64,000 nucleotides of DNA, taken from Methylophaga sp. (GTDB lineage Bacteria > Pseudomonadota > Gammaproteobacteria > Nitrosococcales > Methylophagaceae). The position numbers were made by a program, and so were the translations under genes. The stretch lies in the NCBI GenBank assembly GCA_002706095.1, contig PAJP01000025.1, positions 124,001 to 188,000 on the forward strand, read 5' to 3'. This document shows, one piece after another, positions 1 through 64,000 of the stretch (within the stretch, counting starts at the first letter, position 1; each line of letters opens with the position of its first letter). The notes beneath the pieces are model-generated. The model searched no databases. It was not told where the DNA came from and was given only the letters and a program-made list of their open reading frames with translations.

Positions 1-1
1 T

Positions 2-868
2 GAACGCCTCACCTCGCTTATCGCTAACTGGATACGTGTCGGTTATTGCCAAGGTAATTTCAACAGTGACAACTGCGCTGTTGGCGGCTTTACGTTGGAC
101 TACGGCCCTTTTGGTTTCTGTGAAACGTTTGATCCTCTATATCAGCCATGGATCGGCGGCGGACGTCATTTCTCATTCTTTAACCAACCCGCTGCGGCAG
201 CACGTAACTTCGCCATGTTTTGTAAAGGCATACAGCCTTTGCTCAAGGGCGATCAGCATTACCTATCAGAGCTTGAAGACGTTCAACAGGGTTTTGCTGA
301 CGTGATGCAAACGCAATTGGAAAAGATGTGGGCAGCTAAACTCGGGCTTGAGGATTATAACGAGGCATTATTCAGCGAGCTCATCAGTCTGATGACACTG
401 ACACCCGTTGATTACACCATTTTCTTTCGTGAGCTCTCAGCGTTGCCAGACGACATTGAGCCACTGAAAAAAAGCTTTTATGGTGAACTGAATCCTGCTG
501 AAAATGGCATTAACTCGACACCTCCAAACGCTCAGGATATTGAGCAACACTGGTCAGCATGGCTTGATAAATGGCAAACGCTGCTAGGTATCAGTGACAA
601 AAACGATGTAACCGCTTCACGCTCCCGTGAAGCGGTTTCTAATCAGATGAAACAGGTTAATCCGAAATATAGTTTGCGAGAGTGGCAGCTCGTTGCTGCT
701 TATAAACAAGCAGCCGAAGGTGAATACACACTCCTTCGTGAGTTACAGGATGTGATGACGCAACCTTACGCAGAACAATCAAAAGACATCGAAGAAAAAT
801 ACTATAGGCTTATGCCAACAGAGCTTAGTGATATCGGCGGCGTATCACATTATAGTTGCTCGTCATGA
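2..868 (+). CDS. selO: SelO-family protein adenylyltransferase, 3' part (5' end outside window)
   Basis: This reading frame is open from the window edge and gives the last 288 residues of a SelO (YdiU/UPF0061) pseudokinase. SelO enzymes transfer AMP from ATP to Ser, Thr or Tyr of target proteins. The fragment opens in the catalytic core: GYCQGNFNSDN followed by LDYGPFGF matches the family block that carries the metal-binding Asn and Asp. The protein ends in YSCSS. The Cys three residues from the C-terminus sits where vertebrate SELENOO has selenocysteine (family knowledge). The ATP-binding N-terminal half is missing only because the window starts here. No signal peptide can be judged. Identification is firm; activity is inferred from the family. 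Confidence 0.93.
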   Translation, partial: ERLTSLIANWIRVGYCQGNFNSDNCAVGGFTLDYGPFGFCETFDPLYQPWIGGGRHFSFFNQPAAAARNFAMFCKGIQPLLKGDQHYLSELEDVQQGFADVMQTQLEKMWAAKLGLEDYNEALFSELISLMTLTPVDYTIFFRELSALPDDIEPLKKSFYGELNPAENGINSTPPNAQDIEQHWSAWLDKWQTLLGISDKNDVTASRSREAVSNQMKQVNPKYSLREWQLVAAYKQAAEGEYTLLRELQDVMTQPYAEQSKDIEEKYYRLMPTELSDIGGVSHYSCSS

Positions 869-887
869 GTCGAAATTAATCAGGTCA

Positions 888-965
888 AAGCGTGTTATTG
901 TAATTAGGTTAGGGTTTGCTTAATAGAATCAAGTTAGCTGACGCTTGATACTCTCTAACACGCTT
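888..965. repeat. nested inverted repeat between selO and the defence island
   Basis: AAGCGTGTTA at 888-897 is the exact reverse complement of TAACACGCTT at 956-965. Inside it, ATCAAG at 928-933 pairs with CTTGAT at 944-949. The structure lies in the 143-bp gap between convergent genes. It may form a cruciform or an RNA hairpin, but there is no T-tract, so it is not a standard terminator. It marks the left edge of the AT-rich island. Confidence 0.5.
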
Positions 966-1011
966 GACTTAGTGAGTATTAAATTTAACACAACAATAAA
1001 TATCAACTTAT

Positions 1012-1719
1012 CTAATCTATAAAGCGTTGAAATTCTCTAGGTAACAATTTAAGTAACTGGGTATCGTCCAGAATATAAAGGTCGTACGTTAATTCGAGTT
1101 GTTGGAGAAAACTTACATATCGGCTAACACATCCACCGCTTGTCCTTGATGCAGCTCCTCTCTTGAAATGCCCAGTTGAAGAATCTGTGTAGAGTTTACT
1201 AGAAAGCTTCATCACTCCTTCCATTGAAAGGATGTCCTGCCGTGCCATCAATTGCTCAATCAACTCTCCTCGTACAGGTAGTTCTTTGCATAGGAGGTAT
1301 CTGACATCTTTTCCATAACGGGAGACGAGTTGCCATGTAATATACGCAGAGTGTCTATATCTATGTTTGTAATCAGAGCTAAGAATATAGTTGTAAGGCA
1401 TACTTGCCTTTCGTGTCTTATCTCTACGAACCGGACATAATTGTTCGAACCAAAAAAGTGCAATCCAAGTCCATAAGCCGCGATCACCTATATACCTCTG
1501 ATTATCGATTTTATTCATTATTTCAACGAGATATTCTCCCATTTCATACCTTGACCGGAAATAATGATTTTGTATGTCTACAGCGTCAGGGATTTCTTCA
1601 CTCATGTCTGGATGAGTAAGCATATAAGCAGGAAAATTCTCTGTACTTCCATCTCTTAGTCTGAATATATATTCGTTAAACTCTTTGCATCCATAATCAG
1701 TCAGTTTTCTAATTTTCAT
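1012..1719 (-). CDS. uncharacterised defence-island protein (possibly DUF6339-like)
   Basis: This is a 235-residue soluble protein with no signal peptide or membrane segment. It is the last gene of a three-gene run: its start codon overlaps the stop of the upstream 249-residue gene by 4 bp (1716-1719), so the two are probably translationally coupled. The composition is basic with many Arg, Lys and Tyr, and there is a GLWTWIALFWFEQLCP segment near residues 80-96. From memory, proteins of this kind next to a GHKL ATPase, Dcm and Vsr are labelled DUF6339; I could not verify this. No catalytic motif was recognised. It is probably an accessory or nucleic-acid-acting subunit of the island system, which is inference from context only. 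Confidence 0.7.
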   Translation of the reverse strand: MKIRKLTDYGCKEFNEYIFRLRDGSTENFPAYMLTHPDMSEEIPDAVDIQNHYFRSRYEMGEYLVEIMNKIDNQRYIGDRGLWTWIALFWFEQLCPVRRDKTRKASMPYNYILSSDYKHRYRHSAYITWQLVSRYGKDVRYLLCKELPVRGELIEQLMARQDILSMEGVMKLSSKLYTDSSTGHFKRGAASRTSGGCVSRYVSFLQQLELTYDLYILDDTQLLKLLPREFQRFID

Positions 1720-2465
1720 TGCTCTTCATCCGTGTATGCATCTATGAGTCGTTTTGAGAACTCAAACCTTTTGGCAAACTGCTCAATAACATCATCGAGC
1801 CATTTTTCCCTTTCTTGAATATCCATTTCTATGGGAGAAGAATCAGTAAAGTTCTGACTAAAACCTAGCCATTTATTAAAACCATCACTATCAATATCTA
1901 CATCTTCGGAAAACAGATATTTACTGAGTATTTGGCTCATTGCAGACGGCAATATAAGAGCCTGAAATATCGGATCTGAACGCATTTTTTCCAGAGCATT
2001 TGGTATGTTATTATTTATAATCAACTCTGGCTTATCGAGGTCATCAAAATCAAGTTTCCAGCAGAGATTATCAAGGGGTAGAGCTCTGACACTTAAAAGG
2101 CTTGATTTTTCTTCATCATTGAAATCAAACCTGAACCCCTCACCAGAAGCAAGTATCAAAGCATGCTCAGACGACTCATCAACCACTAAGACTCGAAAGT
2201 TTGCAGTACCAGTAAGATCTAGTTGATTCAATTGCCTATCTGTTGGTGGAATGATATGACCCAAAGTACCAAAATCAAATCTTTGCCTAGTCTCTTTGTA
2301 CCAAGCCTCAACATATAGCTTTGCATCCTTGGGCATGTCTCTTTGATTAATTTCGAAATTAACATTAAAACATGGTGACGATTGTCCTTTTTCCTCCAAA
2401 ACTTCAAAGCTCACTTCATTTTGAAGAATCTTATGTCTGCCTGTGTAATTGAAAGTTCTTAACAT
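1716..2465 (-). CDS. uncharacterised defence-island protein, 249 aa
   Basis: This is an acidic soluble protein of 249 residues with no recognised domain. The first ~150 residues look beta-rich, with alternating hydrophobic stretches such as ANFRVLVVDESSEHALILA. The rest looks helical. A strong ribosome binding site, GGAGGGGG, lies just upstream of the ATG. The gene starts 15 bp after the GHKL ATPase gene and overlaps the next gene by 4 bp, so the three form one transcription unit. A role as a dedicated partner of the ATPase is inferred from the tight spacing. No signal peptide, Cys cluster or nuclease motif is visible. Confidence 0.75.
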   Translation of the reverse strand: MLRTFNYTGRHKILQNEVSFEVLEEKGQSSPCFNVNFEINQRDMPKDAKLYVEAWYKETRQRFDFGTLGHIIPPTDRQLNQLDLTGTANFRVLVVDESSEHALILASGEGFRFDFNDEEKSSLLSVRALPLDNLCWKLDFDDLDKPELIINNNIPNALEKMRSDPIFQALILPSAMSQILSKYLFSEDVDIDSDGFNKWLGFSQNFTDSSPIEMDIQEREKWLDDVIEQFAKRFEFSKRLIDAYTDEEQ

Positions 2466-2480
2466 GAATCCCCCTCCTTT

Positions 2481-4316
2481 CTACACAACCCTAATTTTCA
2501 GATCACGATTAGTATCAAAACCGCTTACTTCAATATAGAAAGGTATTGAAGTTATATTAAAAACTATATCCTGTCCCCCTGCACTATCGATATCTACACC
2601 ACCAGATACTAATTTATTGATCTCTTTATTTTTACCAGTATCAAAATCGTAGGGGCTCCACTTTTTGAACGCATTACCTCTGGATACTTCATAAGCCAAT
2701 TTAAGAGAAACTTTCCTAGGGAGATCGCCATCAGTGAGCCCTTCTCCTTGCTTAAGGATTAGCCCACCACTCACACGATTAACTGAAAACTTAGGCTTAG
2801 ATCTGTTTATTATTATTGGCTTAGGCGGCTTGGGTACTCTAGGTCGTTTTTTCTTGGCTGTTTTTTCTGGTTCATGAAACCAAAAGAATTGATTAAGAGC
2901 ATTTTCATCTTTTTCTTCAGTAACATCAGCAAGCAAATCATATAGTTGGACCAGAGCTTTTTTTATCATTGTTACAGAACGTTGAGATGATTGATAATTT
3001 TTCCTCAACTTTTCTGTATTAGTTGTCCATAGTGTATGTGCGGCATTTTCCGCATCACCTAAGAAAGCACATATGGGTTCCTCTTCGGCGACAAGAACAC
3101 CTAAAGCCCTTCTTTCTCTGAACTTAGTTTCAGATGGAAGCGTTAGCCCCCCCCTAACATACAAATCAAGTCCTTTATCAAGATCAGTTGGCCTTTTGAT
3201 AAAGATTGAAAAGCCTGTTGAATATGATGTGGCATCCTTCTTGATTATAGATATGGGCATATGAAGAGAAACAAGTTCTCCGTTAGTAAATTGTTCTCGT
3301 ATTTCAGCAAGGACTTCAGGTTCAAAGTCACCCTCATCTAACTTTTCATCTTTTGTCCAACTCTCTTTCATTCTCAATAATTTAGCAGGGTCTCGCGATG
3401 AGGCCTCTTCAATAAAGTCAAAAAGTGTATCTATCTGAGAAAAGTGTTCATGCGCATGTTTATGTGCAAGCTCACGTATATTTGATGAGCTTATATGAGT
3501 AGTATTAATTCTAACTTCAAGCTTTTTTGTAATTATTGGATAAAAGTAGTTTTGAATAGTAATTCCAATCATACGATCACTATTGAGATTATTAGGATAT
3601 GGGATAACTATTGAGAGACCTGAGTTCCCTCCTCTTTCAAGGCCAAAATATTTTACAAATTCATCCACAAAAGCTTCGTCCTGAACAGGGATAGGAAACT
3701 GTTCTAGAGGATCATCTTCTTTTTCTAAATCACAAAAGAAAGCATGGGGCGTATAATCAATATTATCAATTGTATGGAGGTCTAGTACCGTTTGGCCCAT
3801 CAAATGATATGATTCATCCTGTTGCCTTTTAGTGAGGCCAAAAAAGACCCGAGCTTGACTAGTGCATGAATAAACAAGTTTACCTAGTCCCCAACGGCCA
3901 CGGTTTTTACCTGATTTGTGGGACTTTCCATGTCTGCGCCAAAAGTCAGTAAAATTATCATTATCTTTTTTTCTAACAGAGCCAGTTAGACCTTTAGTAC
4001 CAAAATCCTCTATAACCAATGCTGAAGGATTTAGGGGATCAAAAGCTGTTAGATCGAGACGTGAAGCTCGAGCATGTTCTTGTTGTTCTGATAAAAGTTT
4101 TTCCATAAAGCCTTGCTGAAGTCCACTAGACATATCTAAAAACGTAAATGTAACTTTAACAGTCTCATCTTCGTTTAATGCTGCATCCAAACTATTTTGG
4201 ATTGCTTCTCTAACAATTGTCTCTGAAAGCTGTAACTCATCATTATCAAACTGATCGCGTTGTGTAATTTCAGTTTCAACCTGATCCTTAGAAACTCTTG
4301 GAAAATGCCATTTCAT
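2481..4316 (-). CDS. MutL/Hsp90-like GHKL ATPase of a restriction-modification-type island
   Basis: This 611-residue cytosolic protein starts with a GHKL (gyrase, Hsp90, histidine kinase, MutL) ATPase domain. The N box is ETIVREAIQNSLDAAL (residues ~33-48). The G1-type box is EDFGTKGL, and GRWGLGKLVY provides the glycine-rich lid. These are the ATP- and Mg-binding elements of the fold. The C-terminal ~300 residues are not recognised and include a Lys/Pro-rich linker (KKKRPRVPKPPKPI). MutL-like GHKL ATPases encoded beside DNA methylases and Vsr-type nucleases were described by Iyer, Abhiman and Aravind (2008) as R-M-associated relatives of eukaryotic MORC proteins. An ATP-driven clamp that couples DNA sensing to cleavage is a reasonable inference. 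The gene has a GGGAGC ribosome binding site. Confidence 0.88.
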   Translation of the reverse strand: MKWHFPRVSKDQVETEITQRDQFDNDELQLSETIVREAIQNSLDAALNEDETVKVTFTFLDMSSGLQQGFMEKLLSEQQEHARASRLDLTAFDPLNPSALVIEDFGTKGLTGSVRKKDNDNFTDFWRRHGKSHKSGKNRGRWGLGKLVYSCTSQARVFFGLTKRQQDESYHLMGQTVLDLHTIDNIDYTPHAFFCDLEKEDDPLEQFPIPVQDEAFVDEFVKYFGLERGGNSGLSIVIPYPNNLNSDRMIGITIQNYFYPIITKKLEVRINTTHISSSNIRELAHKHAHEHFSQIDTLFDFIEEASSRDPAKLLRMKESWTKDEKLDEGDFEPEVLAEIREQFTNGELVSLHMPISIIKKDATSYSTGFSIFIKRPTDLDKGLDLYVRGGLTLPSETKFRERRALGVLVAEEEPICAFLGDAENAAHTLWTTNTEKLRKNYQSSQRSVTMIKKALVQLYDLLADVTEEKDENALNQFFWFHEPEKTAKKKRPRVPKPPKPIIINRSKPKFSVNRVSGGLILKQGEGLTDGDLPRKVSLKLAYEVSRGNAFKKWSPYDFDTGKNKEINKLVSGGVDIDSAGGQDIVFNITSIPFYIEVSGFDTNRDLKIRVV

Positions 4317-4459
4317 ACCAGCTCCCTGTTGTTAGCGATAGTGTTCTTGAAATTCTAAGTTATCGCTTTTTTCGTTTTCTTTCTACATCTGTAATAAATT
4401 TATCTTTTACATACATACTTATTAAGTAATATGAAGCCAATCTACAGAGGAAAGCTGAC

Positions 4460-6277
4460 TCAACTCCTTCGAATAATTTTTTTATTTATAAGTTGAAATA
4501 CATGTAAAGCAATTTTTTTAGCTAAGTATGCGGGAACTGCATTTCCAACTTGTTGATACTGCCATCCCTGACTACCTTCAAAGTAATAATCATCGGGAAA
4601 AGTCTGAATTCTTGCTGCCTCTCGAACAGTCAAAGAACGATTCTGGGCAAGATCATAATGAATTTGAGCATGACCATCTTTTCTCAAATGACTAGTTATG
4701 GTGTAAGGAACAGTTTGTGAGCTAACTGTTCGGAATCTGTCTGCATGATTACCTGTGTTCCAGTTTCCGTGCTCAGGAGAAAGTGGCAATGGAAAATCTT
4801 TGCTTTTTGGTGATGGACTAACCATTTGTTCGTGAGCAGAGGCCCATGCTGCAGAAAACATATATCGCTTCAGATCTTCTTTCATGTGTCCTCTTGTCAC
4901 ATGGTTTACCGCACCTTGGATGTCTCTATTTAGCCATGAGTACAAATCGGGATAATTTTGTCTGAACCTATTAGTAAATAATGACTGTTTCTCAGAATCA
5001 CGACAAAAAAGATTGTTACCTCTTCCATCACCTTCCGCTACAAAATTTCCATCATCACAACTCATCAAAATTTTTAACGTTTTAGAGTATGCACTAAGAT
5101 AGTGGCTGCGAAGCTTCAAGTAGTCACCGGTAAATATAGTGCCAGACATCCGAAAAATCTGATATCTAGATAGCTTGCTACTTTCGAGTTTTCTTCTACA
5201 TATTCCAAATGCAACATCTTCTGCAGTTCTTGGCTCAGATAACAATGTAATCAACTCATTCTTATGCTTATACCAATTTCGTAACCAAGCATTAGCATCA
5301 TCTACCTCATCACTCATCCCACTTCTCAATATTGGCAAACCAGTCAAAAGGTCTGCAGTCTTTGGAGGAGGGTCAGCCAACTCCAGATAATCATCTATCA
5401 AGCCATACTTATGTTTGATTCCCAACAAAATGACTCGCTTTCTATTTTGTGGAACCCCATACTTACTAGCAGTTATGACGTAGTCGGAGTTCTTTATATA
5501 CACTGGACCATTCTGAGTAGTTGCTTTTTGATCCGGCTCTTTTACGAATGAGTAGATATCATATTGTTCTTTGCGGATGCGCTCAGGCATAACAAGTTCT
5601 TGCTTAATTTTTTCAAATATAAACTTTCCATCTGCTAATTTAGCAGTGAGAATACCTTCAACATTTTCCATGACAAAAATATCAGGATCAGCTCTATCCA
5701 GAACCTTGAGATACTCTTGATACAGAAAAAAACGTTCATCACTTTCTGGTGAATAGTCTTTTTCTGCTTTAACCCTATTCCTTCCATTCACGGAATATGC
5801 CTGACAAGGTGGACCACCTATTACTACTAATGGACCTTTATGCTCTTTTCTAATCTCATCAATTCTCTTCATAATGAGCAACTCATGCTCTGTCGGCTCA
5901 TCATCTTTAGCTGATAATGGTTCGCCTGCCTTGATTTTTTTCCATTTCTCCGGATTACCCAACGCGCAAGGCCCTCCCATGGTCTCATACAAAGCCTCAC
6001 TCCATTTTTTCTTGAGCTGTCCGATCATGATCTGAAAATTTTGCATTTTTTCAGACTCATCATGACTTTCTATGTACGGGTAATAAAATTTATTTCGCTC
6101 TTCTTTCGTTAACTTTCTGTAGAAAGCTCTTAGTGTTAAAGTTCGATGGGCATACTTCTCATGCTCAACAGACATTGCAATCTGAAAAGGAGAGTTATCA
6201 CTACAACTACTAAAACCTTCGCCCAGACCACCTGGCCCAGCAAACAAATCAATTACTTTTATTTTTTTTGCTTTCAT
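4460..6277 (-). CDS. DNA (cytosine-5-)-methyltransferase
   Basis: This is a 605-residue C5-cytosine methyltransferase using S-adenosylmethionine. The canonical motifs occur in order: I (DLFAGPGG), IV (GGPPCQAYS, with the catalytic Cys), VI (ENVEG), VIII (QNRKRV), IX (RSLTVREAARIQTFPD) and X (GNAVPAYLA). It is longer than a standard Dcm (~470 aa), with long insertions between motifs I and IV and between VIII and IX that probably hold target-recognition elements. It diverges from the vsr gene across 66 bp and is followed by the GHKL operon after a 143-bp AT-rich gap. Its recognition site cannot be read from sequence. With Vsr next door it forms a modification/nuclease pair. The function call is firm. 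Confidence 0.95.
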   Translation of the reverse strand: MKAKKIKVIDLFAGPGGLGEGFSSCSDNSPFQIAMSVEHEKYAHRTLTLRAFYRKLTKEERNKFYYPYIESHDESEKMQNFQIMIGQLKKKWSEALYETMGGPCALGNPEKWKKIKAGEPLSAKDDEPTEHELLIMKRIDEIRKEHKGPLVVIGGPPCQAYSVNGRNRVKAEKDYSPESDERFFLYQEYLKVLDRADPDIFVMENVEGILTAKLADGKFIFEKIKQELVMPERIRKEQYDIYSFVKEPDQKATTQNGPVYIKNSDYVITASKYGVPQNRKRVILLGIKHKYGLIDDYLELADPPPKTADLLTGLPILRSGMSDEVDDANAWLRNWYKHKNELITLLSEPRTAEDVAFGICRRKLESSKLSRYQIFRMSGTIFTGDYLKLRSHYLSAYSKTLKILMSCDDGNFVAEGDGRGNNLFCRDSEKQSLFTNRFRQNYPDLYSWLNRDIQGAVNHVTRGHMKEDLKRYMFSAAWASAHEQMVSPSPKSKDFPLPLSPEHGNWNTGNHADRFRTVSSQTVPYTITSHLRKDGHAQIHYDLAQNRSLTVREAARIQTFPDDYYFEGSQGWQYQQVGNAVPAYLAKKIALHVFQLINKKIIRRS

Positions 6278-6343
6278 CTTTTACCGATCTACTAATTGTT
6301 CATAAGATAATACCAGGTCCAATAATCATATGGAGCTTGAATC
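6278..6343. promoter_or_regulatory. divergent promoter region between methyltransferase and vsr genes
   Basis: This 66-bp AT-rich spacer separates two divergently transcribed genes and must carry both start signals. GGAG at 6332-6335 is the ribosome binding site for the GTG start of vsr. I see no unambiguous -35/-10 pair, so the assignment rests on gene orientation. Confidence 0.5.
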
Positions 6344-6817
6344 GTGTCAGACGTACATAACGCCAAAACAAGATCGTTCAATATGTCAAAAATTAAGAGT
6401 AAGAATACAAAACCTGAGCTGATCTTAAGGAAAGCAATCCACGCAAAAGGACTTCGATATAAACTTCACGATAAATCTCTGCCCGGTCGACCAGATATTG
6501 TTTTTCCAAAATTTAAAGCTATCATCGAAATAAAAGGCTGTTTTTGGCATGGGCATGACTGTGACTACTTCAAATGGCCAAAAACACATTCTGAATTCTG
6601 GAAAAAGAAAATATCATCCAACATTGAGAGGGATAAGAAAACACTTCTAAGACTTCAAGATCTAGGTTGGAGGACTTTAACAATCTGGGAGTGTACTTTA
6701 AAAGGTAAAAATAAATTACCACTGCCTGAGTTGACTGAATACGTAGAGTCTTGGTTAGCAGAGTACCATGCATCCACAGAATTAGACTCTAAGAAAATCA
6801 AGCGTCAGCCAATTTGA
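6344..6817 (+). CDS. vsr: Vsr-type DNA mismatch endonuclease
   Basis: This is a 157-residue Vsr (very short patch repair) endonuclease. In E. coli, Vsr nicks at T:G mismatches that arise from deamination of Dcm-methylated cytosine. Visible family features are MSKIKSKNTKPEL at the N-terminus, LPGRPDIVF with the catalytic Asp, GCFWHGHDC with the metal and zinc-binding His/Cys residues, FWKKKISSNIERD, and GWRTLTIWEC. The strand before the HGH block reads EIK, so together with the upstream PD it resembles a canonical PD-(D/E)XK site. E. coli Vsr has a His at the Lys position. The start is GTG, supported by GGAG 8 bases upstream. In GHKL-type islands Vsr may be the actual cutting enzyme; that is inference. 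Confidence 0.93.
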   Translation: MSDVHNAKTRSFNMSKIKSKNTKPELILRKAIHAKGLRYKLHDKSLPGRPDIVFPKFKAIIEIKGCFWHGHDCDYFKWPKTHSEFWKKKISSNIERDKKTLLRLQDLGWRTLTIWECTLKGKNKLPLPELTEYVESWLAEYHASTELDSKKIKRQPI

Positions 6818-6999
6818 TAATTAAACCAAAATAAAACCGCTGCCCTCTCGATTCCTCTTTTAAAGTATCCGCTTTCCAATCGCCTTAATTTTTTTGCCAA
6901 ATTCTTTCGAATCACCTTTAAGGCATACAACAAAAATGGGGAAACCCGAATTTAAAGCATTTGGAAATCAAGGGGAGTATTCTTGAACAGGAAACCTTA

Positions 7000-8109
7000 T
7001 TAATCTGCCACACCTGTTAGCCTATAACTCGTACTCCGTCCACCGCCTGGGTTTTGTATAAAGAGTTGTCGTGTAACTAAATCCTGAATATCGCGTAATG
7101 CCGTGTCGTTTGAGCACTTAGCTAACTTTGCATATTTAGAGGTGTTCATGTGTCCCTCAAAATCATCTTCTAACATACGGTTAATAATGTTGCGTTGACG
7201 TTCATTTACCGGGTTTTGGTTAACTCTATCCCATAATCTGGCTTTGAATAACACATTACTTAGCGTTTCATCTGCATTGGTAATAGCCTGGCCCAAACAA
7301 TCTAAAAACCAGCTTAGCCATTCTGTGATATCCGGTGTTGCTCGTTGTTGTTTTTCGAGATGTGCGTAGTACTGTTTTCGCTCACTCTCAATTTGATTAG
7401 ACAGACTATAAAACCGCTCGGGCATCTTATCTGCTCTTGCCAATGCCATATCGGCAATCGCTCGAGCAATTCGGCCATTTCCATCTTCAAAAGGGTGAAT
7501 AGTGACAAACCAGAGATGAGCAATGCCGGCTTTGATAACAGGGTCGATAGCAAATTTACTCTCAAACCATTTTATAAACGTGCTCATTTCTGCATTCACT
7601 TTTTCAGTGGCTGGCGCTTCAAAATGAATCTTTTCCCTTCCGATTGGACCTGAAACGACTTGCATAGGGTCATTCTCAACTAAGCGCCAATCGCCCACAG
7701 TGATGTGGTGCATACCACTTCTCCCAGTCGGGAAAAGTGCTGCATGCCAATCAAACAAACGTGCTTTTGTTAAAGGTTTGGAAAAAAATTGTGTTGCATC
7801 CAGCATCATTTCCACGATACCTTCAACATCAGGACTAGCTGGAATCAAACCACCAATATCCATACCCAAGCGACGAGCAATGGAGGAACGTACTTCCTCA
7901 GGATTTAGAGTATGACCTTCAATGGCTGAAGACTTCACCACATCATTAGTTAATGTTCTGAGGCTGGCTTCTCTTCTCAAGTCAAAGCCGATCGCTTCCA
8001 TTCTGCCAAGCAAACGGCCCTGCTGATGACGAATATCAGCCAGCTTGACAGCTAGGACGTCTGCATTCCACGAAAAGTCAGGCCAGTTGTTGTGTTGGTA
8101 TATCCACAT
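7000..8109 (-). CDS. Fic-family AMPylase, class II, with C-terminal winged helix
   Basis: This is a 369-residue Fic protein. The catalytic motif HPFEDGNGRIAR begins at His205 and matches HPFx(D/E)GNGRxxR, so AMP transfer to a target hydroxyl is predicted. The inhibitory motif SSAIEG (residues 60-65) lies in the N-terminal domain, which makes it a class II Fic that inhibits itself without a separate antitoxin. An N-terminal DUF4172-like region and a C-terminal winged helix (about 295-369) flank the Fic core. I chose ATG 8109 over the GTG at 8118 because GGTGAT lies 6 bases upstream. That ribosome binding site is inside a palindromic operator, and the winged helix may be the autorepressor that binds it (inference). 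Confidence 0.93.
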   Translation of the reverse strand: MWIYQHNNWPDFSWNADVLAVKLADIRHQQGRLLGRMEAIGFDLRREASLRTLTNDVVKSSAIEGHTLNPEEVRSSIARRLGMDIGGLIPASPDVEGIVEMMLDATQFFSKPLTKARLFDWHAALFPTGRSGMHHITVGDWRLVENDPMQVVSGPIGREKIHFEAPATEKVNAEMSTFIKWFESKFAIDPVIKAGIAHLWFVTIHPFEDGNGRIARAIADMALARADKMPERFYSLSNQIESERKQYYAHLEKQQRATPDITEWLSWFLDCLGQAITNADETLSNVLFKARLWDRVNQNPVNERQRNIINRMLEDDFEGHMNTSKYAKLAKCSNDTALRDIQDLVTRQLFIQNPGGGRSTSYRLTGVAD

Positions 8110-8114
8110 ATTAA

Positions 8115-8211
8115 TCACCGCAAATTATGCAGTGATAATAGTCTTTATTCACCGCAACAACAAGCTTGTTCACTGCATTTAATGCGGTGATTAACCACCT
8201 TATTCACCGCA
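8115..8211. promoter_or_regulatory. tandem palindromic operator upstream of fic
   Basis: Two 21-bp imperfect palindromes occur: TCACCGCA-N5-TGCAGTGA at 8115-8135 and TCACTGCA-N5-TGCGGTGA at 8170-8190. Each is followed by a single half-site TCACCGCA, at 8149-8156 and 8204-8211. Start-to-start spacings are 34, 21 and 34 bp, so the array is a tandem duplication of a 55-bp unit. The first palindrome covers the fic ribosome binding site, so a bound repressor would block both transcription and initiation. The likely ligand is the winged helix of Fic itself. Confidence 0.75.
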
Positions 8212-8333
8212 AGCAGTTAGTTTTTTGCCAGTGGTGGTTTATAAATAGGAGTGGCAAGAAGCAATTGCCTGAAACCCAATAAAGTCAGAGTGATTGATTT
8301 TATTTTCGCTGCTATTTCACCAACAGCAATCAA

Positions 8334-9077
8334 TTATTTAGCGTCAAATACAACACTTGTCGCGACACATTTCCTACCTTCTATTTTTACGTGAACCGTT
8401 GCTTCTTTATTCATATACGCAGGCCCTTTCATGTGTGAAGCAAGAGGTGGGGCTATCGTCAACGTCTTGTCGCAGCGTTCAAATAGACTTTTCTGTGTGA
8501 TATCCCCCGCGTTTAGCTGACGCATAATCATGCTTGAAGGGTGCAAACGAGCCACAAGGACTTTTATCGTGCCCTCAAATTGATAGGCATTATCCTCAGT
8601 TGCTTTGCTTTGGCTTGCCTGTTCTCGCTCGTTTTTGCTTGCCAGTACTTTATAGTCAGTAAATTTGCACCATCTGGCAGAACCACCACTGCTGGTGAGT
8701 TTAACTAGCTGACCATTTAATAACTTTAGCTTCGAGCCTGCGTGTTGCTCAAAAAATAACTTAGCCTCTTTGGCTGAAAAATTCTTATCAAGAAAATAGG
8801 CTCGGCAGTTTGCTGTCCCCGCGTCTTCCTTCTTGAGAAAAGTCAATTGAATAGGTAAGGGGCGTTTGACGTTGAACACGCCTAAACTGAGGGGGTGATC
8901 GACTTTCATGCGATAACTCTGCTCTGCAACGAACTCATGAGCAGCCCATGTTTTTTCATCCTTAAGGATCCCCTCAATATCTCCTATGCTTTCTCTAGAG
9001 AGAGTTGGTTTTGTGCCTCCTGCAAAGGCAGAAAAACTGAGAATAACTGACACAAATAAGAACATCATCTTGAACAT
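8334..9077 (-). CDS. secreted protein of unknown function
   Basis: This 247-residue protein has a clear N-terminal signal peptide: hydrophobic residues 3-17, then an SAFAGG cleavage region, so it is probably periplasmic. The mature part has four Cys residues, spaced such that two disulfides are possible. No known domain was recognised. The start is ATG with GGAG 9 bases upstream. It is not tightly linked to either neighbour. A short lysine/serine-rich segment (residues ~148-160) may be a linker between two small beta-rich domains. Function unknown. Confidence 0.8.
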   Translation of the reverse strand: MFKMMFLFVSVILSFSAFAGGTKPTLSRESIGDIEGILKDEKTWAAHEFVAEQSYRMKVDHPLSLGVFNVKRPLPIQLTFLKKEDAGTANCRAYFLDKNFSAKEAKLFFEQHAGSKLKLLNGQLVKLTSSGGSARWCKFTDYKVLASKNEREQASQSKATEDNAYQFEGTIKVLVARLHPSSMIMRQLNAGDITQKSLFERCDKTLTIAPPLASHMKGPAYMNKEATVHVKIEGRKCVATSVVFDAK

Positions 9078-9620
9078 CTATTACTCCATGTATATTGGTT
9101 GTAGCTTAGGTAAGCAAAGTTAAGTTGCTTAGATTGGATTATCTTTCACGGCTTAAATTTGTGGCTGGATGACAGCCGTTTTTTATAAGACCGGTTTTTT
9201 TGATCAATTGGGAATTGGATACTTTCTGAGTAGAGGCCATGATTATGGCAAGGTATCCGTTCCGAATGGTGTTTGAGTCCTTTTTGTAAACAACTCACTA
9301 CTTTTTAGTAGCTGTAAGAAGTTGTTTATCTTGGTTAAATATTCCATAGTTTGTCACGCTAAGCAACGTTCAATTGTGATGAGCGTTATATTAAGGTTTC
9401 ATAGACCAGATATTATCGTTCGGTCTTTACGTAAAAATGACAGCTATCTTTTTACAGTGAATGTATAAATTTGTGATCAGTGATCGCTCTTAAATCACTT
9501 TTTTGACGATTTAATTCTTATATCCAATTGCAGTAAAACTTGCCCTGAATGAAGTAATGCCTTTTGTATGGCAGATAAATAGATATTCGCTCATTAAAGG
9601 CCCTTGGGAATCAAAATCAA
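9078..9620. other. long intergenic stretch with no gene seen
   Basis: About 540 bp of AT-rich sequence separate the secreted-protein gene from the terminator below. There is no ORF with a ribosome binding site, no tRNA-like cloverleaf and no recognised riboswitch. It could contain a promoter for the minus-strand gene at 9077 or a small RNA, but nothing specific is visible. Confidence 0.5.
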
Positions 9621-9657
9621 AAAGGCCAAACAACTTACGCTGTTTGGCCTTTTTTTA
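9621..9657. terminator. Rho-independent terminator, probably bidirectional
   Basis: AAAGGCCAAACA (9621-9632) and TGTTTGGCCTTT (9641-9652) form a perfect 12-bp stem with an 8-base loop. T-tracts exist in both orientations. It lies just after the HPF-like gene on the minus strand and could also stop transcription from the left. Confidence 0.9.
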
Positions 9658-9675
9658 TTGATAGAAAATAATTAA

Positions 9676-9993
9676 TCAGTGTGATTTCATGCGTTCAATC
9701 GTGGTGGTGAGTACACGTTTGATTTTATCGGTCGCTCCGGTAAACGCTTGTTTAACAGAGGCGGCGTCATGGGTGACCACATTAGGTTGATGACCTTCTA
9801 TGCGAGCTTCAATCAGGCAGCGAATATCATCGGCTCCGCCTCGGTTTTCACTGTTTTGATCGCTTAGGTGGACTTCGATACGAGTGACGTGCTCGTCGAA
9901 GCGTTTAAGAGCGTGTTGTAATTCCTCACGAATCGAATCAGTGAGCGTATCGTCACCTGGAATATGACGATCGGTATTTACCTGAATTTGCAT
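9676..9993 (-). CDS. HPF/RaiA-like ribosome hibernation factor
   Basis: This 105-residue protein belongs to the HPF/RaiA (S30AE) family, which binds the 30S decoding region and inactivates ribosomes in stress or stationary phase. It shows the expected beta-alpha-beta-beta-beta-alpha pattern: the opening strand MQIQVNTDRHI, helix ELQHALKRFDEHV, strand RIEVHLSDQNSE, then a C-terminal helix ending ERMKSH. It is a short form without the long dimerisation domain. AAGGAG sits 6 bases before the ATG. A strong terminator follows 19 bp after the stop, so it is monocistronic. Sequence similarity to E. coli HPF is moderate; family-level assignment is more secure than the exact subtype. Confidence 0.82.
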   Translation of the reverse strand: MQIQVNTDRHIPGDDTLTDSIREELQHALKRFDEHVTRIEVHLSDQNSENRGGADDIRCLIEARIEGHQPNVVTHDAASVKQAFTGATDKIKRVLTTTIERMKSH

Positions 9994-10208
9994 GTTATCT
10001 CCTTGAAAGGTGAATAAACCGCTTTTTATGACAATGTGAATTATTAAAGAATTCCATGGTCATTTTTTATATGGCGTTCATATTGACCTATTTCAAGCAA
10101 CCCCCTTTAACCCAAAGCAAGTCATGGGTAAGGGCAATATTGTTAGACTCAAATATTTATTCTTCCAAAATCTAGTTAAGTTATCGTTTTCACTCAAAGG
10201 AGGACACG

Positions 10209-11525
10209 ATGCAGCACCTTTATAAGTACAGCGCCGCGATCAGTATTATGGCCATCAGTCTCACTGGCTGTGGTGATACCTCAAAAATTGCTTCACAAGC
10301 TGATGTCGGGCCAAATCCCGTCCTGGTCGCGCCAGAATCATCGCTTATTCCTACATTAAATATTGCCCCCGCAGAAGGGTGGCCGATTGATGAAAAACCC
10401 ACTGTTGCTGAAGGGCTGATGGTGAACCGGTTTGCTGTGGATTTAGATCATCCCCGCTGGTTGTATGTCTTACCCAACGGCGATGTATTGGTGGCTGAGT
10501 CAAATGCACCGAAGAGCGAAAGCTCAGATTGGAGCTTTAAATCCTGGATTAAAGGCATGGTATTAGAAGATGCAGGTGCAGCTGTACCTAGTGCTGATCG
10601 CATTACCTTACTTCGTGATGAAGATAACGATGGCGTCGCTGAAACACGGCATGTGTTTTTAGAGAATCTGCATTCACCCTTTGGGATGGAGCTCATCGGC
10701 GATGATTTTTATGTCGCCAATGCTGATGAGATTGTGCGATTCCCCTATGAAGAAGGACAAACTCAAATCACGGCTAAACCAGAGCATGTGACAGATTTAC
10801 CAGGTGGCCCCATTAACCATCACTGGACCAAAAATATTATTGCCAATGAAGATGGCACCAAGCTGTATGCCACCGTGGGTTCCAACAGTAATATTGGTGA
10901 AAACGGCATGGAAGCAGAAGAAAACCGTGCCGCCATTTTAGAAGTGGATTTGCAAACGGGTGAGAAACGCTTATTTGCCTCCGGTTTACGTAATCCAAAT
11001 GGACTGGACTGGCAGCCACAAACTGGTGAACTTTGGACAACGGTCAACGAACGTGACGAAATTGGCAGTGATCTGGTGCCGGACTATATGACCTCAGTTA
11101 AAGAGGGTGCTTTCTATGGCTGGCCTTATAGTTATTATGGACAACATGTCGATACCCGAGTGCAACCACAACGGCCTGAGTTAGTAGAAAAAGCCATCAA
11201 ACCCGATTATGCATTGGGCGCACATACGGCCTCATTGGGCTTGACGTTTTATGAAGCGGATTTACTGGCTGACAAATATCAGAATGGCGCGTTTATTGGA
11301 CAACATGGCTCCTGGAACAGAAAACCGTTAAGTGGCTATAAAGTCATTTTTGTGCCATTTAAAAATGGTAAGCCTGATGGCCTGCCTCAAGAAATCTTGA
11401 CGGAGTTCGTCAATGAAGATGGTGACGCAAGAGGACGTCCGGTCGGTGTGGTCGTGGATAAAATGGGCGGATTATTGGTAGCCGATGATGTCGGTAATAC
11501 CATCTGGCGAGTTAGTCCAGAATAG
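10209..11525 (+). CDS. sorbosone dehydrogenase-like beta-propeller lipoprotein
   Basis: This is a 438-residue lipoprotein: SLTGCG near residue 21 is a lipobox. The mature part is a six-bladed beta-propeller of the L-sorbosone/soluble glucose dehydrogenase family. Recognisable blocks are [11 protein letters not shown] near the start, [29 protein letters not shown] and the final [13 protein letters not shown]. Family members oxidise sugars or aldehydes, often with PQQ, in the periplasm. Substrate and true PQQ dependence cannot be told from sequence. A near-consensus AAAGGAGG ribosome binding site precedes the ATG, and a terminator follows. The pqqA gene elsewhere in this window shows that the host makes PQQ. 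Confidence 0.85.
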
Positions 11526-11560
11526 TCGTTAAGACACATTCAGCAGACTGAAAGAGCAGA

Positions 11561-11597
11561 TTTAGCAGCATCAATATGGTGCTGCTAAACGCTTTTT
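11561..11597 (+). terminator. Rho-independent terminator after the beta-propeller gene
   Basis: TTTAGCAGCA (11561-11570) pairs perfectly with TGCTGCTAAA (11580-11589), followed by CGC and five Ts. The rest of the gap to 11852 shows no gene; it should carry the promoter of the RND operon, but I see no clear consensus. Confidence 0.85.
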
Positions 11598-11852
11598 GTG
11601 TGCGACAAAAAAATGACCAAGCATGAGGGTTACCCCTAAAAAAGTATCTTTTGAGACGCACAGTGATCGATGAATCATCGTTCTCTCGATTCAACCGCTC
11701 AGCGATTTTTTTGAAACGTTAGGAAAATACGGCTATGGTCGATGTGTACTCAAGAAAAGTGGCGTTTTTAGACACAAACCCACTATCAACCAATAGCCTC
11801 TTCAATAAAGAAGTGAAGACAAAATAAGCCATGCCGATAGGATGCTATAACA

Positions 11853-13148
11853 GTGAATATTATGCCTTTGTTTATTATATTTTTTGCCCTTACTCTGTCT
11901 CTATCAGCCTGTGATGGACAAGGTGAGGACAAGAAAAACGAAGGTGCAGCAAAACAGGGCGCGAAGAGTCAGCAAGCTGTAGATGTCGGGTTCATTGAGA
12001 TTAAGCCCATACCCGTTAATCGTAGTGATGAGCTACCCGGACGCGTGGTGTCCTATCAGGTTGCTGAAATCCGGCCACAAGTCAGTGGCATCATTCAGTC
12101 GCGATTGTTTAAAGAAGGGTCATTCGTAGAAGAGGGGCAGCAACTTTATCAGATAGATCCTGCTCGTTATGAAGCAGACTATAAAATGGCCATGGCTAAT
12201 TTGCAGGATGCCAAAGCACGTGAAAAAAACGCAGAACTGCTAGTAAACCGCTATAAGTTGCTCATCCCATCCAATGCCGTGAGTCATCGAGAGTATGACG
12301 ATGCACTTGCCAGTCATGAACAGGCAAAAGCGGCTGTCAGCCTGGCAGAAGCGGAAGTGAAAAATGCAAAAATCAACCTAGATTACACGCGCGTTTATGC
12401 CCCAATAAGCGGCTATATTAGTCCATCAAGTATTACAAAAGGCGCGCTTGTGACATCGCAACAAGAAATGCCGCTTGCCACGGTACGTCAACTTAATCCC
12501 GTTTACGTTGATTTGTCACAATCCGTAGAAGAAGTACGTGATTTGCAAGAACGTCTCTCGGCCTTACGCCTCAATAAAGCCTCCAAAGCCGAGTACGAAG
12601 TCTCACTATATATTGGTAACTCAAAACAACTTTATCCACACAAGGGCACGCTAGATGCCACGGATTTCTCTGTCGGTATGCAGACGGGCGCTATACGTTT
12701 GCGATCTGTGTTCGAAAATCCAAATACGATTCTTTTGCCAGGCATGTTTGTCTGGGCCTCCGTTGAGGAGCTTGGGCGTACCAAAGCGATCGTGATTCCA
12801 CAAAAAAGCGTCATCATTGGTGCTGAGGGTAAAAAGAGTGTGTGGTTAATTGATGCTGACAATAAAGCGAGCAAGCATCCGGTTGAAATTGGGACGGCTT
12901 ATGGCAACAACTGGATTGTGCTCAATGGCCTCGAAACTGGCGATCGTCTGATTGTAGAAGGAACGATGATGCTACGGCCCGGTGCCACTGTGAAGCCTCA
13001 ACAAATGGAAGCCGAGTTGAGTGACATAAGTCCTGATATAGCGCCTGATTCATCCGAAAACGCCTCATCCTCAGCGACTAATGAACATACTCCATCAGAC
13101 AAAGCGGCTCAGAAAGAGGGTCAGCAGAACATGAGCGAGGATCGCTAG
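11853..13148 (+). CDS. RND efflux membrane fusion (periplasmic adaptor) protein, AcrA/MexA-like
   Basis: This 431-residue adaptor links an inner membrane RND pump to an outer membrane channel. It begins with a lipoprotein signal (LSACDG at about residue 22). Next come a barrel-sandwich lipoyl segment (EIRPQVSGIIQSRLF), an alpha-hairpin coiled coil (about residues 110-175), the returning lipoyl half (VYAPISGYISPSS), beta-barrel and membrane-proximal domains, and a Ser/Asn-rich C-terminal tail. The GTG start at 11853 is 9 bases before an in-frame ATG at 11862 that could serve instead. The pump gene starts 2 bp after the stop. No TolC-type gene follows, so the outer membrane partner must be encoded elsewhere. 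Confidence 0.92.
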   Translation: MNIMPLFIIFFALTLSLSACDGQGEDKKNEGAAKQGAKSQQAVDVGFIEIKPIPVNRSDELPGRVVSYQVAEIRPQVSGIIQSRLFKEGSFVEEGQQLYQIDPARYEADYKMAMANLQDAKAREKNAELLVNRYKLLIPSNAVSHREYDDALASHEQAKAAVSLAEAEVKNAKINLDYTRVYAPISGYISPSSITKGALVTSQQEMPLATVRQLNPVYVDLSQSVEEVRDLQERLSALRLNKASKAEYEVSLYIGNSKQLYPHKGTLDATDFSVGMQTGAIRLRSVFENPNTILLPGMFVWASVEELGRTKAIVIPQKSVIIGAEGKKSVWLIDADNKASKHPVEIGTAYGNNWIVLNGLETGDRLIVEGTMMLRPGATVKPQQMEAELSDISPDIAPDSSENASSSATNEHTPSDKAAQKEGQQNMSEDR

Positions 13149-13150
13149 AC

Positions 13151-16100
13151 ATGCTCTCACGCTTTTTTATAGACCGCCCTATCTTCACCTGGGTAATTGC
13201 CATTTTCATCATCGGCTTTGGTTTGTTCTCGCTCTTTGAATTGCCGGTTGAACAATATCCCAGCATTGCACCGCCGAAAGTGTCCATATCCGCTACCTAT
13301 CCTGGCGCATCAGCTGAAACACTTGAAAACACAGTGACACAGGTGATTGAGCAAAATCTGACGGGTATCGATAACCTTCGTTATATTCAGTCGCAAAGCT
13401 CTTCCTCTGGCCGAGCCACCATTACACTGACTTTTGAACCTGGCACTGACACCGATATCGCTCAGGTACAAACTCAAAATAAAGTCTCACAGTCCTTATC
13501 TTCCTTGCCAACGATTGTTCAGCAGTTGGGCGTGCCTGTTGAAAAAGCAGGCAATAGTAACGCGTTGATTATTGGGTTTTACGCCAAAGACGGTTCAATG
13601 GACCGGAATGATATCTCTGACTTTTTGGTATCCAATATTGAAGAACCGCTAAGTCGTGTTGATGGTGTCGGAAAAATTCAAACCTTTGGTGCCGAACATG
13701 CCATGCGGATCTGGCTCGACCCGCGGAGTATGAATAATTTTAATATCACGGCATCAGATGTGATTAATGCTATTCAAGAACAAAATGTGCAACTGGCGAC
13801 AGGTGAGATAGGCGGCACGCCACAGGCAAAAGAACAGCAGATTAATGCCACCATTACCGTGCAGTCTCTGCTTTCTACACCAGCCGAGTTTGAGTCCATT
13901 TTATTAACAGTGCTTGAAGATGGCTCGCAGGTCACTTTGGGAGATGTCGCTCGGGTCGAAATAGGGGCTGAAGACTACAATATTATTGGTCGCTGGAACC
14001 GACAACCAGCATCGGGTATCGCTATTGAACTGGCTTCCGGAGCCAATGTGCTGACGACCATTGAGAACGTCAAAGAACGCGTTAAAGACTTTGAGAGCAT
14101 CATTCCGCCTGGCCTTGAGGTGGTGTACCCCATTGATGTATCAACATTTATTAAGTCGTCTATTTTTAATGTGGTGATGACCCTCTTCATGGCCATCGGT
14201 TTGGTCATTCTGGTCATTTTCATTTTCTTACAAAATATCCGGGCAACATTTATTCCGGCAATTGCTATTCCTATTGTGTTGCTTGGCACATTTGGGGTGA
14301 TATTGACGCTCGGTTATTCAATCAATGTACTCACCCTGTTTGCCCTTGTGCTTGCCATCGGCATGTTGGTGGATGATGCGATAGTGGTTACCGAAAATGT
14401 GGAGACAAAATTAGAGCAAGATCCGGATCGTGATCCTAAAGAAGCCACTCGTGCCGCAATGAAGGAAATTTCTGGCGCACTTGTTGGCACCACGGTGGTT
14501 ATCTGGGCAGTATTTTTACCGATGAGTTTTTTTGAGGGCTCGGTCGGGGTGATTTATCGTCAATTTTCCATCACGATTTCTGTCGCCATGGCGATATCAC
14601 TGTTTATCGCCTTAACCTTATCCCCCTCTCTTTGTGGCGAGATTTTGAAATCAAGAAAAAGCCAAAAAGAGAAAGGATTCTTTGGTTTATTTAATCGTGG
14701 CTTTACGAATCTTCGCCATGGCCATAAAACACTGCTGGACGGTCTGCTTGAAAATAAAGTTGTCTTACCGGCTGTGTTTCTTATCCTCATCGTGATCACC
14801 GCCATCACGCTCATGCGTATTCCCTCATCGTTTCTCCCGGATGAAGATCAGGGCCGTATATTTACTTTATTAACCGGACCACCCAGCTCTTCACTGGTGC
14901 AAACCGTCGAAAAGGTGAAAAAAATAGAAGATTTCTATCTGGATGATGCGGGTGATGCGGTTGACGGCCTTTTTACTGCTGCCGGTTTTAGCTTTTCAGG
15001 TCAGGGACAAAATGTCGGGCTCGCCTTTGTCAAAATGAAGAACTGGGATGAACGCGGTGAAGAAAATAATGTATTCAACATTAAGGACCGGGCAGCGCAG
15101 ACTTTGTCACAAGTTCGTGACGCTATGATCTTTCCTATCGTCCCCCCGGCCATTAGTGCGTTGGGTAATTCCGGTGGCTTTGAGTTTCAGCTTGTTAACC
15201 GTGCCGGCCTTGATCATCAACAGCTTGTTGATGCCACCAATCAGTTTTTAGCGCTCGCCAATCAGAGTCCGCTTTTAACCCAGGTCAGGTTTAATGGCTT
15301 AAATGACAGTCCGCAATACGATCTCAAGATTGATCACATTAAAACACGTGCACTCGGTGTTCCATTAAGCACGGTCAACCAGACACTAAGCTCTGCATTG
15401 GGCGGCACTTACGTTAATGATTTTTTAGAAAATGGACGTATAAAACGCGTTTATGTTCAGGCTGATATCCCCTTCCGTATGCTGCCCGAAGATATCGATG
15501 ACTGGTTCGTTCGCAATAATAATGGCGATATGGTGCAACTGGTAGAAATTGCCTCGGGTGAATGGACTTATGGTTCGCCCAAACTGACACGCTTTAATGG
15601 TGCTGCTTCAAGAGAAATACAGGGATCAACAACACCCGGGGTAAGCTCGGGCGAAGCATTACAGGAAGTATTAAAACTGGCAGAAAAACTGCCTGAAGGA
15701 CTGGATGTGGCCTGGACAGGTTTGTCTTATGAAGAAAAGCAGGCGGGAACGAATACCCTTTTTCTTTATATCGTGTCGGCATTAGCTGTGTTTTTCATCC
15801 TCGCAGCACTTTATGAAAGCTGGGCTATTCCCGTCGCTATTATGCTAACCGTACCACTGGGCATTTTTGGAGCTGTCGTCGCAACCTGGCTCACAGGACA
15901 AGCGAATGATGTGTATTTTCAGGTTGGTCTGTTAATTACGATAGGCCTTGCTGCTAAAAATGCGATTTTGATTGTTGAGTTTGCAAAAAATAATTTCGAA
16001 GAAGGACAAACTGCTTTTGATGCCGCTTATTCAGCAGCACAACAGCGCTTTAGACCTATTTTAATGACCTCGCTCACTTTTATTCTCGGTGTGCTGCCAT

Positions 16101-16291
16101 TAGCATTCGCATCCGGGCCAGGGTCAGCCGCACAAAACGCTATCTCTGTCAGCGTGCTTGGTGGCATATTTACGACGACACTCTTTGTCGTTTTCTTTGC
16201 GCCGTTCCTCTTTATTTGGGTCTATCGTCTTTTTAAAAAGGAAGTTGTGAAAGAGCATCAGACTTCAAATCAGGATGAGAAAAATGCATAG
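13151..16291 (+). CDS. RND multidrug efflux pump, AcrB/MexB (HAE1) type
   Basis: This 1046-residue inner membrane transporter has the normal HAE1 length. It starts with FFIDRPIFTWVIAIFI and carries the PGASAETLENTVTQVIEQ block of the porter domain. The proton relay is present: Asp408-Asp409 in GMLVDDAIVVTENVE of TM4 and Lys936 in GLAAKNAILIVEFAK of TM10. It exports amphipathic drugs, solvents or similar compounds by proton antiport. The specific substrates cannot be predicted. It is translationally linked to the adaptor gene. The following 196 bp hold no gene. No adjacent TetR-type regulator is present, which is less common for this operon type. Confidence 0.95.
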   Translation: MLSRFFIDRPIFTWVIAIFIIGFGLFSLFELPVEQYPSIAPPKVSISATYPGASAETLENTVTQVIEQNLTGIDNLRYIQSQSSSSGRATITLTFEPGTDTDIAQVQTQNKVSQSLSSLPTIVQQLGVPVEKAGNSNALIIGFYAKDGSMDRNDISDFLVSNIEEPLSRVDGVGKIQTFGAEHAMRIWLDPRSMNNFNITASDVINAIQEQNVQLATGEIGGTPQAKEQQINATITVQSLLSTPAEFESILLTVLEDGSQVTLGDVARVEIGAEDYNIIGRWNRQPASGIAIELASGANVLTTIENVKERVKDFESIIPPGLEVVYPIDVSTFIKSSIFNVVMTLFMAIGLVILVIFIFLQNIRATFIPAIAIPIVLLGTFGVILTLGYSINVLTLFALVLAIGMLVDDAIVVTENVETKLEQDPDRDPKEATRAAMKEISGALVGTTVVIWAVFLPMSFFEGSVGVIYRQFSITISVAMAISLFIALTLSPSLCGEILKSRKSQKEKGFFGLFNRGFTNLRHGHKTLLDGLLENKVVLPAVFLILIVITAITLMRIPSSFLPDEDQGRIFTLLTGPPSSSLVQTVEKVKKIEDFYLDDAGDAVDGLFTAAGFSFSGQGQNVGLAFVKMKNWDERGEENNVFNIKDRAAQTLSQVRDAMIFPIVPPAISALGNSGGFEFQLVNRAGLDHQQLVDATNQFLALANQSPLLTQVRFNGLNDSPQYDLKIDHIKTRALGVPLSTVNQTLSSALGGTYVNDFLENGRIKRVYVQADIPFRMLPEDIDDWFVRNNNGDMVQLVEIASGEWTYGSPKLTRFNGAASREIQGSTTPGVSSGEALQEVLKLAEKLPEGLDVAWTGLSYEEKQAGTNTLFLYIVSALAVFFILAALYESWAIPVAIMLTVPLGIFGAVVATWLTGQANDVYFQVGLLITIGLAAKNAILIVEFAKNNFEEGQTAFDAAYSAAQQRFRPILMTSLTFILGVLPLAFASGPGSAAQNAISVSVLGGIFTTTLFVVFFAPFLFIWVYRLFKKEVVKEHQTSNQDEKNA

Positions 16292-16487
16292 GGCCTGTTC
16301 TGAACAGATATGTTGAGATGCATCTTATTGACTAAAAATAGCCGTGCAGAAGTCAGTCGAAAAATGTTTTATGTCACTTTGTTGTTAGCTATACCGCAAA
16401 CTAAGGAAAGATCGGTGCTTTTTACTGTCTTATCGTTTTAAGATAGCTATCATTAATCAGTGAATATCTCGGGAGCCTTTTTCAACG

Positions 16488-17123
16488 ATGAGAAAAAAGT
16501 CTAGCTCACTTACTCTATTGCTCACACTGATATCCGGTGCGCTGGCTTATACCGGCTTGAGTCAGGCAGATGAATCCGCCAATAATGGTCCGGATTGTGA
16601 GAATATCAGTGTCGATTATCTGGATGATCCCTCGCTGACCCGGGCTGAAAAGCTGGCGCGCATGGAGCAAGCGCTGAGTGATTCTCTGCATCGCTTTGAA
16701 TTATGCAATATGGCCATCTCTGCTAATTCATCATCAACCAATAGTGGCAATGGATCTGGCTCTGGTTCAGGTACTGACGGTGGTGGCGATTCAGGAAACG
16801 GTAACGCAGCAGGCGGTGCCAGTGGCACGGAATCTGTTGCCAGTGACACTATGCAGGGCACAGAACAAGCCCCCTCAACCGATACAACGGCTGCCACCGC
16901 AGCAAATTCACAAGAATCTACAGAATCAGGTTCAGGTGACATCTCCGCCTCAGGTAATATCGCTAAGAATGGTAAGATTCCGGAAGATATTCCGCCCGCG
17001 GATAATGATGATGCGATCGCAGCACAAATTCGTGTCGCCGCTGAAGCTGAAACCGATCCAGAGATACGCAAAAAACTCTGGGATGAATACAGAAAATATA
17101 AGGGTATGAACGTTGAACATTGA
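16488..17123 (+). CDS. secreted low-complexity protein, first gene of the channel/vWA cluster
   Basis: This 211-residue protein has a signal peptide (hydrophobic residues 8-22, cleavage near LSQA-DE). The N-terminal globular part (about 28-80) has two Cys residues (C37, C73), with a helix of the type LTRAEKLARMEQAL. Then comes a Ser/Gly/Asn/Thr-rich low-complexity region of about 85 residues. A charged C-terminal helix (DPEIRKKLWDEYRKYKG) ends the protein. The architecture resembles a tethered periplasmic linker protein. No family was recognised. It overlaps the next gene by 11 bp and is the first gene of an eight-gene run on the same strand. A possible GGGAG ribosome binding site lies about 12 bases upstream. 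Confidence 0.75.
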   Translation: MRKKSSSLTLLLTLISGALAYTGLSQADESANNGPDCENISVDYLDDPSLTRAEKLARMEQALSDSLHRFELCNMAISANSSSTNSGNGSGSGSGTDGGGDSGNGNAAGGASGTESVASDTMQGTEQAPSTDTTAATAANSQESTESGSGDISASGNIAKNGKIPEDIPPADNDDAIAAQIRVAAEAETDPEIRKKLWDEYRKYKGMNVEH

Positions 17124-18348
17124 TCGTTTTAGAAAGCCATCCAAGTTTCTTGTCTACCTGCTGGTGATGCTGCATGTGCTCACGGGGTGTGCCACTACAT
17201 CCGGCTCAGGTGTGGATGTTGGACCACGTTCGTCTTCCAGTTTTAGTGAAGATATGTCAAAAACAGCCTACACCGGCCCGAAAATGGATGTGGTGATTCC
17301 TGTTTTCTCGCCGGGCCTTTCTGGCAAGGCAGCCAATTATGAAGAAGAAGGTGTATGGCCGGAACTGCGTCGAGCAGAAGCCAACCGTTTTGCCTATAAA
17401 CTCAAAAAAGCCTTAGATGATACTGGCAAGTTCGGCGCTGTCAGGGTCACGCCAGATAAAACCGCTTCTGGTGATTTATATGTATTAGGCAGTATTGTTG
17501 AGTCAAACGGTCTGGAAATAGAATTTGATATGCAAGTGGTTGATGCCAGCGGCAAAGAGTGGCTGGACGACAATATCGATTACGAAGTGGGCGATGGTTT
17601 TTATAAAAATCCCAGAAATACCGATAAAGACCCGTATGATCCCGCGTTTAATCAAGCAGCAAACGATATAGTTAAAGCCTTACTAAAACAAAAACCATCA
17701 GATTTAAGTACGGTAAAACATATTGCCGACTTACGCTTTGGCGCCAGCTTTAACGATAAAGCCTTTGATGACTATCTCGACACCAGCTCCACCCCTATCA
17801 AATTAACGGGTTTACCTAGCGAGTCCGACCCACTCTATGAACGTGTGAAAGCGATTCGCGTTAAAGAACAGTTATTTGTGGATAATCTACAACCTAACTA
17901 TGCCGCTTTTTCACAAAAAATGAATGACAGTTATCTGACTTGGCAAAAAGCCAGCGCGACAGAACTAAAACTGCAGCAGGAAGCACAGAATGAAAGTCTG
18001 ATGAAGATTATTGGAGGTGCGTTGTTGATTGCAGCAGCGGTAGCCGTCGGCTCCAATGGCAATCGTAATAACAATACCTTAGGCAGAGATATGGTCACCA
18101 TTGCTGGCGGTGTTGGCGGTGCAGTATTAATTACTAGTGGCATTACCTCTCGCGGAGAGGCCAAGTTTCATCAAGATGCTATAAACGAACTGGGCCAGTC
18201 GTTGGATTTGGAAATGTCACCTCAGGTGATTGAGTTTGAAAATCAAAGTACCAAACTGACCGGTAATATGGAGCAGCAGTTCCAACAATGGCGCGCCTTC
18301 ATGGCTCGCATGTATGAGCTTGAATCGACACCCGATAAAGCGCTTTAA
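17113..18348 (+). CDS. lipoprotein with two glycine-rich hydrophobic helices
   Basis: This is a 411-residue lipoprotein: LTGCATT near residue 25 is a lipobox, and the residue after Cys is Ala, which favours outer membrane sorting by the usual +2 rule. Residues ~55-190 look like an alpha/beta domain (MDVVIPVFSPGL; DLYVLGSIVES). This is reminiscent of periplasmic domains that sense or organise envelope assembly, but I do not assign a family. Near residues 297-345 two short hydrophobic segments, IIGGALLIAAAVAVGS and MVTIAGGVGGAVLITSG, form a glycine-zipper-like pair. It overlaps the first cluster gene by 11 bp and the next starts 8 bp later. It may be the outer membrane end of the complex (inference). 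Confidence 0.8.
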   Translation: MNIDRFRKPSKFLVYLLVMLHVLTGCATTSGSGVDVGPRSSSSFSEDMSKTAYTGPKMDVVIPVFSPGLSGKAANYEEEGVWPELRRAEANRFAYKLKKALDDTGKFGAVRVTPDKTASGDLYVLGSIVESNGLEIEFDMQVVDASGKEWLDDNIDYEVGDGFYKNPRNTDKDPYDPAFNQAANDIVKALLKQKPSDLSTVKHIADLRFGASFNDKAFDDYLDTSSTPIKLTGLPSESDPLYERVKAIRVKEQLFVDNLQPNYAAFSQKMNDSYLTWQKASATELKLQQEAQNESLMKIIGGALLIAAAVAVGSNGNRNNNTLGRDMVTIAGGVGGAVLITSGITSRGEAKFHQDAINELGQSLDLEMSPQVIEFENQSTKLTGNMEQQFQQWRAFMARMYELESTPDKAL

Positions 18349-18356
18349 TATTCGTC

Positions 18357-19802
18357 ATGATCAACGAAGAAATACGCAGAGCCAAGCAGGCGAAACAACA
18401 GCGCCTGCTCATTGGCATCATTATTGTTCTTTCGCTCATTGTTGTGACGGGGCTCGTGCTATTCAGTCTCAATAATGTTCGATTTAACAGCAGCCCTTCT
18501 ACTGAAGAGCCAACACCAGACACACAAGCCACACCACAAAAAATCGAAGAACCTAAAAACGAAGAAGACATCGCCGCATTACGCCAAGCCTATCTGGATG
18601 CCTTTTCTCATTATGAAAATACCTTAAAACCACAGCTGGAAAAAATTGATATCGACAGCTGGGATAAGACACTGGCCGAGACCTTAAAAAGCCAGGAACA
18701 AACCGCTGTGGATACCTTCGGTGCTGGTCAATATGCCAAAGCCAAACAGGCGATCGATACGCTAACGCAAACCGCCGAGAAGACACTGACTGACAGTGAG
18801 GCTGCTTTTGAACAAGCCATGCAGGAAGCACAAGCGGCGTATGTCAATTATGATTATCAACCAGCCCGTCTGGCGATAGACGATGCGCTTATTCACAAAG
18901 CTGATTCAACAGAGGCCATAGCGCTAGAACAGAAAATAGAAAAGATCCCACAAATTGTAGAGCTGAATGAAGCGATTCGTGTTGCCAGAAATGAAAATAA
19001 TCCGAGTAAAGAGCTATCTCTGATTGAGGATTTACTGAAAATCGAACCGGATCGGGAAGAGATGAAACAGCGGGCTAATGTTCTGCGTACGCAACTGGCC
19101 GAGTCACGGTATAACCAGGCCATATTTCAAGCCTATAAAGCGATTGAGCAACGGCAAGCTGAAAACGCCAGACAAGCTCTGAAACAAGCACAACAAATTT
19201 ATCCCAACCGCCCTGAAAATAAAGAAGTCAGCGCAGCACTGGCAACACTGGAATCACAGCTTCGCTTTGAAGAACATGTTGCCGCTGCAGACAAGGCACA
19301 AAATGCCGATAACTGGGAAGTCACCAAACAGGAATTAAGTGCCGCCTTAAAAGAACGTCCAGCCAATAAAGACCTGATTGATCGTTTAAACCAGGCCAAA
19401 CGGATTGTGGAAATCGACCAAAATATTGAGGGCTTGTTACAAAATCCTTATCGTCTTAACAATCCCGCAGTCAAAGCCACGGCTGATATCAATGTCATCC
19501 AAGCAGAATCTTTTAGTGCTCAAAGCCCGTCTCTGGCAAAAGCAGCTCAACAGTTAAAATCCACCATCAATGCCGTGAATACCCCGGTGAACGTGAATGT
19601 CATTTCCGATGGAAAAACCTTTGTCTCTGTGAGGGGCGTGGGTAAAGTGGGTGAAACTACCGGCAAAACGATTCAGCTCAAGCCCGGCACCTACTCCTTT
19701 GAAGGCAAGCGTGAAGGCTATCGCTCCAAGTTGATTGAAGTGACTATTCCGCTTAACCGTAGCGATGTCCAGGTCACCGTGATTGCAGATGAGCGAATTT
19801 AA
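18357..19802 (+). CDS. membrane-anchored TPR-like protein with C-terminal PEGA-like domain
   Basis: This 481-residue protein has a short cytoplasmic start, one transmembrane helix (about residues 18-42, LLIGIIIVLSLIVVTGLVLF) and a long periplasmic part. The middle (about 65-360) is almost all helical with repeated pairs of Ala/Gln/Leu-rich helices, consistent with TPR-type or coiled-coil scaffolding. The end (about 405-481) is beta-rich and carries GKTIQLKPGTYSFEGKREGY, the hallmark of PEGA-like surface domains. It shares this C-terminal style and the bitopic topology with the next gene, which it overlaps by 14 bp. It is probably a periplasmic scaffold of the cluster. Confidence 0.82.
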   Translation: MINEEIRRAKQAKQQRLLIGIIIVLSLIVVTGLVLFSLNNVRFNSSPSTEEPTPDTQATPQKIEEPKNEEDIAALRQAYLDAFSHYENTLKPQLEKIDIDSWDKTLAETLKSQEQTAVDTFGAGQYAKAKQAIDTLTQTAEKTLTDSEAAFEQAMQEAQAAYVNYDYQPARLAIDDALIHKADSTEAIALEQKIEKIPQIVELNEAIRVARNENNPSKELSLIEDLLKIEPDREEMKQRANVLRTQLAESRYNQAIFQAYKAIEQRQAENARQALKQAQQIYPNRPENKEVSAALATLESQLRFEEHVAAADKAQNADNWEVTKQELSAALKERPANKDLIDRLNQAKRIVEIDQNIEGLLQNPYRLNNPAVKATADINVIQAESFSAQSPSLAKAAQQLKSTINAVNTPVNVNVISDGKTFVSVRGVGKVGETTGKTIQLKPGTYSFEGKREGYRSKLIEVTIPLNRSDVQVTVIADERI

Positions 19803-21795
19803 TCAGGCAATTGAAGCTGCCAAACGCCAACAACGCCGAATGCTGTTGTGGCTGGGTTTGGGTTTTATTGTGGTCGCCTGTTTTGTTGCTGCAGCGTTAA
19901 TCGCTTCCCGAGCTACACCAATTCAGGTGCTGCCTGAAACTATCAGCCAGGATGCCCAGATTAATGTCAGTCGTGGCTTGGCCCTGATAATTGATCATCA
20001 TTTATACAGCCTGTCGGATTCAGCGGAAGTAGAAGCCTCAGCACCAGGTTATCAAACGGCCAAACAGCGTATTTCAGAATCCAGCTTTGGCAAAGTGACA
20101 CAAATCACGCTTGAGCCGCTGCCAGCCCAAGTCATTTTGAAAACCTCTCTCGAAGATAATAAAACCAGTTGGTACATCGACAAGAAGCTCACCGCCATCA
20201 GCAATACCCTTGAGACATCATTGGAACGAGGTGATTACAGCATCACAGCCAGTCACCCTTACTTTGAGCCTATTAGTGAAAATTACGCACTGAAACCGGG
20301 TGATGTCGTTGAAAAGACCTTGAGTATGACGCCCATCTCGGGTGAGTTATCGCTAAGCACTCAGCCAGCGGGGGCAGCAGTGAGCATAGATGGAGAAGAA
20401 GTCGGACAAACGCCTATGTCGACATCACTGCCCGGCGGACGATATGCATTGCAAATCCACAAAGCAGGTTTTGAGACCATCACGGATTCTATCGATATCA
20501 CACAAACAGCTAAACAGGTCAGCAGACAGTATCGACTGCAAGCAGAACGCGCCCGAGTGAATGTCAGCGTATCGCCTGTGGGTGGCACCTTAACAGTGAA
20601 TGGTATTGATACGCCTGTTGCTGATGTCATCAGAATCGAGGCCAATCAGGACGCCGTATTGAAGTATAAAAAATCCGGCTATTTTTCACAGTCACAACGC
20701 GTCAATCTTAAGCAAGGTGAAAGCACTGACCTTAATTTCGAGCTGAAAAAAGAAATGGGCAAAGTCGTGATTGAGTCGACGCCTCAAGCGTCAGTCACGA
20801 TTAATGGCAAAGCCATCGGACAAACACCCTTAAACTTAACGCTGGATGCCTTGCCACAGACGATTCGTTTCGATTTGGCAGGCTATCGCTCTGAGACTCG
20901 CACCATCACGCCTACAGCAAAATCCACCAGCAGTGTCTCGGTGAATTTACTAACTGAGAAACAAGCTCGTCTGCAAGAAGCGCCGAGAAGCTATAAAACC
21001 TATGCCGGTGATGAAATGCAGTTATTCACCCCCAACGACAACATCCTCATGGGGGCAGAGCGCAGTGAAGCCGGGCAACGAGCCAATGAGTTTATCCGTA
21101 AAGTCACAATTAACCGACCGTTTTATGCGGGTGTGCACGAAGTCAGCAATCAATCGTATGCACAGTTTGATAAAAGCCATAGCGGTGGCCCCAACTTGCC
21201 CGCCACCTCTGTCAGCTGGCTAGAGGCAGTACGTTATGCCAACTGGTTAAGTCAGGCAGAAGGTTTAACGCCAGTGTATAAAATCAACGGCAATTCCGTT
21301 ACTCATATTAACGATCAAGCCGATGGTTATCGTTTGTTGACCGAGGCTGAGTGGGAATGGTTAGCCCGAAAAGCAGGCCGGTCTGCTCAAACAATCTTCG
21401 TTTGGGGCAATGACAAAACGATACCACCTAAAGCCGCCAATATTGCTGACGAGTCTGCAAAAGGCTCGGTGACGCATTATGTACCGCGCTATAACGATGG
21501 TTATGCAGGTGTGGCGCCAGTAAAGTCGATGAAACGAGAGTTGTCAGGCCTGTTTGATATGGGCGGTAACGTCAGAGAATGGACACATGACAGCTACTCA
21601 CTTACTGTACCCAAACAAGGACGTACTTATTCACAAACACTGGATACTACACTCGTTGATGAGCATGTCGTTAAAGGTGCTAATTGGCGTTCGGGCACAC
21701 TCACAGAATTAAGAGCGTCATACCGCGATGGCGCAAGCCAGCCCAGAGATGATATCGGTTTCCGACTGGGTCGCTTTGTTTACGGAGGTCAATAA
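19789..21795 (+). CDS. membrane protein with three PEGA repeats and an inactive FGE/SUMF1-like domain
   Basis: This is a 668-residue protein. I start it at ATG 19789, not at the upstream in-frame TTG. One transmembrane helix (about 19-41) is followed by a periplasmic region with PEGA-type repeats, seen as SIDGEEVGQTPMSTSLPGG, a weaker copy near residue 255, and TINGKAIGQTPLNL. The last ~260 residues form a formylglycine-generating-enzyme (SUMF1) fold: ATSVSWLEAVRYANWLS, YRLLTEAEWEWLARKAG, LFDMGGNVREWTHD and DIGFRLGR. The domain has no Cys at all; the only Cys is in the transmembrane helix. The catalytic cysteines of true FGE are therefore absent, and a ligand- or peptide-binding role is likelier. 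It is followed within 2 bp by a small membrane gene. Confidence 0.88.
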   Translation: MSEFNQAIEAAKRQQRRMLLWLGLGFIVVACFVAAALIASRATPIQVLPETISQDAQINVSRGLALIIDHHLYSLSDSAEVEASAPGYQTAKQRISESSFGKVTQITLEPLPAQVILKTSLEDNKTSWYIDKKLTAISNTLETSLERGDYSITASHPYFEPISENYALKPGDVVEKTLSMTPISGELSLSTQPAGAAVSIDGEEVGQTPMSTSLPGGRYALQIHKAGFETITDSIDITQTAKQVSRQYRLQAERARVNVSVSPVGGTLTVNGIDTPVADVIRIEANQDAVLKYKKSGYFSQSQRVNLKQGESTDLNFELKKEMGKVVIESTPQASVTINGKAIGQTPLNLTLDALPQTIRFDLAGYRSETRTITPTAKSTSSVSVNLLTEKQARLQEAPRSYKTYAGDEMQLFTPNDNILMGAERSEAGQRANEFIRKVTINRPFYAGVHEVSNQSYAQFDKSHSGGPNLPATSVSWLEAVRYANWLSQAEGLTPVYKINGNSVTHINDQADGYRLLTEAEWEWLARKAGRSAQTIFVWGNDKTIPPKAANIADESAKGSVTHYVPRYNDGYAGVAPVKSMKRELSGLFDMGGNVREWTHDSYSLTVPKQGRTYSQTLDTTLVDEHVVKGANWRSGTLTELRASYRDGASQPRDDIGFRLGRFVYGGQ

Positions 21796-21796
21796 T

Positions 21797-21937
21797 ATGG
21801 CACAACTTAAAAAATGGCTGCTGATAGCGTTATCCGTTGTGGTCTTTGTCTTGGCAATCACCATGGTGAAAAATGTCTATGCCGGCAAACCCATTATCAG
21901 CCTGAACTCCCCTGTTTCCTTTCCCGTGGATATTTAA
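21797..21937 (+). CDS. 46-residue single-pass membrane protein
   Basis: This short gene lies in the 145 bp between the FGE-like and channel genes and begins with ATG preceded by GGAGG (21784-21788). The protein has a basic start (MAQLKKW), a hydrophobic helix (residues 8-23) and a short periplasmic tail ending in SFPVDI. Spacing is 1 bp after the previous stop and 3 bp before the next start. Its position next to the proton channel suggests a small accessory subunit, but no family was recognised. Confidence 0.7.
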   Translation: MAQLKKWLLIALSVVVFVLAITMVKNVYAGKPIISLNSPVSFPVDI

Positions 21938-21940
21938 ACC

Positions 21941-22717
21941 ATGAAAGATATGCTGAAAAGTTTCGCGGCATTGCTGATTTCTATCGTTGTCGTACATTTG
22001 TTCTACATTGGTTATGTTCGACCTGAAGCAGCACAGCTGATTGAGTTTGCTGTGAGTCAGGGACAAACCGCACCCCGCGATATAGCAGTGATCATCAAAG
22101 ACTACGAGCAGGAAATCTGTTTTATTCTGATGCTGTGGGGCTGTTATCTGATTCTCAGTGCTTATCGTAATATTCTCAAAACCAAGTATTTATTCAGTGT
22201 GGATCTGATTAAAGACGCCGATTCACAAGCAGATACTGATGCAAAACATAATCTGGATGTGAATGCGATTATTGATCGCTTGGACACTGAAATTCCCGCC
22301 GACTGCATGCAATCACCATTGGTGCGAACATTACGCTCTTCTCTATGGCGCTATAGCTCTACCAATAATGTGCAGAACCTGTCGGATGCCATTGAAAGTA
22401 ACCTTGAAGCCTTGGCTGTTAAACAGGACTCTGAAAACACCATGATCCGTTATCTGATCTGGGCGATTCCATCGATTGGGTTTATCGGTACTGTTCGAGG
22501 GATTGGGCAGGCTTTATCACAAGCTGATCAAGCGTTGGCAGGTGATATTTCAGGTATGACAGACAGCTTGGGCATCGCTTTTAACTCAACACTGGTGGCC
22601 TTATTGATCAGCATCTTTTTAATGTTTTTATTCCACCAACTGCAACGCCTGCAAGACAGTCAGATCGTCGATACGCAGGACTACTGTGATAAGTACTTAC
22701 TTCGTCGCATTCGGTGA
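21941..22717 (+). CDS. ExbB/TolQ/MotA-family proton channel subunit
   Basis: This 258-residue inner membrane protein has four hydrophobic segments: residues ~7-24, ~48-66, ~168-184 and ~207-230. The TM3 block AIPSIGFIGTVRGIGQAL and the TM4 block LGIAFNSTLVALLISIFL match the signature of ExbB/TolQ/MotA subunits, with a conserved small residue/Thr lining in both helices. These proteins form pentamers that pass protons and rotate or strain around a dimer of ExbD/TolR/MotB. No ExbD or TolR follows. Instead, the next two genes encode vWA proteins with an ExbD-like first helix. The long cytoplasmic loop between TM2 and TM3 is normal for the family. Confidence 0.88.
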   Translation: MKDMLKSFAALLISIVVVHLFYIGYVRPEAAQLIEFAVSQGQTAPRDIAVIIKDYEQEICFILMLWGCYLILSAYRNILKTKYLFSVDLIKDADSQADTDAKHNLDVNAIIDRLDTEIPADCMQSPLVRTLRSSLWRYSSTNNVQNLSDAIESNLEALAVKQDSENTMIRYLIWAIPSIGFIGTVRGIGQALSQADQALAGDISGMTDSLGIAFNSTLVALLISIFLMFLFHQLQRLQDSQIVDTQDYCDKYLLRRIR

Positions 22718-22723
22718 TTTTCA

Positions 22724-23785
22724 TTGGCGCGTAAAAACCGACAAGCTGAAGGACTCAACCTCGCCTTTCTGGATATTATGTCGTGCGGGCTGGGTGCAGT
22801 GATCCTGGTTTTTATGCTGGTGAAACAAAATATCGAGTCCTCACCTTCTGAAACAGAGAACCTGAAAAAAGATATCAGCAGCCTGGAACAAGCTCGCGAT
22901 GAAGCTCAAAAAGGGCTGGATGAACTCAGCGCGCAGCTGAAAAAAGAAAACATTGATTTATCCGCATTAAGCCAGAGCCTGCAACAGCAACGTGCTGCTC
23001 TCGACAGCAAAAACAGTGAAGTGCAGACCGCCCAATCCAATCTCGATCAGCTCAAGAAAAGTATTACAGAGATAAAAGTCCCCAAAAAAGAAGATCTGGT
23101 CGAAACACAGCAGGTGAATGAAGAGAATTATCTGCTCGGCCTGAAAATGGAAGGCAGAAAAATTGCTGTGTTAGTCGATGTCAGCGCCTCCATGACCAAT
23201 GAAAAATTGCTCGACATCATCAGAACCAAAAGCAGTTCTGATCAGACAAAAATCTCAGCTGCCAAATGGCAACGCACCAAGCGCGTGGTCGCTTGGCTTT
23301 TAGCACGAGCACCGAAGAACAGCCAGATTGCTGTTGTTGCATTTAGTGAGCAAGCCAAAAAATTGGGGGGCACAGGTTGGATGTCAGCCAGTAGCACTAG
23401 CGTATCCAGTATTATGAATAGTTTGAATCAAGTGGTGCCAACCGGTGCCACCAATCTGCAGCAAGGCCTAGTCACCGTCAATAAGCTATCCCCTACCGAT
23501 ATTTATGTGATTACCGATGGTTTACCCACCAAGGGCAACTCAAACTATAAAAGCCTGAATCCGTTTTCTGGCTGTAGCTCCTTAACCAGTAATGCCAAAA
23601 CCATTTCGGGTGAATGTAGAAAACGGCTGTTCCGACAGACCATCAACGAAAGTGGTCTGACCCAAGCGAAGAAGAATGTGATCTTGCTGCCACTGGAAGG
23701 GGATCCTGAAGCGGCGTATGAATACTGGGCCTGGGCGTCCAGCTCGGATGGTTTATTAATCAGCCCGGCGAGTAACTGGCCATGA
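22724..23785 (+). CDS. vWA-domain protein with ExbD/MotB-like transmembrane helix (first copy)
   Basis: This 353-residue protein has a 12-residue basic start, then a transmembrane helix NLAFLDIMSCGLGAVILVF with Asp17 at its cytoplasmic end and Cys21. A helical coiled coil (about 42-115) follows. The vWA domain (about 145-353) has a complete MIDAS: DVSAS, a Thr in GATNLQQGL and TDG. The placement of Asp in the helix matches the proton-carrying Asp of ExbD, TolR and MotB. The start is TTG with GGTGAT about 6 bases upstream. It overlaps the next gene by 4 bp (ATGA). The vWA domain should sit in the periplasm and bind a metal-dependent ligand (inference). Confidence 0.85.
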   Translation: MARKNRQAEGLNLAFLDIMSCGLGAVILVFMLVKQNIESSPSETENLKKDISSLEQARDEAQKGLDELSAQLKKENIDLSALSQSLQQQRAALDSKNSEVQTAQSNLDQLKKSITEIKVPKKEDLVETQQVNEENYLLGLKMEGRKIAVLVDVSASMTNEKLLDIIRTKSSSDQTKISAAKWQRTKRVVAWLLARAPKNSQIAVVAFSEQAKKLGGTGWMSASSTSVSSIMNSLNQVVPTGATNLQQGLVTVNKLSPTDIYVITDGLPTKGNSNYKSLNPFSGCSSLTSNAKTISGECRKRLFRQTINESGLTQAKKNVILLPLEGDPEAAYEYWAWASSSDGLLISPASNWP

Positions 23786-24735
23786 AACGTCGCGATAAAG
23801 GCATAGACATTTTCAGCCTGTCATTTCTGGACATTATTTCCTGTGGTTTTGGTGCAGTAGTGATGTTGATTCTGATCTCCAAAACCGATGTCGATGTGGC
23901 TCCTACTGCTGGCACAGAAGATGTCAGTGCCATGCTCTCGCAGCTGGTGACCTTACAAAATTCGGTCAGTCAGATTCAGCAGGAAATGAACCAAAAACTC
24001 GACGCGCTTTCGTCCTTATCAGAACAAAAACAATCGGCCGCCGCCGCATCAAAAGCCTTGCAGCAGCAATTAAATGCCTTAAATAAAAAGCAGGCAGCCA
24101 CCGCTGAGAGCATCGCCGGATTGGGTCTGGTAGAAGAGCGTTTAAAACAAGCTTCGTTAAGCACACCACAAAAACCCAATAAAACCCGTGATGAAGATGT
24201 GGGCGGTATTCCTGTTGATAGCGATTATGTGGTGTTTATCGTTGATACCTCAGGCAGTATGAAAAACATCTGGGGTAGAGTGTCTCAGGAAATTGTGAAT
24301 GTATTGAATATTCATCCACAAGTGAAAGGCTTTCAAATCCTCAATGATATGGGGCAATCCATGATTTCCGGCTACGATGGTCAATGGATGCCAGACACAC
24401 CCAACAGACGCAAAAGTGTTATCGACTTATTTAAAAGATGGAACGCGGTCTCCAATTCCAGCCCCGTAGAAGGCTTAAACACTGCTTTAAGAAAATATGC
24501 CAAAGCCAATATCACCACCTCGATTTATGTATTTGGTGATGATTACACTGGTTCCAGTTACGACCCGGTGATTGATGCCATTACCCAGCAAAATAAAAAG
24601 CTGCCATCCGGCAGACGGCTCGCCAAAATCCATGCTATTGGTTTTATCTCTCCCGGTACCACAGATCGTTTCAGTGTACTTATGCGTGAAATGACCAAAG
24701 AAAATGATGGGACGTTTATAGCGCTCCCACGTTGA
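23782..24735 (+). CDS. vWA-domain protein with ExbD/MotB-like transmembrane helix (second copy)
   Basis: This 317-residue protein has the same plan as the previous one: a basic start, a transmembrane helix SLSFLDIISCGFGAVVMLIL with Asp17 and Cys21 at identical positions, a coiled coil (about 50-118) and a vWA domain (about 148-317). The MIDAS core is DTSGS and the late Asp is in VFGDDY. The usual Thr is not obvious: the loop reads NSSPVEGL, so a Ser may replace it. The coiled-coil and vWA sequences of the two copies are clearly diverged, which suggests distinct subunits, perhaps a heterodimer inside the channel pentamer. It is the last gene of the cluster; no strong terminator is visible after it. 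Confidence 0.85.
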   Translation: MKRRDKGIDIFSLSFLDIISCGFGAVVMLILISKTDVDVAPTAGTEDVSAMLSQLVTLQNSVSQIQQEMNQKLDALSSLSEQKQSAAAASKALQQQLNALNKKQAATAESIAGLGLVEERLKQASLSTPQKPNKTRDEDVGGIPVDSDYVVFIVDTSGSMKNIWGRVSQEIVNVLNIHPQVKGFQILNDMGQSMISGYDGQWMPDTPNRRKSVIDLFKRWNAVSNSSPVEGLNTALRKYAKANITTSIYVFGDDYTGSSYDPVIDAITQQNKKLPSGRRLAKIHAIGFISPGTTDRFSVLMREMTKENDGTFIALPR

Positions 24736-24763
24736 TGAATTGAATCAAAGCAATCAACGCTTT

Positions 24764-24793
24764 GTAGGTTGGGTTGAAGAATGAAACCCAACG
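24764..24793. repeat. REP-like palindrome, copy 1
   Basis: GTTGGGTT (24768-24775) and AACCCAAC (24785-24792) form an 8-bp stem preceded by GTAG. Two related copies occur at 25435 and 25966. Elements of this look are frequent between gammaproteobacterial genes. Confidence 0.7.
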
Positions 24794-24864
24794 ATATGAC
24801 ATTTTTTATGAGATCAGCTCTGTAGGTGGGTTGGAATTAGCCCTCCAAAAATATTCTACTTTTC

Positions 24865-25350
24865 ACTTCAAACGCTGCCGCTGGGGCGTTCATTTATTTT
24901 GTTTGCCCAAAATAAACGAACCAAACAAAAGGGCACCCGAAATTGCCTTTGATCCAAAAATTAAACTTGGCTGATGGCGTGGTCGAAAACTCGCTACGCT
25001 CAAACACTCGACCACTTCTTCCATCAACCAAGCCTAATTCTTGGCGGCAATAGACGGGAGAAAAAGAGAGACTTTTCATATCCCCGTTTGTGCTGACGAG
25101 TAGCGGAGGTTTGTCTGGGTAACGGCTGGTTAGTGTTTGAGCGTTAGCGAGTTTTAACCAGACGCCAGACAAAGTGAGCAACGCAGTGGAGCCGTAGGCC
25201 AGCACTGTGGGGTGCCCTAGGGTTGTTAGGGAAATGGGCAAGCATTTCCCTGACTCGCCATTAAGGCGAAACTAGGAATTCCAAAAACTAGAACTTAAGA
25301 TGAAGAACGAAATCCAATTAAATGAACGCCCCAGCGGCAGCATGTGAAGT
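24865..25350. mobile_element. 486-bp MITE-like element with 31-bp terminal inverted repeats
   Basis: The ends 24865-24895 and 25320-25350 are inverted copies with only two mismatches; the inner 22 bp are identical (GCTGCCGCTGGGGCG and on). The interior folds into several hairpins: GTGGTCGA (24979) with TCGACCAC (25018), TTTGTCTGG (25110) with CCAGACAAA (25165) enclosing CTGGTTA (25126) with TAACCAG (25155), and GGGAAATG (25229) with CATTTCCC (25243). No transposase or ribosome binding site is present; the 115-codon minus-strand frame inside follows the repeat and is not counted as a gene. No clear target-site duplication is seen. Similar sequence is, from memory, common between gammaproteobacterial genes. 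Confidence 0.65.
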
Positions 25351-25434
25351 AGATAATTATCCAGTAGATTGAATTTAAACATGACCCCAGACAAGCCTAC
25401 ATTGAACACACTTATTCCATAAAAATCATCCCAT

Positions 25435-25467
25435 CGTTGGGTTTTGCTAGAGCTCTACCCAACCTAC
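25435..25467. repeat. REP-like palindrome, copy 2 (opposite orientation to copy 1)
   Basis: GTTGGGT (25436-25442) pairs with ACCCAAC (25457-25463) and is followed by CTAC, so it reads as the inverse of copy 1. The two copies bracket the MITE-like element. Confidence 0.65.
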
Positions 25468-25555
25468 TTCACTCCTTAATTCCCGCTAATGATAAAGTGA
25501 GAAATATCAGCATGTAGTTGCAACAAACCGTGACAGAGAAAAGGAAGGAAAAGTT

Positions 25556-25960
25556 ATGACGGAACATCATGGCTCATGTTTATGTGGCAAAGTCAGCTTT
25601 GCAATTAAAGGTGACTTCGAGCACTTTTATCTTTGCCATTGCAGTCATTGCCGAAAAGATACGGGCTCGGCACATGCGTCCAATCTATTTTCTCAATCCG
25701 CCAAACTTATCTGGTTGTCTGGCGAAGAAAACATCCGAACTTACACCTTACCAAGCACCCGTCATACCAAAAGCTTTTGTCAGCACTGTGGCTCGGCTTT
25801 ACCCCATACACAAATGAATGGCCGTTTATTAGTAGTGCCTGCCGGTTGTTTAGACAGCAGCTTAGCTATTCAACCCGACGCTCATATTTTTATGAACAGT
25901 AAAACAGAATGGGACCACACATCAGATCAATTACCTCAATTTGAGCAGGGCCCAACATAA
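25556..25960 (+). CDS. GFA-family zinc protein (glutathione-dependent formaldehyde-activating enzyme-like)
   Basis: This 134-residue protein has the zinc-binding cysteine pattern of the GFA/CENP-V family: C8-x-C10 at the start, C27-x-C29-xx-C32 (CHCSHC), and C75-xx-C78 followed by GSA. The founding member, Gfa of Paracoccus, was proposed to speed adduct formation between formaldehyde and glutathione, although many relatives have no proven role. In a methylotroph a formaldehyde link would be plausible, but no glutathione-dependent formaldehyde dehydrogenase gene is adjacent. The ATG is preceded by AAGGAAGGAAAAG. It is flanked by REP-like repeats, so it is probably a single-gene unit. Confidence 0.9.
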   Translation: MTEHHGSCLCGKVSFAIKGDFEHFYLCHCSHCRKDTGSAHASNLFSQSAKLIWLSGEENIRTYTLPSTRHTKSFCQHCGSALPHTQMNGRLLVVPAGCLDSSLAIQPDAHIFMNSKTEWDHTSDQLPQFEQGPT

Positions 25961-25965
25961 CTATC

Positions 25966-25996
25966 CGTAGGTTGGGTAGAAGCATGAAACCCAACA
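25966..25996. repeat. REP-like palindrome, copy 3
   Basis: GTTGGGT (25971-25977) pairs with ACCCAAC (25989-25995), in the same orientation as copy 1. It lies between the convergent GFA and FliB-like genes, where it might also act as a transcription barrier. Confidence 0.65.
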
Positions 25997-26014
25997 AACA
26001 GACTAACAATTAGA

Positions 26015-27235
26015 TCATGGCTTAAGCAGCAACATCATTGGTCCCATAGTATTGAACTTCAAATCTGCTAACTTTTTCAACAAGGATGGTAAATAGTTTG
26101 CGTTATGAGAGATATAACGTTCATAGCTTTGTATTAATTGCAGTACATGAGGCGTTTCAATCTTTTGATGGTAGTGGGCCATACCAATCAGAATCGTTTG
26201 AATATTGGTAAAACAAGTGATCAATTTGAGATAGCCTTCGAACAAACTATGCTGGCTTGAAACTGGAAAGTCAGCGTGGAATAGATGGGAAATCAAATAG
26301 TTTTCGAGGAAATACCCACGTTCTTGCAGGAAAAGTCGATAAAATTTTTCATTAGCGTTTTGATATTTTTCAAAGATTTTATCGACGTCAAACTCATTGT
26401 AGTCAATGTCCAGGCCCTTGTTTAACCATTCCAGACACTCGGCAAAACGTGGGTTGGCGGCTTCTGGGTACTCTGTGATTAACATGGTGAGGGAGTATTC
26501 GAGCTTTAAACGTGGATTAGAACTGAATTGTTGGTATTGTTTAAGTAGCTCATCTGGATAATCAAGGGCGGCAATGAAGTCAACGATGATTTGATTCATC
26601 AGAATATAGCTGTTGTTTTTAGACGCTTGATCAAGTTTGTCCAAAAACACACCTAAGATAAATAAACGCTCATCTAAGCTGATGTGCCTCATTTGGATGA
26701 TATGAAACGAGACTGTTCTTATTGCTTCATAGGTTTCCTGAGCATCAGCAGGTAAATGCGCGCTTATTTTTAATTCGATTGATTGTAGCCTTTGGCTATG
26801 TACGCTAGGCATATGAATATCAATGAGCTGTACCGGTGATTCTGGCAAAATTGCTAAACGGGTCACTTCTGGGCAAGCAAGACTCATCGCCGACTGAGAC
26901 TCATTAAAGACATTGCTTGGTCTGCGAGGGAAGACTGTGCAAGTATCGGACAAGTAACTTTCACCACATTTTTTATAAATATTACATAACTTGTCCTCAT
27001 TCAAAAAAGGACAGGAGCCATCATTATGTAGCTTGATTTTATAGGCTGTGCCAGACACATTACTTCTATCACGGACGATATTAGACAGTACTTCTTTCCG
27101 GAAGGTGTGGTCTGAAATATGTTTATATTTTCGATATGTTTTTTTATCGATATTTACTTGCCAGCCGCTACAGCATGTATCCTCGCATTCAGAACCAATG
27201 CATTCGAATTTATCGTAATAATCCAGAACCTTCAT
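26015..27235 (-). CDS. flagellin lysine-N-methylase family protein (FliB-like)
   Basis: This is a 406-residue protein. I start it at ATG 27235 and not at the TTG one codon earlier. The N-terminal third carries the Cys clusters typical of FliB-type lysine N-methylases: CIGSECEDTCCSGW, then CPFLNEDKLCNIY, then LSDTCTVFPR and SLACPE. These probably bind a metal or iron-sulfur cluster. In Salmonella, FliB methylates surface lysines of flagellin. The C-terminal two thirds are helical without a known motif. No flagellar gene is in this window, so the substrate here could be different. It stands alone between convergent and divergent neighbours. Confidence 0.82.
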   Translation of the reverse strand: MKVLDYYDKFECIGSECEDTCCSGWQVNIDKKTYRKYKHISDHTFRKEVLSNIVRDRSNVSGTAYKIKLHNDGSCPFLNEDKLCNIYKKCGESYLSDTCTVFPRRPSNVFNESQSAMSLACPEVTRLAILPESPVQLIDIHMPSVHSQRLQSIELKISAHLPADAQETYEAIRTVSFHIIQMRHISLDERLFILGVFLDKLDQASKNNSYILMNQIIVDFIAALDYPDELLKQYQQFSSNPRLKLEYSLTMLITEYPEAANPRFAECLEWLNKGLDIDYNEFDVDKIFEKYQNANEKFYRLFLQERGYFLENYLISHLFHADFPVSSQHSLFEGYLKLITCFTNIQTILIGMAHYHQKIETPHVLQLIQSYERYISHNANYLPSLLKKLADLKFNTMGPMMLLLKP

Positions 27236-27463
27236 CAAGCAACCTCAAACAAATACGTGACTGATTTTTACTTTACAGACTCAATTGCAAATAGAAAACT
27301 CTCCGTAAATTTAAATACAGCTTAATACACCAATCTTTCACACCGAATCGCACCCAGAGTTTAGGCTTAAGTGAAGTACTGTCGACTTACTCATTTTATG
27401 GTGGAACAAATTAAGTTGTGCACGAGTCATTATCTCTAATCAATCCAACTCAATGAGGTGATG

Positions 27464-27811
27464 ATGAAACCCCACATATTTTCTCTTACTGTTGCAGGCC
27501 TGTTATTTTCAACAATGGTTAATGCGGAAGAGCAGAACTATCAACAATGTCTCTTTAATCCAGCCAATGAAGTAGCAGCGGAACAGGCAGGGCAATCCAC
27601 AGCGGTATTTTGTGCATCACGTCATTTTGATACGGCGCCAACCGCATTTCAGGCGCAGGTACTCAATCAGGATATCGAAGGATTTAAACAGCGTGATCCA
27701 AAATTCAAAGCCTTTTATGATGGCATTCGTCAGCATGGTTCCAACGATATTTATACGGATCGGCAGATCATTTTAATGTTCATCGACAAACGTGAAGTGA
27801 ATAAAGACTAA
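27464..27811 (+). CDS. small secreted protein of unknown function
   Basis: This is a periplasmic protein of about 115 residues. The signal peptide spans about residues 1-22 (VAGLLFSTMVNA-EEQ). The mature part has two Cys (CLF and FCASRHF) that could form a disulfide, and a charged helical C-terminus. Three in-frame starts occur together (GTG 27458, ATG 27461, ATG 27464). I take the last because GAGG at 27455-27458 then has normal spacing. No known family was recognised. The next gene is convergent across a hairpin pair. Confidence 0.75.
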   Translation: MKPHIFSLTVAGLLFSTMVNAEEQNYQQCLFNPANEVAAEQAGQSTAVFCASRHFDTAPTAFQAQVLNQDIEGFKQRDPKFKAFYDGIRQHGSNDIYTDRQIILMFIDKREVNKD

Positions 27812-27821
27812 GCAATAAAAA

Positions 27822-27871
27822 AAGCTCTGGCCCAGAGAGCCAGAGCTTCCGAACTACTCCCGCAGTAGTTC
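27822..27871. terminator. double-hairpin terminator between convergent genes
   Basis: AAGCTCTGGC (27822-27831) pairs with GCCAGAGCTT (27839-27848). On the minus strand it is followed by a run of seven Ts, so it ends the gene at 27877. A second perfect hairpin, GAACTACT/AGTAGTTC, occupies 27851-27871. Confidence 0.9.
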
Positions 27872-27876
27872 TTACC

Positions 27877-28401
27877 TTATGGTTGATAAGGTAAAGAGGA
27901 ATGGTGAAGATCAATTTTCACACTGCCATCGTCCTCAAGTGTATAACCAAAGGTGTATTCCACTTTTACTTCCTTACCTGAGGTATCGGTGAAATAATAA
28001 TTGCCCATTGCAACGGCATAGTCGTCTTTGATGGCAATATCTTCATTTTCAAATCGCACATTCGTCCAGGGTTGCAAAGCAAAGCCTTTATCTTCTGAGA
28101 CGATACCACCGACAAAGTAGGAAATAGCCTCATCATAACTGTTTCTGAATTGATCTTCAGCGGCCTTGGTCGGTTTAAATAATACCGTGCCATCGTCAAA
28201 ATCATACAGCTCACTGACTTTCATTTTCGCGACCGATTCATAGTCTTTTCCATCCAGTTTTGCCTGACCAATTTCAACAATCGCCTCAGCCCAGTTTTCC
28301 TGCGCTTTTTGAATCGTATCTTTACTCAGTGATTCACCGGCCATAGCTGAACCGGCAATAGAGCTACTTAAAATCAATGTTGTTAATGATAATTTTTTCA
28401 T
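27877..28401 (-). CDS. secreted NTF2/SnoaL-like protein
   Basis: The real start is the ATG at 28401, preceded by GGAGAGGAAAAAA, giving 174 residues; the open frame upstream of it has no start signal. A signal peptide (SSSIAGSAMAGES) directs export. The mature domain has the look of an NTF2-like alpha+beta fold: a helix with NWAEAIVEIGQAKLDG, then VLFKPTKAAEDQFR, and strands ending in DLHHSSLPY. From memory, relatives are often misnamed phosphoribosyl-AMP cyclohydrolase in databases. The zinc-site motifs of HisI are absent and export is incompatible with that role. Function unknown. It is upstream of the ompW gene on the same strand but separated from it by a terminator. Confidence 0.78.
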   Translation of the reverse strand: MKKLSLTTLILSSSIAGSAMAGESLSKDTIQKAQENWAEAIVEIGQAKLDGKDYESVAKMKVSELYDFDDGTVLFKPTKAAEDQFRNSYDEAISYFVGGIVSEDKGFALQPWTNVRFENEDIAIKDDYAVAMGNYYFTDTSGKEVKVEYTFGYTLEDDGSVKIDLHHSSLPYQP

Positions 28402-28510
28402 TTTTTTCCTCTCCACGAATTGTGTAGGCTTAGTGTATGGCGAGATGGCTGAATACGATCTGATTATCAGATGAACAGAAAATGAATTTTTGAACACAAA
28501 AAAAAGCGTA

Positions 28511-28536
28511 AAAAAAAACCCGCATAAATGCGGGTT
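28511..28536 (-). terminator. Rho-independent terminator
   Basis: AACCCGCA (28517-28524) and TGCGGGTT (28529-28536) form a stem with a four-base loop. Read on the minus strand it is followed by a long T-run. It lies 25 bp after the ompW stop. Confidence 0.92.
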
Positions 28537-28560
28537 AACAGGGAGGTCGAAAGGGGAAGG

Positions 28561-29238
28561 TTAGAAGCGTCGGCCAATACCGATACCAAACACGAAGGGA
28601 TCAATATCGGCATTAATCGTGGCTCTCTCAATGGTCCCACCTAATATATTCGTATAGTGAGCTTGAGTATCAATATCAATATATTTCATGTCTACGTTGA
28701 TAAACCAGTCATCATTAATGGCTACATCCATACCGACTTGAGCGGCGAGTCCCCAAGAGCTATCAAGCTTCACCTTAGAGCCGGGTGTACCGAGAATGCC
28801 TGGCACTTCTTCATCAAAAAAGTAGGTATAGTTAATCCCGGCGCCAATATAGGGTCTAATCGAGGAGTCAGGTAAAAAGTGATATTGCAGTAGTAAGGTA
28901 GGAGGTAAGACTTTCGTTTCCGCCACATCACCCAGATTATTCCAGTTTTTAACCCCTTTTACGGTATGTTCGGAATACCCCAGAATCAGCTCCAGCCCCC
29001 AATGTCTGTTGATCATATAAGTGATGTCAAGCTCAGGCACCGTATCATCATTCACACTGACACCTTCACCAGAAGCAACACCATTGATATATAACTGACC
29101 ACTACTGTCATTCGGATTAACATTGATAATCCGACCACGAACTAACCAGTCACCAGCCTCGTAGGCATATACGGGTAAAGTAATCGTCGACAAACTTAAC
29201 GCTGATAAACCAGCCAAACCCAAGAACGACTTTCTCAT
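28561..29238 (-). CDS. ompW: OmpW-family outer membrane beta-barrel protein
   Basis: This 225-residue outer membrane protein has a signal peptide (cleavage near VYA-YEA) and the OmpW pattern: an early AGDWLVRGRIINVNP strand, the turn YMINRHWGLELILGYSEH, the block VLPPTLLLQYHFLPDSSIRPYIGAGINY, and a C-terminal strand ending GIGIGRRF with terminal Phe for BAM recognition. OmpW forms an eight-stranded barrel with a hydrophobic channel. It is thought to help small hydrophobic compounds pass the outer membrane and is often regulated by stress. A single-gene unit with its own terminator. Confidence 0.93.
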   Translation of the reverse strand: MRKSFLGLAGLSALSLSTITLPVYAYEAGDWLVRGRIINVNPNDSSGQLYINGVASGEGVSVNDDTVPELDITYMINRHWGLELILGYSEHTVKGVKNWNNLGDVAETKVLPPTLLLQYHFLPDSSIRPYIGAGINYTYFFDEEVPGILGTPGSKVKLDSSWGLAAQVGMDVAINDDWFINVDMKYIDIDTQAHYTNILGGTIERATINADIDPFVFGIGIGRRF

Positions 29239-29327
29239 GATAATTAACCTTAGTGTGAAAAACTAAGGTCAGTTTAAGCAGGCATGACTGAATTTATTCT
29301 GAGTTTTAAATGAACAGTAAATGAATA

Positions 29328-30005
29328 TTATTTTGCTGAAAAACGATAACCCACCCCGCGTTTGGTCTCAATAAAAGACTGTTCAGGATGGCGATCTATT
29401 TTTTTCCGTAAACGCCGGATGTAAACATCAACAATATTCGTCAACGGATCTGTATTTACCCCCCAGACAGCATTGATTATGCGTTCACGGGAAACGACTT
29501 TACCATCGGTTTGCACCAGATACAGTAATAGATCAAATTCCAATGAGGTCAAGTCTACGGCCTCACCATCTACATAAACACTGCGCTCGCCAACGTTAAT
29601 CAGCAATGGGCCCAACTGCAAGCTATCTTTGTCTGGTTTATGTGCTGACCGACGCCGTCCTAAAGCTTCAATTCTGGCAATTAATTCATCAAAATCAAAT
29701 GGTTTGGTCAGGTAATCATCCGCCCCAGCCCTGAGCCCGGCGACTTTTTCTTGCGTATCATCCACCGCGGTCAAAAAGAGTATGGGGATATCCGTATTCT
29801 GTTTCCTGACACGCTGGCAAACAGTTAAACCATCCATATCAGGCAACATGCGATCAATAATCAGCAAATCATATTGATGCTGTTTGAGGAAACTCAGTCC
29901 CGTTGCAGCGTCATTCGCCTGCTCACAGAAAAACCCTTCTGCCTTCAGACCCCGACAAATAAAGTCTGCCACTCGTTTTTCATCTTCAATCAGTAGAATT
30001 TGCAT
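29328..30005 (-). CDS. OmpR/PhoB-family response regulator
   Basis: This 225-residue two-component response regulator has a receiver domain with the acidic pocket (IEDE) and phospho-acceptor Asp51 (IIDRMLPD), the Thr in FLTAVDD, and the Lys of LTKPFD. A winged helix DNA-binding domain occupies about residues 128-225, including TSLEFDLLLYLVQ and VDVYIRRLRKKID, and ends RGVGYRFS. It overlaps the start of its histidine kinase gene by 1 bp, which is typical of a cognate pair. The regulon is unknown; the neighbours ompW and pqiABC are candidate targets because of their envelope roles (inference). Confidence 0.93.
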   Translation of the reverse strand: MQILLIEDEKRVADFICRGLKAEGFFCEQANDAATGLSFLKQHQYDLLIIDRMLPDMDGLTVCQRVRKQNTDIPILFLTAVDDTQEKVAGLRAGADDYLTKPFDFDELIARIEALGRRRSAHKPDKDSLQLGPLLINVGERSVYVDGEAVDLTSLEFDLLLYLVQTDGKVVSRERIINAVWGVNTDPLTNIVDVYIRRLRKKIDRHPEQSFIETKRGVGYRFSAK

Positions 30006-31567
30006 TAGACTACCCTCGGCAGTGAGATGGTGATGCGAAAACCTGTGTCATCCACTTCTGCCCTAATTTTTCCCTGATGCGCATCTGTTATCGCCTTCGC
30101 CACAGCCAGTCCCAGCCCGGTTCCTGGTAAGGATTCTCTTCGGACTTTTTGACTGCGATAAAAACGATCAAAGATAAATGGTAATTCTGACTGTTCAAGC
30201 CCATGTCCCTGGTCTGCGACCTGAATCAGAATATTCTGATCATCAATAGACGTATCAATCTGCACGTGTGTCTCTGCGGGACTGTATTTAATGGCATTAT
30301 CGAGCACGATAATCAGCAGTTGCCTGATACGTTCAGCATCTACCTTGGCATAAGCCGGTTCAGCAGTTGGCGTAAAATTCAGCACCATGGATTTTGCTTT
30401 AGCCTGATGACGCATATCCTGACAACAATCATTCACCAGGTCATTGATGCTGGTTTTGGCACATTCCAGCCTCAGGTTATTGGTATCGGTTCTGGCAATG
30501 AATAAAAGATCATCCACCAATCGACTCAAAAACAAAGACTGCTCCAGCACCTGACTTAATGCATCACGTAAAGCAGGATCAGCATCCCCTGCATTTTTTT
30601 GTCTCAAAGCCACCTGAGCTTCGCCACGAATAATGGTAAGCGGGGTTCTGAGTTCGTGGCTGATATCCGCGAGAAAGTGTCGTCTGGAGACATCATTGTG
30701 TTGTAGGGTCTGGTTTAATTGAACCAGCTCCTCGGTGCGTTTAGCCACCTCATATTCAAGGTTTTGATTGAGGGTATCACGTAGCTGTTTTTGTTCAGCC
30801 AAATTGTGTGCCATACCGTTAAACGACTCAGCAATGGCATCAAACTCTGCATCAAAGCCCAAGGGCACCCGATACTGCAAATCGCCTTGAGAAAGTGCTT
30901 CCGCGCCTTTTTTCAATTGATTCACAGGCTCGGTGATATTTCTTATCAACGCCAGACTACCTAGTATGGTTAGAAAAATGGCCAATAGAGACAACACCAA
31001 TGCTGACCAATAAATCAAGGAATGACGGTTTTCAATATTGTCATTTAATGCATCGACCAGGCCTGACTGTCGCTGCAGAGCCAGGTTAATCGCATCACGG
31101 AAATTATTATCAATCTGCTCTTCCAGCAAGAATTTAATTTTCTGTGAACGTGACTGTTCATCACGCATTTCCAAGACTTCAGCAAACGATATCAAGATGC
31201 CGTTTATCGCCATTTCCAGATTGTCGGTGTCTTCAACTGACCCCCTGGTTTTTTCGGGCCCGAGGGCTTCACGTTGAGCGATCTCCAACGCCCTGATCCG
31301 CGACAGAGTCTCTCTGATCATGGCGCGTTTATTTCTGACAATGGACTGGTTAGCACTTTTACCCAGTAAAATTTCGTCCGTTATTTGCTTGAATAAACGA
31401 TAGCTATGATCAGACAACTTTAGATGCTCTGTAAGCAAGCTGTTAGCCGTATTGACCTGGGAAATATTCGACGCCGTAAACTTGGTCGACCAGACCGTCA
31501 GTGATAAAGCTAAACTCACGATCAAAAAGGCAAAGGCAGCAAACAAAATGATTTTCTTTTGATACAT
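30005..31567 (-). CDS. two-component sensor histidine kinase with HAMP domain
   Basis: This is a 520-residue inner membrane kinase. TM1 is at about 7-25, a helical periplasmic sensor region at about 30-180, TM2 at about 184-208, then HAMP and a coiled coil. The phospho-acceptor is His304 in DISHELRTPL. The ATPase domain shows the N box DNAIKYSP, the G1 box ADQGHGLEQ, an F box IFDRFYRS and the G2 box GTGLGLAVAK. The helical periplasmic part suggests a four-helix-bundle sensor that detects a small ligand or envelope state. The ligand cannot be read from sequence. It is translated with the response regulator gene. Confidence 0.93.
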   Translation of the reverse strand: MYQKKIILFAAFAFLIVSLALSLTVWSTKFTASNISQVNTANSLLTEHLKLSDHSYRLFKQITDEILLGKSANQSIVRNKRAMIRETLSRIRALEIAQREALGPEKTRGSVEDTDNLEMAINGILISFAEVLEMRDEQSRSQKIKFLLEEQIDNNFRDAINLALQRQSGLVDALNDNIENRHSLIYWSALVLSLLAIFLTILGSLALIRNITEPVNQLKKGAEALSQGDLQYRVPLGFDAEFDAIAESFNGMAHNLAEQKQLRDTLNQNLEYEVAKRTEELVQLNQTLQHNDVSRRHFLADISHELRTPLTIIRGEAQVALRQKNAGDADPALRDALSQVLEQSLFLSRLVDDLLFIARTDTNNLRLECAKTSINDLVNDCCQDMRHQAKAKSMVLNFTPTAEPAYAKVDAERIRQLLIIVLDNAIKYSPAETHVQIDTSIDDQNILIQVADQGHGLEQSELPFIFDRFYRSQKVRRESLPGTGLGLAVAKAITDAHQGKIRAEVDDTGFRITISLPRVV

Positions 31568-31637
31568 AGGCTTGCTCTTTACCCCTCAGAAATCAGTTTT
31601 TGCCATCATTACAAATATGCTGAAATGTTTTTATACC

Positions 31638-32228
31638 CTAATCATCAACTCTAGGTAATGTCGATGCGATGTCAGTGGCTAAGGTGTCCAGATTATTGGC
31701 TAATGCACGAATCAGAACTGGATAGCCTTCTGCTGGTAAAGCTTGCGTCAGGCTGAAACGTTGAGTGGTGACCGTTTCACCTTGTTTATTAAGCAATTGC
31801 CATTGTCCACTGGTGACGGCTTGACCATCAAAACGGCCCTGAAACTGATCAAACTCTACTTGAAGCTGGTAGCTGCTTTGCTTAGCAAACGACGGCAAAT
31901 TAACGATTCGATAATCTGACTGCGCCGCTTGTAGTCGATCACGTAAACCACGACTCAACTGTGCCGCCAGTGACTCAGCCCATTGATGATATTGGGCAGA
32001 ATGAACCGTGATGTCATCCAGTTGCAGTACCACACCATTTTTACTGAGAAAATCAGCCAGAATGATTGGTCGGATAAAAACGGTTTTATCCGAACGGATG
32101 TTATCTGTAGGCGTATCGATGACAGGTAAGGTATAGAAAGTTGACTGTGTTACTGGCTGGCCCGCACAGGCAGTCAACAAAATAAAAAACAGTCCAATAA
32201 AAAATCGTTTCACAACACTCTCCTGCAT
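31638..32228 (-). CDS. pqiC: PqiC-like ABC-type transport auxiliary lipoprotein
   Basis: This is a lipoprotein of up to 196 residues; the lipobox is LTACAG. It belongs to the YmbA/PqiC family. PqiC anchors the MCE needle of the PqiB system in the outer membrane. The annotated ATG at 32228 follows the pqiB stop directly, but GGAG inside that region fits better with a GTG five codons later (32213), which would still leave an intact signal peptide. Typical blocks are TFYTLP at the mature N-terminus and a central VEFDQFQGRFDG segment. It is the last gene of pqiABC. Confidence 0.9.
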   Translation of the reverse strand: MQESVVKRFFIGLFFILLTACAGQPVTQSTFYTLPVIDTPTDNIRSDKTVFIRPIILADFLSKNGVVLQLDDITVHSAQYHQWAESLAAQLSRGLRDRLQAAQSDYRIVNLPSFAKQSSYQLQVEFDQFQGRFDGQAVTSGQWQLLNKQGETVTTQRFSLTQALPAEGYPVLIRALANNLDTLATDIASTLPRVDD

Positions 32229-33899
32229 CTACGGTTGAGCAGCAGGAGGTTGTGGATCCGCCTGCTCAGTACGATTGAAAATCAGTGCGTTGGGTTGCTC
32301 ATTTAATGTACGCACCAGGGGTTGTATGTCCTTAATCAGGCCTTCCAGGCTTTTTATACTCTGAGATAAATTCTGATACGCCGGTGCTTCTGGCGAGAGG
32401 CCTTTTAACGTTTCTCTGAGCTCAGCGAGCGTCTGATTGACATTATCCGGTATCGTTTGCGTCTGGGGATTATTCACAAACTGATCGATGCTGCTGGCTA
32501 AAGTCTGTACTTCCTGCAACAAGGCTTGAGACGTCTTTAAGTTAGCATTCACTCCGTCTAATACAGGCTGTACTTCTAGTCCATTTAATTTATCTAGCAG
32601 GTTGGATATTTTCATCTCCATCTGTGCCAGCTGCGATGACTTGGTGGGAATCACTTGTCGATCTTTAAACATGGCCACTTTAATCTCAGGCATACCCGGC
32701 GTTCTATCAATATTGATATCCACAAACATTGCACCGGTGAGCAAATTGCCAGGTTTTAAGGTAGCCACTAAACCTCGCTCTATAAGCCTATCTACGCGTT
32801 GTTTCCACTCTTCGAGCAGGCCATCATGGAAATCACCGAGCCGTTGCGGCTCCAGGCGAATCAATACGGGAATCGCAAATCCATCCTTGCCATTACGCAT
32901 TCGTGAGTTATATTCCCACGGGACACTTTCTACGGTACCAATACGTAATCCTCTGAATTCAACAGGTGCGCCTTCTGCCAGGCCACGCACGGTATCTTTC
33001 ACCATCAACACATATTCAATATATCGATCATAGCTGGCCTGCTGTGCTTCGGTCTGATTGGAATACAAGGCAAACTCATCTCCCGACGCTGCAGGCTCGT
33101 CATTTTCCACTTCCTGCAACACACCAAAACTGACACCACTGCTTAACAGTGTTTCCAGTGAGGCCAGATTGATATTAAAGCCTTTGGAGTCAAGACTGAT
33201 ATTCACACCAGACGAAGACCAGAACCGTGTGCTCTTGGTCACCAGTACATCATAAGGTGCTTCGATAAATAACTCATGATGCATATGCTGATTACCGGGT
33301 TTGAACTCTGACTTTTCAACACGGCCTACAATCTGTCCTTCATAACTGACCGGATCGCCTGGTTTTAAGGAGATGCCCAGAGGACTGTCGAGTTTGATAT
33401 GAATACCATTACCGCTCAATGACACCGGCGGTTGATCAAGCACCTCAAATTCTCGCTGTTCCTGTTGCGACTGGCCTGGTTCAAGTTGAATATACGCACC
33501 GGATAATACGGTATTCAAACCACTGATACCTTCCCGGCCAATACGTGGTTTTACTACCCAGAAACGTGTGTCTTCTACCAAAGTCGAAGCAGCATCAGGG
33601 TTAATGCGGGCTTTGACTACTGCATACTGTAAATCTTCAGACAGAGTGACCGACTCAACATGGCCGATTTCCACATTACGTGTTTTGATGAGTGTTTTAT
33701 TGGCAGCGATACCTTCGGCATCGTTCATGGTGAGATTAATCAGTGGCCCTGTACTCAGATAATCATCCACGACCAACCAGGCACCAATGAGGACCGCCAC
33801 GATAGGAAGAATCCATATAGGCGACCAACTAGACGCTTTCGTCGCACGGGCATTATCTAACTCTTCCGTGGTGTCGGTATTCGATACATCATCCGTCAT
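32229..33899 (-). CDS. pqiB: PqiB-type MCE protein of an envelope lipid transport system
   Basis: This 556-residue inner membrane-anchored protein has one transmembrane helix (about 25-45, WSPIWILPIVAVLIGAWLV) and three MCE domains. The MCE starts are visible as GPLINLTMNDAEGI, GIHIKLDSPLGISLKPGDPV and YVLMVKDTVRGLAEGAPVEFRG. A long C-terminal helix (about 400-545) forms the needle. PqiB hexamers stack MCE rings into a tube spanning the periplasm, thought to move lipids between membranes. It overlaps pqiA by 4 bp and abuts pqiC. Length and domain count match E. coli PqiB (546 aa). Confidence 0.94.
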   Translation of the reverse strand: MTDDVSNTDTTEELDNARATKASSWSPIWILPIVAVLIGAWLVVDDYLSTGPLINLTMNDAEGIAANKTLIKTRNVEIGHVESVTLSEDLQYAVVKARINPDAASTLVEDTRFWVVKPRIGREGISGLNTVLSGAYIQLEPGQSQQEQREFEVLDQPPVSLSGNGIHIKLDSPLGISLKPGDPVSYEGQIVGRVEKSEFKPGNQHMHHELFIEAPYDVLVTKSTRFWSSSGVNISLDSKGFNINLASLETLLSSGVSFGVLQEVENDEPAASGDEFALYSNQTEAQQASYDRYIEYVLMVKDTVRGLAEGAPVEFRGLRIGTVESVPWEYNSRMRNGKDGFAIPVLIRLEPQRLGDFHDGLLEEWKQRVDRLIERGLVATLKPGNLLTGAMFVDINIDRTPGMPEIKVAMFKDRQVIPTKSSQLAQMEMKISNLLDKLNGLEVQPVLDGVNANLKTSQALLQEVQTLASSIDQFVNNPQTQTIPDNVNQTLAELRETLKGLSPEAPAYQNLSQSIKSLEGLIKDIQPLVRTLNEQPNALIFNRTEQADPQPPAAQP

Positions 33900-35206
33900 A
33901 CGCTGTTGTCCTGTGCAGGTCGTAACTCCGTCTGTGGCTTATCCCATATCAGACGTGAATCAAAAGTGATGGCCGCCAACATCGTCAACACCACCACACT
34001 GGCAAAAGCGAGTGCAGCCGGTCCCGGTGTGACTGAAATTAAATCGCCAGCGTGTATTAAAGCCACCAAAATCGCCACTACAAAGACATCCACCATGGAC
34101 CAGCGACCGATAAACTCCGTTATCCGATACAATTTTAAACGTGCTAACTGGCTCAATTGATGTGCATTATTGACGGTTAAACACAGCCAGGACAACACGA
34201 TTAATTTAGCGATAGGTACCAGAATACTAGCAATAAAAATGACCAGCGCAATCGGCCACGAACCGTGTTCAATCAAGTCAATCACACCAGCCATAATGGT
34301 ACTGTTCTTTTCCTGACCAAAATTGGTGGTGGTCATTATCGGATAAACGTTTGCTGGTATATAGAAAATGGTGGCAGTTATCAGTAAGGCCAGGGTGCGT
34401 TGCAGACTTTTCGGTGCGCGTGCATGAAGCGGCTCGCCACAACGAACACAGTGATTATCACTGCCTTTATCCAGTGCATGAATCAAACCACAGGTAGGGC
34501 AACCGGTCAGCCCTTGTTCTGCGGCGCCTTGTCCCGTATTCGTATGCGCCGGCGCACGTGGTTCGCCCGCAATTGCAAACCACATCCAGTCAGCATCGAT
34601 AGAACGCGTAGTCATCAACAATAAGAAGGCAAACACCGCATAAGCCCAAAAGGCAATGCCAAGCTCAATATCGGCCATGCCTGCAATTTTAAACAGACTA
34701 ACCAAGGCACCAATGATAAAGACATCTGCCATCATCCAACTGTCGAGATGTTTGAGCGTCCGGGCAATTTGACGATGTTTGATTTTAGGTTCTGAAAACA
34801 ACAAGACCAGCTGTAACCAAATCACTGAAACAAGATACATGGCCGGCAAGATGATAATGGTCAATGCCACCACAATCGCCACAATAGGTTGTTCAAAACT
34901 CAGTAACATTGACGCAGTTTGTTCGATTTCAATACTGTGGCCGATGCCTTTAATTGAAAAACTGACAAAAGGGAAACTGACAGCGATGAGTAAGGCGATA
35001 AAGGCACTGATAGCAATAGCCAAGCTACGCTGGGCCGGACGATAGTGGCGTCTGGCTAAAACATGGTGACAACGAGGACAGTGTGCGACCTCGCCGGGAC
35101 GAAGCCGCGGTAAAGCAGACACCCAGTCGCATTCATGACACGCTCGCAGGCGGCGTTGTCCATTGATATTTTTATCAAGCTTCTGAAAAGAAACCGCTTG
35201 TTTCAT
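33896..35206 (-). CDS. pqiA: PqiA-type inner membrane protein
   Basis: This 436-residue protein contains two tandem PqiA domains of four transmembrane helices each. Each is preceded by a zinc-ribbon-like Cys pattern: CHECDW...CPRCHH near residue 20 and CPTCGL...CVRCGE near residue 230. PqiA is the integral membrane partner of PqiB and PqiC. Expression of pqi genes in E. coli rises with paraquat through SoxRS, but no SoxR site was sought here. It is the first gene of the pqiABC operon. Length is close to E. coli PqiA (417 aa). Confidence 0.94.
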   Translation of the reverse strand: MKQAVSFQKLDKNINGQRRLRACHECDWVSALPRLRPGEVAHCPRCHHVLARRHYRPAQRSLAIAISAFIALLIAVSFPFVSFSIKGIGHSIEIEQTASMLLSFEQPIVAIVVALTIIILPAMYLVSVIWLQLVLLFSEPKIKHRQIARTLKHLDSWMMADVFIIGALVSLFKIAGMADIELGIAFWAYAVFAFLLLMTTRSIDADWMWFAIAGEPRAPAHTNTGQGAAEQGLTGCPTCGLIHALDKGSDNHCVRCGEPLHARAPKSLQRTLALLITATIFYIPANVYPIMTTTNFGQEKNSTIMAGVIDLIEHGSWPIALVIFIASILVPIAKLIVLSWLCLTVNNAHQLSQLARLKLYRITEFIGRWSMVDVFVVAILVALIHAGDLISVTPGPAALAFASVVVLTMLAAITFDSRLIWDKPQTELRPAQDNSV

Positions 35207-35250
35207 GGCGTAATAACATCGCTTTAAATGACTGCGTTAATTGAAGTTGT

Positions 35251-36450
35251 TTACACATATTGCCCTGCACACCAACCACTTGACCATGCCCACTGAAAAT
35301 TAAAGCCACCCAACCAGCCCGTCACATCCAGCACTTCACCAATAAAATATAAATTTGCTGTGGTTTTGGCTTCAAACGTTTTTGAAGAAATACCATCAGT
35401 GTCGACACCCCCTCGGGTGACTTCTGCAGTCCGGTAACCTTCTGTTCCTGATGGTTTAATGGTCCAGTGGTGAAAAAACTGTGTCAGTTGTTCTATGTCT
35501 TTCTTCACTAACTGTTTAGCCAGTTTATCACCTAAATCAGCGGCCATCAGACCTAACCAGGTCAACACAAAACGTTTCGGCAGATACTGGCTCAACAAGG
35601 TTTTGATTGTCGCTTTCTCTCCGCTCGTCACCCACTGTTCAATTAACTCAGCCACGCTATGGCCAGGTAAAAAGTCGATGGTGATTTCATCGGAGCTATA
35701 CCAGTAGTTAGAGATTTGCAAAATGGCTGGTCCACTGAGCCCTCGGTGTGTAAATAACAAGGCTTCATTAAAACTTTGCTGACGACAGCTGACACGAATA
35801 TCCATCGCTACACCTGCTAACTCCTGTGCGACAGTCAGCCAGGCATCACTTAAGGTAAATGGCACTAAGGCAGGTTCGGTATCTTTCACTTGTAAACCAA
35901 ACTGCCTGGCAACCTTATAACCAAAGCCTGTGGCCCCCATTTTCGGGATGGATAACCCACCGGTAGCGATGACCAGAGAATGACATTGATACTGACCTTG
36001 CTCGGTATCAATCACAAACTGACCTTGCTCCGTTTTTTCGATGGACTTGATAGCGGTATTCGTCTGAATATTGACCCCGCCTTTTTCACATTCAGCCAGC
36101 AGAATATTCAAAATATCTCGGGCTTTGTCATCACAGAATAATTCACCTGCGCCTTTGTCGTGATAAGCCAGATTGTAGCGAGAGACTAACTCCAGAAAAT
36201 CATATTGGGTGTAGCGACTTAATGCTGACTTACAAAAATGGGGATTTGCCGACAGATAATTATCAGGTTCCATATAGAGGTTGGTGAAGTTACAGCGGCC
36301 ACCACCTGACATTAAAATTTTCTTACCGACTTTATTGGCATGGTCCAGCACCAGTACCTGGCGCCCACGTTGGCCGGCAGTAGCAGCACACATCAGACCA
36401 GCTGCACCGGCACCAATCACAATGCAGTCAAACACTTGAGAACTCGTCAA
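35251..36450 (-). CDS. YhiN/HI0933-family flavoprotein (NAD(P)/FAD-dependent oxidoreductase)
   Basis: This 399-residue flavoprotein has a dinucleotide-binding Rossmann start, CIVIGAGAAGLMCAATAGQRG, and the family signature KKILMSGGGRCNFTN. A second FAD element, LVIATGGLSIPKMGATGFGY, is at about residues 163-182, and the C-terminal block GGVDTDGISSKTFEAK followed by FIGEVLDVTGWLGGFNFQ closes the FAD site. The family is widespread but lacks an accepted reaction. It ends a two-gene run with the DUF1456 gene, which stops 3 bp upstream. No membrane segment is present. Confidence 0.92.
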   Translation of the reverse strand: MTSSQVFDCIVIGAGAAGLMCAATAGQRGRQVLVLDHANKVGKKILMSGGGRCNFTNLYMEPDNYLSANPHFCKSALSRYTQYDFLELVSRYNLAYHDKGAGELFCDDKARDILNILLAECEKGGVNIQTNTAIKSIEKTEQGQFVIDTEQGQYQCHSLVIATGGLSIPKMGATGFGYKVARQFGLQVKDTEPALVPFTLSDAWLTVAQELAGVAMDIRVSCRQQSFNEALLFTHRGLSGPAILQISNYWYSSDEITIDFLPGHSVAELIEQWVTSGEKATIKTLLSQYLPKRFVLTWLGLMAADLGDKLAKQLVKKDIEQLTQFFHHWTIKPSGTEGYRTAEVTRGGVDTDGISSKTFEAKTTANLYFIGEVLDVTGWLGGFNFQWAWSSGWCAGQYV

Positions 36451-36453
36451 AAC

Positions 36454-36966
36454 TTACTTCTCTTTATCATCCAGTGACGGCCAGCTGAAACCTTCCAGAT
36501 CATTTTTCTTTGGGTGATATTTCAACTGCAGACCTTGCAGGAAGTTTCGTAACACCTGATCTTTACAAGCCCGATAATGTTTGTGCTCCGGTTTTCTGAA
36601 AAACGCACTCAATTCATGTTTACTCAGGCTGAAACCTTCCAGTTGCAACACAGCTAAAATCTCATCGCTTTGTAAATTAAAGGCTATTTTGAGTTTTCTG
36701 AGGATAATATTATTGTTGAGCGACTTTTCCGGCTTGGGTTGTTCACCTTCTTTTTTGCCGCGTAAGTGATTAATCAGGCCATTGAGGAAGGTCGCCATCT
36801 GTTTGTCATTCAGCGACTCATAGTCAGGATCATCGTCACGCTTCAACCATTGACTGACCTGTTCACGGCTTACATCGATATCTGCTTGCGCAAATACGTT
36901 TATCATCATGGAATCGTTCAAATCTAAGATATAACGAATTCGTCTCAATACATCATTGTTAGTCAC
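36454..36966 (-). CDS. DUF1456 family protein (YehS-like)
   Basis: This 170-residue soluble protein consists of two copies of the DUF1456 repeat: NNDVLRRIRYILDLND at the start and NNIILRKLKIAFNLQSDE at about residue 84. Each copy is followed by a segment with SREQVSQWLKRDDDP or SKHELSAFFRKPEH. The repeats resemble small helix-turn-helix-like units, although DNA binding has not been shown to my knowledge. It is co-oriented with the YhiN-like gene 3 bp downstream. The 207 bp upstream (to the amphi-Trp gene) contain no gene. Confidence 0.9.
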   Translation of the reverse strand: MTNNDVLRRIRYILDLNDSMMINVFAQADIDVSREQVSQWLKRDDDPDYESLNDKQMATFLNGLINHLRGKKEGEQPKPEKSLNNNIILRKLKIAFNLQSDEILAVLQLEGFSLSKHELSAFFRKPEHKHYRACKDQVLRNFLQGLQLKYHPKKNDLEGFSWPSLDDKEK

Positions 36967-37173
36967 ACAGATTTCCTAAAGCAGAAGCCGGTTTGGTCTA
37001 TCGCATTATCAGCATCGTCAACCAACGAATGCATCGATAGACAGCAGGGTTAATAGTGAATACTTTAACAGGCTGAGACAAAATCGGTGAGAACGATGTT
37101 TGTATTATCACTCACAAAGGCAACACACACTGTAGTGAGTCACCGTTCAATATCGCTGCTCCCCTCATAGGAG

Positions 37174-37440
37174 TTACTTAACGGTCAGCTTACCTCGTTT
37201 GACTGGCTCATCATCAGCATACCAACTAATACGTATATCGATACGTTTGTGTTCATCATTTTCACTGGCGGTTAATTTTAAGTTCAGCAGATCTTTCGGC
37301 TGCATTACCATTTTTCCTTCATCATCGCTGAAGCTGAGTTCACCTTTCGCAATGCCTTTGGCAACGGCATCCAACATCCCTTGAATACTTTTCTTGTCCT
37401 GTAAGGACTCGTGTCGGAAACGTTTTTTTTGCTCGATCAT
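37174..37440 (-). CDS. amphi-Trp domain protein, last gene of the GAK-type operon
   Basis: This is an 88-residue protein. I start it at ATG 37440, which has GGAG 7 bases upstream, not at the GTG just before. It matches the amphi-Trp domain: an N-terminal basic helix (KKRFRHESLQDKKSI), a helix AVAKGIAKGELSF, then amphipathic strands ending in RIDIRISWY, whose Trp gives the name. In family catalogues this domain co-occurs with the ATP-grasp, HprK-like and CofD-like proteins of the uncharacterised GAK system (from memory of the TIGRFAM set). It starts 14 bp after the metallophosphoesterase gene, so it belongs to that operon. It could be the protein substrate or carrier of the system (inference). 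Confidence 0.85.
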   Translation of the reverse strand: MIEQKKRFRHESLQDKKSIQGMLDAVAKGIAKGELSFSDDEGKMVMQPKDLLNLKLTASENDEHKRIDIRISWYADDEPVKRGKLTVK

Positions 37441-37454
37441 CACTTACTCCATGA

Positions 37455-38819
37455 TTAGATTTTATAAAAATGTGGATGAAAGACCTTGGCAAATGGATAG
37501 TCTATGCTCAAACCGATAAGCTGTTGATCAGGGTGAATAATTGTCACGCCAGCCCCCACGCCTTCCAGCCCTTCTTTATGCCTTGAGTGACGATCAAGCG
37601 TCACATCACTTTCCACGTGAAGCAACCCGTGCTTCAAGACTAAACGTTGTCCATGTTTACGATTGATATGGCCCTGAACCAGGGCATGAATACCCTTACG
37701 GTTAATCTGCTTCACGCCTTTTCCACTGAGGGGTAAATCACTGTCACGGTATTTTGTTCGCATCGTATTAGCTAAGCTGCCGTAGTAAAACTGAAACAGA
37801 TCATTTTTCATTTGCTGACGAAACTGTTTATTCAGTTTTGCCACGCCTTCTTGTTCAATCACCTTACTGATTTCATCATCTAAGCCAGCATGCAGAAACA
37901 GAAAAGAACCACGACGATAACTGAGCTGCATACGTTTAAAAAACCAGGCATAGTCACCTTTGGGATGCAGAAATAACTGGCGACATTTCATTGCCGTGGC
38001 ATAGACATCCTGCATACTAAAACCGGCTTTTTTACAAGCCGCTTCAAAGTGATCATATTTTCGCTGCATCTTACGCAGCTCACGTTTAATGCCTGCGTGG
38101 GTCATCAATGTCTTGGCGTGTTGAGGAAATTGCTCAAACCAGTCGGCTCGTGGAAATAAGGCTTCTTTACAACTGGCTTCATCAGGAATCGACTTGGGTA
38201 ATTTTTTGCCTTTTAAATAACGCTGATGCACTTCACTCAATAACGGGATAACCTTTTCCCCCATCCGCACAAAGAAGTGCTCTGTGCTGGGATGACGAGG
38301 CAAGCTCATCGCGTAGATGCCCATATACAGACGCATATCATGGTTGCCGGCCAGCAGCTTTACCCGCGCGCCAGTATCAAAGAGTCGCTTAAGCGCATCC
38401 AGTAACGCTAAATTACTGGGCCCTTTATCAAGACAGTCACCGCCAATAATAAAAGTGGCCTCCCGTCCTAAGCGTGTCAATTTAAATTCCAGCAGGGCCT
38501 GATTGGTGATTTTGATACCCCCAGTCGCCACTAAGGAACGGATAAATGCTTCCGCGTCGGCATGAGGGTCGGCAATGAAAAAGATCGGACGCTTTGGCCA
38601 TGTCCACTTGCTGTATTGCTGAGCTGTCTTCATTGCTTTGGCAAAAGACGCTTCATCCTGATGAGCCTTTTGACCAGAATGCGCTTCCGAGACATTCCAG
38701 CATTCGGTAGCGGTAGGTAAGTGCTGCCAAACAGATTGGTGAGTTTTGTGCTTACTCACCAGGGTTTCAATAAACCGTTGGCTATGCTTGAGATGCTGCT
38801 GTTGTGACATCATTTTCAT
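37455..38819 (-). CDS. metallophosphoesterase, PPP-like calcineurin fold
   Basis: This is a 454-residue phosphoesterase. I start it at ATG 38819, immediately after the upstream stop; the frame extends to 38864 but would overlap the previous gene by 43 bp. The metal ligands are in order: FIADPHADAEAF, GGDCLDKGPSN, LLAGNHDMRL, a late HAGLD and VQGHINRKHG. The first motif has ADPHAD instead of the common GDxHG, a variation shared by some PPP-like bacterial enzymes. The ~85 residues before the metallophosphoesterase core have no recognised domain. Within the GAK-type operon it is one of three phosphoryl-removing enzymes. Confidence 0.9.
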   Translation of the reverse strand: MKMMSQQQHLKHSQRFIETLVSKHKTHQSVWQHLPTATECWNVSEAHSGQKAHQDEASFAKAMKTAQQYSKWTWPKRPIFFIADPHADAEAFIRSLVATGGIKITNQALLEFKLTRLGREATFIIGGDCLDKGPSNLALLDALKRLFDTGARVKLLAGNHDMRLYMGIYAMSLPRHPSTEHFFVRMGEKVIPLLSEVHQRYLKGKKLPKSIPDEASCKEALFPRADWFEQFPQHAKTLMTHAGIKRELRKMQRKYDHFEAACKKAGFSMQDVYATAMKCRQLFLHPKGDYAWFFKRMQLSYRRGSFLFLHAGLDDEISKVIEQEGVAKLNKQFRQQMKNDLFQFYYGSLANTMRTKYRDSDLPLSGKGVKQINRKGIHALVQGHINRKHGQRLVLKHGLLHVESDVTLDRHSRHKEGLEGVGAGVTIIHPDQQLIGLSIDYPFAKVFHPHFYKI

Positions 38820-38821
38820 AG

Positions 38822-39526
38822 TTAGTCCATGGTGGTAGCGGCAACAGATGAACGTTTTTTCCATTCACCACCCACGTGCTGCCAAGTGCCATCCTCGAAT
38901 AGTTCAAGAAAAATAGGCCGAGAGTGGTACATGCTGAGTTGAGCAATCTCTTCAGCATTGATGACCCCTAAATGATAAGCAGCATGTCTAAATGAAGCGC
39001 CATGCCCTACACATAATTTCAGCTGAGATTCGGCTTTTCTAGGTATATCCCGCATCTGCGTTTCAATATGCTTAGCTACCCGAGAGCCAGCTGTCATCAA
39101 TGACTCGGCACCTTGAAAAGGTAAACAAAAGTGACTATCAGACTTCCAACCTTCTGGTAATCGAGGATATCGAGGGTCAGTATTCACTATCTCCTCAATC
39201 TGTTTCACCGTGAGATTAGCTACAGAACCAACGCTTCGCTCAGCTAATGCATCGTACGCTTGACTGCACAGTGAGGAATCGAGTGCCGTCTCTAAAATCA
39301 GGCGGAAAATATCGGCGGTTTGCCATGATCGCAACATATTTGAGCAATCGATCTGCGGCACCAGTTGCCAGCCTTCTTGCAGAATAAGACGGCATAATTT
39401 CTGTGCCTCAATACACGCGTCGGTTTTACCCTGTTCCGTTAATGCGAAGGGCTGGTGCGCACTCGGTGTGTCAGCTAATTGCTCATAATCACCGTGCCGT
39501 ATAAAACCGAGAATTAAACGAGACAT
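38822..39526 (-). CDS. histidine phosphatase superfamily protein
   Basis: This 234-residue protein belongs to the phosphoglycerate mutase-like branch-1 histidine phosphatases. The catalytic His is in LGFIRHGDYEQ (residue ~11), the substrate Arg is in SNMLRSWQTA, the acid Glu is in ALAERSVG, and the second His is in KLCVGHGASFRHA. It may act on a phosphorylated small molecule or a phosphohistidine. It lies 1 bp after the Nudix frame and 2 bp before the phosphoesterase gene, deep within the operon. Unlike the SixA homologue in the same operon, it retains both catalytic histidines. Confidence 0.9.
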   Translation of the reverse strand: MSRLILGFIRHGDYEQLADTPSAHQPFALTEQGKTDACIEAQKLCRLILQEGWQLVPQIDCSNMLRSWQTADIFRLILETALDSSLCSQAYDALAERSVGSVANLTVKQIEEIVNTDPRYPRLPEGWKSDSHFCLPFQGAESLMTAGSRVAKHIETQMRDIPRKAESQLKLCVGHGASFRHAAYHLGVINAEEIAQLSMYHSRPIFLELFEDGTWQHVGGEWKKRSSVAATTMD

Positions 39527-39527
39527 A

Positions 39528-40175
39528 CTAAGCCTGCTTTTGAATGCATACAGTCAACACCCGGATCATATCGACAAGATCGGGCTTGTTTATGACTCTT
39601 GCTGCCGAGTCCACCACAAACCATTGGCGGCGTCGTTTTTCAGACTCCCACTGTGTATCATCAGCAAGTTCAGTTACCCGCATTGGATACACCTTGACCT
39701 CACAGATTCCTCCCCACTTGTTGTGCTGAAAGGAGCCCAATGCATCTTCATGAATATTGCCTATTACGCCAGCTTCTTCCATAGCTTCTTTTGAGGCGGA
39801 CTCAGTCGCAGACAGTCCCGGCTCAATAATGCCTTTAGGTATTCCCCACTTTTCTCTATCCTGCTTTGTGATTAAAAGTACCTGCAGCTGCTCATTATGC
39901 CAACGATAAGCCAGCACCCCAGACTGTTGGTAATAATAGGCTGGACGGTCACAATAATGCACTTGTCCATCACGTCTGACTGGGAATTTCTTAGGTAAAC
40001 TCTTAGGTCGGATGAACGCGTTTAGCGAGACTTTATTATCATCAAAATGTAGATGTGCCAACGTCGCTGTTGGTAAGACTTTATCATCACCAAAATCCGG
40101 TAATTGGTCTGCCACTAGCTCCACTAAGGCTATTTCCATCCCAGGATTATGACCAATGATGAGAGTTAAACCCAT
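39528..40175 (-). CDS. SixA C-terminal fragment fused to a Nudix hydrolase domain
   Basis: This 215-residue frame begins with LTLIIGHNPGMEIALVELV, which is the second catalytic His region of a SixA phosphatase, then continues into a Nudix domain (about 70-200). The Nudix box reads GIIEPGLSATES...KEAMEEAGV. The usual first Glu is Leu, but the metal-binding EExG core is intact, as in diphosphoinositol-polyphosphate-type Nudix enzymes. The first ~50 residues belong with the SixA start in the neighbouring frame; joined, they give a normal ~150-residue SixA. The ATG at 40175 overlaps the end of the upstream frame by 10 bp, so coupled reinitiation is possible. Either a frameshift mutation or a programmed shift separates them. 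Confidence 0.85.
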   Translation of the reverse strand: MGLTLIIGHNPGMEIALVELVADQLPDFGDDKVLPTATLAHLHFDDNKVSLNAFIRPKSLPKKFPVRRDGQVHYCDRPAYYYQQSGVLAYRWHNEQLQVLLITKQDREKWGIPKGIIEPGLSATESASKEAMEEAGVIGNIHEDALGSFQHNKWGGICEVKVYPMRVTELADDTQWESEKRRRQWFVVDSAARVINKPDLVDMIRVLTVCIQKQA

Positions 40176-40183
40176 ATTTTTTG
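40166..40183 (-). other. -1 frameshift junction at an A6 run in the sixA-nudix gene
   Basis: In mRNA sense the run is C-AAAAAA-T, read CAA AAA ATA TGG GTT TAA in the SixA frame. A single -1 slip of the Lys tRNA on AAA would continue as AAT ATG GGT into the SixA C-terminus and Nudix domain. The codon after AAA is the usually rare ATA. It is not a classical X-XXY-YYZ heptamer in the zero frame, so a programmed shift is possible but unproven. A sequencing or natural indel is the plain alternative. Confidence 0.6.
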
Positions 40184-40474
40184 TGCTTTAGCAATAATAT
40201 CCAGCACGGTAGCAGGACTGGCTTCATAGAGTTCTGGAATGGGCTTGATAAGACTAATGGGCAACCCTGCTGCTTTGAGGGTTTTTTCTGCCGTTTCCAT
40301 TGTGCGTTTTGCCGCTGACACCCAGACTTGTTCAGGGATGAATTGATGCGTTTTTAACCACTCCCCCATACGCTGAGCAGCGCGTTTTCCGCGATTATTT
40401 AAAGGCCTATCAAAGTCATCGACGTCGACGGACCAGTCTGATTTCGCATGTCTTAGGAGTAGTACATCACTCAT
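40166..40474 (-). CDS. SixA-type phosphohistidine phosphatase, N-terminal part (frame interrupted)
   Basis: These 102 residues give the start of a SixA-like histidine phosphatase: VLLLRHAKSDWS with the nucleophilic His8, NNRGKRAAQRMGEWL, and SAAKRTMETAEK. The frame stops after KAQKIWV, just before the strand and GHNPG motif that carry the second essential His. That motif lies in the -1 frame on the next coding region. A run of six As (complement of 40177-40182) directly precedes the stop region. The gene overlaps the HprK-like gene by 4 bp. As it stands the product lacks half of the catalytic pair. Confidence 0.85.
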   Translation of the reverse strand: MSDVLLLRHAKSDWSVDVDDFDRPLNNRGKRAAQRMGEWLKTHQFIPEQVWVSAAKRTMETAEKTLKAAGLPISLIKPIPELYEASPATVLDIIAKAQKIWV

Positions 40475-41565
40475 TGCTTTTCTTGACCTGCAGCCAGATA
40501 CAAAGCGGAAAGCTGCTGAAAATTGACCCCGCCCGTTGCCTCATACACAGCAATATTATCTAAAATGGCTAAGTAGGCGTCTTCATCCGCTTGATAATCG
40601 TCAGAAATGAACTCGCCTTTTACTGTTTGATAAAAAGGACCGGGTGACTTCAAAATGGCTTGTAATAAATCGCGACGTTGACGTAAATTCACTCGATGTA
40701 AGCTGACATCACTTTGATCATGACGAGACCAATTCAGAATCAACAAGGCTTTTAATGGCGCTTCAAACTGAAGACGACCTTCACCGTATAAAGCATCAAT
40801 ATCCACATCAAATTTTTGCTCTAATTCCCATAGTTCATCCTTAGGTAAACTCAGAAAAGTCTGTCTCAATTCATCAGTTAATAATGGTTGCAAGCGCTTA
40901 TTATTCACAATCGTCCCGGGATTAATGCGTGGTAATTTGGGAATACCATAAGCATCAACTCCTACAGATGTTTGTTTGATAAACAGACGATCATTACTTA
41001 AAAAAGTCGTGCCTTCTTGTTCAAGCATCTCCAGCATCAAGGTTGATTTACCGCCACCAGAAAAGCCTGCGACCGCTAAGGCCTCGCCCTCTCTCACGAC
41101 AGCGGCGGCATGACAAATTAACGCCTCTTTTTGCTGTAAACAGGTCATGAACTGGTTATTAATAAAGTTAATGACTTGATTATCATTTTCTAAACATGGC
41201 CCCATCGCAATCGCCGTATCCGTGCTTTGGTAAAACATCATGCCGGTTCTGACTTTACGGATAAGCCTGGCTTTATCTAAATTGATATAGCTGTCTTTTT
41301 TGCCTGTTTTACCAGGTTCTCGCTTCCAGTCGATAAAGGCATTAGAAAAGTCAGGCGTATCACACTCAATCGCTGTGACTTGATAGGTTGGTATCGATAC
41401 ATTGCTGACTATTGATGAAAAATAAGCTGATAACCGTGCCAATAGCTCAATAGAATTAGAACGTATCCGACAGCTGCAAAAACCAAGGTCGATGTCCAGT
41501 GCGTCTGGTAACGGCGGATAGTCCTTTAATAAAGACTCAATCTCATGTGGTATCTCATTCGTCAT
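40471..41565 (-). CDS. HprK-related kinase B, GAK system
   Basis: This 364-residue protein has an HPr kinase-like P-loop: AVAGFSGGGKSTLMLEML at about residues 165-182, followed by TFLSNDRLFI, the Walker B-type region. HprK phosphorylates Ser of HPr, but this family (labelled HprK-related kinase B, from memory TIGR04355) occurs beside an ATP-grasp and a CofD-like protein. Its substrate is unknown. No HPr or phosphotransferase system gene is in this window. It overlaps the ATP-grasp stop by 11 bp and the sixA start by 4 bp, so all are translationally coupled. Confidence 0.88.
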   Translation of the reverse strand: MTNEIPHEIESLLKDYPPLPDALDIDLGFCSCRIRSNSIELLARLSAYFSSIVSNVSIPTYQVTAIECDTPDFSNAFIDWKREPGKTGKKDSYINLDKARLIRKVRTGMMFYQSTDTAIAMGPCLENDNQVINFINNQFMTCLQQKEALICHAAAVVREGEALAVAGFSGGGKSTLMLEMLEQEGTTFLSNDRLFIKQTSVGVDAYGIPKLPRINPGTIVNNKRLQPLLTDELRQTFLSLPKDELWELEQKFDVDIDALYGEGRLQFEAPLKALLILNWSRHDQSDVSLHRVNLRQRRDLLQAILKSPGPFYQTVKGEFISDDYQADEDAYLAILDNIAVYEATGGVNFQQLSALYLAAGQEKQ

Positions 41566-42460
41566 GGCTATCTATCGTCTCTAGTACATGTTCGACATAT
41601 AAGGCAGCAGCATCAACTTCACAGCCTTCTTTTGCGCCCCTGAACCCACCAAATGCAGACACCTCAAATACAATTGGACCGTTATCGGTGATCGCCACAT
41701 CTACAGTAGTAAAATCCATGTTGAATAATGACTGGGCTTGAGTCGCCAGTTCAATAATTTCTGATGACGGTTCAAAAGCAGCATAACGACCGCCACTGTG
41801 AATCGTTGTATTCCATGCATCACTTTGTGATACCCGGGCATAAGTCCCCAGATAATTTCCTGCTAAAAAAACGAGCCCCAGATCTTGTCCTGACAGGTTC
41901 AATTTTTGTTGAATATACATCACCGGATTGACCTGTTTAAAATCGCTGACTTGCTGACGAATCTGAGAATCAGCCTGCTTGGCATTGATTAAAGTCATGC
42001 CACGGGCTTTAGTAGAAAATAAGGGTTTAAAAACAGCCTCACCATACTGTTTGACGGTATTTATAGCTTGCTCGACATCCTCTGTAATGCAGGTATTTGG
42101 CATCGGTATGCCAGCATTTTTGAGTGTTATCGTGCAGCTAAGGCGATCAATCAGACGTAACATCGATTCCACCCGACTGAATACTCTTACCCCTTGTTGC
42201 TCAGCTACCCGTAACATTTCCAGTCGATCTAAGGTACTGGGTGAATATTCTGCCGATATTTTCTTAACGATAAGACCATCTAGTTCACATAAATTAGTAC
42301 CACGATACATCAGTTGCATTCGCGTTAAATCGAGGGTCACTTCTGACATATCAATCACTAAACGATAGCCAGTTTTAGCCTGAACTGCATCCGCCAAGGT
42401 TTCAGTGGACCACTTACCAGGAATGCCTATCACGCCTACTTTTAGATCGTTACTCAACAA
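41555..42460 (-). CDS. GAK system ATP-grasp enzyme (RimK-like)
   Basis: This 301-residue ATP-grasp ligase resembles RimK-type enzymes, which join an amine to a carboxylate using ATP. Core elements are AVFKPLFSTKARGM (ATP-binding Lys and loop), YIQQKLNLSGQDLGLVFL, and the metal-binding end FTTVDVAITDNGPIVFEVSAFGG; the final Asn of the usual N-x-x motif is replaced in this family (EVSAF). The start is TTG, supported by AAGGAGAT at the right distance. It overlaps the HprK-like gene by 11 bp and the PhoU-APH gene by 11 bp. Substrates are unknown; formation of a peptide or amide bond on a phosphorylated acceptor is an inference. Confidence 0.88.
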   Translation of the reverse strand: MLSNDLKVGVIGIPGKWSTETLADAVQAKTGYRLVIDMSEVTLDLTRMQLMYRGTNLCELDGLIVKKISAEYSPSTLDRLEMLRVAEQQGVRVFSRVESMLRLIDRLSCTITLKNAGIPMPNTCITEDVEQAINTVKQYGEAVFKPLFSTKARGMTLINAKQADSQIRQQVSDFKQVNPVMYIQQKLNLSGQDLGLVFLAGNYLGTYARVSQSDAWNTTIHSGGRYAAFEPSSEIIELATQAQSLFNMDFTTVDVAITDNGPIVFEVSAFGGFRGAKEGCEVDAAALYVEHVLETIDSHDE

Positions 42461-44084
42461 ATATCTCCTTCACAGGTACAGAAAAACGATGAATCTGTTT
42501 TGGGTGGGTCGTCAACACTAGCTCTATTAGGTAACGGGCTCGATAAAACATTCGCTTAGCGAGTGCTTTATCCAAAATAAAGCGGGTGGAGCTGGCAAAC
42601 GCTCTGGCCAGACCTAATGCCAGCCTGATTTCAAAGGTGTTGTCTTGGTGTTGTTTAGCAAATCGACGGGCAAACCAATACATTTCGATAGCCATTTTCA
42701 TGATTTGTTTTCTTCGCTCTGAGTCTAAAATCTGCAGGCGATAATTTGATACCATGAAAATGGTGACATCCTGCACATAATCAGTGTATTTAGAACGATG
42801 TAAATCGATGAAATTAATGCGGTTTTCAATAGGGTCAAAAATAATATTATCCACATTAAAGTCGCCATGAATATACACTGAGAAAGGCGGTGGATATTGC
42901 TTCTCCAGCTGACGTGCTTGCTTAATGAGTGACTTCATTGATGGACAATCGTAATCGCCAATGTGACTGTTCGCGGCATCAAATTCTGGGTGAATTTTAT
43001 ACACATCAGCTAAGCGACTATCCATTTGCTGCATGAATAAAGCTGGACTGACTTTTTTACGTAAGGTCTCTGTCCATAAGGACTCTAAGGTCTTCTTTAG
43101 TGCTTTAAGCGCCTGTTTTTGCAGTTTTTCTGACTCATTCACAATCACTTTTTCAAGGGTATACCCAGGAAGGTGTTCGATTAATAACGCCGCTGATTCG
43201 CCACGCTTTTGGTAGGACAAAATTTTAGGCGCTAAGCCTGGATAGATACTATCCCAGCTGTTCAGCCCCTGCTTTTCTTCTTTTAGCTTTTGCTTCTGAC
43301 CGTCCTTATAGACCGCCATAAACCCCGTTTTCTCAGCGCCATTAGACAGACCTGAAATAGCCGTGCCAGAGCGAGTTTCAGCGATAGGGGTAATAGTGAC
43401 ATCACTATCACCTTTCTCCACATCACTGATCAAAGATTGAAATGAATAATACCGTTCAAAATTGATCGGCTGCCCCACATTAGCCGACACAATGGTTTCG
43501 CTTATACGTAATAAAGCGTCATCAAACTGTTTCATTTCATAAGCGACAAATAAGGCCTGCGTTAACTGTTTGGTCTGCGTCTGCTTTTTTAAAGCAGACA
43601 CATAGCGTTTGATTAATCGCTGATGACTACTGCGAAGTCCTTGATTGATTTGCTCAATATCCAGCGCAATGCTTGATTTCCTCTCAATCACCGCAGGTAG
43701 GATAAGTTTAATGGCTTGTCTGACCTTTTTTACGATAGCGATAAAGGCTTTACTCATCAGCGCTTGTGCATCATCAATCTGTTCTGATTGGGTAATACAA
43801 TGACGACATATTTCAGCAATGCGCTCAATATCTGTGGCAATGAACTCAATACAGCGCAGACAGAATTTATCGGAATCATGCTCAACACCAGCGGCAATAC
43901 GGTTAACCGTTGCCGTATGAATACGTGTTTTTAAATTATAGGCATACCCAGCACGATCACGGACTTTGCGTGCCAAAGACGCAGAAGGATTTCTGTAATA
44001 ACTCAACAGTGTGGCTAGCTGGGCATCAATCTCGACACAGAGAAACTGCAAATTTTCTTTTATCTCTGTTGGTATTTTTTTCAT
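42450..44084 (-). CDS. PhoU-like / aminoglycoside phosphotransferase-like kinase fusion
   Basis: This is a 544-residue two-part protein and the first gene of the GAK-type operon. The N-terminal ~230 residues are all-helical and resemble PhoU: ARKVRDRAGYAYNLKTRI and FIATDIERIAEICRHC recall the PhoU repeat with its basic and metal-binding helices. The C-terminal ~270 residues are an APH/choline kinase-type fold: IEHLPGYTLEKV, the catalytic loop YIHGDFNVDNIIFD and the metal-binding NFIDLHRS. PhoU domains report phosphate status, so the kinase may be phosphate- or polyphosphate-linked (inference). The APH domain probably phosphorylates a small hydroxyl compound. Confidence 0.8.
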   Translation of the reverse strand: MKKIPTEIKENLQFLCVEIDAQLATLLSYYRNPSASLARKVRDRAGYAYNLKTRIHTATVNRIAAGVEHDSDKFCLRCIEFIATDIERIAEICRHCITQSEQIDDAQALMSKAFIAIVKKVRQAIKLILPAVIERKSSIALDIEQINQGLRSSHQRLIKRYVSALKKQTQTKQLTQALFVAYEMKQFDDALLRISETIVSANVGQPINFERYYSFQSLISDVEKGDSDVTITPIAETRSGTAISGLSNGAEKTGFMAVYKDGQKQKLKEEKQGLNSWDSIYPGLAPKILSYQKRGESAALLIEHLPGYTLEKVIVNESEKLQKQALKALKKTLESLWTETLRKKVSPALFMQQMDSRLADVYKIHPEFDAANSHIGDYDCPSMKSLIKQARQLEKQYPPPFSVYIHGDFNVDNIIFDPIENRINFIDLHRSKYTDYVQDVTIFMVSNYRLQILDSERRKQIMKMAIEMYWFARRFAKQHQDNTFEIRLALGLARAFASSTRFILDKALAKRMFYRARYLIELVLTTHPKQIHRFSVPVKEIFVE

Positions 44085-44191
44085 GAAGTTATGGGCATCT
44101 TAAAGTCACTGCAGTCTAGCAAAACAACTCTGAACAGTGTGTGAAACTATTGTTACACTATGCCAACACACTTATTTGCTTGGACAAGTTG

Positions 44192-45385
44192 ATGACCAAA
44201 ATCCGCGTTTGTCGAACGGCATCTATCCCCGACCCACTCAGAATTAGCCGCTATCAAAAGATACCCGAGCTGGGACCCAGAATTTTGTTCTTCAGTGGTG
44301 GTACCGCATTAACGGGGCTATCACGAGAGTTGAAAAAATTCACCCATAACTCCATTCATTTTGTCAGCCCTTTCGATTCAGGCGGTAGCTCAGCTAAGCT
44401 ACGACATGCCTTCGATATGCCTGCTATTGGTGATTTACGCAGTCGCTTAATGGCCTTAGCTGATGAGACCGTGTTAGGGCATCCTGAAATCTATCGACTG
44501 TTCAGTTACCGTTTCTCAGTCACTGAGAATCAAGAGCGGCTTAAGCGACGACTACAGAATATGGTGAATGGCAAAGATGATTTAATCAATGACATTGCCA
44601 ACCCTATGCGTAAGTTGATTTGTAACCATCTGGGTTATTTTTATCAGTCCATGCCCAAGGACTTTGATCTTCGTGGCGCCAGTATTGGTAATTTAATCTT
44701 GGCTGGTGGCTATCTGAATAATCATAAAGATTTGGAACCCATCGTTTTTTTATTCTCAAAATTGGTGCATGTATTAGGTACAGTGAGAACCATCACCAAT
44801 GATGATTACCACCTCTCTGTCGAGCTAGAGAATGGAGAAATTATTCATGGACAACATTTAATTACAGGCAAGGAAGTCGCCCCTATTTTATCTCCCATCA
44901 AGCACATTCACTTGAGCGAAACGTTAAATGGTAGTCGTCCCACCGAGACAAAGTTACGTAAACGAAACCGTGGTTTATTTGAAGATGCAGATTTAATCTG
45001 TTACCCACCGGGCAGCTTTTATACCAGTCTGCTGGCCAACTTACTGCCGACCGGTGTGGGCAAAGCCATCGCTAACAATGGCTGCCCCAAAGTGTTCGTC
45101 CCTAATCTCAATAGCGATCCAGAACAGCTTGGCATGACGTTACAAGACTCACTCATGACCATCATCAAATATATTCAAGAAGATATCACTGGTGATGCTC
45201 CAGCCAACACCGTATTGAATTATTTAATGGTGGATACCAAAAATGGACAATATCCTGGCGGGATTCCAACAGACTTATTGCAAGAGCTCAATATTGAACT
45301 CATCGACGTTAAGCTAATCGATAAACGTCATGATAAAACATATGATAATAAACGCTTAGTTTCTGCTTTACTGTCGCTTACCTAA
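44192..45385 (+). CDS. GAK system CofD-like protein
   Basis: This is a protein of about 397 residues. I start it at ATG 44192; the frame runs back to a GTG at 44141 without a better signal. It belongs to the CofD/YvcK fold: RILFFSGGTALTGLSREL is the nucleotide-binding start, then FVSPFDSGGSSAKLRHAF, GDLRSRLMAL, and the late DLICYPPGSFYTSLLANLL. CofD itself transfers a phospholactyl group in coenzyme F420 synthesis, whereas YvcK-type relatives bind UDP sugars. This longer, distinct branch is listed with the GAK system (from memory TIGR04357). It is divergent from the PhoU-APH operon over about 107 bp, so one control region may serve both. Confidence 0.87.
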   Translation: MTKIRVCRTASIPDPLRISRYQKIPELGPRILFFSGGTALTGLSRELKKFTHNSIHFVSPFDSGGSSAKLRHAFDMPAIGDLRSRLMALADETVLGHPEIYRLFSYRFSVTENQERLKRRLQNMVNGKDDLINDIANPMRKLICNHLGYFYQSMPKDFDLRGASIGNLILAGGYLNNHKDLEPIVFLFSKLVHVLGTVRTITNDDYHLSVELENGEIIHGQHLITGKEVAPILSPIKHIHLSETLNGSRPTETKLRKRNRGLFEDADLICYPPGSFYTSLLANLLPTGVGKAIANNGCPKVFVPNLNSDPEQLGMTLQDSLMTIIKYIQEDITGDAPANTVLNYLMVDTKNGQYPGGIPTDLLQELNIELIDVKLIDKRHDKTYDNKRLVSALLSLT

Positions 45386-45399
45386 ATTATGCAGTCATT

Positions 45400-48360
45400 T
45401 TATTGAGCACGGATATCAAATTTCATGATGACCACATCCTGCTCGGCCTGCTCTTCCTTCACCATGCCAGCATGTAATTGAGCCTCACTGAGTTTGGCCT
45501 GTTCTTGCAGATAAAGCATGACGGCCTGCTGTCTGGCTTTGGCCAGATTATTCAGGTCTGCCTCAGAAATCACTTTGTTTGCGACTAAACTGGATTTTAG
45601 TTTGCTGTTATAGGCCAGCAAATCTACAGACGGCTCTTCATCATCGGCTGCCGTATTGTCGGCCATTACCTCCAGCTTCACTGCTGTTAGGTCAGGACTT
45701 AAAGCTTGTTCTGTATATAAACGCTCTAATACCGTTTGGCGACGGACTAATAATTGTTGGTCCGTGTCAGTCTGCTCTAAACCGGCTTTGATATCCTGCT
45801 CCACCGCCTTAAGTTGCAATTGTTGTCGATCCAGCTTCTCTGCATAAGGCGCCGGAATGTCTAAAATTAATTGTGGACGTTGGACCAATGCTTCAGACAG
45901 TTTCAGCAAGGCTTCTTTTTGAGGTGGCGTGAGATCAGCTCGTCCCGCCTTAAACTGAATATTATCGACTGGCTGCTCATCGCCGCCTACCAGGTTGGCC
46001 AGGAAGCGGAATGGTGAGGTCACAATATTACGAATCGCATTAAAAATCGCGTTGCGAATAGCAGGTCCCATTTCAAACTTAGGATTATTGACATCGCCTG
46101 TCACCGGAATGCTTAAATCAATCACCCCTTCACTATTTTTTAATAAGGCCACGGCCAGATCCAGAGGTAAATCGACTGCTTCTGGTGATTCCACTCGCTC
46201 TCCCAGCTTGATATCACGTATCACCAGGCTGTTAGATGCATTTAAATTTCCATTTTGGATTTCATAATTCAGTTTGACATCAGCACGACCATCGGCAATT
46301 TTTCTACCTGCAAATTTGATGGTGTATGGGCTCATGGCTGGCAGATCCAGATTGCTGAATGACATGGCCACATTACTTTCTTCGGTAATATTGAACGGTG
46401 CCAGACTGCCTTCAATTTCGACCATACCAAACTCTTGTACCTGTCCTTCCAGATTCAATTCAACGGCCTGATCAGACTCGGTAGAAAAACCACTAATCTG
46501 ACCATCTAATGATCGCATTTCAGTATCAAACACAATTGGCAGGCTTTCATCGGTGAATCGTGAACTAGCCTTGTTTATGATCACCTCACCAATAGATACT
46601 TTGTATGGCTCAGCATTATTTTCAGTTTCAGTAGCTGTGGCTGTGCTAGCGCTCGGTTGTTCTTTTAACAGCTGACGTAAATTGGTCACGCCATCTTTAT
46701 TGATAAAGATACGACTGTACAGTTGATGGACTTCAATATCAGAAATAGCTAACTCTTTATTTTTGAGGGAGAAATCAATGGTATTAATGGATAACGCATC
46801 CAGGCTGAACAGTTTTTCCTTCAGATTCTGATTCTCTATCTGCAACGATGATAACGCTAAATCGCCATTGACCAATAAGGCATCATCAGCGTTACTTTTC
46901 AGCGAAGCATTAGCTGATAACTGTCCATTTTCCAGCGTCACCATGGCATATTCATTGATGTATGGCTGTAACGGCGTCAGTGATAATTGGTCGATCTTAC
47001 TCGCTGCTGTTACCGCCAGTTCAGGGAAAAGTTGTAGCTCGCCTGTAGTAGACATTGTACCGCCTGAACTCACCTTAATATTGGCGTTAAAAGGCATGAT
47101 TTGCTTATCTGCAAGACTGAGGTTATTCAGGCTCGCGGTGAGATTCAATGTCATATTAGACGGCAATTGCGGTTGTTTATCTTCAATAAACAGATCAATA
47201 TTATTCAGCCCGACTTCTGAGATAGCTAACTGTATGGCTGGCATATCGCTAGTTTCTTGCGCGTCATCTGCCTCTGATTTGGGTAGGGCATTCAGTAATT
47301 GCTGCCAGTTAATCACGCCCTGTTCGTTCATGATCGTGACCAGTTTCGCCTCATTGACTGATACTTTATCAATGCTTAATTGATTGTCAGGATAACGATA
47401 ACGGCCCTTTTCTAGTTGCAGCTGACCATCGGCAATTAAGGCTTTATCCAAGCCTGGTTGTGCCACATTGAGATCAAAGAGTTGGATAGCCGTGTTATTG
47501 ATATCAACGCTAGGTTGCTGACCACTCAGATCCACATCATAGTCCAGGCTGATATTGACGACACCTTGCTTTAATTCAACCGGTAACTGCGCTTTAAAAT
47601 AACGGTACGGTGTCTGTAGATTAAATTGGTTCAGTTTGAGCTGACCAGCTATAGTCAGTGGTGATAATGAAAAGGTGCCCGCCACTGATAGATTCGCCTT
47701 GTCTTCCAGCTCCATATTCAATGTGGTTTTCGCGGTTTCATCAGCTTGGGTAGAAAATTGATTCAGCTGAAAATTGATAGGCGATATAACAGTTTTAAAT
47801 GGCTCAGAAGGCACTTTATCCGAGTAATGTAATTCACCGCCCTCAAAACTTAGTGAGTTTAAAACGACATGAAAGAGTGGCTCATCGGCATCTGAAGTGG
47901 TGGAATCTGCGGTGACAGGTTCTGACTCTTCTTTTTCAGGTGCTGTTTCCTGCCATGTATCCGCCAGACGTGTTAGCGTATTTTCTGCCTCGGAATAACG
48001 CTGAAAATGCAGATCAGCCGCGTTAATATCTACTGTAGGAATACTGATATCACCTTTGATTAATTGGCTTGGATCGACATTCACATATACCGAATCCCAA
48101 GCCAGGATAGTCTGGTTTTCTCTTGTTTGAATAGCCAGACCAGCGATGTTTAACTCAAAGGTAAAAGGGTTGAATTGGATATCCTGTACTTGTGTTTGCA
48201 GCTGTAAGCGCTGCTCCAGAGTGCTTTTTAGTTGTCTTTCTGCCAGCCAGGGCAAGAGATAAAACCCGGCCAGCGTATAAATAACGACCAGACTTAACAG
48301 GCCGATGATGAAACGTCGATGACGAAAAAGAAAAGTCTTAGCTGATGGCATGCAATTCAT
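45400..48360 (-). CDS. DUF748 (AsmA-like) envelope protein
   Basis: This 986-residue inner membrane-anchored protein has one N-terminal transmembrane helix (about 15-35) and a very long periplasmic part. It contains the DUF748 core, beginning LPWLAERQLKSTLEQRLQLQ, with repeated beta-strand segments of the AsmA/YhdP type and a C-terminal helical OmpA-neighbour region. AsmA-like proteins are thought to form bridge-like lipid conduits between membranes; that role for this protein is inference. It ends convergent to the CofD-like gene with a 14-bp gap. ATG 48360 is used; an ATG at 48351 is an alternative, and neither has a strong ribosome binding site. Confidence 0.88.
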   Translation of the reverse strand: MNCMPSAKTFLFRHRRFIIGLLSLVVIYTLAGFYLLPWLAERQLKSTLEQRLQLQTQVQDIQFNPFTFELNIAGLAIQTRENQTILAWDSVYVNVDPSQLIKGDISIPTVDINAADLHFQRYSEAENTLTRLADTWQETAPEKEESEPVTADSTTSDADEPLFHVVLNSLSFEGGELHYSDKVPSEPFKTVISPINFQLNQFSTQADETAKTTLNMELEDKANLSVAGTFSLSPLTIAGQLKLNQFNLQTPYRYFKAQLPVELKQGVVNISLDYDVDLSGQQPSVDINNTAIQLFDLNVAQPGLDKALIADGQLQLEKGRYRYPDNQLSIDKVSVNEAKLVTIMNEQGVINWQQLLNALPKSEADDAQETSDMPAIQLAISEVGLNNIDLFIEDKQPQLPSNMTLNLTASLNNLSLADKQIMPFNANIKVSSGGTMSTTGELQLFPELAVTAASKIDQLSLTPLQPYINEYAMVTLENGQLSANASLKSNADDALLVNGDLALSSLQIENQNLKEKLFSLDALSINTIDFSLKNKELAISDIEVHQLYSRIFINKDGVTNLRQLLKEQPSASTATATETENNAEPYKVSIGEVIINKASSRFTDESLPIVFDTEMRSLDGQISGFSTESDQAVELNLEGQVQEFGMVEIEGSLAPFNITEESNVAMSFSNLDLPAMSPYTIKFAGRKIADGRADVKLNYEIQNGNLNASNSLVIRDIKLGERVESPEAVDLPLDLAVALLKNSEGVIDLSIPVTGDVNNPKFEMGPAIRNAIFNAIRNIVTSPFRFLANLVGGDEQPVDNIQFKAGRADLTPPQKEALLKLSEALVQRPQLILDIPAPYAEKLDRQQLQLKAVEQDIKAGLEQTDTDQQLLVRRQTVLERLYTEQALSPDLTAVKLEVMADNTAADDEEPSVDLLAYNSKLKSSLVANKVISEADLNNLAKARQQAVMLYLQEQAKLSEAQLHAGMVKEEQAEQDVVIMKFDIRAQ

Positions 48361-48429
48361 TCATTGTGATGATGGAATCATTAGATAGTACACAATTAAC
48401 TTTATCGTACCAATGTGTGTACTGGTGAG

Positions 48430-48945
48430 TTAGGCTTGCTGAAGACGCTCACGCGTGTCTGCCGCGCCCATCGCATCCGCCAACATTAACGCCGTTTTGC
48501 CGTCATCCGTCCTGGCCTCTATATCAGCACCATGCGCCAACAGGCAATCGACCACCGCCAGTTGATTGAACATGGCTGCAAACATCAGTGCTGTTTTACC
48601 ATCTGGCGTTGTCGCATTGACATTGGCACCATGCTGAATCAACAACTCGGCAATATCTTTATAACCTTTAAATGCCACACCAGCTAAAGGGGTTTGTTGG
48701 CGATCATTGGCCAGTTCAGGGTCGGCACCATGTTCCAGCAATAACTTTGTCATCTCATAATGGCCATTATAGCTGGCCAGCATCAACAGGCTATCGCCAT
48801 TGCCCGTGCGAATATTGACTGGCAAGCCCATTTCCAGTGATTTTTTTAACTCTTCCGCTTTACCGTCACGCACTAACTGAAAGACTAATTGAGCTAGCTC
48901 GTAGGTTTTCTCATCCATTTCTGGGTTGGCGTCATTTTCTGTCAT
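48430..48945 (-). CDS. ankyrin repeat protein
   Basis: This 171-residue cytosolic protein has about four ankyrin repeats, seen from GNGDSLLMLASYNGHYEMTK, then TPLAGVAFKGYKDIAELLIQ, KTALMFAAMFNQLAVVDCLL and KTALMLADAMGAADTRERL. A short acidic N-terminal helix region precedes them. Ankyrin repeats are protein-binding scaffolds; no catalytic domain is attached. No signal peptide is present. It lies 42 bp downstream of the ETF-QO stop on the same strand and may be co-transcribed, but a functional link is not evident. Confidence 0.93.
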   Translation of the reverse strand: MTENDANPEMDEKTYELAQLVFQLVRDGKAEELKKSLEMGLPVNIRTGNGDSLLMLASYNGHYEMTKLLLEHGADPELANDRQQTPLAGVAFKGYKDIAELLIQHGANVNATTPDGKTALMFAAMFNQLAVVDCLLAHGADIEARTDDGKTALMLADAMGAADTRERLQQA

Positions 48946-48987
48946 TACAGTATCCTTTAACTCTGTTGTTAGCTATCCACTCCACCC

Positions 48988-50643
48988 TTACATACCTTTG
49001 TATACAGGGCCACTTCCGCCTTCTGGTGGCACCCAGACAATATTCTGAGTCGGGTCTTTGATATCACAGGTTTTACAGTGTATGCAGTTCTGAGCATTTA
49101 TCTGCAACGACGGTTCCCCTGCCTGCTCAATAATTTCATAGACTCCGGCCGGGCAATAACGTTGTTCTGGTGCATCATAGTTCTTCAGGTTGATGGTGAC
49201 GGGCACGGCCTTGTCTTTTAATTGCAAATGACCAGGTTGGTTATCATCATGCACGATATTGCTCAAATCGATCGAAGACAAGCGATCAAAAGTCAGCTCA
49301 CCATCTGGTTTAGGGTAGTCAATTTTCTTAACTTGGTTTTTCGATTTGAGACTTTTATGGTCTGCCTGCTGATGCTGCAATATCCAGGGTAACTTGATAT
49401 GTAAGGCACTCAGCCACAATTCAATACCCGCTAAGGCGCCACCTGTCAGGTTGCCAAAACGTGACAGCAATGGTTTAAAGTTACGCACTTTTTCCAACTC
49501 TTTCCAAACCCATGAAGCATTTAATTTAATGGGATATTCCATAAGTAAACGCTTACCATCATTTGTCGATTCAGTAAAATAGTCGTAAGCCGCTTCTGCG
49601 GCTAACATGCCTGATTTGATCGCATTATGGCTGCCTTTAATTTTGGGCACATTGACCATGCCCGCGCTGCAACCAATAAATGCACCACCAGGGAAAATCA
49701 GATCCGGCAAAGATTGCAAACCTCCTTCGCTAATGGCTCTGGCACCATAACTAAGACGTTTGCCGCCTTGTAACATTGCTCGTATCTCGGGGTGCGTTTT
49801 GAAACGTTGAAACTCATCAAAAGGTGATAGATACGGATTGCTGTAATCCAGATGCACCACCATCCCGATAGACACTAATTGTTCACCATAGTGATAGACA
49901 AAAGCACCGCCCCCCGTATCGTCAGATAAGGGCCAGCCAAAACTATGACTGACATAACCTGGCTGATGCTGTTGCTCAGGGATACGCCAGATTTCTTTGA
50001 TGCCCAAGCCAAACTTGGCTGGACGGTCTGCATCACGTAGATTGAAATGCGACTCTAACTGACGTGCCAGAGAACCTCTGGCCCCTTCTGCAATTAGGGT
50101 AAAAGGCGCCTGAATTTCAATTCCTGCCACAAATTGTGCTGTGGGCTCACCATCGGCATCTCTACCCATATCCCCAGTAATAACCCCAATCAGATCACCC
50201 TGTTCGTTATATAAAGCTTCCTGAGCTGAAAAGCCGGCATAGATTTCAACGCCCAGCTCTTCAGCCTGACCGCCCAGCCATGAGCATAACTCACCCAAAC
50301 TACCAATGTAGTTACCACTATTTTTCATCAAAGGCGGCATTAACCAATGTGGAATCGTCCACGCTTTATCGCTGGTCATAAACTGGAACTTATCTTCACT
50401 CACGGCGGTTTTTAGTGGTGCACCTTTTTGTTTCCAGTCGGGTATCAGCTCGTTTAACGCGATCGGATCGATCACAGCACCAGAAATAATTTGTGCCCCA
50501 ACTTCAGCGGCTTTTTCTAACACACAGACACTGAGATCCTTTCCGGCCTCATTAGCTAATTGTTTAAAACGAATAGCGGCGCCCAACCCCGCTGGCCCAG
50601 CACCAATAATTAACAAGTCATAATTCATTACGTCACGTTGCAT
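48988..50643 (-). CDS. electron transfer flavoprotein-ubiquinone oxidoreductase
   Basis: This 551-residue ETF-QO passes electrons from reduced ETF to the quinone pool at the inner membrane. The FAD start is YDLLIIGAGPAGLGAAIRF. An ubiquinone-binding region with GGKRLSYGARAISEGG follows. The C-terminal ferredoxin-like part carries CPAGVYEI and CIHCKTCDIKDPTQNIVW, four Cys that hold one [4Fe-4S] cluster, and ends GGSGPVYKGM. Length and motif order match the bacterial and mitochondrial enzyme. It sits next to the LysR gene and near etfBA, which are divergent. In methylotrophs ETF often takes electrons from methylated amine or glycine dehydrogenases; no such dehydrogenase is in this window. Confidence 0.95.
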   Translation of the reverse strand: MQRDVMNYDLLIIGAGPAGLGAAIRFKQLANEAGKDLSVCVLEKAAEVGAQIISGAVIDPIALNELIPDWKQKGAPLKTAVSEDKFQFMTSDKAWTIPHWLMPPLMKNSGNYIGSLGELCSWLGGQAEELGVEIYAGFSAQEALYNEQGDLIGVITGDMGRDADGEPTAQFVAGIEIQAPFTLIAEGARGSLARQLESHFNLRDADRPAKFGLGIKEIWRIPEQQHQPGYVSHSFGWPLSDDTGGGAFVYHYGEQLVSIGMVVHLDYSNPYLSPFDEFQRFKTHPEIRAMLQGGKRLSYGARAISEGGLQSLPDLIFPGGAFIGCSAGMVNVPKIKGSHNAIKSGMLAAEAAYDYFTESTNDGKRLLMEYPIKLNASWVWKELEKVRNFKPLLSRFGNLTGGALAGIELWLSALHIKLPWILQHQQADHKSLKSKNQVKKIDYPKPDGELTFDRLSSIDLSNIVHDDNQPGHLQLKDKAVPVTINLKNYDAPEQRYCPAGVYEIIEQAGEPSLQINAQNCIHCKTCDIKDPTQNIVWVPPEGGSGPVYKGM

Positions 50644-50646
50644 GAT

Positions 50647-51579
50647 TTATTCCTTAATAATTCGAGTGAGATTAACCTCGTCACTGCGCGAAACATCAGC
50701 AGTAATCGATTGACATAACGCTAAAAACTCACGCATGCCGGTGGTCTGATATTTCTGCTTATGCCACAGAAAATAGAAATACCGACCTAGATCCAAAGCA
50801 GGTGTATTGACCGGTACCAGGCTACCGCGACGAAAGGCATCTTTTAATGCCAGTCGGGAAATGCAACCGATACCCAGACCTGATTCGACTGTACGTTTTA
50901 CCGCTTCGGTGTGTTCAAGTTCGAGGCGAATATTGAGTTGTGAATGATAATTGTGAAAAGCACGATCAAACGTCTCACGTGTACCAGAACCTTTCTCTCT
51001 GAGAATCCAAGGCTCTGCTAATAACTGTTGCACAGTGACCTTTTTCTTGTTTGCCAGAGGATGATCAGGTGCACAGAACACCACTAACTCATCGGCAATC
51101 CAGGTTTCCACTTCAATATCCGGGTGATGACATCCCCCTTCAATCAAACCAATATCAAGCTCATGGTTCGCAATTTGTTCAATGATGGTTTTTGTATTGT
51201 GAACCTGCAACTCAATGCGGCTATCAGCATGTTCATGTAAAAACTCGGCCACCAGCAAGGTCGCCAAATAGTTACCAATAGTCAGCGTGGCACCGATTTT
51301 CATCAGACCATATCCGGCATGACCTTCCATGAGATTATGAATTTCCTGCGCACGATCTAGTAGCTCAACAGCATGCGGTAACAATTGCTGACCTGCCTGA
51401 TTAATCCGCAATGATTTACCCACACGATCAAACAATTGCACATTGTATTGCTTCTCAAATTCTGCCAGTGCGGTACTCGCTGCAGATTGAGATAGAAACA
51501 AGGCTTGAGCTGCTTTTGACACACTGCCTGTTCGGCTGACAGCAACAAAAATTTCGAGTTGTCTTAGACTGAATTTCAT
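50647..51579 (-). CDS. LysR-family regulator next to the ETF genes
   Basis: This is a 310-residue LysR-type regulator. The helix-turn-helix is in residues ~4-60 (LRQLEIFVAVSRTGSVSKAA, SQSAASTALAEFE), followed by a periplasmic-binding-like effector domain (about 90-295). It is transcribed divergently from etfB across about 103 bp that contain palindromic sites, and only 3 bp separate its stop end from the ETF-QO gene start, so it probably controls both sides. The effector is unknown; LysR co-inducers are often pathway intermediates. Co-transcription with ETF-QO is likely. Confidence 0.92.
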   Translation of the reverse strand: MKFSLRQLEIFVAVSRTGSVSKAAQALFLSQSAASTALAEFEKQYNVQLFDRVGKSLRINQAGQQLLPHAVELLDRAQEIHNLMEGHAGYGLMKIGATLTIGNYLATLLVAEFLHEHADSRIELQVHNTKTIIEQIANHELDIGLIEGGCHHPDIEVETWIADELVVFCAPDHPLANKKKVTVQQLLAEPWILREKGSGTRETFDRAFHNYHSQLNIRLELEHTEAVKRTVESGLGIGCISRLALKDAFRRGSLVPVNTPALDLGRYFYFLWHKQKYQTTGMREFLALCQSITADVSRSDEVNLTRIIKE

Positions 51580-51594
51580 GTTTTTGCATATCTA

Positions 51595-51634
51595 TTTGTT
51601 AGATAGATAATATCTAAATTATCAATTTAACAAA
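51595..51634. promoter_or_regulatory. candidate LysR operator between lysR and etfB
   Basis: TTTGTTA (51595-51601) and TAACAAA (51628-51634) are perfect inverted arms. Inside them AGATA (51601-51605) pairs with TATCT (51611-51615). The region is AT-rich and lies in the divergent promoter, as expected for LysR binding with T-N11-A-type half sites. Confidence 0.55.
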
Positions 51635-51682
51635 TATTGTACGCCACTATAAAATGCTCAGCAAACCTTAAGAGGAAATGTA

Positions 51683-52435
51683 ATGAAAATTTTAGTCGCG
51701 ATAAAACGTGTAGTGGATTACAACATCAAAGTCGGTATCAAAGCCGATGGTTCCAATGTGGATATCGACGGCGTGAAAATGAGTGCCAACCCGTTCGATG
51801 AAAATGCGATTGAGCAAGCCATTCGTTTGAAAGAACAAGGTAAGGCCGATGAAGTTGTTGCCGTGTCCATTGGCTCATCAGCCAATCAGGGTGTATTAAG
51901 ACATGCGCTGGCTATGGGTGTGGATCGGGCACTTCTAGTCGAACACGAAACAGAAGTACAGTCGCTGGAGGTCGCCAAACTCTTACAAGCCGTCGCTGAT
52001 AAAGAGCAACCGGATCTGATACTTCTCGGTAAACAAGCGGTGGATGATGATGCTGGTCAGGCAGGGCAAATGCTGGCTGCCTTGTTGGATTATCCACAAG
52101 GTACTTTTGCTTCGGAGCTGGATATTGAAAATGGTGAAGCTATCGTTACCCGTGAAATAGACGGTGGTACCGAAACCGTGGCATTGCAATTACCTGCGGT
52201 AGTCACTGCTGACTTACGCTTAAACGATCCACGGTTCGTCAAACTACCCAATCTGATGCAGGCGAGAAAGAAACCGATCGAAAACCTGTCGGCTTCAGAT
52301 CTGGTCACTGAGTTAACGCCCAGATTGTCATTAATCAATGTCGCCGAACCACCTCAACGTAAAGCTGGGATTAAAGTCGACAGTGTTGATGCTTTATTGC
52401 AGCAATTACGTACAAAAGAAGGAATTGCACTATGA
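51683..52435 (+). CDS. etfB: electron transfer flavoprotein beta subunit
   Basis: This 250-residue ETF small subunit shows the family start MKILVAIKRVVDYN and NPFDENAIEQAIRLKE, the AMP-binding region VAVSIG followed by LRHALAMGVDRALLV, and the recognition block with LGKQAVDDDAGQAGQMLAALL. The C-terminal region resembles the recognition loop that engages partner dehydrogenases. Preceded by an AGAGGAAAT ribosome binding site. It overlaps etfA by 4 bp. ETF shuttles electrons between flavin dehydrogenases and ETF-QO, which is encoded just across the regulator gene. Confidence 0.95.
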   Translation: MKILVAIKRVVDYNIKVGIKADGSNVDIDGVKMSANPFDENAIEQAIRLKEQGKADEVVAVSIGSSANQGVLRHALAMGVDRALLVEHETEVQSLEVAKLLQAVADKEQPDLILLGKQAVDDDAGQAGQMLAALLDYPQGTFASELDIENGEAIVTREIDGGTETVALQLPAVVTADLRLNDPRFVKLPNLMQARKKPIENLSASDLVTELTPRLSLINVAEPPQRKAGIKVDSVDALLQQLRTKEGIAL

Positions 52436-53364
52436 GCACATTAGTATTAGCCGAACACAATGGACAACAACTGCATAATGAAGTCCGTCATGCTGTCTCC
52501 GCTGCTCAACACTGGGGACAGCCTGTTCATCTTTTAGTTGTGGGTTATCAGTCTGAGCAGATTGCCAAACAAGCCGCGACTATAGATGGAGTGACTGAGG
52601 TATTACATGCCAATGCCCCGCAGTTTGAGCATCCGCTTGCTGAAGATGTGAGTAAGCTGATTGATACTTTGGTGACAGATTATGAGGTCGTGATGGCTGC
52701 ACATACCTCATTCAGCCGGAATGTGTTGCCACGTGTGGCTGCTGTGGCCGATGTCGCCATGATCTCAGACGTGTTAGCCATCCAGCCTGACAACCACTAT
52801 GTGCGGGCTATTTATGCCGGTAACGTTCACACCACTATACAAAGCCATGATGCAACGCAAATTCTGACAGTGCGTGGCAGTAAATTTACTGCGGCTGAGT
52901 TAAATGGTCAGGCTGAAATAACAGCAGTCTCAGTCCCTGAACCTTTCACCAAAACACGCTGGATCAGTGAGTCTCGAATTGAGTCTGATCGGCCTGCGCT
53001 TAACTCGGCCAAAGTCGTGGTGTCGGGTGGTCGCTCATTAGGTAGTGCAGAGAAGTTTGATGCTTTACTTAATCCCTTAGCTGAAAAACTCGGTGCTGCA
53101 CTCGGTGCGACCAGAGCGGCTGTGGATGCAGGCTATGCGCCAAATGAAATTCAGGTCGGTCAAACCGGTGTCACGGTAGCACCTGAACTGTATTTTGCGG
53201 TTGGCGTGTCTGGTGCGGTGCAACATACCGCCGGCATGAAAGACAGCCGTATTGTCGTCGCCATCAACCAGGATCCTGACGCGCCCATTTTTCAGGTAGC
53301 CGATTATGGCCTGGTGGCCGATCTGTTTGATGCCGTGCCTAGTTTAACCAACGCCCTTTCATAA
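52432..53364 (+). CDS. etfA: electron transfer flavoprotein alpha subunit
   Basis: This 310-residue ETF large subunit has an N-terminal domain I (MSTLVLAEHNGQQL; ADVAMISDVL) and the C-terminal FAD domain. FAD contacts are read in VVVSGGRSLGSAEKF, LGATRAAVDAGYAPNEIQVGQ, ELYFAVGVSGAVQHTAGM and VVAINQDPDAPIFQVADYG. It starts inside the etfB stop (ATGA overlap). Together with EtfB it forms the heterodimer that carries electrons to the quinone pool. The next gene, a ferredoxin-NADP reductase, begins 12 bp later and is probably in the same operon. Confidence 0.95.
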   Translation: MSTLVLAEHNGQQLHNEVRHAVSAAQHWGQPVHLLVVGYQSEQIAKQAATIDGVTEVLHANAPQFEHPLAEDVSKLIDTLVTDYEVVMAAHTSFSRNVLPRVAAVADVAMISDVLAIQPDNHYVRAIYAGNVHTTIQSHDATQILTVRGSKFTAAELNGQAEITAVSVPEPFTKTRWISESRIESDRPALNSAKVVVSGGRSLGSAEKFDALLNPLAEKLGAALGATRAAVDAGYAPNEIQVGQTGVTVAPELYFAVGVSGAVQHTAGMKDSRIVVAINQDPDAPIFQVADYGLVADLFDAVPSLTNALS

Positions 53365-53376
53365 AAAGAGATAACG

Positions 53377-54153
53377 ATGAGTACATTTGCAAGCGAGCGC
53401 GTTTTAAGCGTGCACCACTGGGATGACAATCTGTTCAGCTTCAAAACTACCCGTGATCCGGGCCTGCGTTTTGAAAATGGTCAGTTTGTGATGATTGGCC
53501 TTGAAGTCGACAATAAACCGTTGCTTCGTGCATACAGTATTGCTAGCCCGAATTATGATGAAAATCTGGAGTTTTTCAGCATCAAAGTTCCTAACGGGCC
53601 ACTCACTTCACGCCTGCAACATTTACAGGTAGGTGATGAGATATTAGTCAGCAGAAAACCGACGGGTACCTTGGTCGTGCATGATCTGAAGCCGGGGAAG
53701 AACCTGTACCTCTTCTCAACAGGTACTGGGCTCGCGCCTTTTCTTAGCGTGATTCAGGATATTGAAGCCTATGATCGCTTTGAGAAAATCATTCTTATTC
53801 ATGGGGTGCGTTATGTCAGTGAATTGGCTTATGCCGATTTCATTGAAAAAGACTTGCCTGACAATGAATTCTTTGGTGATCTGGTCAAAGAAAAGTTAAT
53901 TTATTATCCCACCGTCACTCGCGAACCTTTCCGCAATCAGGGACGACTGACGGATCTGATTACCAGTGGCAAATTATTTGAGGATATTGGTCTACCTCCC
54001 CTTGATCCTGAGCATGATCGAGCCATGATCTGTGGCAGTCCACAAATGCTGAATGACACCGCAGCGTTATTAGATGAGCGAGGGTTTGTGGTTTCTCCTC
54101 GCATCGGTGTACCCGGCGACTATGTGATTGAACGTGCTTTTGTTGAGAAATAA
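53377..54153 (+). CDS. fpr: ferredoxin/flavodoxin-NADP+ reductase
   Basis: This is a 258-residue FNR of the bacterial subclass. FAD binding: RAYSIASPNYDENLEFFSIK (the RxYS motif) and a PNGPLTSRL block. NADP binding: LFSTGTGLAPFLSVIQD and MICGSPQMLNDTAALL. It ends in VIERAFVEK, typical of this family. It moves electrons between NADPH and ferredoxin or flavodoxin, for oxidative stress or biosynthesis. Its position 12 bp after etfA is less usual and may mean that ETF, ferredoxin and NADPH pools are co-regulated in this host. A weak CTTTATT/AATAAAG hairpin overlaps its end and the convergent gene. Confidence 0.94.
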   Translation: MSTFASERVLSVHHWDDNLFSFKTTRDPGLRFENGQFVMIGLEVDNKPLLRAYSIASPNYDENLEFFSIKVPNGPLTSRLQHLQVGDEILVSRKPTGTLVVHDLKPGKNLYLFSTGTGLAPFLSVIQDIEAYDRFEKIILIHGVRYVSELAYADFIEKDLPDNEFFGDLVKEKLIYYPTVTREPFRNQGRLTDLITSGKLFEDIGLPPLDPEHDRAMICGSPQMLNDTAALLDERGFVVSPRIGVPGDYVIERAFVEK

Positions 54154-54157
54154 GACT

Positions 54158-55021
54158 TTATTGAATAAAGACCTCATCACCAACACGAATAACACCAGCT
54201 TCAGCAATAGCGCCATAGATTCCCAGGTTTTGGTCAGCTTGCTTCACAATCGTACGAAGCATTTTTTTATCTGATGGGATATGGCGCTGTTGTCGGGTAA
54301 TGGCGCCACATCGTGGCGTGGTGCCACAACATTGCACTGTCGTCTGACCAATCTGAATCGTTTTATCTAACCAGGCTTGCTCAACCAAACCTTCCATACC
54401 CGGAACCGTTTCGATGACAATATTTGGACGGAAACGCTCTACTGCCCAGTCAGAGTCAGGTTTAAGCTGTTTCATATAATCCAGTGTGGCGGTCGTCAGC
54501 ATATGAAAAGGGGTGACTAAAAAAAAGGTGCCTGGCAGCGATACATATTCCTGAGCCTGCTCGGGCAGGTTATCCAAATCCGGTAAGGCTTCTCCAGGCT
54601 CCCGATCAAATGTGGCTTTTAGTTCTTCCAGCCAAGTGTGATCGTCTTGTTTATAACGTTTGTAAAAATCACGTTCTTCAATAGGTTTAAGCGACTGTAA
54701 TGTGGAATCAAACCCGGTTAGCAAAGTCAGTAACTGATTGACCTGTGGCTCATCACTGCCAATCACGGCGCCATCAGGAAAAGTGATATCAACCTGATCA
54801 TCTGGTCCGGTCGCATCTCCGCGTCGGCACTTTGCATTACAGCGTAATAATTCAGGCCGAAATTTACAGCTTTGGATTTCCTGTCGCTGAGTATCTTGTA
54901 ATGCCCAGATACGATCGCCAGTTAAACCATTTTCACCTAGATAACATTGTTCAAGCTGTTCCCCTGCCATCCCTTTGACTGGATAACGCCAGATTTGTTT
55001 GATTGTGCCAACCTTGAGCAT
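54158..55021 (-). CDS. MOSC-domain protein (molybdenum cofactor-binding, YcbX-like)
   Basis: This 287-residue protein has an N-terminal MOSC-N beta-barrel domain (VGTIKQIWRYPVKGMAGE at the start, a GLTGDRIWALQD block) and a C-terminal MOSC domain (about 150-287). RFRPNIVIE and the Cys in TTPRCGAITR, the predicted Mo ligand, are present. Family members such as mARC and YcbX reduce N-hydroxylated compounds using electrons from an FNR-type partner. There is no fused ferredoxin domain here, and an fpr gene is convergent next door. The ATG has an AAGGTGG ribosome binding site. Confidence 0.9.
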   Translation of the reverse strand: MLKVGTIKQIWRYPVKGMAGEQLEQCYLGENGLTGDRIWALQDTQRQEIQSCKFRPELLRCNAKCRRGDATGPDDQVDITFPDGAVIGSDEPQVNQLLTLLTGFDSTLQSLKPIEERDFYKRYKQDDHTWLEELKATFDREPGEALPDLDNLPEQAQEYVSLPGTFFLVTPFHMLTTATLDYMKQLKPDSDWAVERFRPNIVIETVPGMEGLVEQAWLDKTIQIGQTTVQCCGTTPRCGAITRQQRHIPSDKKMLRTIVKQADQNLGIYGAIAEAGVIRVGDEVFIQ

Positions 55022-55123
55022 AAAACCACCTTATGTCCGTGATGCGATAACTGGTGCTAAGCTTAAGATTGTGTGTCCGGTCTGTATATCCGGCATTTTA
55101 CGTAGATAATTTTCTTCGGGCAT

Positions 55124-55153
55124 AAAAAAAGCCCCAACGAGTGGGGCTTTTTT
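55124..55153. terminator. Rho-independent terminator downstream of pqqA
   Basis: GCCCC (55131-55135) pairs with GGGGC (55143-55147). Flanking A and T runs extend the stem to about 11 bp and give a U-tract in both directions. It follows pqqA on the minus strand by about 20 bp. Confidence 0.88.
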
Positions 55154-55173
55154 GCTCTCGATTTGAGAAACTA

Positions 55174-55245
55174 TTATCTGTTGCAGATGTACATAGTTAC
55201 TTCGAAACCGAAACGCATGTCTGAATATTCTGGTTTAGTCCACAT
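55174..55245 (-). CDS. pqqA: PqqA, precursor peptide of pyrroloquinoline quinone
   Basis: This 23-residue gene is easy to miss. The peptide starts [10 protein letters not shown], has the cross-linking pair E15-V-T-M-Y19 and ends ICNR, which is the PqqA pattern. In PQQ synthesis PqqE joins that Glu and Tyr, and the rest of the peptide is removed. A GAGGTGA ribosome binding site lies 6 bases before the ATG. No pqqB, C, D or E follows: the next gene is the MOSC protein after a terminator, so pqqA is a separate transcription unit here. This shows that the host makes PQQ, consistent with methanol dehydrogenase-based growth. Confidence 0.93.
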
Positions 55246-55331
55246 GATAATCACCTCGCTTTGTGTTTGTTAGTACGGTTCCTATGTTACGAGTACGTGG
55301 CAAATGACAATAGCGTATTTTTCTTTTGATC

Positions 55332-55350
55332 ACTCAGGATTTTCCTGAGT
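55332..55350. repeat. perfect hairpin between mgtE and pqqA
   Basis: ACTCAGGA (55332-55339) and TCCTGAGT (55343-55350) form an 8-bp stem with a three-base loop. No T-tract follows on the minus strand, so it may be a weak terminator for mgtE or a regulatory element upstream of pqqA. Confidence 0.5.
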
Positions 55351-55370
55351 AATGATAAATTGATTATCCG

Positions 55371-56801
55371 TCAGTTTGGCAGGAGTAAAGAAGCGAGACT
55401 CAAGAAAATCAGAAAGCCCAGTGTATCGGTCATTCCTGTAGTGATAATACTACTGCCCAATACCGGATCCTGTTTTAGCTTCTTTAGAATCAACGGAATA
55501 CTTACGCCGATTAAGGCCGCTAACACCATTGTGCCAGACATGGCTAGCATCATTACAAAGGCCAGGCCCAGATTCTGATATAAAAATAGCGTTAGCAATC
55601 CCGTTAAACTTCCCCATATCAGCCCATTCACCGCAGCCACAGAAAACTCTTTTATATAGAGCCGTCGAAGATTATTGGCGTCGAGTTGTTTTAATGCCAG
55701 CCCACGAATCACCAGCGCCACCACTTGATTGCCCGTGTTGCCGCCAATATTAGCGGTGATGGGTAACAAGGCAGCTAGTGCCACCATACTGCTAATCGTG
55801 GTCTGGAACTGATCAATCACGCGAGAAGCAATCAATACAATCACCAGATTCAGTGCAATCCACGGCCAGCGATTTTTAGCTGACTTCATCATTGGGTCAA
55901 ATAAATTTTCTTCTTTCGATAAGCCTGCCTGAGCGAGAAACTGGCGCTGCGACTGTTCTTCCAGTAGATCCATTAGCGAGCTGACACGTAATACCCCAAC
56001 CAGTTTCTGATGTGCATTCACCACCGGTGCTACCAATAATTCATAGCGCTCAAAATCACGTGCCGCTTCATCGGCAGAATCGGTAGTATGAAAGATATGG
56101 GCTTGCTTCAACATGCAATCGGCTACCCGTAAATCACCTCGCTTGATTAATAAATCAGAGACGAGCAGCAGTCCCTGAAATAAACCCACCGAATTGATCA
56201 CCATGATAAAACCGGACTCATCCGGTAACTTCCCTTTCTGACGTAACTCACGTAACACTTGATCTAAGGTTTGATTCTCAAGTACCACAGCAAAATCATA
56301 TTCCATCCAGGCACCAACGCTTTCTTCAGGAAAGAGTAAGGTGGACTGTACATTTTCACGCTGCTGCTGTGGTAATGAGGATAAGACGCTATCACCGATC
56401 TCATCTGGTAACTCTTGCATCAGATCCGCAATTTCATCAGTATCGAGATGCGATGCCGCCCGAATCAAATCGGTTGGTTGTAATTCTGCTAATAAGGTTT
56501 GTCGTAAACTATCAGAAAGCTCCAGCAGCACCGCCCCCATATGCTCACTTTGCAGCAGTTGCCAAATAAACGAGCGCTGTACCGGCGGTAACTGCTCAAG
56601 CAGATTTGCTATGTCATATGGATGTAAGCGGTTTAACAGCTGCTGAATTTCACCTTGATACTGCTTGACGGTTAACAGCTCGACTAATGCCTGCTTATCC
56701 TTATTCTCCTGACGTATTGTCAGGGTTTCCACTAACTCCTGGCGATTAAGCAAATCATAAATTAAGTGAAATATATGCTCTGTTTGCTTCAGTTGTTGCA
56801 C
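55371..56801 (-). CDS. mgtE: MgtE-family magnesium transporter
   Basis: This is a 476-residue Mg2+ channel/transporter. An N-terminal helical MgtE-N domain (about 30-150) is followed by two CBS domains (about 160-285) that sense Mg2+ and a membrane domain with five transmembrane helices (about 310-476). Signature elements include PDEIGDSVLSSLPQQQRE and the pore block ALLPITANIGGNTGNQVVAL. The start is GTG with GAGGCG about 6 bases upstream. A possible weak terminator hairpin lies just after the stop. It is probably a single-gene unit. Confidence 0.95.
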   Translation of the reverse strand: MQQLKQTEHIFHLIYDLLNRQELVETLTIRQENKDKQALVELLTVKQYQGEIQQLLNRLHPYDIANLLEQLPPVQRSFIWQLLQSEHMGAVLLELSDSLRQTLLAELQPTDLIRAASHLDTDEIADLMQELPDEIGDSVLSSLPQQQRENVQSTLLFPEESVGAWMEYDFAVVLENQTLDQVLRELRQKGKLPDESGFIMVINSVGLFQGLLLVSDLLIKRGDLRVADCMLKQAHIFHTTDSADEAARDFERYELLVAPVVNAHQKLVGVLRVSSLMDLLEEQSQRQFLAQAGLSKEENLFDPMMKSAKNRWPWIALNLVIVLIASRVIDQFQTTISSMVALAALLPITANIGGNTGNQVVALVIRGLALKQLDANNLRRLYIKEFSVAAVNGLIWGSLTGLLTLFLYQNLGLAFVMMLAMSGTMVLAALIGVSIPLILKKLKQDPVLGSSIITTGMTDTLGFLIFLSLASLLLPN

Positions 56802-56973
56802 GCAAAACGCCTCATCATATTTAGTGCCGACCTTTTAGTATGCGTCAGAGATATTTCAATCTGATGATGGCTGAAATGCACTTACCCTTTAGCGGGAAAA
56901 CTTTCCAGTATTTCAATAAATTATTCTTAAAAAGAGTCAGATGCAGTAAAATCACCGATTGCTTTATTAGACG

Positions 56974-57684
56974 TTGCCTTACATTGTGAACTCAAACCGC
57001 CCTAAGCTATTCAGCGCATTGCTCAGACGAATTAACCACTGTTTCCGTTCTGCCAAAGACGCATCCGCAGTGACGATTAGAACGACTGTTCAGTTACCCA
57101 TTATTCTTAATGATGGCAGTGAGGCCATGGCAGAAATGTATAGCTTTTCGGGTTTTGTGGATGGCAAAGAACACTTTGCTTTGAAGCTTGGTAGACCCGA
57201 TCCCACACATCCACTTGTTCGCATCCATTCGGAGTGTGTTACCGGTGATGCGCTGGGTTCCGCACGCTGTGATTGCGGACCGCAATTACAGGAGGCATTA
57301 AGTTTATTCAATAAAGAAGGTGGCTATTTACTGTATCTGCGTCAGGAGGGCCGCGGCATTGGTTTGTATGAAAAACTGGATGCCTATCGTTTGCAGGAAC
57401 AGGGACATGACACCTTTACCGCCAATCTCGAACTTGGTCATAACGTCGATGAACGGGATTATCAAGCAGCGGCTGATATTCTGAATGCACTCAAGCTGAA
57501 TCAGATTATGCTAATGACTAACAATCCGGACAAACGTCAGCAACTGGAAAAGGCCGGTATTCAGGTTCATGGCACACGGCCTACCGGGGTATTTGCAAAC
57601 CGCCATAACCATGGTTATCTGACATCTAAAATCCACCGGGGCAATCATCAGATTAGTATTGACGAGCTGCTAAGGAAGCCCTAG
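56974..57684 (+). CDS. ribA: GTP cyclohydrolase II
   Basis: This 236-residue protein is GTP cyclohydrolase II, the first step of riboflavin synthesis. The zinc site is HSECVTGDALGSARCDCG, the catalytic region is LRQEGRGIGLYEKL, and GTP contacts are in MTNNPDKRQQLEKAGI. The start is TTG at 56974; a GTG four codons later is an alternative and no strong ribosome binding site decides. No DHBP synthase (RibB) domain is fused. The gene stands alone, not in a rib operon, and its stop overlaps the stop of the convergent LysR gene by 3-4 bp. It is probably an extra or dispersed copy, as is common in gammaproteobacteria. Confidence 0.93.
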   Translation: MPYIVNSNRPKLFSALLRRINHCFRSAKDASAVTIRTTVQLPIILNDGSEAMAEMYSFSGFVDGKEHFALKLGRPDPTHPLVRIHSECVTGDALGSARCDCGPQLQEALSLFNKEGGYLLYLRQEGRGIGLYEKLDAYRLQEQGHDTFTANLELGHNVDERDYQAAADILNALKLNQIMLMTNNPDKRQQLEKAGIQVHGTRPTGVFANRHNHGYLTSKIHRGNHQISIDELLRKP

Positions 57685-58631
57685 ACAACATCCAACGATT
57701 GAAAATATTGATGAATCTCTTTCAAGTTTGTTTGGATATACTCTAAAAAAGCCTGAGTAACAGGGGTTGCATGTTTACCCTGAGGCGATACCAGACACCA
57801 ACTGCGTCGCAGTGGAAAACCTTTAATTACCGGACTGACCAACTGGCCCAGCCGCAGCTCAGATAACACACTCAACCTCGGCAAAACAGCGACACCTAAC
57901 CCAGCTAGAACAGCATGCTTTAGTGCATCATTAGAACCAAACTGCATGGTGACATTCAGCGATAAACGTTGTTGCTGACAGTGCTGCTCTAAGGCCAGTC
58001 GATTACCTGATCCAGACTCACGACTGAGCAATTGTGCATCAAGAAATTGCTGCGGATGGATATGCTTTTTTGTGGCAAGTGGATGGTGTACGGGCACCAC
58101 GGGTATCAATTCATTATCCAGAAAGGGTAAGGACGATAAGGAACGATCATTAGGTACTAAGCCCATGATCACCAAATCTTCTTTATTGTCATTCAAACGC
58201 TCAATGGCCTGCGTACGGTTCACAATATTCAGGTTTACATTGACCGATGGATACTGCTGTAAAAACCCTCTTAACAAATGCGGCACCGCATACTGGGCTG
58301 AACTGACCGCACACAGATTTAACTCACCTGAAAGCTTTCCCTCCAGTCGATGTAAATCACTCTGCAAACTGGCGACTTGCTCAAATATGGCATCAATATG
58401 TTCAGCTACCCGTTCACCTGCTCGCGTGCAATAAAGCTTTCGACCGACATATTCGAATAATGGCTGCCCCAAAGCTGACTCCAGTTTTTTGATTTGAGAA
58501 CTGACGGCGGGCTGAGTCAGCCCCAAGCTTTCTGCCCCTTTTCCATAACCTTGCTGTTGATAGACAGCTCGAAACACCTGCATTTGACGAAAAGACAGTC
58601 GACTAATTAATTGCTGTAAAGTCAATGACAT
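57681..58631 (-). CDS. LysR-family regulator, PycR-like
   Basis: This 316-residue LysR regulator has the helix-turn-helix at about 14-68 (RQMQVFRAVYQQQGYGKGAE, TQPAVSSQIKKLE) and an effector domain. It is divergent from the pyruvate carboxylase genes across about 116 bp with a perfect palindrome, the same arrangement as pycR-pycAB in pseudomonads and other gammaproteobacteria. It probably activates or represses pycAB in response to carbon status. Assignment as PycR rests on position; the DNA contacts were not tested. Confidence 0.9.
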   Translation of the reverse strand: MSLTLQQLISRLSFRQMQVFRAVYQQQGYGKGAESLGLTQPAVSSQIKKLESALGQPLFEYVGRKLYCTRAGERVAEHIDAIFEQVASLQSDLHRLEGKLSGELNLCAVSSAQYAVPHLLRGFLQQYPSVNVNLNIVNRTQAIERLNDNKEDLVIMGLVPNDRSLSSLPFLDNELIPVVPVHHPLATKKHIHPQQFLDAQLLSRESGSGNRLALEQHCQQQRLSLNVTMQFGSNDALKHAVLAGLGVAVLPRLSVLSELRLGQLVSPVIKGFPLRRSWCLVSPQGKHATPVTQAFLEYIQTNLKEIHQYFQSLDVV

Positions 58632-58652
58632 AAAAATTAAAAAACCTTATAC

Positions 58653-58668
58653 ATAAGTAATTACTTAT
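58653..58668. promoter_or_regulatory. 16-bp palindrome in the lysR-pycA promoter
   Basis: ATAAGTAATTACTTAT is a perfect 16-bp palindrome about 22 bp upstream of the LysR start and 80 bp upstream of pycA. Its symmetric T-N11-A-like shape fits a LysR autoregulatory site. Confidence 0.6.
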
Positions 58669-58747
58669 CACTAATCAAAATTATATCAATTTTTAATTAT
58701 GTATGATTTCCTCTAGCCTATTTCCTAGATTCAATCTGGAGTAGCTC

Positions 58748-60163
58748 ATGTTGAAAAAAGTGTTAATCGCCAATCGTGGTGAAATTGCTGTGCGCATTGT
58801 TCGCGCATGTGCAGAAATGGGCATTCGTTCAGTCGCTATTTATACCGAACCCGATCGTTATGCATTACACGTCAAACGTGCTGACGAATCCTATTCACTT
58901 GGTGATGATCCACTCGCTGGCTATCTTGATCCTTTACGTATTGTGAACTTAGCGATAGAAACCGGTTGCGATGCTATCCATCCTGGCTATGGTTTCTTAT
59001 CTGAAAATGCCGAATTTGCCCGCCTGTGTGAAAAACACAACATCACTTTCGTTGGTCCCAAATCCAGCGTTATTGAAAAAATGGGCGATAAAACAGCCGC
59101 TAGAGACAGTATGCGCGATGCTGGTGTACCCATTACACCGGGCTCTGACGGCAACTTAGCGGACTTAGATGAAGCGTTAGCGCTTGCTGAAGAAGTCGGT
59201 TATCCAGTAATGATCAAAGCCACCTCTGGTGGTGGTGGTCGTGGTATCCGTCGTTGCGATAGTGCCAATGAACTGAGTCAGCAATATCCACGCGTTATTT
59301 CTGAAGCGACAAAGGCATTCGGTTCTGCTGAAGTTTTCCTTGAGAAATGTATTGTTGACCCTCGTCATATTGAAGTACAAATCCTCGCTGATAGTGAAGG
59401 CAATGTCGTGCATTTGTATGAACGGGATTGTTCTATTCAGCGCCGTAATCAAAAACTGATTGAAATTGCACCGAGCCCACAATTGACACCTGAGCAGCGT
59501 AATTATGTCGGTGGCCTGGCTGTCAAAGCGGCTCAAGCAGTGAATTATGAAAATGCGGGTACCGTCGAATTTTTGCTCACCGGTAATGAAGTGTATTTCA
59601 TGGAGATGAATACCCGGGTTCAGGTAGAGCACACCATTACCGAACAAATTACCGGTATTGATATTGTCCGTGAACAATTACGTATCGCATCTGGCTTGCC
59701 GTTAAGCTACCGCCAGCAAGACATTGCCTATCGCGGCTATGCTTTACAGTTTCGGATTAATGCTGAAGACCCGAAAAATGATTTCCTACCCAGCTTCGGT
59801 CGAATCACCCACTACTACGCACCGGGCGGCCCTGGTGTCAGAGTGGATACTGCTATCTACACGGGCTATGAAATCCCACCGTATTTTGACTCCATGTGTC
59901 TGAAACTGGTGGTGTGGGCACTGGATTGGGAAGATGCCATCAGCCGTGGTCAACGTGCTCTGGATGATATGCGTTTACACGGCATTAAAACCACCGAGAA
60001 CTACTACAAACAGATTCTCAATCATCCTGATTTCCGCTCTGGTCACTTCGACACAAGTTTTGTGCCTAACCATCCGGAATTACTTAACTATTCGAATAAA
60101 CGACGTCCCAGCGCAGTGGCGCTGGCTTTGGCCACTGCAATTGCAGCCCATGCAGGCTGGTAA
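58748..60163 (+). CDS. pycA: pyruvate carboxylase subunit A (biotin carboxylase)
   Basis: This is a 471-residue biotin carboxylase subunit. The ATP-grasp fold is visible in KVLIANRGEIAVRIVRACAE, HPGYGFLSENAEFA, the glycine-rich loop IKATSGGGGRGIRR, EVFLEKCIVDPRHIEVQIL and the metal-binding EMNTRVQVEHTITE. It carboxylates biotin with ATP and bicarbonate. Pairing with the next gene marks it as the two-subunit pyruvate carboxylase found in pseudomonads and methylotrophs, although acetyl-CoA carboxylase AccC is similar in sequence. A GGAG ribosome binding site precedes the ATG. The enzyme refills oxaloacetate for one-carbon assimilation. Confidence 0.93.
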   Translation: MLKKVLIANRGEIAVRIVRACAEMGIRSVAIYTEPDRYALHVKRADESYSLGDDPLAGYLDPLRIVNLAIETGCDAIHPGYGFLSENAEFARLCEKHNITFVGPKSSVIEKMGDKTAARDSMRDAGVPITPGSDGNLADLDEALALAEEVGYPVMIKATSGGGGRGIRRCDSANELSQQYPRVISEATKAFGSAEVFLEKCIVDPRHIEVQILADSEGNVVHLYERDCSIQRRNQKLIEIAPSPQLTPEQRNYVGGLAVKAAQAVNYENAGTVEFLLTGNEVYFMEMNTRVQVEHTITEQITGIDIVREQLRIASGLPLSYRQQDIAYRGYALQFRINAEDPKNDFLPSFGRITHYYAPGGPGVRVDTAIYTGYEIPPYFDSMCLKLVVWALDWEDAISRGQRALDDMRLHGIKTTENYYKQILNHPDFRSGHFDTSFVPNHPELLNYSNKRRPSAVALALATAIAAHAGW

Positions 60164-60187
60164 GCCTTAAACACTGCTGGAGATTTT

Positions 60188-61987
60188 ATGAAAAAAATTG
60201 AAGTTACTGATGTCATTCTGCGTGATGCTCACCAATCACTTATCGCCACTCGTATGCGCACTGACGATATGCTGCCTATCTGTGACAAGCTCGATCAGGT
60301 CGGTTATTGGTCACTGGAAGTCTGGGGCGGTGCCACATTTGATGCCTGTGTTCGCTACCTAAAAGAAGATCCCTGGGAAAGACTCAGACAATTAAAACAA
60401 GCCTTACCCAATACCCGTTTACAAATGTTATTACGTGGCCAAAACCTGTTGGGTTACCGCCATTATGCTGACGATGTGGTCAGTGCTTTTGTCGAGCGTG
60501 CGGCTGAAAACGGTATTGATGTATTTCGTATTTTTGATGCGCTGAACGACCTGCGTAACCTGGAAACCGCGATGAAAGCGGTGAAAAAAGCTGGTAAACA
60601 CGCTCAAGGCACCATCAGCTACACCACCAGCCCGGTTCATACTCCTGAATTGTTTGTAAAACAGGCCAAAGATCTACAAAACATGGGCGCAGACTCGATT
60701 GCCATTAAAGATATGGCTGGTCTATTGGCGCCTTATCCGACCTACGATTTAGTGAAAGCCATTAAATCAGAAGTCGACTTACCTTTAGTTATTCATTCTC
60801 ACGCGACTTCTGGTCTGGCAGCACAATGTCAGTTAAAAGCCATTGAAGCGGGTGTGGATCGTATTGATACCGCCATTTCTTCATTTGCCAGCGGTACCAG
60901 CCACCCAGCGACTGAATCTCAAGTTGCTGCATTGCGTAATACAGACTGGGATACTGGCCTTGATTTGAACCTGTTATCCGAAATTGCCGACTATTTCCGT
61001 GACGTTCGCAAAAAATACCACCAGTTTGAAAGCGAATTTACGGGCGAAGATGTGTCTGTCCAAATCAATCAGGTTCCGGGCGGCATGATGTCAAATCTGG
61101 CCAACCAATTAAAAGAACAAAACGCACTGGATAGAATTCGCGATGTGTTTGCTGAAATTCCACGCGTTCGTGAAGATCTGGGTTTTCCACCATTGGTGAC
61201 ACCCACATCACAAATTGTGGGTACTCAGGCGGTATATAACGTCTTAGCCGGTGAACGTTATAAAACCATCACTAATGAAGTGAAACGTTATCTTCAGGGT
61301 GGCTACGGTCAGCCACCCGCACCTGTTAATGCACAATTGCAGAAAAAAGCCATTGGTAACGAAGAAGTGATCGACTCTCGTCCTGCTGATGCGCTGGCAC
61401 CAGAGCTGGATAAACTCAGAGCCGATATTGGCGAGCTAGCGACATCAGAAGAAGATGTACTGACTTTTGCCATGTTCCCGGATCTCGGTCGTGAATTCTT
61501 ACAACAACGTGCTGAAGGCACATTGAAACCTGAGCCATTATTACCTGTTAGTGAAGCTAATAATGATAAAGAAAGCATTGCTACCGAGTTTAAAGTGGAT
61601 GTCCATGGTGAAAGCTATGACATTGCCATCACCGGTGTAGGTGATGTTGGCGGTGGTAAACGTAAGTTCTACATATCTATCGATGGCATGCCAGAAGAAG
61701 TCACTTTCGAAGCGTTAAATGAGTATGTAAATGATGGCGGTAATACCGGTGGCCGTAAGAAAGCCACCGATCCGGGTCATGTCACAGCACCGCTGCCTGG
61801 CAATGTGGTTGAAGTTCTGGTGAAAGAAGGCGACAAAGTGGAAGCAGGTCAGGCCCTGTTAGTCATGGAAGCCATGAAAATGGAAACCGAACTACTGGCT
61901 AATATCGCTGGAACGGTTAAAGCATTACACGTGAAGAAAGCCGACCGTGTGACACCAGGTGAAACCTTAATCGAGATCGTCGAATAA
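60188..61987 (+). CDS. pycB: pyruvate carboxylase subunit B (carboxyltransferase and biotin carrier)
   Basis: This 599-residue protein has an N-terminal HMGL-like carboxyltransferase domain with ILRDAHQSLIATRMRTDD, EVWGGATFDACVRYLKEDPW, and the carboxylated-Lys region IAIKDMAGLL (Lys174). A PYC/OadA middle domain (about 310-460) and a C-terminal biotinyl domain with AMKM (biotin Lys564) follow. The same architecture occurs in oxaloacetate decarboxylase alpha, but that enzyme needs membrane beta and gamma subunits, which are absent here. The biotin carboxylase gene upstream favours pyruvate carboxylase. The two genes are 24 bp apart and form one operon. Confidence 0.92.
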   Translation: MKKIEVTDVILRDAHQSLIATRMRTDDMLPICDKLDQVGYWSLEVWGGATFDACVRYLKEDPWERLRQLKQALPNTRLQMLLRGQNLLGYRHYADDVVSAFVERAAENGIDVFRIFDALNDLRNLETAMKAVKKAGKHAQGTISYTTSPVHTPELFVKQAKDLQNMGADSIAIKDMAGLLAPYPTYDLVKAIKSEVDLPLVIHSHATSGLAAQCQLKAIEAGVDRIDTAISSFASGTSHPATESQVAALRNTDWDTGLDLNLLSEIADYFRDVRKKYHQFESEFTGEDVSVQINQVPGGMMSNLANQLKEQNALDRIRDVFAEIPRVREDLGFPPLVTPTSQIVGTQAVYNVLAGERYKTITNEVKRYLQGGYGQPPAPVNAQLQKKAIGNEEVIDSRPADALAPELDKLRADIGELATSEEDVLTFAMFPDLGREFLQQRAEGTLKPEPLLPVSEANNDKESIATEFKVDVHGESYDIAITGVGDVGGGKRKFYISIDGMPEEVTFEALNEYVNDGGNTGGRKKATDPGHVTAPLPGNVVEVLVKEGDKVEAGQALLVMEAMKMETELLANIAGTVKALHVKKADRVTPGETLIEIVE

Positions 61988-61989
61988 GC

Positions 61990-62538
61990 TTACCAATAAA
62001 GCCCATTATAGTAACGCCATGATGGGCGTAAGCCTGGCCCGTAATACGGGCCATAGGCGAACGGGTCATAATAATAAGGATGACTCCGCCAATAAGGATC
62101 ACGCGAATAGTCAGCTTGCGTCCAGCGGTACAATTCAGAAGAGATCACAACCGGTAAGCTCATTGATTTCTTATCGATTGTGACGGTCTCTTTATTCTCA
62201 ACCGTGCCGGCAACAGTGATTAATGTACCCGCTTTATAGATATAAGGATCGATAAAACTTTCAGAATGAATTAAAAACCGTCCTTGGCTGACACCATCAC
62301 TATCCGGTCTTCCAAAACTATTCAGTGGAAACTGTACAACATGAATCGTTGAGCCATTATCATCATTTTCCACTTTAACGACTTGTCCCCCCCAACGTAT
62401 CACTTCACCTTTGTGCTGTTCAGCTTCAACAGCGACCTGACTTAACTGCCAGTCAGGGCTTGGGGCTTCTTTAATCGCCATTGGCAAATTACTACATGCG
62501 CTCAGCAGTAACATTAATAGAGGAAATAAAGCACGCAT
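61990..62538 (-). CDS. Slp-family outer membrane lipoprotein
   Basis: This is a lipoprotein of about 182 residues. I start it at ATG 62538, which has AAGGT 7 bases upstream; the in-frame ATG at 62553 has no ribosome binding site. The lipobox is LLSACS. The mature part matches the Slp (starvation-inducible lipoprotein) family: WGGQVVKVENDDNGSTIHVV, FPLNSFGRP, RFLIHSESFIDP and AGTLITVAGTV. The last ~40 residues are Tyr/Pro-rich (YYYDPFAYGPYYGP), a common surface tail in this family. It is convergent with pycB across 2 bp. E. coli Slp is stationary-phase induced; regulation here is unknown. Confidence 0.92.
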   Translation of the reverse strand: MRALFPLLMLLLSACSNLPMAIKEAPSPDWQLSQVAVEAEQHKGEVIRWGGQVVKVENDDNGSTIHVVQFPLNSFGRPDSDGVSQGRFLIHSESFIDPYIYKAGTLITVAGTVENKETVTIDKKSMSLPVVISSELYRWTQADYSRDPYWRSHPYYYDPFAYGPYYGPGLRPSWRYYNGLYW

Positions 62539-62611
62539 TGCTTGTACCTTCATTTGTTCAATAGCTGTGTGACCAGAGCGGTATTCTGTTAGTTCAGTTC
62601 AACAGCGTCTT

Positions 62612-64000
62612 TCATTGCAGGGATTTTCCAGTCTCTAAAGTAGCGATGAGCGACAGTAACTCCTGATAGAGTTTATCGAACTCATCTAGAAACGCTCTGG
62701 CTTCCCCCATCTTGTCAGCAAGTGCATATTCCCGCATTGTTATCGCCAAGTTATGCCATTTCAGATGCGTTGCAACCAACTCATCTAACCATTCGTGCTC
62801 GAACAGGTTCTGATTCTTTACGCGTTCAACCCACGTGCCACAATGACAGTAATGCACATCCATAATTGGCCATTGTGGTGATTGAGCCGTATCACTGCTC
62901 TCATCAAAGTTACTCAAAAACACTTGTCGCCAGCGTTCAAGCGTTAGCATGAAAAACCGTAATGCCTTCTGTCTTGGTGTAAGTGATAAACGAGATGCTG
63001 ATACCCAGCCTAATTCAGCATGATAATGTCTGAGCCACGACATCACTTCATCGCTTGGCATGGGTCTGGCTATGCCATAGCCCTGAGCGTTTTCGCAGCC
63101 AATCAACAACAACATTAATCCATGCTCGACCGTCTCAACACCTTCTGCAATGACTTGTCTGTCGAACGCTTCAGCCAGACCGGTCACACCATCAACAATC
63201 GTATAGTCCTGTGGATCATCAAGCATGTCACGAATAAAGCTTTGGTCGATTTTAATCGTATCGGCACTCAAGTGACGTAAATGTGTCAGTGAGGAGTAGC
63301 CAGTACCAAAATCATCCAATGCCACTGATACACCAATGGAATCCTTGCATTGCCTTATGACCTTGGTGATGGCCCCAATATCACCTAGAGCGGTGGTTTC
63401 GACTATTTCCAGTTGTAGGTATTCCGGCCCAATATCGGGATACTCGGCCAGTAACGTCTCCATGTCACTTACAAAGGCATCAGATTGTAAATGGTAAGAG
63501 GCAATGTTGACACTGATGGAGATCATATACCCTTGCTGGTGTAGGAACTGGAGTTGCTTGAGTGCTTGCTGCAAAACCCACCGTCCGATCTCAATTTCTA
63601 GTTCGCTGTCAGCAATCACAGGCAAGAACTTGAGCGGTGTTAATAATCCCCTCGTTGGATGCTGCCAACGTATCAGTGCTTCCATGCCAAAAACTTCACC
63701 ATTTGTCATGTTCACTTTTGGTTGATAGAACAAACAGAACTCATCGGTTTTTAAGGCCTGACGGATATCATGCAACAGCTGTTGTTTTTCTATAGTCAGC
63801 TGATTATCGGCTGGGTTGAATAGCTGGTAATGATTCCGACCAGATAATTTTGCCTGGTACATACTTTGATCAGCATGGCGGAGTAGCGTGTCCAGATCAT
63901 CGCTTTCCTGTGTATAAAAACTAACCCCACTGGAAGCACTGATAGTCAGGCGTAAATCATCTACGTAGTATGGCTGAGCAATAGAGTGGTGTATCCGTTT
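62612..64000 (-). CDS. GGDEF-EAL protein with C-terminal CZB-like zinc domain (5' part outside window)
   Basis: The frame is open to the window edge. Visible are the end of a GGDEF domain (LRLTISASSGVSFY, LLRHADQSMYQAKLSGRN), an EAL phosphodiesterase domain with GMEALIRW, DDFGTGYSSL and VIAEGVET, and a ~130-residue tail. The EAL catalytic residues for c-di-GMP hydrolysis are present; the GGDEF active site is outside the window. The tail carries HYCHCGTWVERV, then HLKWHNLA, which fits the Cys/His pattern of a CZB (chemoreceptor zinc-binding) domain. Zinc sensing tied to c-di-GMP turnover is inferred. Confidence 0.9.
   Translation of the reverse strand, partial: KRIHHSIAQPYYVDDLRLTISASSGVSFYTQESDDLDTLLRHADQSMYQAKLSGRNHYQLFNPADNQLTIEKQQLLHDIRQALKTDEFCLFYQPKVNMTNGEVFGMEALIRWQHPTRGLLTPLKFLPVIADSELEIEIGRWVLQQALKQLQFLHQQGYMISISVNIASYHLQSDAFVSDMETLLAEYPDIGPEYLQLEIVETTALGDIGAITKVIRQCKDSIGVSVALDDFGTGYSSLTHLRHLSADTIKIDQSFIRDMLDDPQDYTIVDGVTGLAEAFDRQVIAEGVETVEHGLMLLLIGCENAQGYGIARPMPSDEVMSWLRHYHAELGWVSASRLSLTPRQKALRFFMLTLERWRQVFLSNFDESSDTAQSPQWPIMDVHYCHCGTWVERVKNQNLFEHEWLDELVATHLKWHNLAITMREYALADKMGEARAFLDEFDKLYQELLSLIATLETGKSLQ

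Follow-up and report, generated by a model that had tools for sequence, protein, structure and literature searches.

A co-inherited eight-gene cluster of Methylophaga sp. that probably specifies an ion-powered trans-envelope machine with two vWA partner proteins

Because the outer membrane lacks its own energy source, ion-gradient energy has to be delivered to it, and few machines are known that do this. A class of vWA-tipped motors that might do so was predicted in 2025, with no downstream partner or function given in the section concerned (PMC12204202; Mol Biol Evol 2025, msaf138, section 8, Fig. 4c,d); there, with a query protein from Idiomarina, tolQ-like genes are described next to pairs of heterologous vWA genes, with no tolR or exbD. 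This family, named TPH-vWA, has a conserved Asp in the vWA helix and a ring of lumen Thr residues in the channel, and AF3 models predict the Asp-bearing helix to lie inside the pentamer (PMC12204202). The same paper presents a separate vWA family with TonB/TolA-like topology, which has tolR-like genes adjacent to it. Here, we characterize a cluster in a 64,000-nucleotide stretch of DNA (the window) from the marine bacterium Methylophaga sp. in which a channel gene and two vWA genes are accompanied by five further genes.

Gene content and co-conservation of the cluster

Positions 16488 to 24735 of the window hold eight co-oriented ORFs on the + strand (Table 1). A sequence-only reading of this DNA had described eight such genes, several of them overlapping, and the ORF list agrees: three junctions overlap (g1/g2 by 11 nt, g3/g4 by 20 nt, and g7/g8 by 4 nt), and the remaining ones are spaced by 1 to 8 nt. 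The numbers of predicted promoters (14, versus 12.9 in shuffled sequences) and terminators (13, versus 9.5) in the region are not clearly in excess, and we therefore claim no operon boundary; an Rfam scan of the 16 to 26 kb part of the window gave no match.

Table 1. Positions of the genes and key codons of the cluster in the window.
Feature	Coordinates	Strand	Basis
g1, secreted Ser/Gly-rich protein	16488..17123	+	ORF; homologues in 44/44 long-flank loci
g2, lipoprotein, Cys26, FlgT/PelC/CsgG/TolB-N-like domain at residues 53-199	17113..18348	+	AlphaFold model, pLDDT 78
g3, one TM helix (12-43), helical TPR-like region, PEGA-like C-terminus	18357..19802	+	
g4, one TM helix (18-47), three PEGA repeats, FGE-sulfatase fold	19783..21795	+	Pfam PEGA 120 bits, FGE 111 bits
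g5, 46-aa protein, probable signal peptide and ~17-aa secreted tail ending ISLNSPVSFPVDI-COOH	21797..21937	+	Homologues
g5, codons of the C-terminal FPVDI motif, TTTCCCGTGGATATT then TAA	21920..21934	+	Sequence
g6 (Q), TolQ/ExbB/MotA-type channel subunit, 258 aa	21941..22717	+	Pfam MotA_ExbB 51.6 bits; alignment
Q, Thr184 codon, equivalent of the ExbB/TolQ lumen threonine	22490..22492	+	Alignment
Q, Thr217 codon, second lumen threonine, 33 residues after Thr184	22589..22591	+	Alignment
g7 (vWA1), TM helix with FLDIMSCGLGA, coiled coil, vWA domain	22724..23785	+	Pfam VWA_2 44 bits
vWA1, Asp17 codon, candidate ion-binding Asp	22772..22774	+	Invariant, 72/72
g8 (vWA2), TM 11-33 with FLDIISCGFGA, long helix 46-124, vWA domain	23782..24735	+	AlphaFold model
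vWA2, Asp17 codon, candidate ion-binding Asp	23830..23832	+	Invariant, 71/71

The order g1 to g8 recurs across dozens of distant genomes, which indicates that the cluster is more than a chance arrangement. Among 44 loci with long flanks, g1 to g4, g6, and g7 are present in all 44 and g8 in 43. The channel orthologue occurs in 31 of 369 Gammaproteobacteria genomes; in this set, vWA2 is found in 28 of the 31 channel-bearing genomes and in none of the others (Fisher p 5e-39), and g2 in 26 of the 31 plus one other genome (p 8e-34), the latter carrying a decayed g1-g3 remnant from which the motor is missing. Conversely, the sequence-only reading would have failed had vWA genes occurred widely without the channel gene, and this was not the case: all 33 genomes that gave a vWA match gave a channel match too. 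The cluster is patchy within the genus and order (21/63 genomes). The sequence-only reading had also raised a possible link of the channel and vWA proteins to the lipoprotein and PEGA scaffolds, to which co-conservation lends genetic support.

The channel subunit and its two candidate vWA partners

The assignment of Q to the MotA/TolQ/ExbB family (PF01618) was borne out by a Pfam match well above the curated cut-off (51.6 versus 22.9 bits). Thr184 and Thr217 are invariant; in alignments they fall on the Thr pair of each ExbB/TolQ-type paralogue in the genome and, gap-free, on that of TolQ from the PDB. The channel gene had been noted to come without an ExbD/TolR/MotB gene, and indeed no ExbD or MotB_plug match was obtained within the cluster; the genome encodes seven ExbD and three MotB proteins, all of them outside it.

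vWA1 and vWA2, as anticipated, each combine a single N-terminal TM segment with a MIDAS-type motif. The motif is complete in vWA1 (D152, S154, S156, T243, and D265), and vWA2 has MIDAS-like residues at D155, S157, S159, S226, and D253. The vWA2 domain falls below the Pfam cut-off, yet in its AlphaFold model the vWA fold is clear (Z 17.6; 159 residues aligned at rmsd 2.5). Matches of this model to receptors, capsids, and toxin complexes were rejected as functional hints, as they reflect only the common vWA fold. In both families Asp17 is invariant and lies in the TM helix, inside the motif FLDxxxCGxGA, so that, judged from sequence, each appears to have the one TM helix with an acidic residue expected of the B subunit of a 5:2 motor.

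Neither the vWA proteins nor their helices gave a Pfam match to ExbD/TolR (PF02472) or MotB (PF13677). When the TM helix profile was compared with ExbD (6 sequences), the best score was 13.4, with controls at 2 to 7 and a probability of 1.6%, which is not significant; the comparison with the MotB TM helix profile was not significant either, and the set matching a MotB-style pattern consisted mostly of vWA helices plus one true MotB. Searches of PADLOC, Pfam, and the PDB with the 45-aa helix region returned nothing usable. With these helix profiles not significant and the library scans essentially negative, common descent with ExbD or MotB is unsupported. The earlier proposal that the vWA proteins act as the B subunit of the channel, their vWA domains replacing the peptidoglycan or TonB contact, nevertheless gains support from the invariant Asp17, the aligned Thr184 and Thr217, the absence of exbD and motB from the cluster, and the constant presence of the channel alongside the vWA genes.

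Envelope proteins encoded with the proposed motor

The lipobox of g2 has Ala at position +2, which predicts sorting to the outer membrane, and Asp occupies this position in 0 of 42 scored homologues. No Pfam family was matched by the g2 family and no PDB sequence by its profile. In VIA-align, the predicted model of its N-terminal domain resembles FlgT (Z 11.2), PelC (11.1), CsgG (10.2), and the TolB N-domain (9.7) in fold, whereas Foldseek matches were middling (E > 0.001); TraT belongs to the same group of similar folds. Several proteins of these types build outer-membrane lipoprotein rings, for which this kind of domain is typical, and g2 may itself form one. Unlike them, g2 has an additional, long helical hairpin with two Gly-rich hydrophobic helices (residues 294-315 and 327-345).

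g3 had been read as a TPR-PEGA protein; TPR is recognised in its homologues, but the window's own copy has no Pfam match for TPR or PEGA. For g4, the PEGA repeats and FGE domain of the original description were both recovered by Pfam, but the FGE domain is not catalytic because the active-site cysteines are missing: the sole Cys of g4 is C33, in the TM helix, and homologues have 0 to 2 Cys, mostly 1. The C-terminal segment of g1 is conserved, reading LWDEYRKYKG in the window's copy. Finally, g5, previously taken for a 46-residue membrane protein, is better explained, from its homologues, as a signal peptide with a short secreted tail, and is likely a secreted peptide with a fixed FP-x-(D/N)-I C-terminus. 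Of the 88 loci where the region is present, 86 have an ORF with this ending next to g4/Q and the other 2 have a variant of it, and no unexplained case was found among 40,218 other ORFs; literature matches to 'FPVDI' look unrelated to g5.

Proposed mechanism, alternatives, and known systems

Gene content, co-conservation, and the invariant Asp, Thr, and MIDAS residues are observed directly, as are the model fold of vWA2 and, more tentatively, that of g2; from them we infer a 5:2 assembly, ion flow, rotation, and contacts between the parts, and we consider that the cluster probably encodes a trans-envelope machine with an ion motor of the 5:2 type as its drive. The wheel would consist of five Q subunits and the axle of a heterodimer of one vWA1 and one vWA2, the vWA TM helices, each with its invariant Asp, standing in for ExbD/TolR/MotB. 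Such insertion in the Q pore is a candidate arrangement that draws on the published model and residue conservation. Ions passing the Thr/Asp site would rotate the axle, and a helix of ~80 residues would transmit this motion across the periplasm to the pair of vWA domains with their MIDAS-type motifs, which might act on envelope partners: the outer-membrane lipoprotein g2 with its ring-type fold, the putative inner-membrane-anchored arms g3 (PEGA/TPR) and g4 (PEGA/pseudo-FGE), and g5, whose fixed C-terminal FP-x-D-I tag, encoded beside g4, makes it a candidate ligand or regulator. Contact of the vWA domains with g2, g4, and g5 would be part of this scheme. At the outer membrane, the machine may exert force on the g2 structure, open it, or assemble it. 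Our best guess for its role is outer-membrane remodelling or export, similar to the Tol and T9SS motors, rather than phage defence. A fuller version, in which an ion-turned heterodimeric MIDAS axle engages the g2 ring through metal-dependent binding, possibly of the g5 FP-x-D/N-I carboxy-terminus, with control by a TPR-PEGA kinase in some lineages, would be a complete new trans-envelope machine, and we put it forward tentatively.

It is rather unlikely that the channel and vWA pair are instead an envelope sensor, gating ion flow on a ligand such as the g5 tail or a surface contact, which some lineages would read out through kinase and FHA proteins. The g3 protein of a sister clade carries a cytoplasmic kinase domain, making it a receptor Ser/Thr kinase, an ASKHA-FHA-type gene sits between Q and vWA1, and some loci have a PP2C gene too; divergent relatives likewise have FHA, PP2C, and kinase-like genes. 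However, the window's own lineage has neither kinase nor FHA within the cluster, a kinase might equally regulate a motor, and, to our knowledge, every characterised member of the MotA/TolQ/ExbB channel family performs mechanical work.

Two other explanations keep a motor and assign it differently. The vWA proteins could be TonB/TolA-like transducers that bind to the outside of a TolQR-type motor whose ExbD comes from a different locus; the other vWA family in PMC12204202, which has that topology, and the seven ExbD genes elsewhere in the genome speak for this. We nevertheless find it quite improbable: the TM helices bear an invariant Asp and no SHLS motif, 137 of 140 have no His and are for that reason not TonB/TolA-like, exbD is absent from the cluster and from beside the TPH-vWA genes as that paper describes them, and the published family of this kind has its tolR-like genes adjacent. 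The patchy distribution and the weak PADLOC matches (19 bits for Q against ZorA2 and 14.7 bits for the N-terminus of vWA1 against ZorB1) would also suit an anti-phage system of the Zorya type, in which a 5:2 motor would sense perturbation of the envelope, but at 258 aa Q has no long cytoplasmic tail, the vWA proteins have no OmpA-type PG-binding domain, PADLOC matched no ZorC/D/E or other effector among the eight genes, and the conserved partners are envelope proteins, which together make this very unlikely.

If the fuller version of the machine is right, it would add a third class to the couplings between motors and the outer membrane, next to TonB/TolA and the T9SS/gliding motors. As a defined, co-inherited unit, the cluster makes the vWA-motor class a testable system, naming an outer-membrane lipoprotein as candidate target, two inner-membrane scaffold arms, and a tagged secreted protein, together with a kinase/FHA switch in certain lineages; Asp17 of vWA1 and of vWA2 offer two residues for a clean test of ion drive.

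Compared with TolQ-TolR/ExbB-ExbD (PF01618 + PF02472), the window has the same channel family, both lumen threonines, and a single-helix partner with a conserved Asp, but that partner carries a coiled coil and vWA domain in place of the ExbD/TolR periplasmic domain, and there are two different partner proteins rather than one. Zorya ZorAB is likewise a 5:2-type motor outside motility with a weak sequence match to the window proteins, which differ in having no ZorA tail, OmpA-type domain, or ZorC/D-type effectors. In the T9SS, too, an FGE-fold protein without FGE activity (GldK/PorK) accompanies an ion motor (GldLM), and g4 matches PorK at E 7e-9; unlike GldK/PorK, g4 is TM-anchored with PEGA repeats, it scores 72 bits against the GldK model (NCBIfam TIGR03525; cut-off 350) and is no GldK equivalog, and none of the other seven genes was recognised as a T9SS gene. 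As far as can be judged from its description, TPH-vWA (PMC12204202) agrees with the window in every stated feature: a heterologous vWA pair beside tolQ, no tolR or exbD, the conserved helix Asp and the lumen Thr residues, and no SHLS. The motor-plus-vWA idea is not new, having been proposed in that paper (2025), whose TPH-vWA text covers the channel and vWA genes and does not mention the lipoprotein or the PEGA/FGE, TPR-PEGA/kinase, FPxDI, and Ser/Gly-rich proteins. A literature search for PEGA, VWA, TolQ, and FGE in combination found no paper, and the complete eight-gene unit, including the ring-type lipoprotein and the tagged secreted g5, is apparently described here for the first time. Beyond TPH-vWA, several features appear to be new: the ring-type domain of g2, the secreted nature and FP-x-(D/N)-I end of g5, the missing catalytic cysteine of the FGE domain, the sister-clade kinase form of g3 with its FHA and sometimes PP2C neighbours, and the fact that all eight genes travel together as one unit.

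The cluster and its inheritance

Eight ORFs in one orientation, with three overlapping junctions and the remaining junctions of 1-8 nt, encode a secreted Ser/Gly-rich protein (g1), a lipoprotein (g2), a TM-TPR-PEGA protein (g3), a PEGA/FGE protein (g4), a tiny protein (g5), a TolQ/ExbB/MotA-type channel protein (g6, here Q) and two vWA proteins (g7, vWA1; g8, vWA2). Q is 98% identical to the M. aminisulfidivorans channel protein. Pfam matches were obtained for g6 (MotA_ExbB), g7 (VWA_2) and g4 (three PEGA plus FGE), with no usable match for g1 or g5. The vWA domain of g8 scores under the Pfam cut-off; its AlphaFold model (mean pLDDT 86) has a TM helix (residues 11-33), a single helix (46-124) and then a vWA domain that fits solved vWA folds with Z 17.6. 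The sequence-only reading of eight co-oriented genes including a channel and two vWA genes is thus borne out by ORFs, Pfam and this model.

Features of the window and its surroundings
Feature	Position	Strand	Remark
RND efflux-type pair	11853-16291		immediately upstream of cluster, by eye; neighbour not kept in inspected loci
Cluster g1-g8	16488-24735
g5	21797-21937
Intergenic stretch	24760-25480		pieces recur across genome (21 matches counting itself); ends carry inverted TAGGTTGGG-type repeat
ORF like FliB-type lysine methylase	26015-27238	-	by eye

The eight genes are one unit. Their order, g1-g2-g3-g4-g5-g6-g7-g8, is kept across 80 named loci and the window, in Gamma- and Alphaproteobacteria and some MAGs labelled Desulfobacterota; in three loci (L084, L089, L092) the g1-g3 block is inverted yet still adjacent. 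Among 44 loci with long flanks, g1, g2, g3, g4, g6 and g7 each occur in all 44 and g8 in 43; since these loci were chosen via the channel gene, the counts measure co-conservation with the channel, not frequency. As an independent sample for co-occurrence, we used 369 Gammaproteobacteria genomes. A channel orthologue is present in 31, accompanied by full vWA2 in 28 and g2 in 26 (Fisher p 5e-39 and 8e-34, respectively, both ignoring relatedness), and contig ends account for part of the remainder. As the stator reading would have it, none of the 369 genomes carries vWA2 without the channel. Only one has g2 without it, and there (G245:C1:1838000-1856000) only broken g1-g3 pieces with stop codons are found, with no motor genes left. 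Transposase-like ORFs lie amid this decayed remnant.

A small protein with a fixed C-terminus

The 46-residue g5 product had been taken for a membrane protein; its homologues show a signal-like N-terminus and a conserved C-terminal end, and it is probably a secreted protein, judging from these sequences. They have little in common beyond a hydrophobic N-terminus ending in an A-x-A-type site and the final 12 residues, ISLNSPVSFPVDI; the N-terminal part and linker vary freely, and the C-terminus FP-x-[DN]-I is almost invariant. In the other clade the g4-Q gap never gave a profile match, yet a small ORF lies in it whose N-terminus is signal-like and whose acidic linker leads to the same C-terminal end. 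In a scan of all ORFs, 82 of the 93 loci had an ORF upstream of Q with FP-x-[DN]-[ILMV] at its C-terminus; in four further loci the motif lies slightly beyond the distance limit of the scan, and in two the variant C-termini MPSDI and IPSDM adjoin g4. With the last 5 of the 93 set apart as a divergent subtype, a g5-type ORF is present in 88/88 typical loci, the two variants included; in one genome (G273) it sits with g4 on a separate contig. Among 40,218 other ORFs there was no unexplained case of the motif.

In L143 and L144 Q is relocated behind the vWA genes and g5 remains beside g4; in their family, which includes L145/L146, Q either follows the vWA pair or sits on a separate contig, with g4 and g5 still together. 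That g5 keeps with g4 where Q has moved hints that g4 is the nearer to the partner of g5. The fixed free C-terminus could serve as a ligand of the MIDAS (the metal site of the vWA domain), a strand donor or a PDZ-type tag.

Signalling variants

In one clade of Woeseiaceae and other Gammaproteobacteria, a protein kinase domain precedes the TM-TPR-PEGA part of the g3 homologue (Pfam 39-141 bits, several having HRDIK and DFG), which makes the protein a transmembrane Ser/Thr kinase in L103, L106, L117, L125, L129 and other Woeseiaceae-type loci. A gene with a C-terminal FHA domain was detected between Q and vWA1 in 33 loci, and some clusters include or adjoin PP2C genes (8 loci) or an OmpA gene of the Gly-zipper type (11 loci). 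The kinase label is clustered on the channel tree (4 changes versus 14.6 when shuffled), and the window is placed among kinase-free relatives. The more divergent subtype (L147, L148/L149, L150, L151, L152), where loci are complete and as judged from reading the sequences, has Q accompanied by genes for FHA, PP2C, trypsin-like and kinase-like proteins and for a lone vWA protein, in whose TM helix, ALDLFASAMGAF, the Asp is kept; this may be a second kind of motor, one linked to phospho-signalling.

Motor residues and known systems

Across 24 diverse homologues of Q, T184 and T217 never vary; they line up with Thr in every tested ExbB/TolQ-type paralogue of the same genome and fall within an ungapped alignment to TolQ of the PDB (E 0.047). 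The Asp of the helix motif FLDxxxCGxGA is invariant in vWA1 (72/72) and vWA2 (71/71); vWA1 has the full set of MIDAS residues, and vWA2 is MIDAS-like, with Ser226 at the Thr position of vWA1. The cluster contains no ExbD or MotB_plug gene; elsewhere the genome has 7 and 3, respectively. No kinship between the vWA TM helix and ExbD or MotB could be demonstrated at the sequence level, so the claim is limited to analogous place and residues: the vWA helices would be ExbD/MotB counterparts in this sense, descent being unproven. Given the parts, co-inheritance and conserved residues observed, five Q may be arranged around an axle of vWA1/vWA2 whose rotation would be driven by ions, either H+ or Na+; the long vWA helix would transmit motion, and the MIDAS domains would act on g2, g4 and g5.

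The modelled domain of g2 (pLDDT 78; residues 50-290 mostly >85) resembles, in model fold, FlgT (Z 11.2), PelC (Z 11.1), CsgG (Z 10.2) and the TolB N-domain (Z 9.7), all from envelope or outer-membrane assemblies; by Foldseek alone the matches are weaker (E 0.001-0.05). The lipobox +2 residue is Asp in 0/42 scored g2 homologues, which matches the expectation for outer-membrane sorting; 16 more could not be scored, in several cases owing to the start chosen or to a lipobox of atypical form. The g4 FGE domain is without cysteines, has PorK/GldK among its best PDB relatives and is best read as a binding scaffold.

The stator reading is right in outline, given the conserved motor residues and co-inheritance; its central idea is not new, as it has already been published as a prediction. 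Section 8 and Fig. 4c,d of PMC12204202 (Mol Biol Evol, June 2025) describe TM-tethered vWA genes tightly co-occurring with tolQ homologues, mostly as heterologous pairs and without tolR/exbD, and its AF3 models place the vWA helices inside the pentamer with the conserved Asp adjoining the Thr ring. The searchable text of that paper, figures aside, makes no mention of the other genes of the eight-gene unit. The window locus fits the vWA/tolQ family as described there, and the apparently new part is the unit surrounding the channel and vWA genes.

Follow-up and report, generated by a model that had tools for sequence, protein, structure and literature searches.

The GAK system is probably wider than its current definition. 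In the window (the whole stretch of 64,000 nucleotides of Methylophaga sp. DNA that was analysed), four of the five GAK families occur at one locus together with a PhoU-APH kinase and several phosphoesterases, and comparison with other genomes supports a redrawn boundary in which PhoU-APH belongs to the core, the phosphoesterase set is specific to GAK, and the CofD-like protein is optional.

Gene set of the operon

The preliminary description had proposed a complete GAK operon of eight minus-strand genes with a divergent CofD-like gene. Eight minus-strand ORFs and one divergent plus-strand ORF were confirmed at 37174-45385, with spacings between successive minus-strand ORFs, from PhoU-APH to amphi-Trp, of -11, -11, -4, -10, +1, -43 and +11 bases. 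The features are as follows (NCBIfam cut-offs in brackets).

37174..37443, minus strand: amphi-Trp protein, 89 aa, putative small partner or adaptor and candidate acceptor; TIGR04354, 63.2 bits (31)
37455..38864, minus strand: calcineurin-like metallophosphoesterase, 469 aa; Pfam Metallophos, 33.8 bits
38822..39526, minus strand: histidine phosphatase HP2, 234 aa; Pfam His_Phos_1, 41.3 bits; R10, H11 and H175 invariant
39528..40175, minus strand: 3' part of SixA-Nudix (end of SixA and Nudix domain); Pfam NUDIX, 33.9 bits
40166..40474, minus strand: 5' part of SixA-Nudix; Pfam His_Phos_1, 48.2 bits
40471..41565, minus strand: HprK-related kinase B (HprKB); TIGR04355 (HprK_rel_B), 361 bits (200)
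41555..42460, minus strand: GAK ATP-grasp ligase, RimK/MptN-like; TIGR04356 (grasp_GAK), 465.6 bits (300)
42450..44084, minus strand: PhoU-APH kinase, a PhoU domain fused to an APH-type kinase; Pfam APH, PhoU profile match and co-occurrence
44085..44140: short divergent intergenic region without a Pho-box-like site
44141..45385, plus strand: GAK CofD-like protein; TIGR04357 (CofD_rel_GAK), 530.6 bits (340)

The assignment as a GAK system therefore stands, as all four families exceed their NCBIfam cut-offs, those of the ligase, HprKB and amphi-Trp within a single operon; Metallophos, His_Phos_1 (in two ORFs), NUDIX and APH are the Pfam matches among the operon proteins. The epithet "complete" holds for four of the five GAK families, while the fifth, the XXXCH protein (TIGR04358), gave no match among the 10 window proteins scanned and is present at another locus (L198). 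Judging from the local sequence and the N-termini of homologues, the CofD-like protein probably starts at ATG 44194 rather than at GTG 44141.

The layout was thus confirmed, but not the count of eight separate genes: SixA and Nudix are one split gene, so the operon comprises seven ancestral genes. In most relatives SixA-Nudix is a single uninterrupted ORF of about 315-354 aa; in the window an A-run near 40175-40185 marks the point where the reading frame shifts, and in a same-species genome the gene is also broken, at a different site. Programmed frameshifting was considered and dropped because the relatives keep an open frame and the same-species break lies elsewhere. A sequencing error may be responsible for the break. 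The split gene shows 6 nonsynonymous and 5 synonymous substitutions over 247 codons, and there is a weak hint of relaxed constraint. On its own, the 5' part reaches 35 bits with the SixA model, below the curated cut-off of 74.5. The Nudix box consensus contains a first conserved Glu, which is replaced by L or M in the alignment, and the best curated match of the domain is MutT1 with 22.6 bits versus a cut-off of 475; the diphosphoinositol-like character suggested earlier for this domain is not borne out.

Conserved core, phosphoesterases and CofD

A neighbourhood comparison upheld the proposal that the phosphatase, Nudix and PhoU-APH genes are conserved beside the GAK core. Among the 49 loci carrying both the ATP-grasp ligase and HprKB, PhoU-APH is found in 48, the metallophosphoesterase in 44, HP2 in 43 and SixA-Nudix in 34; the lone locus without PhoU-APH (L164) is truncated by a contig end. 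In 198 Desulfobacterota genomes, PhoU-APH and HprKB occur together in 14, with one exception each way (Fisher p 2e-19, relatedness ignored). PhoU-APH thus belongs to the GAK core, and no curated GAK model covers it. Its PhoU domain scores just below the Pfam cut-off in the window protein (22.4 versus 23.5) and above it in the homologues of genomes G494, G529, G630 and G713, and the family profile matches solved PhoU with E 1.4e-14 over residues 18-220. The kinase motif residues K260, H406, D408, N413 and D427 are invariant among homologues, as are the P-loop and NDR motif of HprKB. The ligase possesses a RimK-family ATP-grasp domain (Pfam RimK, 52.2 bits, cut-off 21), and it matches solved RimK with E 5e-21; two ATP-grasp paralogues of the same genome reach 97 and 80 bits with grasp_GAK.

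In amphi-Trp, residues F9, S13, Q15, G34, P49 and W74 are invariant across 23 sequences, and the AF2 model (pLDDT 84.5) consists of one helix and four strands. A known or HPr-like fold was sought and rejected, as Foldseek against the PDB returned nothing at E<=0.001 and profile searches against PDB sequences gave chance-level matches only. A role as a RimK-type C-terminal acceptor was likewise set aside: the C-terminus varies among homologues, and a C-terminal ligation tag is therefore not favoured.

The metallophosphoesterase, whose metal motifs are invariant, occurs in 15 of 398 Pseudomonadota genomes and adjoins HprKB in all 15, and is thus limited to GAK-core neighbourhoods in this sample. 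The four phosphoryl-cleaving domains, initially regarded as a general part of the system, are confined to some lineages: none of 19 Desulfobacterota and Zixibacteria loci carries any of them. There, a conserved unannotated PHP-like family takes the place of the phosphatases, so that a family with neither a Pfam nor an NCBIfam model stands in for them in two other phyla. Its likeness to PHP proteins is one of motif order only; profile searches and a structure model gave it no support.

The CofD-like protein, previously counted as a necessary component, is separable from the remaining operon. It stands divergently beside the operon in many loci and is fused to HprKB in one (L106); 43 of 100 loci hold it without other GAK genes, and a CofD_GAK match is absent from 10 of the 15 metallophosphoesterase-bearing Pseudomonadota genomes, an unbiased sample. 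It matches solved YvcK-type proteins (E about 1e-29), and within what was searched it is closer to these than to F420 CofD.

Phosphate neighbourhood and possible functions

The earlier hint at phosphate or polyphosphate gained independent support from the neighbourhoods of several other lineages, in which pst-phoU, Na/Pi symporter or CHAD-ParA genes adjoin the operon. PhoU or CHAD genes lie within 10 kb of it in 14 of 60 genomes, where at most 1.84 would be expected; these 14 represent about five to six lineages. In the other 46 no such neighbour was found within 10 kb in the sequence seen. The 60 genomes were hand-picked out of some 71 that were known at that point to carry the operon, omitting L042, L043 and L082 (short contigs) as well as G425, G428, G498, G500, G504, G536, G588, which has a PhoU gene (L207), and G651. 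Some of the phosphate-neighbour cases are related to one another. The phosphate-neighbour cases include a Desulfobacterota locus with pstCAB-phoU (L203) and a Zixibacteria genome with PhoU (G713). CHAD-ParA lies within the operon or directly upstream in L219 and L222; CHAD was found in none of 13 Desulfobacterota and Zixibacteria genomes examined. CHAD is described as binding polyphosphate (PMC6537752; PMC9239181). Pho-box-like sites precede 6 of 35 loci versus 8 of 290 control gaps. The window's own neighbourhood provides no phosphate or polyphosphate gene link: its promoter has no Pho-box-like site, and its genome has no CHAD gene and a PhoU gene on a different contig.

We favour, with a probability of about 0.35, a cytosolic covalent-modification module tied to phosphate/polyphosphate homeostasis, in which a PhoU-gated kinase and ligase are opposed by phosphoesterases. 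The conserved core comprises PhoU-APH, HprKB, the RimK/MptN-type ligase and amphi-Trp, a dedicated phosphoesterase set accompanies it in Proteobacteria (the PHP-like family in Desulfobacterota and Zixibacteria), and phosphate/polyphosphate neighbours recur in several lineages. The catalytic residues kept in both kinases, HP2 and the metallophosphoesterase also count for this reading. PhoU-APH and HprKB would phosphorylate one shared acceptor, presented by or bound to amphi-Trp, to which the ligase may add an amino acid, by family analogy glutamate. The PhoU domain would gate the APH kinase according to phosphate status, the phosphoesterases would remove or recycle phosphorylated forms, and the CofD-like protein might perform an optional further transfer or act separately. 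In a rather unlikely extension, the system would serve polyphosphate granules: the PhoU-gated and HprK-like kinases and the ligase would place a reversible phospho/aminoacyl mark on an acceptor that is associated with the granules and bound by amphi-Trp, with CHAD-ParA positioning the granules. If true, this would represent a new covalent regulatory layer in bacterial phosphate storage.

Possible, if doubtful, is that the operon instead serves to make a small molecule bearing phosphate and amino-acid groups, either a coenzyme-like or a storage compound, with amphi-Trp as carrier and the phosphoesterases maturing or proofreading intermediates. CofD-type transferases act in the F420 pathway and MptN-type ligases in the methanopterin pathway; the operon ligase is closest to MptN among curated models besides its own (151.6 bits; RimK family 106.9), and the divergent and fused arrangements of the CofD gene fit such a pathway. 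However, given the 10 of 15 operon genomes without CofD_GAK, the CofD step cannot be essential; the protein's proximity to YvcK-type proteins speaks against it as well, and, apart from the phosphate set, the genes that recur beside the operon include none for transport or other biosynthesis. The YvcK likeness would suit a switch of the HPr-kinase/YvcK kind that is independent of phosphate and acts on central carbon or cell-wall metabolism. Its phosphorylated regulator would be amphi-Trp, a small conserved protein adjoining an HprK-like kinase and bearing the invariant Ser S13. We consider this improbable: the HprKB profile reaches solved HprK at E 0.055 only, neither profile nor fold searches matched amphi-Trp to HPr, and the recurrent nearby genes concern phosphate, not PTS.

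Very unlikely is that the phosphoesterases are general cleaners of nucleotides (Ap4A, nucleoside triphosphates) riding with the kinase/ligase core. The metallophosphoesterase profile matches ApaH (E 0.0019), and the best curated matches, both weak, are to ApaH and MutT1; yet the ApaH score (26.6 bits) misses the cut-off of 176, and no match reaches the curated cut-off for ApaH, SixA, cobC or MutT1. In addition, the SixA catalytic residues vary, being degenerate in some relatives (L062, L103), and the metallophosphoesterase lies beside the GAK core in 15 of 15 cases and nowhere else in the sample.

Relation to known systems

No paper on the GAK system was found in the open-access literature, although curated family models exist. 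The phosphate/polyphosphate neighbourhood offers a concrete starting point for its function, and a set labelled "function unknown" therefore becomes testable in cultured marine bacteria. The operon resembles the curated system (TIGR04354, 04355, 04356, 04357 and 04358) in four families and departs from it in PhoU-APH, the metallophosphoesterase, HP2 and SixA-Nudix, which have no GAK model, in the lack of a match to the XXXCH protein in the operon, and in the separability of CofD in many genomes. CHAD polyphosphate-binding proteins (phosins), absent from the window's genome, are encoded next to or inside the operon in several other lineages, an association by neighbourhood alone. The operon ligase shares the ATP-grasp family of the RimK/MptN alpha-L-glutamate ligases; however, it scores below all their curated cut-offs. 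Similarly, the CofD-like protein shares the fold family of YvcK and CofD but forms a GAK subfamily, with 123 bits to CofD_related versus a cut-off of 196. PhoU regulators and APH kinases are both represented in PhoU-APH, with the kinase motifs kept; unlike in those families, the two domains are fused here, and in the 198 Desulfobacterota genomes this fusion occurs almost only together with HprKB.

The operon in the window and its split gene

The eight minus-strand open reading frames (ORFs) and the divergent CofD-like ORF of the preliminary description are present, and successive minus-strand ORFs lie -43 to +11 bases apart. Their assignment to the GAK system also holds, as all four families match the curated models by large margins. 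Pfam matches comprise Metallophos, His_Phos_1 (two), NUDIX and APH, and the closest named relative of the CofD-like protein is that of Methylophaga aminisulfidivorans HyVt-380 (93% identity), which marks the window's genome as Methylophaga-like. The operon is a genuine member of this named but uncharacterised system, on which no paper was found in the open literature (a body that excludes most subscription papers and all preprints).

One point has to be revised: "SixA" and "Nudix", originally described as two genes, are a single gene, since relatives carry one SixA-Nudix ORF, mostly of 315-354 aa. The window copy is broken at an A-run. In G428, a genome of the same species, the gene (locus L163, 6054-6999) is broken at another site, and it is unbroken in G425, a genome of the same genus. 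Other operon genes are also broken in places, e.g., in tubeworm symbionts (L075, L110). The window and G428 copies differ by 6 nonsynonymous and 5 synonymous changes over 247 codons, too few to distinguish decay from assembly error. Of 24 genomes in the genus, only 3 (that of the window among them) have a strong match to this gene, which is therefore patchy across the genus.

At the active site of PhoU-APH, K260, H406, D408, N413 and D427 are kept in 16 sequences, and the N-terminal 200 residues match solved PhoU (E 1.4e-14). The P-loop and NDR motif of the HprK-related kinase B (HprKB), R10, H11 and H175 of the histidine phosphatase HP2, and DxH, GGDCxDKG and AGNHD of the metallophosphoesterase are likewise kept. 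SixA is degenerate in two loci (L062, L103), and the Nudix box of SixA-Nudix deviates at the first Glu from the usual Nudix pattern. Amphi-Trp keeps F9, S13, Q15, G34, P49 and W74; its predicted fold (pLDDT 84.5), a single helix with four strands, found no match in the PDB.

Composition of GAK loci

Gene content was compared in 100 loci: 80 loci with the best-matching of 447 CofD proteins found, five regions of genomes picked up by family search (L035-L039) and 15 further regions, a sample biased towards proteins resembling the window's CofD. Two regions with a distant CofD match and no GAK operon (L040, L041) were left out. CofD stands without other GAK genes in 43 loci, and the GAK ATP-grasp ligase (grasp) and HprKB occur together in 49, three of which are cut by contig ends (L083, L111, L164). 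These 49 contain PhoU-APH (48), amphi-Trp (47), metallophosphoesterase (44), HP2 (43), CofD (35) and SixA-Nudix (34). Phosphatases are missing from the non-proteobacterial L106, L112 and L117, HP2 from L165, and SixA-Nudix from Zhongshania, Roseibium/Labrenzia and some others. In 24 loci a further Nudix gene stands separately, as a rule immediately upstream of PhoU-APH. L083 is a proteobacterial-type operon on a contig labelled Halobacteria archaeon, which is probably mis-binned.

GAK loci from Desulfobacterota/Zixibacteria (19 examined) typically run in the order A3, amphi-Trp, PhoU-APH, grasp, HprKB, CofD and another amphi-Trp, and some also have an XXXCH protein; metallophosphoesterase, HP2 and SixA-Nudix occur in none of the 19. 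A3, an unannotated family, is present in 16 of them and in none of the proteobacterial loci searched. No Pfam or NCBIfam model matches it over cut-off, and its invariant motifs (HWHPE, PTQHN, GxE, IPHPEQ, GDDxH) follow the order of those in PHP phosphoesterases. At motif level, and as a guess, A3 may be called PHP phosphoesterase-like: when profiles were compared, the probability of a match to E. coli RNase AM was 0.6%, the PDB held no meaningful profile match, and the AF2 model failed at a pLDDT of 36. Fusions also occur: HprKB is joined to CofD in L106, and a read-through frame joins grasp and HprKB in L199.

Less biased searches were made from other members. The metallophosphoesterase family (E<=1e-10) occurs in 15 of 398 Pseudomonadota genomes (ten loci, of which L216 and L218 are truncated, plus G000, G014, G050, G142 and G158) and adjoins HprKB in all 15. 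No match to the GAK CofD-like family (CofD_GAK) was found in ten of them, so CofD is dispensable. Among 198 Desulfobacterota, HprKB is over cut-off in 15 genomes and PhoU-APH is present in 15, with 14 genomes shared (exceptions G536 and G576), and the 13 genomes with A3 all fall within the PhoU-APH set. In 33 genomes picked mostly as CofD_GAK carriers, grasp_GAK was below cut-off or absent in 17, and HprKB was over cut-off in none of the 15 of these tested. CofD_GAK occurs without grasp_GAK or HprKB in many genomes (L035, L046-L049, L060, L076, L101 and others), so the subfamily has an independent role.

Phosphate and polyphosphate neighbourhood

Neighbours common to several GAK loci include Na/Pi symporter, PhoU, PstC, CHAD and Ppx. 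A PhoU or CHAD gene lies <=10 kb from the operon in 14 of 60 operon genomes, against an upper-bound expectation of 1.84 from whole-genome counts of both domains; for CHAD alone, 7 were observed against 0.31 expected. The corresponding probabilities are inflated by relatedness, the cases representing about five to six lineages. In G547, pstCAB-phoU is near the operon. Published work describes CHAD proteins as polyphosphate-binding (PMC6537752) and places them at polyphosphate granules (PMC9239181).

Loci and genomes with neighbouring PhoU/CHAD genes or CHAD-ParA pairs
PhoU/CHAD near the operon: G014, L055, L058, L063, L067, L073, L075, L078, L083, L084, L103, L110, G547 (L203), G713
CHAD-ParA near GAK genes: L055, L058, L063, L067, L083, L091, L103, L219, L222
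CHAD-ParA away from GAK operons: L225, L229, L231-L238

A Pho-box-like site (<=3 mismatches over 14 fixed positions of the consensus) precedes 6 of 35 loci (Marinobacterium, Zhongshania and L062) versus 8 of 290 control gaps; L111 was dropped for its 6.6 kb gap. The window itself speaks against the link: neither an adjoining phosphate gene nor an upstream Pho-box-like site was found in it, and its genome has no CHAD gene.

CHAD and a ParA-like ATPase gene form a pair in 9 of 10 loci near GAK genes and in 10 of the 16 CHAD loci sampled at a distance from GAK operons, which suggests a granule-positioning pair; no paper joining ParA family, polyphosphate and CHAD was found in the open literature, again excluding most subscription papers and all preprints. 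In L219 and L222, of a family outside the 60-genome set, the pair lies within or directly upstream of the operon. Between metallophosphoesterase and CHAD-ParA, L219 (10106-11797) carries an AAA-ATPase gene and a small second gene, presumably RloB-like. L091 combines SixA-Nudix and CofD with CHAD-ParA and phoU-pst genes; HprKB was not found in its genome.

Our best-supported guess is that GAK would combine PhoU-gated phosphorylation of a shared acceptor with ATP-grasp ligation on the same acceptor, that phosphoesterases would undo these modifications, and that the module may operate in phosphate or polyphosphate homeostasis. The proteobacterial form of the system is defined more fully in this analysis than by the curated models.
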